The position numbers were made by a program, and so were the translations under genes. Below the pieces are notes generated by a model. The model saw only the letters and a program-made list of their open reading frames with translations, did no database searches and was not told the origin of the DNA. A DNA stretch of 28,954 nucleotides from a virus. The stretch is taken from the IMG/VR virus record IMGVR_UViG_3300020202_000190, positions 1-28,954 of that record; one strand, given 5' to 3'. Within the stretch, counting starts at the first letter, position 1. The number at the start of each line of letters is the position of its first letter. Shown here piece after piece: positions 1 to 28,954 of this stretch.

Positions 1-324
1 GAGCTGATTGAGCATGCTGAGCAGGATGGCGAATGGGCTCGGTTGAAGCGGGCGCGGTCGCAACTGGCTTCGGCCAAGTGGAAGGCGGAGATGTTGGAGC
101 GCGACGAGCGCGCCCGTCAGGCGCGTGAACTGCGGCGTCGAGGTGAGCCGGTGCTGACCGTTGTGCCGAAGGCCGCGCCCAAGACCATCCCGATTGAGGA
201 GCCCTTGACCCAGGCGCAGTGGATGGCGAAGCGGCAGCAGGCGTTGGAGGCCTGCCGTCTTGCCGGCATCGACGTGAGCGAATGGAAGGCCTACCAGGGC
301 TTGAAGGAAGGCGGCGCGCCGTAG
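1..324 (+). CDS. hypothetical protein, 5' end outside window
   Basis: The frame is open from the first base, so the protein starts upstream of the window; a TTG at 43 is only an internal codon or a weak alternative start. At least 107 residues are visible. The first half is highly charged and rich in Glu, Arg and Ala (helical, possibly coiled coil), followed by a Pro/Lys linker and a short helical tail. I recognise no family. It heads the visible part of a plus-strand block of small phage genes, so an early or middle accessory role is likely but unproven. Confidence 0.6.
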   Translation, partial: ELIEHAEQDGEWARLKRARSQLASAKWKAEMLERDERARQARELRRRGEPVLTVVPKAAPKTIPIEEPLTQAQWMAKRQQALEACRLAGIDVSEWKAYQGLKEGGAP

Positions 325-359
325 GCGGGTTTCGCGGAAGAGTGTGTCTGGAGGATGGG

Positions 360-560
360 ATGCACCAGTGGCGACAAGTTGGGCTCACAGTGAAGTGCAT
401 GCGTTGCGGCCGATACAATCCGCTGGTCGGTCCGGACGTGCCGTGCATTCAGATTTCTGAGTTTCCTCCGCCTCGCCCGATCAGCGAGCCCTTCCCCTTC
501 CGCAACCACCGCACGCTTGCCGAGGTATGGGGTCTAGCGACCGGAGGTAACGCATCATGA
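360..560 (+). CDS. small HC3 zinc-motif protein (66 aa)
   Basis: The start is ATG 360, chosen for the GGAGG 6-10 bases upstream; longer in-frame starts lie inside the previous gene. Near the N-terminus it reads HQW (His2), KCMRCG (Cys13, Cys16) and VPC (Cys29), a His-Cys-Cys-Cys arrangement suited to one zinc ion. The rest is Pro-rich. The same pattern opens the gene at 1004, so the two appear related in their N-terminal 35 residues. The stop overlaps the next start as ATGA. Its function is unknown; a small nucleic-acid- or protein-binding accessory factor is a guess. Confidence 0.6.
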   Translation: MHQWRQVGLTVKCMRCGRYNPLVGPDVPCIQISEFPPPRPISEPFPFRNHRTLAEVWGLATGGNAS

Positions 561-769
561 GCGAGCAGCTTCAGGAAGCGGCGTGGTATTGGGTGCGCAA
601 GCGAGTGCGAATGGTCAGTGAGAAGAAAGCCACTCCAGGCCCATGGCAGGTGGCGCGGATCGCTCGTGGTCGCGACGGGCAGGCTACGCTTCGTCTTGTG
701 GTCTCGCGTGGTGCGGTTGACCCTTCGGGCTTTGAACTCGGCCCGCGTATATACCCGCCGAAGGACTGA
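557..769 (+). CDS. hypothetical small phage protein (70 aa)
   Basis: It starts at ATG 557 inside the ATGA overlap with the preceding stop; GGAGG at 543-547 serves as a ribosome-binding site. It is a basic 70-residue protein with an aromatic/Arg patch (AWYWVRKRVR) at residues 9-18 and a short beta-like C-terminal half. I see no Cys pairs, membrane segment or known domain. It begins MSEQ, like the gene at 792, which points to a shared translation-initiation segment rather than homology along the whole protein. Confidence 0.55.
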   Translation: MSEQLQEAAWYWVRKRVRMVSEKKATPGPWQVARIARGRDGQATLRLVVSRGAVDPSGFELGPRIYPPKD

Positions 770-771
770 CA

Positions 772-788
772 TCTCCCCCGAAGGAGCC
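772..788 (+). repeat. 17-bp leader repeat, copy 1
   Basis: This exact 17-base sequence recurs at 981-997. Each copy carries AAGGAG and sits just upstream of a gene starting ATGAGCGAGCA. It acts as the ribosome-binding leader of the gene at 792. Confidence 0.8.
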
Positions 789-791
789 GAC

Positions 792-1007
792 ATGAGCGAG
801 CAGAGCGGATGGATGCCGATCGAGACGGCGCCGAGGCACGTCAACGTGCTGCTTTGGGGGCCGATCTGGCGGCATCCGTTTGTTGGGCAAGTCGCGGTGT
901 TCAACGGGTTTGACCATGCGGTCATCGACCTCGGCGGTTGCGATGCCGTGGCGCATGCATCCCACTGGATGCCCCTGCCCTCTCCCCCGAAGGAGCCCAC
1001 CCCATGA
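792..1007 (+). CDS. DUF551-like phage protein (71 aa)
   Basis: It starts at ATG 792, with AAGGAG at 781-786. The protein has the hallmarks of the DUF551 family common in phages and prophages: an N-terminal GWMPIETAP, a central strand VLLW, and a C-terminal SHWMPLPSPP. The family is a small domain of about 60-70 residues with no established biochemical function, so the length here is normal. Its last codons double as the Shine-Dalgarno leader of the next gene, which it overlaps by ATGA. The assignment rests on motif memory, not a search. Confidence 0.75.
   Translation: MSEQSGWMPIETAPRHVNVLLWGPIWRHPFVGQVAVFNGFDHAVIDLGGCDAVAHASHWMPLPSPPKEPTP
981..997 (+). repeat. 17-bp leader repeat, copy 2
   Basis: This is identical to 772-788. 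Here it lies inside the end of the DUF551-like gene, encoding SPPKEP, and supplies AAGGAG to the gene starting at 1004. Confidence 0.8.
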
Positions 1008-1549
1008 GCGAGCATGACTGGGAAATTGGCCTAGGCGCGAACAAGCGCTGCCGGCGTTGTGGGCTGTTCTGGAGCGATTTCTATCCCAGCGTTCCAGGGC
1101 CATGTGCCGCCCCCATCCCAGTCAATGACGGGGTGGGGGAGGGCATGGGCACGCTGCGGAACGTCGTTCGCTATCTCCAATCCGATGATTGGAAGCGGGA
1201 GACGGCAGATCGCGCCCTTTGGTTCGACCAGCTTTGCGACGACATCGCCAACGACCGTGTGTCTCATGTGCCGACCGACATGATGCAGGTCGATGCTTTG
1301 TGGCAGGCCGAAAAGGCAAGACGTGCGCGGCGCGACGAGAGCATCAACAGGTGGTTCGCCGAGCACCGCGAGACACCGGCAGAGGGCGCTACTGCGCCCA
1401 AGCCCGACATGGGTTTACCCATGTCGCCCGCCAAGCCCTCAAACAAGCCCGCCCAGAGCGTCCCCAGCATCGGCCACGCCCTGAGGCAGGTGAACAGGCC
1501 GACCGAGCTTGTAGGGCTTGCAAATCGGTTCATGGGAGGACGGGGATGA
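1004..1549 (+). CDS. HC3 zinc-motif protein with C-terminal extension (181 aa)
   Basis: The start ATG 1004 is in the ATGA overlap with the DUF551-like stop, preceded by AAGGAG. Residues 4-34 repeat the motif of the 66-residue protein at 360: His4-x-Trp, Cys16-x2-Cys19-Gly, then a Pro-rich loop to Cys34. A helical middle region (about 50-130, rich in Trp, Asp and Arg) and a disordered Pro/Ala/Lys segment (about 125-155) follow; none of this matches a family I know. The zinc motif is likely a small phage zinc finger; the rest is unassigned. It overlaps the next gene by ATGA. Confidence 0.65.
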   Translation: MSEHDWEIGLGANKRCRRCGLFWSDFYPSVPGPCAAPIPVNDGVGEGMGTLRNVVRYLQSDDWKRETADRALWFDQLCDDIANDRVSHVPTDMMQVDALWQAEKARRARRDESINRWFAEHRETPAEGATAPKPDMGLPMSPAKPSNKPAQSVPSIGHALRQVNRPTELVGLANRFMGGRG

Positions 1550-1767
1550 GCGACGCTGCTGCGTGGACGAATGCCGCCTATGCGCGATTGGTGGCCAAGT
1601 TGACCGTCACTTGCGCCAAGGAGTCGGAGCAGTTGGCGGAGGGCATGTGGAACCCAGATTTCTGCAGCGCTAGGCCTTATGTCCGCGATTTTTTGGAGGA
1701 CGTTGAATATTTCGTCACACAGATACAGGGGCGCGCAAACGGCCACATGGCGGGGAGGGGAGAGTGA
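1546..1767 (+). CDS. hypothetical small phage protein (73 aa)
   Basis: It starts at ATG 1546 in an ATGA overlap, with GGAGG just upstream. It is a mostly helical, mildly acidic 73-residue protein with two Cys (residues 23 and 40) that do not form a recognised motif. The tail is short and Gly-rich. No function can be read from the sequence; coupled translation with both neighbours is the main support that it is a gene. Confidence 0.55.
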   Translation: MSDAAAWTNAAYARLVAKLTVTCAKESEQLAEGMWNPDFCSARPYVRDFLEDVEYFVTQIQGRANGHMAGRGE

Positions 1768-1994
1768 GCGAGGTTGAGCGCGCGTATGAGAACCTGCTTA
1801 CAGGCGGCAACCACTTGGCGTCGGTGCTGGTCACACGTCTGGGCGCCGGCAGAGAGCACTTCCCCGCCTACACCGAAGATGTGGATGCCGCGCTGAAGCG
1901 ACTCCCCAGCACAGAGCTGCGCGACTTGTGGCTCTGCTGGGCGATGCTGATGCGCTATCGGGACGCCAAAGAGCCAAGGAGTAAGTCCCCATGA
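1764..1994 (+). CDS. hypothetical phage protein (76 aa)
   Basis: The start is GTG 1764 in a GTGA overlap with the previous stop, preceded by GGGGAGGGGAGA. The protein opens with RAYENLLTGGNHLAS, a block I associate with small uncharacterised phage early proteins, followed by a predicted helix rich in Leu and Trp (residues 45-65). No metal site or membrane segment is convincing. The stop overlaps the next start as ATGA. Confidence 0.6.
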   Translation: MSEVERAYENLLTGGNHLASVLVTRLGAGREHFPAYTEDVDAALKRLPSTELRDLWLCWAMLMRYRDAKEPRSKSP

Positions 1995-2004
1995 CGGATC
2001 TGGA
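1984..2004 (+). repeat. 21-bp initiation-region repeat, copy 1
   Basis: This 21-base sequence spans the start codon of the gene at 1991 and recurs exactly at 2229-2249 around the next start codon. Both genes therefore begin MTDL, although the proteins differ afterwards. Confidence 0.8.
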
Positions 2005-2227
2005 CATGGACCAATTTCTCTACGGGTGGAGAGCCTGGTTCGCGTGGCGCCCAGTGAGGCTGCAGGACGGCCGGCGGGTGTGGTGGCGATGGGTTGAGCG
2101 TGGCCAGATCGGCGGGAGAACGATAGGACCATTCCCATACGTGCATTTCGAGCCAACAACGGTCTACCGGCCCGCGCCTGAGGATAGGCAGAAGCCGGAG
2201 TACCGGTTGCCGTACCAGCCACACTAG
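1991..2227 (+). CDS. hypothetical basic Trp-rich protein (78 aa)
   Basis: It starts at ATG 1991 in an ATGA overlap. The protein is strikingly rich in Trp, Arg and Pro: WRAWFAWRPVRL at 13-24 and VWWRWVERG at 30-38. The pattern suggests a compact beta-type domain, but I know no matching family. It shares its initiation region with the next gene and is separated from it by eight bases. Confidence 0.6.
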   Translation: MTDLDMDQFLYGWRAWFAWRPVRLQDGRRVWWRWVERGQIGGRTIGPFPYVHFEPTTVYRPAPEDRQKPEYRLPYQPH

Positions 2228-2228
2228 G

Positions 2229-2249
2229 AGTCCCCATGACGGATCTGGA
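2229..2249 (+). repeat. 21-bp initiation-region repeat, copy 2
   Basis: This is an exact copy of 1984-2004, spanning the start codon at 2236. It is evidence of duplication or recombination at translation-initiation regions. Confidence 0.8.
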
Positions 2250-2547
2250 GCGCGTAGCCAAAGCCGTTGCAAGCCACAAGATCGTTTCGCATGACCTGCG
2301 CGCGGCAGGGTGGCTGGTTGTCGACCGGCTCGACGCGATAATGTCCGCGCACGACACGCTTCAGCAGGCAAGGGCCGCCTGCGATCTGTTGAATGCGAAG
2401 GCTGCTCTCCGCGCCCTCCTCCCTCCCTCCGAAGCCATGGTGGAGGCGGGATATGCGGCAGTGCTTCGATCCGACGGGGCGCTGAGCGATGCGATGCTTG
2501 AAGGCTGGGCCGCCATGCTAGGCGCCATTCTCAAGGAGGGCGAATGA
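2236..2547 (+). CDS. hypothetical Ala-rich helical protein (103 aa)
   Basis: It starts at ATG 2236, preceded by AGGAG at 2226-2230. It is an Ala/Leu-rich, all-helical protein. The second half (PPSEAMVEAGYAAVL, then LSDAMLEGWAAML) resembles the C-terminal helices of many uncharacterised small phage proteins. It has no catalytic motif. It ends with AAGGAGG, which doubles as the ribosome-binding site of the NusG-like gene, overlapped by ATGA. Confidence 0.6.
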   Translation: MTDLERVAKAVASHKIVSHDLRAAGWLVVDRLDAIMSAHDTLQQARAACDLLNAKAALRALLPPSEAMVEAGYAAVLRSDGALSDAMLEGWAAMLGAILKEGE

Positions 2548-3071
2548 CTTGGTACGTAGCAAAAGCGCACCGTCCGCACCCCGCCGGCCTGGACGCCGCA
2601 TGGGCAGAAATCAAGGCCCACGGCATCGAATGTCACGTGCCCTGGATGGAGCCCATTGTCCCGAAGCCACGGCTGGGCCAGAAGCAGCGTGACCCCATCC
2701 GCCGCGCCGCCTTCGGCCGCTACATCTTCGTCAGCCTCACCCCAGAATCCGACATGGGTTGGTTCTCGCGTCCCGAGCACCTTGGCGGCCCCAGGACCAT
2801 CGACGGCCTTGTCACCATGGCCGGCTCACCCACTCCGGTCAGAGGCCCATTCGTTGACGACCTGATCGCCCACGGCCCCATGCAGGCCATCGTGATGCAG
2901 CTCGCCACCATCGCCCCAGGAACCATGCTCCGGGTCAAGTACGGCCCCTACGAGGGCAACACCGGCATCTTCGACCGCTACGACAACGGCGGGCGCGTCA
3001 GCCTACTAATGGACTTGCTTGGAGACCGCAGGCGCATTAGTATGGCCCGTGAGCAGGTTGAGGCTGCATGA
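2544..3071 (+). CDS. NusG-like NGN-KOW transcription factor
   Basis: The 175-residue length is close to bacterial NusG (about 180). Seen: residues 2-5 TWYV, the usual opening of the NGN domain; GRYIFVSL at 58-65, the NGN core strand; and a KOW domain at about 125-172 with PGTMLRVKYGPYEGNTG, then RVSLLMDLLG and a terminal REQVE. NusG-family proteins bind the RNA polymerase clamp and beta' coiled coil; paralogues such as RfaH make polymerase processive on specific operons. It starts at ATG 2544 in an ATGA overlap, with AAGGAGG upstream. It is the last sizeable gene before the packaging genes, so a late-operon antiterminator role is a reasonable inference. A host-directed NusG competitor is the alternative. 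Confidence 0.82.
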   Translation: MTWYVAKAHRPHPAGLDAAWAEIKAHGIECHVPWMEPIVPKPRLGQKQRDPIRRAAFGRYIFVSLTPESDMGWFSRPEHLGGPRTIDGLVTMAGSPTPVRGPFVDDLIAHGPMQAIVMQLATIAPGTMLRVKYGPYEGNTGIFDRYDNGGRVSLLMDLLGDRRRISMAREQVEAA

Positions 3072-3175
3072 TGTGCGGCTGCGCAAGCGTTGGCTACACC
3101 TGCAATCACCGCACAGGGCGCAAGCATAGCGCCCACCAGAGGCGCCGGGCGGCACGAGCCGTAGCCGGTGCGTAA
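3068..3175 (+). CDS. 35-residue Cys/Arg-rich ORF
   Basis: The ORF begins at ATG 3068 inside the ATGA overlap with the NusG-like stop; a second ATG follows immediately. It encodes Cys3, Cys5 and Cys12 followed by His, then a run of Arg, Lys, His and Ala. The N-terminus could bind a metal and the tail could bind nucleic acid, but it is too short to assign. Support is the stop-start overlap typical of this operon; there is no separate evidence of expression. Confidence 0.4.
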   Translation: MMCGCASVGYTCNHRTGRKHSAHQRRRAARAVAGA

Positions 3176-3304
3176 GCAATCCAGGGCCAATGAGGAACGC
3201 CGCTCGATCAGCCCCTTGTCCGGGTGGCCTGCTCGCCCTCGGGCGAACGGGCCGGCGTGACGTGCGGGAGAGACCGCAGAGAAATCCAAACTAGAGGCAA
3301 GTAG
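3176..3304 (+). promoter_or_regulatory. non-coding leader before terminase genes
   Basis: This 129-base gap is the longest untranslated stretch in the first 7.5 kb of this operon. It contains a small hairpin at 3233-3246 (TCGCC / GGCGA, loop CTCG) with no following T-run, so it is not an intrinsic terminator. I see no clear sigma70 promoter. Its place between the NusG-like gene and terminase makes it a candidate site for late transcription control or antiterminator loading. That is inference from position only. Confidence 0.3.
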
Positions 3305-3550
3305 ATGGCGAAGGGCCGCAAGACCGGCGGTCGCGCTAAGGGCACGCCGAACCGCACCACCGCGCAGCTGAAGGACATGATCCTGACCGCGCTCGACCAA
3401 GCCGGCGGCATCAAGTACCTGCAGCGCCAAGCAACTAAGAGCCCGACCGCGTTCCTTGCCCTGGTGGGCAAAGTGCTGCCGATGACGGTGGCGGGGGACA
3501 AGGACAACCCGATCACCGTGGTCGTCAAGAAATTCCAGTTTGACGATTGA
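3305..3550 (+). CDS. terminase small subunit-like protein
   Basis: It starts at ATG 3305, preceded by AGAGG. It is 81 residues: a basic GRKTGGRAKGTPNRTT N-terminus (4-19), then helices. This Gly/Lys/Arg-rich opening is typical of short DNA-binding phage proteins encoded immediately before the large terminase, and the gene overlaps that subunit by 11 bases. The small subunit recognises packaging-site DNA and regulates the motor. It is shorter than many small terminases, so it may be a minimal form or a homologue whose exact role differs. Confidence 0.7.
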   Translation: MAKGRKTGGRAKGTPNRTTAQLKDMILTALDQAGGIKYLQRQATKSPTAFLALVGKVLPMTVAGDKDNPITVVVKKFQFDD

Positions 3551-4931
3551 GCTTCCGTACCTCTGGACGCCACGCAAGTACCAACGGCCGCTTTGGCGCT
3601 ACCTTCAGAATGGAGGCACGCGCGGTGTGGCGGTGTGGCATCGCCGAGCGGGCAAGGATGACCTCTGCCTGCACTGGACGGCGACGGCCGCGCACGAAAA
3701 GATCGGCTCCTACTGGCACATGCTGCCGCAGGCCAATCAGGCCCGCAAAGCCATCTGGGATGCGATCAACCCGAAGACCGGCAAGCGGCGCATAGACGAG
3801 GCATTCCCGGCCGAGATTCGCGAGAGCACGCGCGAATCAGACATGTTCATTCGCTTCAAGTGCGGGTCAACGTGGCAGGTCGTCGGGTCGGATAATTTCG
3901 ACAGCCTGATCGGCACGCCGCCTATAGGCCTGGTGTTCTCTGAGTACAGCGTCAGCAACCCGCTTGCGTGGGCATATCTCATGCCCATCCTGGAGGAAAA
4001 CGGCGGGTGGGCGCTGTTCATCTATACGGCGCGGGGCAGGAACCACGGGCATGCGCTTTATGAACTCGCTCGGGAATCGCCGGACTGGTATTGCGAAGTC
4101 CTGACGCCCGAGAACACCGGGGTATTCCAAGCGCCACAGCTGGAGCGCATCGAGAACGAGCTGAAGGGCGCCTTCGGCGTGGACGCAGGCGAAGCGCTGT
4201 TCCTGCAAGAGTACTGGTGCAGCTTCGACGCGGCGATCATCGGCGCCTATTGGGGGCGCGAGATGCTGGACGCCGAGCGCTCGGGCCGCATAACCGACGT
4301 GCCGGTCATTCCCGGCCTCAAGGTGCACACCGCCTGGGACATCGGCACTCGCGATGCTACCAGCATATGGTTCTTCCAGGTCCTCCACGGCGGTTTGCAC
4401 ATCATCGACTACTACGAGCGCACCGGGCAGGGTGTGCCTCATTTCGCCGAGGAGTTGAGGCGGCGCGGCTACGACTACGGCAGCCATTATGTGCCGCACG
4501 ACGCCCGGGTGCTTGAGTGGGGCTCCGGCAGGACGCGTATCGAGGCCATGCTGGCCGAGAACCTGGTCCCGAGCATTGTTGCCAACCACCAGCGCCCCGA
4601 CGGCATCGACGCGGCGCGGCAGACCATCCCGTTGTGCAAGTTCGACGCCAAGCGCTGCAAGTTCGGCATCGAGGCGCTGAAGCAGTACCGGGCGGAGTAC
4701 GACGAGGAGCGGAAGATCCTGAGCAAGGAGCCGCTGCACGACTGGACCAGCCACGCGGCGGACGCCTTCCGCTACCTGAGCATGGCCTGGCGGGCGATGA
4801 AGCCGGAACCACCCCCGCCGCCCAAGCCGGTCTTTGAGTACGCGATGACGGATGACGGCTCGATCCGCTCGGGCCTGACCATGAAGCAGATCATCGAGCG
4901 CCAGACCCGGCGCATGAACGCAGAGGATTGA
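3540..4931 (+). CDS. terminase large subunit
   Basis: This is the ATP-driven DNA packaging motor with a headful-type nuclease, acting at the portal vertex. It has 463 residues. Walker A is HRRAGKD at 34-40; the Walker B region is GLVFSEYS, with Glu135 as the likely catalytic residue. The C-terminal RNase H-like nuclease has acidic positions Asp267 (WDIGTRDAT), Asp321 (PHDAR) and Asp408 (DAFRY). The start is TTG 3540 overlapping the small-subunit gene; it gives the usual short lead (LPYLWTPRKYQ) to Walker A. The C-terminus (about 425-463) has a poly-Pro stretch, probably a flexible portal-binding tail. Confidence 0.95.
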   Translation: MTIELPYLWTPRKYQRPLWRYLQNGGTRGVAVWHRRAGKDDLCLHWTATAAHEKIGSYWHMLPQANQARKAIWDAINPKTGKRRIDEAFPAEIRESTRESDMFIRFKCGSTWQVVGSDNFDSLIGTPPIGLVFSEYSVSNPLAWAYLMPILEENGGWALFIYTARGRNHGHALYELARESPDWYCEVLTPENTGVFQAPQLERIENELKGAFGVDAGEALFLQEYWCSFDAAIIGAYWGREMLDAERSGRITDVPVIPGLKVHTAWDIGTRDATSIWFFQVLHGGLHIIDYYERTGQGVPHFAEELRRRGYDYGSHYVPHDARVLEWGSGRTRIEAMLAENLVPSIVANHQRPDGIDAARQTIPLCKFDAKRCKFGIEALKQYRAEYDEERKILSKEPLHDWTSHAADAFRYLSMAWRAMKPEPPPPPKPVFEYAMTDDGSIRSGLTMKQIIERQTRRMNAED

Positions 4932-4934
4932 ACG

Positions 4935-5240
4935 ATGGTTCTCGGTGGCATCCTCCCCGGCAACAGCACCAACGTTGCGGCCACGGATTCGAGCGTTGCC
5001 GGCACGCTCACGCCCAAGGGTGGACACAACGCCTGCCACATCTGCAACCCGAGCGCGACGCTGGCGGTTGCGGTGCGGATTGGCGAGAGCGCAGCGGCTG
5101 CGGTCTTGACCACGGACATCAAGATTCCGCCGCTGGGCCAAGTGGTCATCGCCATGACGACCAAGGACGTGCATTGCGCGGCGATCGGCAGCGCGGCCGG
5201 CCCGACCGCGGTCGTGTTCACGCCCTGCACGGTGCGATGA
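4935..5240 (+). CDS. small beta-rich structural protein (unassigned)
   Basis: It starts at ATG 4935, with AGAGG at 4922-4926. The 101 residues are rich in Ala, Val, Thr and Gly with alternating hydrophobic strands and four Cys, but no CxxC pair arranged as a ribbon (CHIC occurs at 34-37). It lies between terminase and portal, a position often held by small head or decoration proteins in this phage type. No motif decides its role; a minor capsid or decoration protein is the best guess. Confidence 0.55.
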   Translation: MVLGGILPGNSTNVAATDSSVAGTLTPKGGHNACHICNPSATLAVAVRIGESAAAAVLTTDIKIPPLGQVVIAMTTKDVHCAAIGSAAGPTAVVFTPCTVR

Positions 5241-5243
5241 CAC

Positions 5244-7514
5244 GTGGCTGACGAGTCCGCCGCATCGCTCGAATCCCCGAAGGACGCCAAGGGAGAGCCC
5301 GGCCGCGTCCGCATGTGGATCAATGCGGTCGAGCTGCAGGAGAAGCACGAGGAGAAGTGGCGCGAGGCGGCCGAGAAGGTCGTCAAGCGCTACCGCATGG
5401 AGGAGGAAGCCCAGAAGCGCGCCAAGGGCTTCCCGATCCTCTACGCCAACACCGAAACCCTGCTGCCGGCGGTCTACAACAGCCAGCCGGTTCCCGATGT
5501 GCGCCGCCGGTTCGGCGATGCGGACGAGAACGCGAAGATGGCAGCGCAGTCGCTGGAGCGCGCCATCTCGGTCTCTTGCGACGAGTACGACTTCCACCAG
5601 GTCATGTGCGACGCGGTGAAGGACATGGGCCTGCCCGGGCGTGGCGTGACCCGGGTGCGCTACGAGCCGCTGATGAACGGCGATCAGATCGCCTACCAGA
5701 AGGTGACCGGCGAGCATGTGAACTGGCCGGACATCACCTTCGGCCCGGCGCGGCGCTGGAACAAGGTGCCGTGGGTCAAGTTCAACCATCTGCTGACCCG
5801 GGAGCAGCTGAGGAAGCTCAACCCGAGCGTCGGCGAGATGGTGCCGCTCACGCACACCTGCGACGGTCACGAGGAGCAGAAGGGCACCGACAAGCCGCTA
5901 CCCGACATCTTCAAGCGCGCTCTTGTGTGGGAGATCTGGGACAAGGACAGCGGCAAGGTGATGTGGCTCGCGCCGCACTACAAGAAGGGCTTCGTCCGGG
6001 AAGATAAAGATCCGTTGCGGCTGGAAGGCTTCTATCCGATCCCGCGCCCGCTCTATGCGATCTGGACTACCGACAGCCTGGTCCCCATCGAGCCGTTCCG
6101 CATCTACGCAGACCAGGCGGACGAATTGGACCTTGTGACGCGCCGCATCATGGCGCTGATCAAGGTCTGCCGGGCAAGGGGTATCTACGACGCATCGCTT
6201 GAGGGTGCATTCGCGGCGCTCAAGGACTCGGATGACGGCGTGTACGTGCCGACGAGCGCCGCCGAGGCGAAGGCGTTCACCATGGAAAACGGCCTAGACA
6301 AGGCTGTGTGGTCTTGGCCGCTGGAAACCATCGTTGCGACGCTGAAGCAGCTCTACGAGAACCGCGAGCAGATCAAGGCGGTCATCTTCGAATTGACCGG
6401 CATTGCCGACATCATGCGCGGCCAGACGGAAGCGCAGGAGACCAAGGGCGCACAGCAGCTCAAGACGCAGTGGGGCACGCTCCGCATCGCGCCGTTGCAG
6501 CAAGAGGTGCAGCGCTACGCCCGCGACCTGATCCGGCTGAAGGCGGAGATCATCGCCGAGCACTTCCGGCCCGAGGTCTTGACGCTGATGACCGGGGTAC
6601 AGATCACGCCCGAGGTGCATCAGCTGATGAAGACCGATGCGCTCCGGGCGTACCGGATCGACATCGAGACGGACAGCACGATCAGGGCGGACGTTGCAAG
6701 GGCGCAGGAGCAGATCGGGCAGTTCGTGCAAGGGACGGGCGCGTATTTCACCGCGATTGGCCCGGCGGTGACCGAAGGCGCGATGCCCAAGGACGTGGCG
6801 ATTGACCTGTATGCCTCGTTCGCGCGGCAGTTCAAGCTCGGGAAGCAGGCGGAGGACGCCTTGGACCGCTGGTCCGAGATGGCCAAGCAGGAGGCGCAGA
6901 ACCCTCAGCCGCAGGTCGATCCCGAGCAACAGAAGATGCAGATGCAGATGCAAATGGAGCAGCAGAAGCTCCAGGCGCAGATGCAGGCCGAGGAGGCGAA
7001 ACTCGGTCTGGAGCAGCAACGCATGCAGGCCGAATTGGAGTTCGAGCGCCAGAAGATGGCGATGGAGGCCGAGCGCGCGCAGCAGCAGATCCAATTGGAC
7101 GCGCAGAAGCACGAATCCGACATGCAGATGAGGGGTCGGGAGCTTCAGCTGAAGGAACGCGAGGGCCAGATGAACGCCCAGTTGGAGGCGGCCAGGATCG
7201 CGGATGGTCAACAGGCGAGGCAGGAAGATCGCCAGCAGAAGGACGCGGTTGCGGCCGGCCTACCCGAGGGCCAGAAAGCCATGGACTTCATGGGCGAGAC
7301 CGGCAGCGCGCTAAGGGTCGCCACAGAGCAGCTGAACACCCTCGCCCAAGCCCTGTCCAAGGCGAACGAGATGATCGCGGATCTGAAAGCACAGGCGGAC
7401 GCGCCGGCCGAAGTGGTGCGGGATGCCAATGGCCGTGTTGCCGGGGTAAAGCGCGGCAACGTGGTGAAGATGGCCCAGCGCGGCGCCGATGGGCGGGTGT
7501 CAGGGGTGGCCTAA
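5244..7514 (+). CDS. portal protein
   Basis: The dodecameric portal forms the packaging channel at one head vertex. It has 756 residues with GTG start 5244, three bases after the previous stop. Support: position directly after terminase, large size, an early block with GFPILYANTETLLPAVYNSQP and RRFGD typical of podovirus portals, and helical wing/stem sequence in the middle. From about 545 to 680 it carries a long Gln/Met/Glu/Lys-rich coiled coil, like the barrel extension of P22-type portals. The last 70 residues are a separate tail with VVRDANGRVAGVKRG. The stop overlaps an opposite-strand gene by four bases. Confidence 0.92.
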   Translation: MADESAASLESPKDAKGEPGRVRMWINAVELQEKHEEKWREAAEKVVKRYRMEEEAQKRAKGFPILYANTETLLPAVYNSQPVPDVRRRFGDADENAKMAAQSLERAISVSCDEYDFHQVMCDAVKDMGLPGRGVTRVRYEPLMNGDQIAYQKVTGEHVNWPDITFGPARRWNKVPWVKFNHLLTREQLRKLNPSVGEMVPLTHTCDGHEEQKGTDKPLPDIFKRALVWEIWDKDSGKVMWLAPHYKKGFVREDKDPLRLEGFYPIPRPLYAIWTTDSLVPIEPFRIYADQADELDLVTRRIMALIKVCRARGIYDASLEGAFAALKDSDDGVYVPTSAAEAKAFTMENGLDKAVWSWPLETIVATLKQLYENREQIKAVIFELTGIADIMRGQTEAQETKGAQQLKTQWGTLRIAPLQQEVQRYARDLIRLKAEIIAEHFRPEVLTLMTGVQITPEVHQLMKTDALRAYRIDIETDSTIRADVARAQEQIGQFVQGTGAYFTAIGPAVTEGAMPKDVAIDLYASFARQFKLGKQAEDALDRWSEMAKQEAQNPQPQVDPEQQKMQMQMQMEQQKLQAQMQAEEAKLGLEQQRMQAELEFERQKMAMEAERAQQQIQLDAQKHESDMQMRGRELQLKEREGQMNAQLEAARIADGQQARQEDRQQKDAVAAGLPEGQKAMDFMGETGSALRVATEQLNTLAQALSKANEMIADLKAQADAPAEVVRDANGRVAGVKRGNVVKMAQRGADGRVSGVA

Positions 7515-7699
7515 GCCGCTAGCCGCCTCTCCTCAATCCGCAACCCGCGAACGACGAAATCGCCGCAGCTATCGCACCGGTGCTTGTCGTGCACGCCGCT
7601 ACCGGAACGATACTGCCACTCCAACCGCAACTCTCCAACGGCGCAATGGGGGCACGGGTCTTCCCGCCTCGCGAACAGGCGTCGCAGCCATCCAATCAT
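7511..7699 (-). CDS. antisense zinc-ribbon protein (62 aa)
   Basis: It lies on the minus strand inside the plus-strand late operon. The start ATG 7699 is preceded on that strand by GAGGGA seven bases away; a longer frame to 7771 has no such site. An amphipathic IGWLRRLFARR opening is followed by Cys16-x2-Cys19 and Cys42-x2-Cys45, a complete four-Cys zinc ribbon. It overlaps the portal stop by four bases. Such ribbons bind nucleic acid or proteins; the specific role is unknown. Orientation and position suggest an independently expressed moron gene. Confidence 0.7.
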   Translation of the reverse strand: MIGWLRRLFARREDPCPHCAVGELRLEWQYRSGSGVHDKHRCDSCGDFVVRGLRIEERRLAA

Positions 7700-7764
7700 C
7701 AGTCGGTCCCTCAACCAGCCGACGCAAGCATGGCGCGTGAAATTGGTTAATTGCAAGAGGTAAA

Positions 7765-9525
7765 GTGTCAACCAGCTTCCCGGCCGGCCTCGATAGCCTC
7801 ACCAACCCGTCCAGCAGCGACAACCTGAGCACATCGGTTGGCGGGGCGACGCATTCTGCCCAGCATGCGAACCTGAATGACGCGGTTGAGGCGATTGAGG
7901 CGAAGGTCGGCATTGACGGCAGCGCGGTCACCAGTTCGCACGACTACAAGCTGAGCGGCGTTACGGGGGCGGACAAGGCGGTCACCACGGCGCGCACGGT
8001 GAGCGCCGGGACTGGGCTTACGGGCGGAGGGGATCTCTCGGCCAACCGAACGTTGTCGATCGATGCCGGCGGCGTCGGCGCAACCCAGCTCGCGAGCAAT
8101 GCGGTTGAGACTGCGAAGATCCTCAACAACAACGTGACGCTGGCCAAGATCGTCGCCGCGACCGCCGCATCGCGGTTGCTTGGCCGGCGCTCGGGGTCAG
8201 CCGGGAATTTCGAGGAAATCACCCTCGGCACCGGCCTGTCGATGTCCGCCGCGGGGGAGCTGTCGGCAACAGGCGGGGCCGGTGGCGGCACGATCACCCT
8301 CGCAGAGAAATCGGCCGACTACACCATAACGGACGCCGACGATCAGAAGCTGATCGCGCTGACCGGTTCGACCGGCCGCACCTTCACGTTGCCGGATAGC
8401 GCAACCTGCGGCGCCGGCTGGTTCACCTACATCGCGTGCTTCCTTACGGGCACGACAGTTGCCAACCAGACCCTGACCCTGGTGCGCGCCGGCAGCGACA
8501 CGATCAACGGCGGGACGAACGACTACCTGTACCCCGGTCACATCTATCTGCTGCTCACCGACGGCGCTGGCGTTTTCAAGACCTACATGGTGTCGCCCGG
8601 CGCGGTGATTGTGAGCGCGACCGGGGCCAACACCGTCAACCTGCCGACCTGTACCTGGTCGGTCTGCTACTACGATCTCCTCGGCGCCGGCGGTTCGGGG
8701 GCCTCCGGCGCCCGCAAGGCCAGCACCAACAGCACGCGGAACGGCGGTGGCGGTGGCGGTGGGGGGTCTCGCGTGCGCGGACGCCTGCCCAAGGCAATCC
8801 TGACCGCAGCCGGCAGCAGTGTCACGGTCACCATTGGTACAGGAGGCGCACAGCCGGCGGCAGCGGGCAGCGACAACTCCAACGGCGTCGCCGGCAACGC
8901 GGGTGGCAACACGACGTTCGGCGCTCTGGATACCGCCTATGGCGGCGGCGGTGGCGGCATCAACTCCAGCAACGGGACCTCTGGCGGCAGCGGTGCCGGT
9001 ACTCTGGCGGCGGGCAGTGTTGGTGGCGGTAGCGCCGTCTCTGGCGGATCACCGTCGAACTTGACCAACTCGCCAGGCCATTTCGGCGGCGGTGGCACGT
9101 CACAGACTGCTGCTGGACAGCCAGCCGGCGATGGTGGCGGCGGCGGCGGTTCATCCAACGTCACGGCAGCCGGCACGGCTGGCGGCAGCTCCACCAGCGG
9201 TGGCCCGGGCGGCGGCGGGGGCGGGGGGCTCACCAGTGCTGACGCCACGCTGAACGGTGGCGCTGGCGGGTCGCAGGCCGGCCTCAACGGCGGCGGCGGT
9301 GCCGGCGCAACAACCGATGGCGGTGCGGGCACCGCCGGAACCAGCCCGGACTTCGGCCCTGGCACCGGCGGTGGCGGCGGCAAGTCTGCGACGGGTGGCG
9401 GCGGCGATGGTGGCGCTGGTGGGACTGGCGCAGGCGGTGGCGGCGGGGGTGCTTCGCAGAACGGTGCCGCGAGCGGCCGAGGCGGGGCGGGCGGCAACGG
9501 TCAGGCATTGGTGCTGTTCCAATGA
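7765..9525 (+). CDS. glycine-rich tail fibre / adhesin
   Basis: The start is GTG 7765, with AAGAGG at 7755-7760; 586 residues. Residues 2-60 (FPAGLDSLTNPSSSDNL, then HSAQHANLNDAVEAIEAKVG) match a particle-anchoring opening shared by many phage fibres. Residues 75-175 contain collagen-like fibre repeats (GLTGGGDLSANRTLSIDAGG). From about 327 to the end it is dominated by Gly runs separated by Ser, Thr, Asn and Ala, ending GNGQALVLFQ. That arrangement fits a polyglycine-II helical sandwich as in S16 gp38-type adhesins, the host-contacting tip. It is unusual in lying between portal and scaffold genes. Confidence 0.85.
   Translation: MSTSFPAGLDSLTNPSSSDNLSTSVGGATHSAQHANLNDAVEAIEAKVGIDGSAVTSSHDYKLSGVTGADKAVTTARTVSAGTGLTGGGDLSANRTLSIDAGGVGATQLASNAVETAKILNNNVTLAKIVAATAASRLLGRRSGSAGNFEEITLGTGLSMSAAGELSATGGAGGGTITLAEKSADYTITDADDQKLIALTGSTGRTFTLPDSATCGAGWFTYIACFLTGTTVANQTLTLVRAGSDTINGGTNDYLYPGHIYLLLTDGAGVFKTYMVSPGAVIVSATGANTVNLPTCTWSVCYYDLLGAGGSGASGARKASTNSTRNGGGGGGGGSRVRGRLPKAILTAAGSSVTVTIGTGGAQPAAAGSDNSNGVAGNAGGNTTFGALDTAYGGGGGGINSSNGTSGGSGAGTLAAGSVGGGSAVSGGSPSNLTNSPGHFGGGGTSQTAAGQPAGDGGGGGGSSNVTAAGTAGGSSTSGGPGGGGGGGLTSADATLNGGAGGSQAGLNGGGGAGATTDGGAGTAGTSPDFGPGTGGGGGKSATGGGGDGGAGGTGAGGGGGGASQNGAASGRGGAGGNGQALVLFQ
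8740..9500 (+). repeat. low-complexity GGC/GGT glycine-codon tract
   Basis: Imperfect runs of glycine codons (GGC, GGT, GGG), four to nine at a time, are separated by short Ser/Thr/Asn/Ala segments. This is the coding sequence of the fibre tip. The degenerate repeats could allow recombination and length change. Confidence 0.85.
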
Positions 9526-9902
9526 AGCGATGGGCTCTCGTTAAGGACGGACGGGTGTTGAGCGCCTTCGATGGCGCCGACGACAAGAACGCTTATCCCG
9601 ACATTGCGGATCGGCTGATCGAAGTTGCCGCGGACGTGCTGGACAACGATCTGGTCAACGGGCAAGGCGAGAAGGTTGCGGCGCCGGCACGTCGCCTGAT
9701 CTCCGGCTTGGAATTCTTCCTCCGCTTTACCGAGGCGGAGCGGGACGACATCTTCGACAGCAGGAAGTGGCGCCACTTCGCGTTCCGCTTGCCCTTGGAA
9801 TCGGGCGTCAACCTCGATAGCGCGAACGTGCAGGCCTACATGGCGGGCCTGGTCGTGGATGACATCCTGACCGAGGAGCGCAAGGCCGAGATCCTTGCCT
9901 GA
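9522..9902 (+). CDS. fibre-associated small protein, possible fibre assembly factor
   Basis: The start is ATG 9522 in an ATGA overlap with the fibre gene; 126 residues. The opening MKRWALVKDGRVLSAF resembles small proteins encoded immediately behind phage fibre genes. A Phe/Arg/Asp-rich middle (LEFFLRFTEAERDDIF) follows. The C-terminus has AYMAGLVVDDILTEERKAEIL, a helix pair seen in related small tail proteins. A chaperone or assembly role is inferred from position and this resemblance; a minor structural role is equally possible. Confidence 0.6.
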   Translation: MKRWALVKDGRVLSAFDGADDKNAYPDIADRLIEVAADVLDNDLVNGQGEKVAAPARRLISGLEFFLRFTEAERDDIFDSRKWRHFAFRLPLESGVNLDSANVQAYMAGLVVDDILTEERKAEILA

Positions 9903-10327
9903 TGGCGACGAACTACGACGCCGCAATCTCGTATGACGAGGTTATCGGCTACGACGGCGATGAGGCGACACCGGAGGCCGTCAACCAGCCCGGCGGCTTC
10001 CTCCCCTACGCCAAGGGCGAGCGCCGGGCCCGTGGCCTGGAGTGGGATCGACGCAAGCCGGTCGATGAACTGGTCCAGGAGGCTTACGAGCGGCTTCATG
10101 GCGACCTCGCCCCGGTCGCCGACGCCACGGAAGTCAGGGCGGCCGTTGCCGAGCACGCGCAGCCATCTGACGCACGCATACCGCCGCCAGCAGCCATCGA
10201 CTTCCGGGCACTCGCGGCGGATTTGAAGAACGCACAAGCCCTGCTCGCCGCCTACGAGCAGGCGCTGCAACGCAAGGCCGAGCAAGACGACGAGGACGAC
10301 GCCATCATGGTGCTACTGCTCGCATGA
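9902..10327 (+). CDS. hypothetical phage protein (141 aa)
   Basis: It starts at ATG 9902, sharing TGATG with the previous stop. The N-terminus NYDAAISYDEVIGYDGD is a Tyr-Asp repeat found in short phage head/tail-region proteins. The middle is Pro/Ala-rich and probably disordered; residues 100-135 form a Gln/Ala/Asp/Glu helix. No enzyme motif is present. It is coupled by ATGA to the next gene, so it is part of the head operon, but its role is unknown. Confidence 0.6.
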   Translation: MATNYDAAISYDEVIGYDGDEATPEAVNQPGGFLPYAKGERRARGLEWDRRKPVDELVQEAYERLHGDLAPVADATEVRAAVAEHAQPSDARIPPPAAIDFRALAADLKNAQALLAAYEQALQRKAEQDDEDDAIMVLLLA

Positions 10328-10653
10328 TCACGTACCGCTGCTATTGGGATCGCAAGCTGCAGAAGCTGGTCGAAATCCCGGTTGACCGAGAGCCGCCGCG
10401 CCAGTCCCGCGTGCAGATCATGCGCGACCTGCCGGCCTACAAATCTCCCTTGGGAGACGGGGTGATCGAGGGCCGGGCGGCACGCCGGGAGCACCTGAAG
10501 CGCAACAACTGCCGCGAGGTCGATCCTTCCGAATGGAAGGGCGGCGTTCGCAATCACGAGTTCGCCAAGCGCTGGGGCATCGAGCCCACGGGCGACCCGC
10601 TCCGCAAGCCGCAGCGACTGCCGACCACGATTGACCGGAACTGGAGAGAGTAG
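10324..10653 (+). CDS. conserved phage head-region protein (109 aa)
   Basis: It starts at ATG 10324 in an ATGA overlap. The segment RVQIMRDLPAYKSPLGDGVIEGRAARREHLKRNNCREV (about 37-74) matches a widespread small phage block with the pattern 'D.PYKS....I..R..HREHLK..G..E.'. This block usually occurs just upstream of scaffold and major capsid genes. It is basic and soluble. The function is not established; proximity to scaffold suggests an assembly role. Confidence 0.7.
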   Translation: MITYRCYWDRKLQKLVEIPVDREPPRQSRVQIMRDLPAYKSPLGDGVIEGRAARREHLKRNNCREVDPSEWKGGVRNHEFAKRWGIEPTGDPLRKPQRLPTTIDRNWRE

Positions 10654-10654
10654 T

Positions 10655-11746
10655 TTGGCCGACGAAAAGCCCTCCCTAGACGACGCGATGGACGCCAAGT
10701 TCGCGGAGATCAACGCCCGCGACCAAGCGCCAGCAGACTCCACTGTGCAGCCGATTGAGCCCGCGCCGCAGACCGAGACGGCGCCCGCTACATCACCTTC
10801 GGCCAGCACGGAGCCGTCAGGAGATCGCCCGCGCGGTCCTGACGGCAAGTTCCTTCCGAAGACCGCGGACGCGCCGGCAACGGCCGCCGCAACACCCACC
10901 ACCGACCGCGCCGAGCCCACGGCGGCCACTGCTGCGCCATCAACCGCGCAAGCCGTGTCCCCGCCCGTGAGCTGGTCGGCTGAAGCCAAAGCGGCGTTCG
11001 CAACCCTCACGCCGGCCGTTCAACAGGCCGTCCTCAAGCGTGAGAAGGAGGTGAGCGACGGCTTTGCCCAGAAATCGGCCGAGCTGAAGGATTGGGAACC
11101 GCTCAAAAGCGTCCTTGGTCCCCGGCAGCACGCCCTTGCAGCGGCATACGGATCGGTTGCGAACGGCATTCAAACGCTGTTCTCACTGTCCGACTATGCC
11201 GAGAAGGACGCGCCCGGGTTCATCAAGTGGTTCGCTCAACAGCGGGGCATCGACCTTTCCTCACTCGCAGGAACCCCGGCCGGACAGCCGCAAGCCAGCG
11301 CTGATCCGACCATTGCCGCGCTCCAGCAGCAGATTGCATCCCTCAACCAGCAACTCACCGGCTTCACTCAGTCGCAAGAGCAGGCCCAGCAGGCCGAGCT
11401 CACCCGCCAGATCGAGGCATTCAAGGCCGATCCCAAGAACGTCCACTTTGAAGCTGTGCGCGCCGAGATGGCCGCATTGATGCAGGGTGGACGGGCGAAG
11501 GATCTGCAAGACGCCTACGACAAGGCGGTGTACGCCAACCCGGAAACCCGCCGCCTCGTCATGGAGGAACAGCGGGCCGCCGAGCAGGCGCAGCGCGATG
11601 CCGAGAACGCCCGGGCCGCTGCCGAAGCCCGCCGGATTCGCGACACCAATCAGGCCACCACTGGCGTGACTGGCGCGAGCCCGAGCAAGGCCCGGAAGTG
11701 GGACGAGACGATGGACGAGAAGCACAAGGCTCTGAGCGCGGCGTAA
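10655..11746 (+). CDS. head scaffolding protein
   Basis: The start is TTG 10655, chosen because GGAGAGAG lies five bases upstream and the previous gene ends at 10653; 363 residues. The N-terminal 110 residues are a disordered Ala/Pro/Thr/Glu tract with RPRGPDGKFLPK. This is followed by SWSAEAKAAFATLTPAVQQAVLKRE, typical of scaffold-like proteins of this phage type, and a Gln-rich coiled coil from about 210 to 350. The composition and the position directly before the capsid gene support a scaffold that templates prohead assembly. Confidence 0.82.
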   Translation: MADEKPSLDDAMDAKFAEINARDQAPADSTVQPIEPAPQTETAPATSPSASTEPSGDRPRGPDGKFLPKTADAPATAAATPTTDRAEPTAATAAPSTAQAVSPPVSWSAEAKAAFATLTPAVQQAVLKREKEVSDGFAQKSAELKDWEPLKSVLGPRQHALAAAYGSVANGIQTLFSLSDYAEKDAPGFIKWFAQQRGIDLSSLAGTPAGQPQASADPTIAALQQQIASLNQQLTGFTQSQEQAQQAELTRQIEAFKADPKNVHFEAVRAEMAALMQGGRAKDLQDAYDKAVYANPETRRLVMEEQRAAEQAQRDAENARAAAEARRIRDTNQATTGVTGASPSKARKWDETMDEKHKALSAA

Positions 11747-11767
11747 CCCCGATGAAGGGTAACGCCA

Positions 11768-12727
11768 ATGCCATCCCCCAACAGCACCTTCACGGAGCTG
11801 GTCACCACCACGCTTCGTGAGCACCCGGGCGTCATCACCGACAACGTGTCGGACCACAACGCTCTGTATCGCCGCCTGAAGACCAACAAGAAGATCAAGG
11901 TCATCGACGGCGGCACGACCATCGTTCGGCCGCTCGACTACGCCGAGAACGCGACGTTCCAGCGCTTCAGCATGTACGACACGCTGAACGTCGGCGCATC
12001 GGATGTGCTCTCGGCTGCCGAGTTCTCGTGGGTCAACAGCGCGATCCACATCACGGCGGCCGGCGAGGAGCTGCGCAAGAACGCGGGTTCAAACCAGATC
12101 CTGGATTTGGCGAAGGCCCGCACGCGCAACGCCATCCGCACCGCGGCGAACAACATGTCGGTGGACATGTATTCGTCCGGCTCGCTGAGCAACCAGATGG
12201 GCGGTCTCGGCCACCTGGTCTCGACCGATGGCACCGGCACCGTGGGCGGCATCGTCGCCGGAACCTACACGTTCTGGAAAAACCAGTTCTACGAGTGCCC
12301 GACCGCGCCGTCCAAGACGACGATGAAGCAGCACATGCAGACCATCTGGTTGACGCTCGTTCGCGGTGCGGACAAGCCCGACCTGATCGTCAGCTCGCAT
12401 GACTTCTTCGGCTTCTACTGGGACGGCCTGACCGATCTCCAGCGTTACGCCGAGAGCACGGAAGCCACGCTCGGTTTCCAGTCGCTGAAGTTCGTCACCG
12501 CCGACGTGATCTTCGACAGCAACAGCAACTTCGCCACCACGGCGGAGAAGATGTACTTCCTGAACACGGAATATATCGAGCTGGTCGAGCATCGCGCCGC
12601 GCGTTGGTCGCAGCTGGACGACAAGATGTCGGTCAACCAGGACGCGGTGGTCATTCCGCTGATCTGGATGGGCCAGATGGTCACGTCGAACCGCTCGTTG
12701 CAGGGCGTCCTCATCGACGCGAGCTGA
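11768..12727 (+). CDS. major capsid protein
   Basis: The start is ATG 11768, with AAGGG upstream; 319 residues. Position after scaffold and a typical opening (TFTELVTTTLREHPGVITDNVSDHNAL) identify it as the head shell protein, probably of HK97 fold. A mid-protein segment WVNSAIHITAAGEELRKNAG and a C-terminal NQDAVVIPLIWMGQMVTSNRS, with the final LQGVLIDA, fit phage capsids of this type. No N-terminal protease or delta domain is visible, in line with a separate scaffold. Confidence 0.88.
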   Translation: MPSPNSTFTELVTTTLREHPGVITDNVSDHNALYRRLKTNKKIKVIDGGTTIVRPLDYAENATFQRFSMYDTLNVGASDVLSAAEFSWVNSAIHITAAGEELRKNAGSNQILDLAKARTRNAIRTAANNMSVDMYSSGSLSNQMGGLGHLVSTDGTGTVGGIVAGTYTFWKNQFYECPTAPSKTTMKQHMQTIWLTLVRGADKPDLIVSSHDFFGFYWDGLTDLQRYAESTEATLGFQSLKFVTADVIFDSNSNFATTAEKMYFLNTEYIELVEHRAARWSQLDDKMSVNQDAVVIPLIWMGQMVTSNRSLQGVLIDAS

Positions 12728-12760
12728 TCCCCCCACTCTCTGACAGAAGGAAGCCAGACA

Positions 12761-13267
12761 ATGGCGACCTACAGCTATGTGATCACCGAGCCTCGGATCG
12801 GCATGCAGCAGATCGAGGATGTTTCCACCACGCAGAACCATCCGCTGGGAACCATCATCAAGGCGAAGGACCCGACGTATGGCGAGGCGGAGTTCATCTA
12901 CCTCAAGGGCGTCACCTCCGGCGCCACCGGCAAGTGGGTGACCTACGACGTGGACGCGGGCGTGTGCGTTCTGCTCGCGGCCAACGCCATTGGCCCGGTC
13001 GGGATCATGATGTCTGACCTGGACGCCGCGACGGACTACGGCTGGGTGATGATCTCCGGCTGGCATCCGGCGGCCAAGTGCCTGACGCAGTTTGCGGACA
13101 ATGGCATCGTGTTCTGCACCTCGACGGCGGGGAGCGTTGATGATGCCTCTGTCGCCGGCGATCTGGTGCAGAACGCCAAGGGCGGCTCGGCCACCACGGC
13201 AAACACGTTCGTGGCGCAGTTCGAGATCTATCGCCCGTATGTGAACGATCGCACCGCGAACAAGTGA
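12761..13267 (+). CDS. probable head decoration protein
   Basis: It starts at ATG 12761, with AAGGA upstream; 168 residues, beta-rich with Gly, Val and Thr. The position directly after the major capsid gene and segments HPLGTIIKAKDPTYGEAEFIYLKGV and ANAIGPVGIMMSD resemble capsid cement/decoration proteins of podovirus-like phages. These bind the outside of the expanded shell. No other function is suggested. The stop region overlaps the GTG of the next gene. Confidence 0.68.
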   Translation: MATYSYVITEPRIGMQQIEDVSTTQNHPLGTIIKAKDPTYGEAEFIYLKGVTSGATGKWVTYDVDAGVCVLLAANAIGPVGIMMSDLDAATDYGWVMISGWHPAAKCLTQFADNGIVFCTSTAGSVDDASVAGDLVQNAKGGSATTANTFVAQFEIYRPYVNDRTANK

Positions 13268-13971
13268 TCTTCACACCCGACATGTTGCGTAACGTGCGCT
13301 CGGCGCTCTCGCGGGGTCTCCCGACCTTGCAGGGGTGTCGGGCGCACGAGCATGTCCTGTCAGTGGCGGCCGGCGGGCCGTCGCTGGCGGACACCTATCA
13401 GCGCCTCACCGGGCAGATCGCGGCGGTCAACGGCTCCTGCGGCTGGCTGATCAATCGCGGGGTGATACCCGATCTCTGCGCCGTCATGGACCCCGGCGAG
13501 CACATGGCCGGCGTCATCGCGGCGGATCGGCGCGTGCGGTATTTCATAGCGTCCTCCTGCGACCCCTCGGTTTTCGACAAGCTGAAAGACTGCGACGTGA
13601 CGCTGTGGCATCCAACGGGGTTCCCCGGCGTCAGGCAAGCCCTGCCGGCCGACACGCTGATGGTCGGCGGCGGCTGCACCATGGGGCTGCGCTGGCTCAG
13701 CTTGGGCTACACGCTTGGGTTCCGGCGCTTTGACCTGCATGGGATGGACAGCAGCTTCCGTGGCGAAGCGACGCACGCCTACAAGGACCGCGAGCGAGAC
13801 GGACCGATCATCACCATCCACGGACGGCAAACCCGTCTGAACTACTTCGAGCAGGTGACCGATTTCTTCGACTGGCTTGGCCGGATGAAGCAGCCGGACA
13901 TGGAACCGACCGAAATCAACGTCTTCGGTGACGGTCTGTTGCAGGACGAATGGAAGCGCCGGGCGGCATGA
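13264..13971 (+). CDS. DUF115 / MptE-like glycosylation protein
   Basis: The start is GTG 13264, overlapping the previous stop; 235 residues. The core shows AAGGPSLAD (35-43), then NGSCGWLINRGVIPDLCAVMDP, an Asp-containing loop. A later GGGCTMGLRWLSLGYTLGFRRFDLHGMDSSF follows, with the conserved GxDSS end. This is the fold of the DUF115 family (6-hydroxymethylpterin diphosphokinase MptE-like). Members act in flagellin glycosylation (Maf proteins) and also occur in phage genomes next to glycosyltransferases. A nucleotide-sugar-linked role is inferred; the substrate is unknown. Confidence 0.72.
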   Translation: MIFTPDMLRNVRSALSRGLPTLQGCRAHEHVLSVAAGGPSLADTYQRLTGQIAAVNGSCGWLINRGVIPDLCAVMDPGEHMAGVIAADRRVRYFIASSCDPSVFDKLKDCDVTLWHPTGFPGVRQALPADTLMVGGGCTMGLRWLSLGYTLGFRRFDLHGMDSSFRGEATHAYKDRERDGPIITIHGRQTRLNYFEQVTDFFDWLGRMKQPDMEPTEINVFGDGLLQDEWKRRAA

Positions 13972-14636
13972 TCTCCGTTGTCATGCCGTACTGGGAACGC
14001 AGTTTCGCTCTTGCGGGCGCGCTGGCGCTGTTCGCGCTGCACTATGCCGAGGCGAAGATCGAGGTTGTGGTTGTTGACGATGGCAGCGAGGACAAGCCGG
14101 TTCTCGACACCTACCCGTTTCCGGTTCGCGTCCTCACGCTGCCGCGCAAGCCCGCTCCAATGAACCCCTGCGTACCGATCAACCGCGGCGTGGAAGCGGC
14201 GCGGGGTGACGTGATTGTGATCACCAACCCGGAAATCCTGCACAAGGAGCCGGCGCTGCCTCGAATGCTCGATGAGCTGGAGGCGCTGGGCGCAAACGGC
14301 TATGTCCTGGCCGCCGCCTGGTGTCCGGAGCAGGGCCAGTGGCATTGCCATTCCTCGCGCAAGCATGCCGAGAAAGTGCCGCAAGGTGCCGGCTATCACT
14401 TCTGCGCCATGCTCAACCGCTCCCTGTGGGATGCGGCTGGCGGTTTCGATGAAGGCTATCGGCAGGGCGCGGGCTACGACGATCCGGACTGGACCTGGCG
14501 GCTGCACCGGGCCGGCGCGAAGTTCAAGATCTGCGACGACATCGTTGTGATCCACCCAAAGAGCGGCGCTCGGACCGAATGGCCGATGGGCGGGTTCGAG
14601 CGCAACCGTCTGCTGTTCGAGAGCAAGTGGCACTGA
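13968..14636 (+). CDS. family 2 glycosyltransferase
   Basis: The start is ATG 13968 in an ATGA overlap with the DUF115-like gene; an in-frame ATG at 13950 would lengthen it by six residues, but the GT-A opening ISVVMPYWERS then begins late. The 222 residues show VEVVVVDDGSE-type sequence at about 32-41 (Asp37, Asp38), VIVITNPEIL at about 83, and the acceptor-side AGYDDPDWTWRLHRAG. This is the inverting GT2 (GT-A) fold that moves sugar from a nucleotide donor. There are no membrane helices, so it is a soluble enzyme. The acceptor could be virion protein or DNA. Confidence 0.85.
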   Translation: MISVVMPYWERSFALAGALALFALHYAEAKIEVVVVDDGSEDKPVLDTYPFPVRVLTLPRKPAPMNPCVPINRGVEAARGDVIVITNPEILHKEPALPRMLDELEALGANGYVLAAAWCPEQGQWHCHSSRKHAEKVPQGAGYHFCAMLNRSLWDAAGGFDEGYRQGAGYDDPDWTWRLHRAGAKFKICDDIVVIHPKSGARTEWPMGGFERNRLLFESKWH

Positions 14637-15223
14637 TCGTCGCCTGCCTGAATCATGGAAACTACCTCGGCCGCGGTGACGAATACGTCTACCGCCTCCG
14701 CGCTGGGGTAGAGCGGAACCTGAAAGCGTCACACACCTTCCGCGTATTCACCGAAGCCGACATCCCCGAGGGCGTGACCGGCTGGTGGGGGAAAATCGCG
14801 CTGTTCCGCGATGGAATGTTGCCCGCTGGCGAACGGGTCATGTTCTTCGATCTCGACACCATCATCCCCGGCTCGCTTGACGATCTGGCCGCCTATCGAG
14901 GCCCGCTGGCGATGCTGAGCGACTTCTACCACCCCTGGCAGCAGGCAAGCGGCGTGCTGCTGTGGGAGGCCGGGAAGTACCACCACATCTGGGCCGAGTG
15001 GGAATCGGCTGGCCGCCCAGAGATGCGTCAAGGGGATCAAACGTGGATCAGGTTCATGGAGCCCAAGGCGCCCATGCTCCAGACGCTGTTCCCCGGCCAG
15101 ATCGTCGGGCTGAAAACCCAATGCCGCGGCCATCTGCCCGAAGGGGCGCGGGTGTGCTGCTACCACGGTCAACCGAAGCCCCACGAGAACAACTGGCTTC
15201 CCTACCTAGAGGTGAAAACGTGA
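14627..15223 (+). CDS. GT8-like glycosyltransferase with DxD motif
   Basis: The start is GTG 14627, overlapping the GT2 gene by ten bases; 198 residues. It opens ALIVACLNHGNYLG, followed by RVMFFDLDTII with the metal-binding Asp75-x-Asp77. C-terminal regions include QASGVLLWEAG, GDQTWI and CCYHGQPKPHE, which fit the GT-A scaffold of glycogenin-like (GT8) enzymes. It is the third member of a coupled cassette with DUF115 and GT2. A sugar added to sugar or protein is inferred; donor and acceptor are unknown. Confidence 0.75.
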   Translation: MALIVACLNHGNYLGRGDEYVYRLRAGVERNLKASHTFRVFTEADIPEGVTGWWGKIALFRDGMLPAGERVMFFDLDTIIPGSLDDLAAYRGPLAMLSDFYHPWQQASGVLLWEAGKYHHIWAEWESAGRPEMRQGDQTWIRFMEPKAPMLQTLFPGQIVGLKTQCRGHLPEGARVCCYHGQPKPHENNWLPYLEVKT

Positions 15224-15825
15224 GCCTTCCCGACGACATTACGCCGCGCCAAGTCGCCAGCATCACCATCCTTGAGTTCATGGTGGACCACGAGGAGGAG
15301 CGCGACGCCAAGGGCACTAAGATCCCCGGCACCGCGAAGGAGTTCCACAAGGTCCGCTGGGCGCCGCGGGGCACGAACAAATCCGAGAACATCCAGCGGG
15401 TGGACCGGATCAGGAAGCACGAGCCGATCCTGTGGGCGGCCATCGAGAAGGCATACGAGCGCTGGCTGAAGGGCCAGGCCGAGCCGGTGGAAGGCACGCC
15501 GCTTTCAGCTTGGGCGGGCGTCAACAAGGCGCAGGCGGAGCAGCTGCGGTTGCTCGGCATTCTGTCGGTCGAGCACGCGGCAGAGATGAACGGCACCACC
15601 ATGCAGTCCTTCGGCATGGGCGCGGTCGGCATCAAGCAGCGGGCGCAGGCGTTCCTTGCCTCGAAGCCGCAGGCGCAGATGGTCGAGGCGCTGGCGCAGA
15701 AGGACGAGCAGATCAAGGCGCTGACCGAGCAGCTGGCGGAACTGACCCGCACGGTGAACGCGCTGGCCGCCGAGCCCGAGGCGCCGCGCCGGGGTCGCCC
15801 ACCGAAACAGGCTGAAGCCGCATGA
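15220..15825 (+). CDS. phage protein with C-terminal AT-hook-like motif
   Basis: The start is GTG 15220 in a GTGA overlap; 201 residues. A helical N-terminus is followed by LSAWAGVNKAQAEQLRLLGILSVEHAAEMNG, which looks helix-hairpin-like (about 90-120). A coiled coil (EALAQKDEQIKALTEQLAEL) comes next, then a tail with RRGRPPKQ at about 190-197, close to the GRP core of an AT-hook. The motif suggests DNA contact during packaging or maturation; the role of the protein is otherwise unknown. It overlaps the next gene by ATGA. Confidence 0.6.
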   Translation: MSLPDDITPRQVASITILEFMVDHEEERDAKGTKIPGTAKEFHKVRWAPRGTNKSENIQRVDRIRKHEPILWAAIEKAYERWLKGQAEPVEGTPLSAWAGVNKAQAEQLRLLGILSVEHAAEMNGTTMQSFGMGAVGIKQRAQAFLASKPQAQMVEALAQKDEQIKALTEQLAELTRTVNALAAEPEAPRRGRPPKQAEAA

Positions 15826-16526
15826 CCCTTCTGACGCTCTGCCAAGACGCCGCCGACCAGCTTGGCATATCCCGCCCGAACTCGGTCTACGGCAACGCCG
15901 CAACCGAGGTGCGGAAGCTGCTGCGCTACGCCAACCAGGAGGGTCGGCAGCTGCGCAGGCGAGGCGATTGGCAGGCGTTGCGGGTGGAGCAGACATTCAC
16001 CTCGGTCGCGACCGAGGCGCAGACATCCACCATGGTCCCGTCCGACCTTGACCACTTCTGCAACGAGACCTTCTGGAACCGCACGCAGAAGCGGATGTTC
16101 AACGGGCCGCTTTCGCCGCGAGAGTGGCAGGCGCTGAAGGCCACGACCGGATCGGTGATCAACGAGACGTTCAGCTATCGCGGAACCATTTTCTACATCT
16201 CGCCGGTTCCGACCGCCGGCCATTCCTTCGCCTACGAGTACATCTCCACGAAGTTCTGTGCGTCAACGGGCGGCGTGGCGCAGACCGCCTTCGCGGCCGA
16301 CACCGACACGACGCGGCTCGATGAGGAGCTGTTCATCCTCGGCATCATCTGGCGTTTCAAGAAGGGCGAGGGACAGCCTTGGCAGGATGACTTCGCAGAG
16401 TACGACTTCCAGGTCGAGACGGCACTGAAGCTCGAATCGCCAAAGCGCACCCTGGATATGTCGCAGATGGGCCGCCGGCACATGCCGGGCATGATCGGGG
16501 TCCCCGAGGGCTCATGGTCGCCGTAG
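15822..16526 (+). CDS. head-to-tail adaptor (P22 gp4-like)
   Basis: The start is ATG 15822 in an ATGA overlap; 234 residues. It opens LLTLCQDAADQLGISRPNSVYGN, then LLRYANQEGRQLRRRGDW, the helical opening of gp4-type adaptors, and has DLDHFCNETFWNRT and a C-terminal DEELFILGIIWRFKKGEG. Such proteins form a ring under the portal that seals packaged DNA and carries the tail. It is followed directly by the gp10-like gene, as in P22-type phages. Confidence 0.75.
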   Translation: MTLLTLCQDAADQLGISRPNSVYGNAATEVRKLLRYANQEGRQLRRRGDWQALRVEQTFTSVATEAQTSTMVPSDLDHFCNETFWNRTQKRMFNGPLSPREWQALKATTGSVINETFSYRGTIFYISPVPTAGHSFAYEYISTKFCASTGGVAQTAFAADTDTTRLDEELFILGIIWRFKKGEGQPWQDDFAEYDFQVETALKLESPKRTLDMSQMGRRHMPGMIGVPEGSWSP

Positions 16527-18043
16527 CGACACGCCCCACTGCCCGCTCTGTCTTCCTGCCGCCCCCGATCAAGGGGATGAGCACGAAGCGCAGCCTTGCG
16601 GACATGGGGCCGGAATACGCCGTCAGGCTGACCAACGGCTTTCCCGAGACCAACGACGTTTCGTTGCGTCCCGGTTACACCGTGCATGCGACGGGGCTCG
16701 GGGCTTCGGTTGAGAGCCTGATCGACTACACCCCGCGCTCGGGAACCGGCGTGCTGTTCGGTGCGGCGGGAGCCAACATCTACAACGTGACCGGCTCCGG
16801 CGCGGTTGGCGCTGCTGTCGTCGCCAGCCGGTCGAATGCCCGCTTCCAGCATGTGAACATCGGCACCTCGGGCGGGCAGTTCCTGTTCATTTGCAACGGA
16901 GCCGATACCCCGAAGACCTACGACGGGTCGAGCTGGGCGGATACCACCCTGACCGGCCCCACGGTGGCAAACGTGGTCTGGTGCAACACGCATCAACGCC
17001 GGCTGTGGATTGGCGAGGTCAATTCCCTCTCCGCGTGGTACGGCGCGGCCAATGCGATCACCGGGGCCTTTACCGAGTTCCCGCTGTACGGCGTGTTCAA
17101 GCTCGGCGGCTACCTCATGGGGATGGTCACCTGGACCCGTGACGGCGGCGCAGGAGCGGATGACGTTGCGTGCTTCGTCACCTCGGAAGGCGAGGTTGCG
17201 GTCTATTCAGGGATTGATCCCTCGGCTGCCGCGACATGGGAGCTGGTGGGCGTGTTCCGCATCGGCCGACCGATCGGCCGGCGCTTCTTCACCAAGTTCG
17301 GCTCCGACGCCATCCTGATCACGCAGACCGGGTTCGTGCCGCTCTCGACCATCCTCCCGGTGGATGCCGCTCAGGCAAGGGCGGTGGCGATTTCGGATGA
17401 GATCGACAGTGAGGTGTCCGCCGCTGTGCGGTCCTACAGCACGATCTATGGGTGGCAGCCGTTCATCTACCCGAAGCGGAACATGGCGATCTTCAACGCG
17501 CCGATCACTTCGTCCATGGCAAAGCAGTTCGCCTTCAACACGCTCTCCAAGGCCGCCGCGCCGTGGACCGGCATCAACGCCATCTGCTGGGGGATGATCG
17601 GCGAGACCGCGTATTTCGGGGCGAGCGACGGCAAGACCTACAAGTTCGACACCGGACTTTCGGACAACGGCAGCGATATCGCGACCGATTGGGTGCAGGG
17701 CTTCTCCGACTTCCGCATGCCGGGGGTGCGGAAGGCGTTCAAGATGGTCGATGTCATCTTCTCATCGAACGGCGAGCCGAATGCCGCGCTGGATATCTGC
17801 ACGGATTACAAGATCGTCGGCGATGCCGCGGTTGGCGATCCCACGGTGTCAGGCGATGTGTGGGACACGGCCGAATGGGATGAGGCAGAGTGGGCGGCGG
17901 ATGACGAGATATTCCGCGGCTGGCGTGGGGTGAGGGGAATCGGCCGGGCAGGAGCACTCCGCATCCGCACGTCGAGCAACACGCTGTCTCTTGCCTGGCA
18001 AGGCACGCAGTTCCTGTTCGTGCCCGGGGCGCCGATTGGCTGA
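16514..18043 (+). CDS. tail hub / DNA stabilisation protein (P22 gp10-like)
   Basis: The start is ATG 16514, with CCGAGGG upstream and a 13-base overlap with the adaptor gene; 509 residues. The repeated strand pairs (YNVTGSG, FLFICNGADTPKTYDG, RRLWIGEVNS, AVYSGIDPS, ILITQTGFVPLS) and the early ALRLTNGFPE-like block fit the beta-propeller-containing gp10 family. In podoviruses this protein plugs the portal-adaptor channel and joins it to the tail. The order adaptor then gp10 supports the assignment. Confidence 0.78.
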   Translation: MVAVATRPTARSVFLPPPIKGMSTKRSLADMGPEYAVRLTNGFPETNDVSLRPGYTVHATGLGASVESLIDYTPRSGTGVLFGAAGANIYNVTGSGAVGAAVVASRSNARFQHVNIGTSGGQFLFICNGADTPKTYDGSSWADTTLTGPTVANVVWCNTHQRRLWIGEVNSLSAWYGAANAITGAFTEFPLYGVFKLGGYLMGMVTWTRDGGAGADDVACFVTSEGEVAVYSGIDPSAAATWELVGVFRIGRPIGRRFFTKFGSDAILITQTGFVPLSTILPVDAAQARAVAISDEIDSEVSAAVRSYSTIYGWQPFIYPKRNMAIFNAPITSSMAKQFAFNTLSKAAAPWTGINAICWGMIGETAYFGASDGKTYKFDTGLSDNGSDIATDWVQGFSDFRMPGVRKAFKMVDVIFSSNGEPNAALDICTDYKIVGDAAVGDPTVSGDVWDTAEWDEAEWAADDEIFRGWRGVRGIGRAGALRIRTSSNTLSLAWQGTQFLFVPGAPIG

Positions 18044-18489
18044 TGTGGGCGCTGATCCACGGGCATGACGAGGCCCTGGCGAAGTGGGCTGGATCGAGAA
18101 TGCCGCACGTCGGGGCCGATGGGTTCCCGCACGGCAGCAAGGCAATCGGGGTGGCGACCGGCACGGCGGAGCATGACCAGCTTCTGGCCGTGGTCGTCTA
18201 TCACAACTACGTCGAGAGCTACGGCATCTGTGAAGTCTCCATCGCGGCGATCTCTCCCCGGTGGGCGCAGCGCGGGGTGATCAGGGCGCTTTTGAGCGTG
18301 CCTTTCGAGCAATACGCCGCGCGCAAGGTCTATGGGCAAGTCGTGAGTTCCAATCATCGGGCGGGCAAGCTGATTTCTGGCCTTGGGTTCAAGAAGGAAG
18401 CCACCCTTCGTCATCACTACGGCAAGGGCCTGCACGCCAACGTCTTCGGCATGATGGCGCATGAGTACCGCGCCAAGTGGGGTAACTGA
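18043..18489 (+). CDS. GNAT-family acetyltransferase-like protein
   Basis: The start is ATG 18043 in a TGATG junction; 148 residues. The C-terminal half, RGVIRALLSVPFEQYAARKVYGQVVSSNHRAGKLISGLGFKKEATLRHHY, has the GNAT pattern: a central helix, a strand, then N-x-R-A-x-x-L-x-x-x-LGF. Known GNAT enzymes transfer acetyl from acetyl-CoA. The gene sits within the tail/ejection module, where such genes are seen in podovirus-like phages. The substrate cannot be told; a virion-associated role or host-protein modification are both possible. Confidence 0.68.
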   Translation: MWALIHGHDEALAKWAGSRMPHVGADGFPHGSKAIGVATGTAEHDQLLAVVVYHNYVESYGICEVSIAAISPRWAQRGVIRALLSVPFEQYAARKVYGQVVSSNHRAGKLISGLGFKKEATLRHHYGKGLHANVFGMMAHEYRAKWGN

Positions 18490-18491
18490 CG

Positions 18492-19547
18492 ATGGGCAAG
18501 AAGGCGCCAAGCCCGCCGCCGGCTCCAGATCCGGTAGCAACTGCCAACGCGCAGTCAGCGGCAAATCGCGATACGGCCATCGCGCAAAGCCAGCTCAACA
18601 TGGTGGACCAGAGTTCGCCGTGGGGAAGTATTGCCTACTCCCAGCGCGGCACTGGTCCTGACGGCACGCCGCTCTATCGGGCGGACGTATCCCTTTCCCC
18701 GCAGCAACAGCAGCTGTTCGACTCCCAGCAGGGAACCGAGCTGCTGATGAACGCCACCGGCCAGCAGCTGCTGAACAACGCCCGTGGTCAGTTGTCGCAG
18801 CCGATCAGCCTGTCCGGGTTGGGCGCCGCGCCGCAGTACGACGAGAACGCGCGGAGCCAGGCGCTGGCGCGCATTCTCGCGCGAGCCAATCCCGAGTTCG
18901 ACCGTCAGCGGGAGAGCATCGAAACCCGCTTGGCCAATCAGGGATTGATGGTCGGCTCGGAAGCCTACGGGCGAGGCGTGGACGAGTTCAACCGCGCGCG
19001 CAACGACTTCACGCTTGGCGCCGATATCCAGGCGGGCGATGAAGCGTCACGGCTGTTCGGGCTCCAGATGCAGGGGCGGAACCAGCAGATCAACGAACGG
19101 CTGCTGCCGCGGCAGATGACGATCAACGAGCTGGCGGCACTGACCGGCGGGTCACAGGTGCAAATGCCGCAGTTCCAATCGACGCCGCAGACGGGCATGG
19201 CGCCCACGGATGTTACCGGCCCGGCGAACACTGCATGGCAGGGGCAGATGGCCGGCTGGAACGCTGCGAACCAGTCGCGGAACGCCATGACGGGCGGCCT
19301 ATTCGGTCTTGGCGGCTCGGCGATCACGGCGGGCCTGCCATTCCTGCTGTCTGACCGCCGCGCCAAGCAAGATATCCGTCAGATCGGCCGATTGACCAAC
19401 GGTCTGCCGCTCTACCGCTTCCGCTACCTGGATGATGAAGCCGAGCATGTCGGCTTGATTGCGCAGGATGTGGAGCAGGTGAACCCCGACGCGGTCAGGG
19501 AGTTCGGCGGCGTCAAATACGTCAACTATGCAAAGGCGGTGCTGTGA
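18492..19547 (+). CDS. virion protein with short C-terminal S74-like chaperone domain
   Basis: The start is ATG 18492, three bases after the previous stop; 351 residues. A Pro-rich opening and a long Gln/Asn/Ala-rich helical body (40-250) are followed by a Gly/Ala hydrophobic stretch (about 267-286). The end is SDRRAKQDIRQIG, then LPLYRFRY and HVGLIAQDVEQVNPDAV. This end matches the intramolecular chaperone (peptidase S74) domain; Ser287 is the predicted self-cleavage residue. It is only about 65 residues. The body suggests an ejection or tail structural protein; the chaperone probably drives its trimerisation. Confidence 0.72.
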   Translation: MGKKAPSPPPAPDPVATANAQSAANRDTAIAQSQLNMVDQSSPWGSIAYSQRGTGPDGTPLYRADVSLSPQQQQLFDSQQGTELLMNATGQQLLNNARGQLSQPISLSGLGAAPQYDENARSQALARILARANPEFDRQRESIETRLANQGLMVGSEAYGRGVDEFNRARNDFTLGADIQAGDEASRLFGLQMQGRNQQINERLLPRQMTINELAALTGGSQVQMPQFQSTPQTGMAPTDVTGPANTAWQGQMAGWNAANQSRNAMTGGLFGLGGSAITAGLPFLLSDRRAKQDIRQIGRLTNGLPLYRFRYLDDEAEHVGLIAQDVEQVNPDAVREFGGVKYVNYAKAVL

Positions 19548-20881
19548 TGGCGTCTCCTCTTGCCGCTCCTCTGTACGGCCCGCAAGTTGCGGGGAAAACT
19601 GCATTGCGCCCGGAAGACCTCACGCGTCTTGCCCTGGCGCAGCAGCTCCTCAAGTCCGGCACTGATGCGAGCCCCGTGGAGAGCCCGTGGCAGGGCGCGG
19701 CCAGGCTCGGGCAGGCATTGGCCGGTGGGTACATGAACTACCGGCTTGGCCAAGAGCAGAAGACCCGCGAGGGGGAGACCGCCGCCACCATGGCGCAGGC
19801 TCTGCGTGCGACGAAGGGAAGTTGGACCGATCCCGACACCGGGCAGGCCATGCCAATCCCCAATGCGCAGGGTGGCCTTGAGGGCGCTATGGCGGTGCTC
19901 GCCGGCAACCCTGAAACCGCAGGCCAGGCGGCGCAACTCGGCTTCAGCCAGATCGGCAAGCAGCAAGAATTGGCGAACGCCCTGCTGAAGGACAAGGGCC
20001 TGGTGCAGGGGCCGGGTGGCGTCTATCAGAATGCACCGGGGTATGCCGAGGCCGTGGCAGGCGCGGCCGGGCAGAAGAAAGGCGCGGAGGAAAAGGCCGC
20101 ACTGCCCTATGCCATGCTCAAGGATGTTGGCGGCTCGCATGTGCTCGGGCCCGGCGCGCAGCAGCACGTCAACCCGATTGGCGCCGCTCTTGCCAATCAG
20201 GCGCTCGGCGTGCCGGATGGCCAAGCGGGGCCGATCAAGTCTGGCGTCATCGCGACTAACACCACGCCCCCGCCGAGCACGAGCGTCACCGTGCACGCCG
20301 GGCAGTCGCTGGCAGACTCTGCGAGCAAGGACGTGATCGAAAGCCTGCGCAAGGGCGCGGAGACCGCCAAGAATTCTGTGACTTCGATCAACACCACGGG
20401 CGTCCTGCGGGACTTGCTGAACAAGGGCGTCATCACCGGTACGGGCGCCGAGGCGGAGACGGCCGTCCGTGGCGCGCTGAACAAGCTCGGCATCACCAAC
20501 GATCCCAAGGTGCCGGCGACGCAGGCGCTGGTTGGCGCTGTCGGCCAGCTGGTCATGAGTAAGGTGAAGAACCTCGGCAGTGGCGCCGGCATCACCGAGA
20601 AAGACGTGAAGTTCACCGAGCGTGTGGTGGGTGGCGACATCACGGCTGACGAGCGGGCCATCCGCATGCTGCTGGACATCAACGAGCGCGCGGACAGGCA
20701 CATTCTGGAGAGCCATGGCAAGGCGGTTAAGCACGCGCTTTCTGGTCCAGGCCCGCTTCGGGACCCGATCATCCAGCACATGCTGAAGGGCTTCGACGTG
20801 CAGTTGCCGCAGAGCTACACGGTGCCTGGTGTTACCCCACAGAGTGGCGCTGGTGGCTGGTCCATCCGGCAGATCGACTGA
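19547..20881 (+). CDS. probable internal virion / DNA ejection protein
   Basis: ATG 19547 follows the stop in a TGATG junction; a GTG three bases upstream is less likely. The 444 residues are Ala/Gly/Gln-rich and largely helical, with LGQALAGGYMNYRLGQEQK near the N-terminus and no enzyme motif. Position between tail and fibre genes and the composition match podovirus ejection proteins that leave the head with the DNA and form a conduit across the envelope. It is coupled to the next, similar gene by TGATG. Confidence 0.65.
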   Translation: MASPLAAPLYGPQVAGKTALRPEDLTRLALAQQLLKSGTDASPVESPWQGAARLGQALAGGYMNYRLGQEQKTREGETAATMAQALRATKGSWTDPDTGQAMPIPNAQGGLEGAMAVLAGNPETAGQAAQLGFSQIGKQQELANALLKDKGLVQGPGGVYQNAPGYAEAVAGAAGQKKGAEEKAALPYAMLKDVGGSHVLGPGAQQHVNPIGAALANQALGVPDGQAGPIKSGVIATNTTPPPSTSVTVHAGQSLADSASKDVIESLRKGAETAKNSVTSINTTGVLRDLLNKGVITGTGAEAETAVRGALNKLGITNDPKVPATQALVGAVGQLVMSKVKNLGSGAGITEKDVKFTERVVGGDITADERAIRMLLDINERADRHILESHGKAVKHALSGPGPLRDPIIQHMLKGFDVQLPQSYTVPGVTPQSGAGGWSIRQID

Positions 20882-22743
20882 TGCCGCGCTTCGAGATCAC
20901 CGCGCCTGACGGCAAGCGGTACGAGATCAGCGGCCCCGAGGGCGCGACCGCCGACCAGGCGCTTCAGCACTTCCAATCGCAGTGGAAGCCCGCCCCGGCA
21001 CCCATGCAGCCGCAGCCAGGCGACATGGAGATGTTGCGCGGGTTGGGGCAAGGCGATTTCGCGCCACAGGGGCCGCAACGCCCGCAACCGGCATCTTGGG
21101 AGAACAGACCGACGCCTCGCAGCGTGATCGACAGGGGCGCGGAGGAATTGAAGCGTCTGGGCATCGGTTTCGAGCGTGGCGTGACCGATGCCGTCGCCGG
21201 AACGACGCAGCTTGGCGCGCATATACTGCCGGGGGTATCTTCCGCGACGGCGCAGGTCGTGGACCGGGCCGTGGCGGATCGAGGCGCCGGCATCGCGCAA
21301 GACCGCCTGCAGCAGGCGCAGGGCGACCGCGCGGACGCGCAGGCGCGGGCCGCCTACGGCGAACCAGGCTACATCTTGCGCGGCGTGCAGCAGGACGAAC
21401 AGGGCAGGGCAAGCCATACCGTTGAGCCGTTCGGCATCCCCTCGGGCCAGCCCGGTTTTGACGTTGGCCGCATGGCCGGTAACATCGCCGGCACGCTTCC
21501 CGCAGCTGCGGCAGGTCCGGTTGCCGGTGCGGTCATCGGCTCGACCATGATGCCGGTGGAAAGCGGCGGCTTCTGGGGCGAGAAGGGGAAGCAGGCGCTA
21601 ACCGGTCTTGTGACCGGCGGTGCCGCCAAGGTTGTTGGCGGCTTGGCCGCGCCGCAGGTATCTGCGGACGCCAGGACAGTCGCCCAAGCCGGCGCGAGGC
21701 CAACGATGGGGCAGCTCGGCCTTATCGACAAGATGACCGAGGACAAGTGGACCTCGCTTCCGTTCACTGGTGGCATTGTTGCCAGGGGCCAGCGCGCGGG
21801 CGTCGAAACGTTCGACCGTGGCGTGGTCAACAAGGCGGTTTCCCCGCTGGGCATCACCCTGCCGGACAACATCCCGGCCGGCCGTGAAGCCGTAAAGTGG
21901 GCGGGCGATCAGGTCGGCAAGGTCTATGACGATGTGATCCCCAAGACCGCGTTCACGCCAGATGCTCAATTCCTGTCGGACGTACAGACGGCACTTTCTC
22001 CGATCACCCCGTACCTGAAGGGCGACGGCCTGGAGAGACTTAAGAATATCGTTGGCGAGCGGGTGACGCATCGCATCCAACAGGCCGGCGGCACGCTGAC
22101 CGGTGACTTGGCAAAGGAAGTCCAGTCCGAGCTTGGCAACTTCGTACGCACGGCAGCCAAGTCGAGCGACGGCGCCGAGCAGGCCTTGGGCGAGGCCGTG
22201 GGCGCGTTCAAGGATGCGCTGTCGAGCGGCATCGCGCGGCAGAATCCTCAGTATGCCGAAGCCCTGAAGAACGCGGATCGTGCATGGGCCATGCTGGTCC
22301 GTGTAGAGGGGGCGGCCGGCAACCGCTCGACCTCGGGCGGGGTGTTTACGCCCGGGGATCTGCTGACCGCCGCCAAGCGCAACGATGCGACGGTGCGGCA
22401 TCGCGGCTTCGCCCGTGGCGATGCTCTCATGCAGGATCTGGGCGAGGCGGGGCAGGCAACAATCGGCAACCGCTATCCGGACAGCGGCACAGGCGGCCGT
22501 ATCGGCCAAACCAGTTCTGTCGCTTGGGGTGTCGGCGCCGCCGCCTCGCCCGTCGCCAAGATGCTCTATTCAGCTCCGGCGCGCGGCTTCATGGCCGAAT
22601 GGGCCACCCCAGGGCCCGCCCGCGAAGCGCTTGCTAATGCGCTGCGGCGCGGTGCGCCCGTTGTCTCTCCCGGCGTTGGCGGTTCGCTTGCGCGGGAGAA
22701 AGAGCTAGAGGCTCTGGCGCGGCAGCTGTTGGGCACTCAGTAG
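20881..22743 (+). CDS. probable internal virion / DNA ejection protein (large)
   Basis: It starts at ATG 20881 in a TGATG junction; 620 residues. Residues 1-36 (FEITAPDGKRYEISGPEGAT...ALQHF) form a small N-terminal domain seen in many phage ejection proteins. Residues about 198-224 form a Gly/Ala/Val-rich hydrophobic stretch (AGNIAGTLPAAAAGPVAGAV), a potential membrane-inserting segment, followed by a long helical C-terminus. This fits DNA injection proteins. The stop overlaps an opposite-strand gene by seven bases. Confidence 0.72.
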   Translation: MPRFEITAPDGKRYEISGPEGATADQALQHFQSQWKPAPAPMQPQPGDMEMLRGLGQGDFAPQGPQRPQPASWENRPTPRSVIDRGAEELKRLGIGFERGVTDAVAGTTQLGAHILPGVSSATAQVVDRAVADRGAGIAQDRLQQAQGDRADAQARAAYGEPGYILRGVQQDEQGRASHTVEPFGIPSGQPGFDVGRMAGNIAGTLPAAAAGPVAGAVIGSTMMPVESGGFWGEKGKQALTGLVTGGAAKVVGGLAAPQVSADARTVAQAGARPTMGQLGLIDKMTEDKWTSLPFTGGIVARGQRAGVETFDRGVVNKAVSPLGITLPDNIPAGREAVKWAGDQVGKVYDDVIPKTAFTPDAQFLSDVQTALSPITPYLKGDGLERLKNIVGERVTHRIQQAGGTLTGDLAKEVQSELGNFVRTAAKSSDGAEQALGEAVGAFKDALSSGIARQNPQYAEALKNADRAWAMLVRVEGAAGNRSTSGGVFTPGDLLTAAKRNDATVRHRGFARGDALMQDLGEAGQATIGNRYPDSGTGGRIGQTSSVAWGVGAAASPVAKMLYSAPARGFMAEWATPGPAREALANALRRGAPVVSPGVGGSLAREKELEALARQLLGTQ

Positions 22744-22973
22744 GTCAGGCGCAGGAAAGCCCAGCCGAAGAATCCGCTTTGCGCAAGCTGCGCGGCATAG
22801 GCGAGAACGCCTAACGAGGCGATGGCGCCAGCATAGAGCAGTGCCACAAGCCCAACCCGGGTCAATCTCGGATAGCGGGCCGCATCCGACACCCGATCAC
22901 ACCACGGCTTCCCCAAGCGCTGCCACAGCACGCCAAGGGTGCCGAGCACCAGGCCGACCAGGACGATCTCCAT
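22737..22973 (-). CDS. antisense two-TM membrane protein (78 aa)
   Basis: It is a minus-strand gene wedged between the ejection gene and the tail fibre. Residues 2-17 and about 42-64 are hydrophobic helices separated by a basic loop (RLGKPW...RYPRLTRVG). Two helices and a short tail fit a small inner-membrane protein such as a holin-like or superinfection-exclusion protein. There is no good Shine-Dalgarno site upstream of ATG 22973, which lowers certainty. Its opposite orientation in a late operon is the reason to suspect separate expression. Confidence 0.5.
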   Translation of the reverse strand: MEIVLVGLVLGTLGVLWQRLGKPWCDRVSDAARYPRLTRVGLVALLYAGAIASLGVLAYAAQLAQSGFFGWAFLRLTY

Positions 22974-23019
22974 CCGGTCGCGAGCCTAGCACAACCCATG
23001 CCAACTGAAAGAGCCATCC

Positions 23020-24057
23020 ATGGCCCGAGACGGTAGCGGCACCCATAGCTTGCCAGAGGCTGATTTCGTCGCCGGCACGACCATCGTCGCCTCGGTGATG
23101 AACAGCCAGCTACAGGACATTTCCGACGAGCTGACCAACTCCGTCGCCAAGGACGGCCAGTCCACCATGACCGGCGCCCTGAAGATGGGAACGCAGCGAA
23201 TCACCGGTGTGGGCAATGCTACCGCCCGCACGGATGGTGCCGTCGTTGGCCAGATTCAGGACGCCTCGTACATTTATGGCACAACCGGCGGCACCGCCAA
23301 TGCGCAGACCCTGACGCCGGCCCCGGCGATCACCGCTTATGTCGCGGGGATGAAGTTCCGCGCCCTGATCGGCTCGGGGCTCACCAACACCAGTGCCGTG
23401 ACCCTCCAGGTGTCGGGCATCGCCAGCCCGAAGAACGTCAAGCACATCGACGGCTCGGCCCTGATCGGCGGAGAACTGAAAGACGGCGCCATTGCGGAGT
23501 TCGTCTACGACGGGACCAACTTCGTCTTGCTCAGCGTGTTTGCCGCGGCATTCGAGCTGGTGGAGACCAAGACCGCATCCGCGTCGGCGAACCTGGAGTT
23601 CACCTTTCCGAGCGGTTTTTCCGAGGTCCACTTCTTCGGCTACAACATCCTTCCCGCCGTGCAAGATGAGGCCCTGCGGGCGCAGGTCAGCATTGCGGGA
23701 AGCTACCAGACCACAGGCAGCTATGAGAACCACACCGCCACTTTTGAAAGCGGCACGCTTGCCGATTCGCTGACCTCGACGGACACCAACATCATTATCA
23801 GCGGCCCGGCCGACGACAATGGCAGCCTCGCCATCGACTTCACCGCCAATCTTTTCAATCCGGCCAACACGACGGTGAAGAAGGTGCTGGCAAGCCGGTC
23901 CACCTCGATCCGCTCGAACGCCACTCGTCAGCTGGTGTTGAACGATGGGTACTGGACCGGCGCCAATTCAGCGATCGACAAGATCAAGTTCATCATGTCG
24001 GGCGGCGGCAACATCGCTTCGGGCGTGATCTGCGCCCGCTACCGCCGGGTTTCATAG
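23020..24057 (+). CDS. tail fibre protein
   Basis: It starts at ATG 23020, with GAAAGAG upstream; 345 residues. The opening SLPEADFVAGTTIVASVMNSQLQDISDELTNS, then GQSTMTGALKMGTQRITGVGNATARTDGA, is the repeat-bearing anchor common in podovirus fibres. The C-terminal part (about 190-345) is beta-rich with FTFPSGFSEVHFFGYNI and ends ASGVICARYRRVS. It would form the distal host-contacting domain. It follows the ejection proteins and precedes lysis genes. Confidence 0.82.
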   Translation: MARDGSGTHSLPEADFVAGTTIVASVMNSQLQDISDELTNSVAKDGQSTMTGALKMGTQRITGVGNATARTDGAVVGQIQDASYIYGTTGGTANAQTLTPAPAITAYVAGMKFRALIGSGLTNTSAVTLQVSGIASPKNVKHIDGSALIGGELKDGAIAEFVYDGTNFVLLSVFAAAFELVETKTASASANLEFTFPSGFSEVHFFGYNILPAVQDEALRAQVSIAGSYQTTGSYENHTATFESGTLADSLTSTDTNIIISGPADDNGSLAIDFTANLFNPANTTVKKVLASRSTSIRSNATRQLVLNDGYWTGANSAIDKIKFIMSGGGNIASGVICARYRRVS

Positions 24058-24097
24058 GGAATTAAGCGCGTAACCCGCTGGCTGGGGAGTTGGCGAG

Positions 24098-24406
24098 ATG
24101 GCGGAACTACCAGAGCGCAGACGTAAGAGCCCACCGGACTACGGGGCGTGGACCGCCCGCGCCGTGCTGATGGTGCTGTTGGGTATCGCAACGCTGTTTC
24201 TCGGCGACGCCCGGTCGGACCTGAAGGACCTGGTGAAGTTCTCCCACGCGACGGACCGTCGCTTGGACAAGCACGAGTTCCGCCTAGACGTGCACGACGC
24301 GAAGCTATTCGAGCAGGCCGAGGCGCTGAAGCGCATGGAATTCCTGCGCAAGACCGAGGCGGAGAAGGTGGTCCCGATGCCCTTCCCGGTGAGGGTGCCG
24401 CAGTGA
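24098..24406 (+). CDS. single-TM coiled-coil membrane protein, spanin-like topology
   Basis: The start is ATG 24098; 102 residues. A basic N-terminus (RRRKSPPDYG), one TM helix (about 21-36, ARAVLMVLLGIATLFLG) and a charged coiled coil (38-90) imply a cytoplasmic tail, one membrane span and a periplasmic rod. This is the layout of inner-membrane spanins, but no outer-membrane lipoprotein partner is visible. A regulator of lysis is an alternative. It overlaps the next tiny ORF by GTGA. Confidence 0.55.
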   Translation: MAELPERRRKSPPDYGAWTARAVLMVLLGIATLFLGDARSDLKDLVKFSHATDRRLDKHEFRLDVHDAKLFEQAEALKRMEFLRKTEAEKVVPMPFPVRVPQ

Positions 24407-24495
24407 TCGGCCCCGCCGACATCCTGATCCTGACCGTGGTCGGCTGCCTGCTCGCCATGCTGCTGGTCTCCGGCGCGCTGTGGGTGGTGTCGTGA
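24403..24495 (+). CDS. 30-residue single-TM peptide in lysis cassette
   Basis: The start is GTG 24403 in a GTGA overlap with the preceding gene, and the stop shares TGATG with the endolysin start. It encodes 30 residues, nearly all hydrophobic (ILILTVVGCLLAMLLVSGAL), consistent with one TM helix. Stop-start coupling on both sides and location in the lysis block support a real peptide. A pinholin or antiholin-like role is speculative. Confidence 0.5.
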   Translation: MIGPADILILTVVGCLLAMLLVSGALWVVS

Positions 24496-24941
24496 TGGAG
24501 AGCAAGATGAAAGAGCCGCGCGGCTACCGCAACAACAACCCCGGCAACATCCGCAAGAGCACGACCAAGTTCGTCGGCGAAATCTACTCGGAAGACGCGG
24601 CTTTCAAGCGCTTCGGCACGATGGAGCACGGGGTAAGGGCGGCTGGCAAGATCCTGCTGACCTACTACCTGCATCACCAGCTGAAGACGCCTTACGACAT
24701 CATCAAGCGCTGGGCGCCGCCGAACGAGAACGACACGGTGGCCTATGCCAAGGCCGTCGCGGCTCACCTTGGGATGGATGCCCATGACACCGTGAACGTC
24801 ACTGAGCGCGCCACACTGCCCAAGCTGCTGACCGCCATTTTCCGCCATGAGAACGGCCGCCGGCCGGACGGGACGGATTGGGTGAAGGCGGACCAGATCG
24901 CAACGGGCGCTGATTGGGCGCTCGGCGTGCGGGAGGACTAA
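24495..24941 (+). CDS. probable endolysin (NNNPGN family)
   Basis: It starts at ATG 24495, overlapping the previous stop; 148 residues. Residues 8-16 carry RNNNPGNIR, then AFKRFGTMEHGVRAAGKILLTYY and DIIKRWAPPNENDTVAYAKAV. This is the core of a small phage protein family that degrades or binds the cell wall, found in lysis cassettes and as virion-associated hydrolase. No signal peptide is seen, so a holin would be needed for release; a holin gene follows. I cannot name the catalytic residue. Confidence 0.72.
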   Translation: MESKMKEPRGYRNNNPGNIRKSTTKFVGEIYSEDAAFKRFGTMEHGVRAAGKILLTYYLHHQLKTPYDIIKRWAPPNENDTVAYAKAVAAHLGMDAHDTVNVTERATLPKLLTAIFRHENGRRPDGTDWVKADQIATGADWALGVRED

Positions 24942-24944
24942 CCA

Positions 24945-25331
24945 ATGCTCGCCGCGCTACTCCCCATCCTGACCCCCCTGCTGGGCAAGCTGCTGGAATC
25001 GGTCATCCCCGATCCGCAGGCCCGGCAGAAAGAACTAGACCGCATGCTCGGCGCGCTGGCGCAAAGCGACCTGTCGCAGCTGGAGGTGAACAAGGCGGAG
25101 GCGGGGAGCGGCAACCTGTTCATCGCCGGCTGGCGGCCCTTCATCGGCTGGGTATGCGGCACGGCGCTGGCCTATACCTACCTGTTCGCCCCGCTGGCCT
25201 ATTACGTCGGCTTTCTGATCGGCAAGCCCATCCCGAAGCTGCCGACGCTCGACGGCAACCTCTATGAACTCATGCTCGGCATGTTGGGCATGGCGGGCCT
25301 TCGCACCTTCGAGAAGATCAAGACCAAATGA
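24945..25331 (+). CDS. holin (3TM superfamily)
   Basis: The start is ATG 24945; 128 residues. An amphipathic N-terminal helix (LLPILTPLLGKLLESVIP) and a charged linker precede NLFIAGWRPFIGWVCGTALAYTYLF (about 56-81), LAYYVGFLIG and a C-terminal helix (LYELMLGMLGMAGLRTFEK). AGWRPFIGW is the hallmark of 3TM-type holins. It would form lesions in the inner membrane at the end of infection and release the endolysin encoded just upstream. It overlaps the next tiny ORF by ATGA. Confidence 0.85.
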   Translation: MLAALLPILTPLLGKLLESVIPDPQARQKELDRMLGALAQSDLSQLEVNKAEAGSGNLFIAGWRPFIGWVCGTALAYTYLFAPLAYYVGFLIGKPIPKLPTLDGNLYELMLGMLGMAGLRTFEKIKTK

Positions 25332-25426
25332 TCTCCCGCGCCATCGACTGGTGCGGCGGGTGGCAGGTCATCGCCATCCTGGCGGCGGTGTTCGGGGCGG
25401 GCGTGGCGGTGGGCTGGATGCTGTAG
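25328..25426 (+). CDS. 32-residue single-TM peptide after holin
   Basis: The start is ATG 25328 in an ATGA overlap with the holin stop. It has a short WCGGWQ head and a Gly/Ala/Val hydrophobic helix (VIAILAAVFGAGVAVGWM). It is the last ORF before the terminator. Like the 30-residue peptide at 24403, it could modulate lysis, but no family can be named. Confidence 0.45.
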   Translation: MISRAIDWCGGWQVIAILAAVFGAGVAVGWML

Positions 25427-25432
25427 GGCGCC

Positions 25433-25457
25433 GCTCTCGGGGAACCGGGAGCCTTTT
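25433..25457 (+). terminator. rho-independent terminator of the late operon
   Basis: An eight-base-pair stem, GCTCTCGG (25433-25440) paired with CCGGGAGC (25445-25452), with one T-G wobble and a GGAA tetraloop, is followed by CTTTT. It lies seven bases after the last plus-strand lysis ORF and before the convergent minus-strand genes. The minus-strand side has no T-run, so it appears to act on plus-strand transcripts. Confidence 0.8.
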
Positions 25458-25463
25458 GTGTGT

Positions 25464-25652
25464 CTAGCGCTGGTCGCCCATGCGGCCCAAGTTCTCCGGC
25501 GAACACCACGGAGGCGGTGCCGGCGGACTCAGCGCCTCGATCCTCTCCGCCGCTTCCCGGAGGAGGGCGGCTATACCCGCATCGCCCGGCCGGCCCGACG
25601 CTTCACAGAATCGGGCATCAACCAGCAGCCGTTTCACCAGATCATCGCTCAT
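25464..25652 (-). CDS. hypothetical small phage protein (62 aa)
   Basis: It lies on the minus strand. ATG 25652 overlaps the stop of the upstream gene (ATGA). It is a helical protein with DLVKRLLVDARFCEASG and AALLREAAERIEAL, a pattern frequent in small uncharacterised phage proteins, and a Pro-rich tail. Function unknown. It converges on the late terminator. Confidence 0.6.
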   Translation of the reverse strand: MSDDLVKRLLVDARFCEASGRPGDAGIAALLREAAERIEALSPPAPPPWCSPENLGRMGDQR

Positions 25653-25840
25653 TTCTTCACCCTCTCGTAGAAGCTCCGCTTCCTCTCATCTGACAGCTCT
25701 TGGCGCTGCTGTTCGATGACCCGGACCAGCTGCTCGATCAGCTCGGCGAACGCTACCCCTGTCGGCCCTGCGGTTCTCGACACCTTCGCCACCTTCAAGG
25801 CGCGGGTCACAAGCTTGCGGATGTCGGTGGGGCGGGGCAT
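25649..25840 (-). CDS. hypothetical basic helical protein (63 aa)
   Basis: The start chosen is ATG 25840 (minus); the frame continues upstream to a TTG at 25927 through the repeat region, which I think less likely. The 63 residues are rich in Arg, Val and Leu, with LVTRALKVAKVS and a C-terminal helix LIEQLVRVIEQQRQELSDERKRS, possibly a coiled coil. Position next to attP suggests an integration accessory role, but nothing in the sequence proves it. Confidence 0.5.
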   Translation of the reverse strand: MPRPTDIRKLVTRALKVAKVSRTAGPTGVAFAELIEQLVRVIEQQRQELSDERKRSFYERVKK

Positions 25841-25858
25841 GGCGGCACGATAGCAGAC

Positions 25859-25879
25859 TGTGCCGACTTTTGTGCCAAC
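25859..25879 (+). repeat. paired TGTGCC(G/A)AC repeat, unit 1 (attP left arm)
   Basis: Two 9-mers, TGTGCCGAC and TGTGCCAAC, start 12 bases apart. The same unit recurs at 26119 and 26293. It is a probable arm-type site for integrase or excisionase. Confidence 0.6.
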
Positions 25880-25955
25880 CCGAACCGCTTTCGTTCGCGC
25901 GAGCAGCGCGTGTTGCGCGTTGTCCAAATCATTGGTTTGTCAGGATTATTAGGCG

Positions 25956-25964
25956 ATTTTAGCA
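25956..25964 (-). promoter_or_regulatory. possible extended -10 promoter
   Basis: On the minus strand this reads TGCTAAAAT, an extended -10 element (TGnTAnAAT type) in the AT-rich part of the att region. It would drive the two small minus-strand genes. There is no convincing -35 at normal spacing, so confidence is low. Confidence 0.25.
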
Positions 25965-25980
25965 GATTTTGCCTATCGCG

Positions 25981-26050
25981 GCACAGGTTTGCTAAACCGT
26001 TATACGGCCTTAAAGCCGTATCGTGGGTTCGAATCCCATCCCCTCCGCCA
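25981..26050 (+). other. attP core: 3' part of tRNA-Ser(GCU)
   Basis: This is a partial tRNA: GGTTT-GCT-AAACC around anticodon GCT (25991-25993), a long variable arm with stem TACGGC/GCCGTA (26003-26020), T-stem GTGGG with loop TTCGAAT (26023-26039), acceptor CCCCTCC (26040-26046), discriminator G and encoded CCA. No 5' half (acceptor strand, D-arm) precedes it, and the anticodon stem does not close fully beyond five pairs. Integrases of this class recombine within such tRNA 3' ends and the phage copy restores the host gene. Confidence 0.85.
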
Positions 26051-26066
26051 ACTCCCTGTGCCGCAG

Positions 26067-27131
26067 TCACTTCTTGTCTCCCTCGGAAGCGGTGGTTTCG
26101 CTGTTGAACCGCCGCCACTGTGCCGGGTTTTGTGCCGACTCATCTGTCCTGACATAGGCCAGATAGACCTCGGTTGTCTTGACCGAGCGATGCCCCAGGT
26201 GCCGGCTCAGGTCGTAGATGTCACGGCCATCCTGTAGCTCTCGGACTGCGTAGCCGTGGCGCAGATCATGGCAGCGGAAGCGGCGGAACGGCTGTGCCGA
26301 CTTCTGTGCCGACTCCGCCACCTCGGAAACGATGGCGCGGAACCGGCTGGCGACGTTCCTGTAGCGCTCGCCGTTGCCATGCCAGAACACCACGGGCGAC
26401 TTGAGCGAGCGCGGCAGGCGGCTCAGCAGCGCCACCACGGCGGCGTCTATGCTGATGCGGCGGGGGCGGTTGGTCTTGGTCTTGGTCAGCAGGATCTCGC
26501 CGCGCTGTAGGTCAACCTGCGCCCATTCCAGGCCGGCGGCTTCCTCCTGCCGGCAGCCGGTCAGGTCCAAGAACCGGACCATGGCGGCCAAGTTGCCCGG
26601 CAGCCGCGCAACCACCATCGCAACGCTGGCCGGGTCGGGCGGCTGGATTGGCTCGCGGCGTTCGCGGATGGTCTTGCGGTTGAAGTCGAGGAATGGATTG
26701 TACTCGCACGCCCCCCAGCCGGCGGCTGCCTCGAACACTTGGGATGCGGCGGTCAGGTCGCGCCGCTTCGTGGCGTTGCTGGCGTCGGCGCGCTTGGCAA
26801 CGTAGGCGGCGACATCGCGCCGGGTGATCTCATCCAGGTACTTGTGGCGGAAGTGATCGTCCAGCTGTCCGAGCGATACCTTGTAGCGTTGCAAGGTGGC
26901 GGGCTTGAGCGAATGCGGGAAGACCTCGGACATGCAGCGGACCACCGCCGACAGCCAGGTCATCCGGTGCTCGGCGAAGTGCGCCGCGCCCTTGAGTTCC
27001 TTTTCCCATTGCTCGAACCGGCGGCGGGCCTCAGCCCGAGAAGCCGTTCGTAGGCTTCTACGTCGCTCGGCGCCGGCAACCTGGATGCGTCCCCACCAGA
27101 TGCGCCCGCGGCGATAGAGATTGTCTGACAT
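26067..27131 (-). CDS. tyrosine-type site-specific integrase
   Basis: The start is ATG 27131 on the minus strand, with AAGGGGA just upstream; 354 residues. The N-terminal arm-binding region (about 1-50), core-binding helices (55-150) and catalytic domain (165-330) are in order. Catalytic residues visible: Arg194 (TGCRQEE), Lys217 or Lys219 (TKTKTNR), His288 and Arg291 (HDLRH), His314 (LGHRS) and Tyr323 (TTEVY). It inserts the phage at a tRNA-Ser gene; attP lies 17 bases beyond the stop. Two of the three periodic repeat units sit in the 3' part of this gene. Confidence 0.95.
   Translation of the reverse strand: MSDNLYRRGRIWWGRIQVAGAERRRSLRTASRAEARRRFEQWEKELKGAAHFAEHRMTWLSAVVRCMSEVFPHSLKPATLQRYKVSLGQLDDHFRHKYLDEITRRDVAAYVAKRADASNATKRRDLTAASQVFEAAAGWGACEYNPFLDFNRKTIRERREPIQPPDPASVAMVVARLPGNLAAMVRFLDLTGCRQEEAAGLEWAQVDLQRGEILLTKTKTNRPRRISIDAAVVALLSRLPRSLKSPVVFWHGNGERYRNVASRFRAIVSEVAESAQKSAQPFRRFRCHDLRHGYAVRELQDGRDIYDLSRHLGHRSVKTTEVYLAYVRTDESAQNPAQWRRFNSETTASEGDKK
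26119..26139 (+). repeat. paired TGTGCC repeat, unit 2 (attP right arm)
   Basis: TGTGCCGGG and TGTGCCGAC start 12 bases apart, inside the end of the integrase gene (encoding SAQNPAQ on the minus strand). Same period and orientation as units 1 and 3. Confidence 0.6.
26293..26313 (+). repeat. paired TGTGCC repeat, unit 3
   Basis: Two perfect TGTGCCGAC copies start 12 bases apart, inside the integrase gene (encoding SAQKSAQ on the minus strand). Confidence 0.55.
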
Positions 27132-27301
27132 GGCCTGTCCCCTTCCTTGGCCCAGCGGCGCAGGATAATCCGGTCGAAGGTCCAGCGGGAGCCAAGCATG
27201 GAGGCGCCCGGAATCCGCCCCTTCGCCGCCATGTGCTGAAGCGTGCGCTTCGGCAGGCCGGTGATCTGGTGCGCTTCGGCTATGAGACAGCGTTCGGTCA
27301 T
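26960..27301 (-). CDS. excisionase-like HTH protein
   Basis: The start is ATG 27301 (minus), with GGAG upstream and ATGA overlap with a 12-residue ORF; up to 113 residues. Residues 1-56 form a winged-helix domain: LIAEAHQITGLPKRTLQHMAAKGRIPG, then WTFDRIILRRWAKE, close to MerR-like excisionases that bend attachment-site DNA and steer integrase toward excision. The C-terminal half is read in a second frame over the first 172 bases of the integrase gene and is Ala/Arg/Ser-rich, so it may be a nonessential tail. Confidence 0.75.
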   Translation of the reverse strand: MTERCLIAEAHQITGLPKRTLQHMAAKGRIPGASMLGSRWTFDRIILRRWAKEGDRPCQTISIAAGASGGDASRLPAPSDVEAYERLLGLRPAAGSSNGKRNSRARRTSPSTG

Positions 27302-27336
27302 GGCTCCAACGGCAGGCGTAGGCGTCGCTCTGTCAT
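27298..27336 (-). CDS. 12-residue micro-ORF before xis
   Basis: On the minus strand an ATG at 27336 overlaps the stop of the 16-residue ORF, and its own stop overlaps the xis start, both as ATGA. It encodes MTERRLRLPLEP. There is no clear ribosome-binding site of its own. Likely a coupling or leader ORF if it is translated at all. Confidence 0.3.
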   Translation of the reverse strand: MTERRLRLPLEP

Positions 27337-27383
27337 GGGGTGTCTTGGTGGCGCGCAGTAGCGCGCTGGAGTTCGTGGCTCAT
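27333..27383 (-). CDS. 16-residue micro-ORF after radical SAM gene
   Basis: The minus-strand ATG at 27383 overlaps the radical SAM stop (ATGA) and has GGAGAGG a few bases upstream. It encodes MSHELQRATARHQDTP and ends in an ATGA overlap with the next micro-ORF. The strong ribosome-binding site favours translation; the peptide has no recognisable function. Confidence 0.35.
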   Translation of the reverse strand: MSHELQRATARHQDTP

Positions 27384-28411
27384 GCGGCCTCTCCGAACAG
27401 ATTTCCCTGCGCATGCGCGCCGCGGCCCTTAGCGTTCACGTCGTAGTGTTCGAAGGCGATGAAGTTGTACGCCTTGCGGATCACCCAGCGCTGGAACTCG
27501 CGGAGTGTGCGGCGCTCAATGGGCGCGTTGTGTCCGCCAAGCGGCAGCCCCCGCTCGCGGGTGGGATCAAACACCATCGGATAGGGCCGGATGCCTCGCT
27601 CGACCATGCGGTTGAACCGGCGGAACACGCGAGCCCAAGTCTCGCGAGGATCGTATCCTACCAGCATGTACGCCATCAGCCGCGAGGGCGCGATCCCCGC
27701 CTCTTCAAGCATGTCCACGCCGCGAAAGAAAACTTCCTCATCACGCAGATTGTCCCAAGCGGTGTAGAGCCGCCGCGTGGTGAATTGGTCATCGCAGTAA
27801 TGAATAGACGCGAGCGCTCGCGCGGCGTCTGGATCGATCAGCCGCACGTTGATGCCTTGGTTGAGGCAGACCTTGAACCCGCCATCCCGAATTTCACCGA
27901 TGCGCGCTTCCCATTGGTCACGTGGCTGACCGAAGAAATCATTGTCGAGCAAATGCAGGTGTCTCGGGTGGCCTTCGCCGCGCCAAATGTCGGCAACGGT
28001 GTTTACCGACCGTGGCTTGCCTTCCTTCTTTGGCACGACGCAGAAGCCGCACTTAAGGCGACATCCGCGCTGCGTGAAGCCGATGGAACCCGTGAACGCC
28101 GGATAGATCGAATAGTCAGGCTTCAGCCCCTCAGCCCCGGTCAGCCCCTCAACGGTGGTAGCGTCATCGCTCCAAGTCCCGCCAACGATGGCGCCGGGAA
28201 AGTTTGCGCGCAGCCGAGCCACGCGGTCAGCGCTGAATGCAAAGATGGCCGAGCCGTAGACGCGCTCATACTGAGGCTCCAGCATGTCGCGCTCGACAGA
28301 CTTTGAAAACACGATTTCATCGCCACACTCACGATGAAACGCAGCCAACGACATCAGCGCAAGATTGGGCAGCTTGCCGTCGATCTGGGTGATGCGGATG
28401 TTCACCCTCAT
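27380..28411 (-). CDS. radical SAM enzyme
   Basis: The start is ATG 28411 (minus) in an ATGA overlap; 343 residues. RGCRLKCGFCVVPKKEG holds the Cys117-x3-Cys121-x2-Cys124 cluster that binds the [4Fe-4S] centre cleaving S-adenosylmethionine. The preceding 100 residues (SLAAFHRECGDEIVFSK, then GTWSDDATTVEGL) look like the Rossmann-type N-terminal domain of cobalamin-dependent/MiaB-like family members. A (beta/alpha) barrel with HLHLLDNDFFG and MAYMLVGYDPRE follows. The substrate is unknown; nucleic-acid base modification is one possibility for a phage enzyme. Confidence 0.85.
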   Translation of the reverse strand: MRVNIRITQIDGKLPNLALMSLAAFHRECGDEIVFSKSVERDMLEPQYERVYGSAIFAFSADRVARLRANFPGAIVGGTWSDDATTVEGLTGAEGLKPDYSIYPAFTGSIGFTQRGCRLKCGFCVVPKKEGKPRSVNTVADIWRGEGHPRHLHLLDNDFFGQPRDQWEARIGEIRDGGFKVCLNQGINVRLIDPDAARALASIHYCDDQFTTRRLYTAWDNLRDEEVFFRGVDMLEEAGIAPSRLMAYMLVGYDPRETWARVFRRFNRMVERGIRPYPMVFDPTRERGLPLGGHNAPIERRTLREFQRWVIRKAYNFIAFEHYDVNAKGRGAHAQGNLFGEAA

Positions 28412-28779
28412 TCCCCTCCGGTCGTCGCGCTACTGCGCGAAACAGAATCCATCTTCTCTGTCACCCCCTCGTGCGTGGAGAGGCGGGAGAGGGCGGCACA
28501 CAGGTCGCACCCGCATCCGCGCTCAGCGTGACCTGCCGATGCCAGCGCCGATAGCCTCGCCACCTCGACCAGCGCCAGGACGGATTGCTCTACTGGCGCA
28601 TTCGGCAGCCCCGCCCGCTCCAGCACGGCCGGTATGGCGGAGAGGGCGGCAGCGGCGAGATCACCAGCATGGATTGTCACCATCTGGATTGCAGATGCTT
28701 GCTGCTCAGCCTGGATGTGTGCCGTCATCGCGGCTCGCATCGCCTCGACCAGCGCGGCCTTCAGTTCAGTGGGCGTCAT
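28408..28779 (-). CDS. hypothetical phage protein (123 aa)
   Basis: The start is ATG 28779 (minus), chosen because its ATGA overlaps the preceding small ORF stop; a longer in-frame start at 28818 reads into that ORF. The protein is helical and Ala-rich (LKAALVEAMRAAMTAHIQAEQQ), with a CGCDLC cluster at about 88-93, a possible partial metal site. Function unknown. The stop overlaps the radical SAM start (ATGA). Confidence 0.55.
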   Translation of the reverse strand: MTPTELKAALVEAMRAAMTAHIQAEQQASAIQMVTIHAGDLAAAALSAIPAVLERAGLPNAPVEQSVLALVEVARLSALASAGHAERGCGCDLCAALSRLSTHEGVTEKMDSVSRSSATTGGE

Positions 28780-28856
28780 GGCTGGCGGCTCCGGATGGCG
28801 GTGGCGAGTTCTTCGCACACGTCGAGGTCAGCGATAACGGATAGCCCCTGGGTCAT
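28776..28856 (-). CDS. 26-residue small ORF
   Basis: On the minus strand, ATG 28856 overlaps the stop of the upstream partial gene and the stop overlaps the next start, both ATGA. It encodes a short helix (LSVIADLDVCEELATAIRSR). An in-frame upstream ATG at 28891 would give 49 residues instead but would overlap the neighbouring gene. Support is the junction pattern only. Confidence 0.35.
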   Translation of the reverse strand: MTQGLSVIADLDVCEELATAIRSRQP

Positions 28857-28954
28857 GACGTCACCAGCTTGCGGATGGCAGTAGCGATACGGCCAGCAAC
28901 CCACATGCTCGCTCTCGTTTCGCATTGAGCTACCGCCGCCGCTTCCTCCAGCGC
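28853..28954 (-). CDS. partial hypothetical phage protein
   Basis: The minus-strand frame is open to the window edge, so the 5' end is missing. The visible 33 residues (LEEAAAVAQCETRAS, then VAGRIATAIRKL) resemble the helical C-terminus of common small phage proteins ending in '..AAAIRAL'. Function unknown. The stop overlaps the next ORF by ATGA. Confidence 0.5.
   Translation of the reverse strand, partial: ALEEAAAVAQCETRASMWVAGRIATAIRKLVTS

Follow-up and report, generated by a model that had tools for sequence, protein, structure and literature searches.

Genomic surroundings of the nusG gene

The window, that is, the whole stretch of DNA analysed here, is a viral record of 28,954 bases. 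Upstream of nusG, at 557-2547 on the plus strand, lie short early ORFs that are tightly packed, several of them with start/stop overlaps. Scans of the early ORFs 1764-1994, 1991-2227, and 2236-2547 against Pfam and PHROG gave no significant match. The early ORFs run in the same direction into nusG (2544-3071, plus strand), which overlaps the preceding ORF 2236-2547, starts with ATG, and encodes a NusG/RfaH-family protein of 175 aa with an NGN domain (residues 1-110, approximately) and a KOW domain (about 122-175). A putative ORF of 35 codons with several cysteines (3068-3175, plus strand) overlaps the nusG stop (ATGA) and has no Pfam match. As stated in the preliminary description, no sizeable early gene follows nusG before the gap of 129 nt at 3176-3304 (plus strand), and the coordinates of the gap are correct. 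The gap leads from the nusG side to the packaging genes and is a candidate recruitment region.

The gene starting at 3305 encodes a small protein in the position of the terminase small subunit (3305-3550, plus strand; phrog_11043), and a homologue with 51% identity lies directly before TerL in Bradyrhizobium phage ppBjS10J-1. The terminase large subunit (3540-4931, plus strand) has homologues in phages of Acetobacter, Bradyrhizobium, and Rhizobium (50-52% identity), of which that from Rhizobium is annotated as terminase large subunit. The portal protein follows at 5244-7514 on the plus strand (phrog_12082, 4e-156). The probable major capsid protein (11768-12727, plus strand) is assigned by its place in the block; in four viral contigs, proteins 67-71% identical to it occur, there too with a portal upstream. 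Packaging, capsid, and tail genes are all on the plus strand up to 25331 and form a block of roughly 22 kb. The large ORF at 7765-9525, with a long glycine-rich C-terminal half, is tail-fibre-like by appearance. Within the structural block, a family-2 glycosyltransferase-like gene (13950-14636; Pfam 1e-9) has a neighbouring ORF at 14579-15223, and the two genes possibly modify the virion or the host surface.

The late block had been described as having a single visible terminator, at its end. The strongest intrinsic-terminator-like site of the plus strand (25433-25452, with 8 pairs and a T-rich tail) does follow the block, but three weaker sites lie inside it, at 14821, 22646, and 25193. The totals of terminator-like sites in the window are under the shuffle expectation. 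Beyond the late block, an integrase is found on the opposite strand (Pfam), and beside it a protein of 343 aa (27380-28411, minus strand) with a sub-threshold radical-SAM match (E = 0.007).

Domains and family membership of the window protein

The 175-residue ORF contains the NGN and KOW segments noted earlier: TWYV is N-terminal, GRYIFVSL occupies residues 58-65, and PGTMLRVKYGPYEG...REQVE is in the C-terminal domain. Against PDB sequences, phmmer gave a match to RfaH over residues 22-165 (E = 7e-5) and to NusG over residues 3-174 (E = 5e-3). In the PHROG scan, residues 21-174 match phrog_6386, “transcription antiterminator” (1.2e-7). The Pfam NusG family matches at E = 0.0035 only, which is under the Pfam cut-off. 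With a profile of 18 phage NusG proteins, from which the window protein was left out, the latter was recovered among 9600 ORFs at E = 5e-5. The sequence evidence for kinship with NusG is thus moderate but real, and it goes beyond chance.

The AlphaFold2 model, built on 19 aligned sequences (mean pLDDT 78, pTM 0.56), has an NGN domain and a KOW domain predicted as a beta-barrel. The earlier description as NusG-like is borne out at the level of the predicted fold, the best 25 PDB matches being all NusG, RfaH, or Spt5 (top E = 2e-8). The whole-chain TM-scores are only 0.3-0.5, probably as a result of the loose placing of the two domains in the model. Taken alone, the KOW domain of the model gives a TM-score of 0.79 of the target with E. 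coli NusG. Residues 123-174 align to the NusG KOW, and the predicted barrel matches KOW structures. The KOW domain is modelled as a beta-barrel only, in one state, and the model is silent on an RfaH-type fold switch.

In a residue comparison with RfaH, the aromatics that bind RNA polymerase (W4, Y5, F51, Y54, and F56) are retained in the window protein. The HTT residues 65-67 are replaced by W, F, and S, K10 by H, and R73 by G. Effects of substitutions at all of these RfaH positions (W4, Y5, F51, Y54, F56, H65, T66, T67, K10, and R73) have been reported, and H65, T66, and T67 are required for the anti-pausing activity of RfaH (PMC2871177). On sequence and model together, the window protein is a very diverged member of the NusG/Spt5 superfamily, with both NGN and KOW. 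It is not an orthologue of RfaH, and only by inference does it work like Q.

The leader of the window

In the window leader, neither the signal of the rhizobial-type clade described below nor the pause motif GGN6TGYG is found. The ops element GGCGGTAGNNTG is absent from the leader, and there is no GGN7GYG in the ops register within 3068-3304. In the gap 3176-3304, no intrinsic terminator was found and no sigma-70-type promoter was seen. A GC-rich hairpin, GGCCTGCTCGCCCTCGGGCGAACGGGCC, is present at 3226-3253 (plus strand), with no T-run after it, and is not among the terminator-like sites. The fold of the leader is not more stable than that of shuffled sequences (z = -0.73), and Rfam gave no match. 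Since the clade signal, GGN6TGYG, and an intrinsic terminator are all missing from the leader, no cis target for the window protein is visible there.

Two segments of the window, 3220-3231 (CCGGGTGGCCTG) and 3143-3153 (CGCCGGGCGGC), were considered as counterparts of the clade signal and rejected: matches equally good occur elsewhere in this GC-rich genome, and neither segment fits the pause consensus. The 17-mer that starts at CCGGGTGGCCTG is present in only three viral contigs, none of them with a NusG. No close homologue with whose leader that of the window could be compared was found in the collections searched. If the protein acts in the leader, it would have a signal of its own, not recognisable without relatives.

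NusG proteins in the same slot of other phages

No close relative of the window NusG was found in viral contigs, GTDB contigs, or phage records, and a search with a mixed alignment gave nothing beyond three distant loci. Phages with the window type of terminase were therefore read for context. NusG paralogs occupy the same slot in five isolated phages (of Bradyrhizobium, Labrenzia, Rhizobium, Sinorhizobium, and Nostoc) and in about 20 viral contigs. In Bradyrhizobium phage ppBjS10J-1, the TerL of which is 51% identical to that of the window, a NusG-family protein (Pfam 3e-12) is at the same place. In Labrenzia vB_LagS-V1, NusG comes after the early genes, with an HNH gene and then the terminase behind it, an arrangement that spans the start of the circular record. 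In Rhizobium PPF1 (where the stretch from nusG to terminase spans the record ends), Sinorhizobium phi3LM21, and Nostoc Nsp-JY10, the terminase genes are preceded by nusG as the final early gene of notable size, or almost the final one. The viral contigs L052-L055 have NusG in the same slot before terminase genes.

In the tree, the window protein, the Bradyrhizobium clade, and the Labrenzia protein are on the RfaH side, and the proteins of PPF1, phi3LM21, and the Nostoc phage are with housekeeping NusG (branch 100/99). The window protein lies outside housekeeping NusG, across that branch, on a long branch that leaves its exact place uncertain. Because the slot proteins fall on two sides of the NusG/RfaH split, the slot before the terminase has probably been filled by NusG at least twice. 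Most phages with a window-type terminase or capsid carry no recognisable NusG, so that the function would be dispensable there or filled by other proteins.

Chromosomal NusG paralogs with 25-32% identity to the window protein occur in 14 of 398 sampled genomes of Pseudomonadota, one per genome (L096-L107), and the two that were checked match Pfam NusG strongly. For 12 of these 14 loci the surroundings were fetched, and no protein similar to the terminase/portal set was found nearby. A survey of one bacterial order with phrog_6386 returned mainly host NusG and was set aside.

Leader signal of the Bradyrhizobium clade

In the Bradyrhizobium (rhizobial-type) clade, the gap between nusG and the terminase genes contains a near-invariant signal of 20 nt. 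The five leaders compared first share a block of about 60 nt that consists of GCAAATCAG, then CGGCCGGT, then TTTCACCCGCCGGGNGGCTTGTGTC. A pattern scan of the viral collection found CACCCGCCGGGNGGCTTGTG in 23 viral contigs. A nusG ORF ends 47-315 nt upstream of CACCCGCCGGGNGGCTTGTG in 19 of the 20 contigs with at least 400 nt upstream; the other three, with 302 nt or less, were left out of the count. The exception among the 20 is L068, which lacks nusG. About 0.8 kb before its block (L068:1464-1483) there is a portal-like fragment, possibly in a rearranged prophage. In the reverse test, in which contigs or phages were retrieved by their NusG protein only, six of seven have the block, and the one lacking it, L058, is the most diverged of the seven. 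Block contigs are L048, L052-L055, L059, and L061-L083, and the block lacks annotation in the isolate record. A conserved ORF of about 60 codons, with no Pfam match, is present between nusG and the block (L048:2984-3172, with equivalents in L052-L055). The 35-codon ORF of the window occupies the same place and is apparently unrelated to it.

Across the block loci, identity between the NusG proteins goes down to 40% (median 53%), and the TerL proteins encoded after the block belong to at least four families that show no mutual similarity in BLAST. For these two reasons, the block accompanies nusG, not the terminase. Judged from these comparisons, it is probably not a packaging site.

Of the 23 sequences, 22 conform at GGGNGGCTTGTG to the pause consensus GGN6TGYG. 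Positions G-10, Y-1, and G+1 are established pause positions of RNA polymerase (PMC4457086). RfaH is recruited at a pause on E. coli ops (PMC11001881), and ops fits the same register as GGN6TGYG, a register derived in this analysis. Within 150 nt downstream of the signal, an intrinsic-terminator-like hairpin occurs at 11 of 22 loci; in control windows drawn from the same contigs, the figure is 34 of 1198 (2.8%). A stem CGGCCGGU/ACCCGCCG, closing a loop of 5 to 32 nt, is predicted in the RNA of the clade leader; its pairs are nearly invariant and give no covariation support. By analogy, the block could be read as non-template DNA, as by RfaH, or as RNA, as by LoaP. The succession of signal, terminator, and late genes is the leader anatomy expected of a processive antiterminator.

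A proposed late-gene antiterminator

We consider it likely that the window gene is a specialised NusG paralog of the phage and serves as a Q-like processive antiterminator of the late genes, loaded in the leader. NusG would be the final protein expressed from the early operon. While host RNA polymerase transcribes the leader that separates nusG from the terminase genes (3072-3304), it would be bound by the NGN domain of NusG, and the protein would then stay on the polymerase. Transcription of the block of roughly 22 kb with the packaging, capsid, tail, and lysis genes would continue in spite of pauses, intrinsic terminators, or Rho. The proposal is based on the NusG membership and fold of the protein, its retained polymerase-binding aromatics, its position, the recurrence of the arrangement in unrelated phages, and a pause-like clade signal tied to nusG and often followed by a terminator. 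From these we infer an antiterminating action of the window protein, its loading in the leader, and the phage's own late operon as its target.

A self-encoded late antiterminator had already been suggested in the preliminary description. Comparison with other phages speaks for it (the same slot, and in one clade a pause-like signal and terminators), but the leader of the window itself offers neither that signal nor an intrinsic terminator. The loss of the HTT residues and of K10 and R73 of RfaH, and the rarity of a recognisable NusG among phages with the same terminase or capsid, also speak against it. The Q-like position between early and late genes is present in the window, and an intrinsic terminator in the leader, found at 11 of 22 loci in the related clade, is absent. 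The window nusG adjoins a long operon with a leader, and the gene-linked leader signal is seen in the rhizobial-type clade, not in the window.

With this state of the window leader, and with K10 and R73 of the RfaH type missing from the protein, one can think of a general elongation or anti-Rho factor that binds RNA polymerase on every phage transcript, or on every transcript altogether, in competition with host NusG and without any leader-specific loading; the foreign DNA would then be shielded from NusG-assisted termination by Rho. Foreign genes are indeed silenced by Rho, and phages evolve means to evade it (PMC7819879). We find this reading unlikely, since a leader signal is tied to nusG in the better-sampled clade, and the constant position of the gene, immediately ahead of the packaging genes in phages that are not related, points to a cis target at that site.

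A more limited objection bears on the comparative evidence and not on the window gene: the block of the relatives might be another phage signal (cos/pac, a promoter, or an attachment site) and not a loading site for NusG. Packaging sites are often near terminase-small-subunit genes, and the block, with its three conserved pieces, is longer than ops needs. Against this, at least four TerL families share the block, nusG adjoins it in 19 of the 20 contigs, the block matches the pause consensus, and terminators are often behind it; we judge such a signal to be improbable.

It is still less probable that nusG is a captured host gene, a passenger without phage function that came to its position by an accident of recombination. 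The rarity of NusG among relatives with the same terminase would agree with this, but the slot recurs in phages whose terminases are unrelated and whose NusG proteins come from the two sides of the family tree, and in one clade the leader and terminator context is conserved.

A decoy that sequesters RNA polymerase, as in the preliminary description, or a takeover factor that displaces host NusG, either of them shutting down host transcription, would agree with NGN contacts to the polymerase that are likely kept, and a phage could profit from displacing NusG; but the complete KOW domain, the recurrent position at the early/late boundary in an operon leader (typical of specialised NusG), and the lack of any sign of a truncated or NGN-only form make it the reading that we trust least.

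Specialised NusG paralogs and phage genes named NusG are already known, and a role in phage late genes with a linked leader signal would be a variant of these. With the late-gene antiterminator as the preferred reading, a wider statement can be made tentatively: NusG proteins may have been given control of phage late genes on separate occasions, from the RfaH side and from the housekeeping side, each with its own pause-type leader signal for loading. Such a late switch would be widespread and would stand alongside lambda Q, phage sigma factors, and phage polymerases, and the window would represent a very diverged lineage with its own signal. If true, the late-gene switch would become understood and testable in many alphaproteobacterial and other phages, the genes of which are now annotated “NusG” or “hypothetical” at best, and NusG-based antitermination with a short, portable leader signal would be added. 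It would give a natural comparison for the recruitment of RfaH, LoaP, and lambda Q and, possibly, a tool for the expression of long operons in rhizobia. That a single leader signal accompanies a single NusG clade, even where the terminases are unrelated, lends itself to a direct reporter test.

Comparison with known systems

LoaP, TaA, and UpxY are known NusG paralogs, each dedicated to a single operon that adjoins its own gene (PMC7819879), and RfaH-like genes on prophages have been mentioned (PMC7593976). In full-text searches of open-licence papers, we found nothing relevant on phage NusG and late-gene antitermination, which does not prove absence from the literature. Like RfaH, ActX, LoaP, UpxY, and TaA, the window protein is an NGN-KOW protein, and it is on the RfaH side of the split between RfaH and housekeeping NusG (100/99). 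As with LoaP, TaA, and UpxY, one long operon with a leader adjoins the gene (PMC7819879). Unlike the genes of these specialised paralogs, the window gene is phage-borne and precedes packaging and structural genes, not capsule, antibiotic, or pilus operons. It differs from RfaH in the protein, without HTT, K10, and R73, and in the leader, without ops. The chromosomal paralogs are separated from it by their identity of only 25-32%.

Phage NusG-family proteins already annotated as NusG or antiterminator are those of phrog_6386 and of PPF1, phi3LM21, Nsp-JY10, Synechococcus S-CRM01, and Bacillus phage G. The first three of these phages differ from the window in having proteins on the housekeeping-NusG side of the tree; Synechococcus S-CRM01 and Bacillus phage G are large phages, known here by annotation.

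LoaP acts with the dfn leader hairpin, an RNA signal in the leader, and overcomes a downstream intrinsic terminator (PMC12691694). The rhizobial phages resemble this system in having a NusG paralog and leaders with a possible RNA stem and a terminator. On the other hand, LoaP binds a UNCG RNA hairpin, and the phage block is a different sequence.

With lambda Q and other phage late antiterminators, the window shares a last early gene, a leader, and a single late block, and the proposed action is also the same: a polymerase modified in the leader would read through into the late genes. In contrast to Q, no late promoter with a promoter-proximal pause was found in the window, and the window protein is not of the Q family but of the NusG family, its matches being all to NusG or RfaH.
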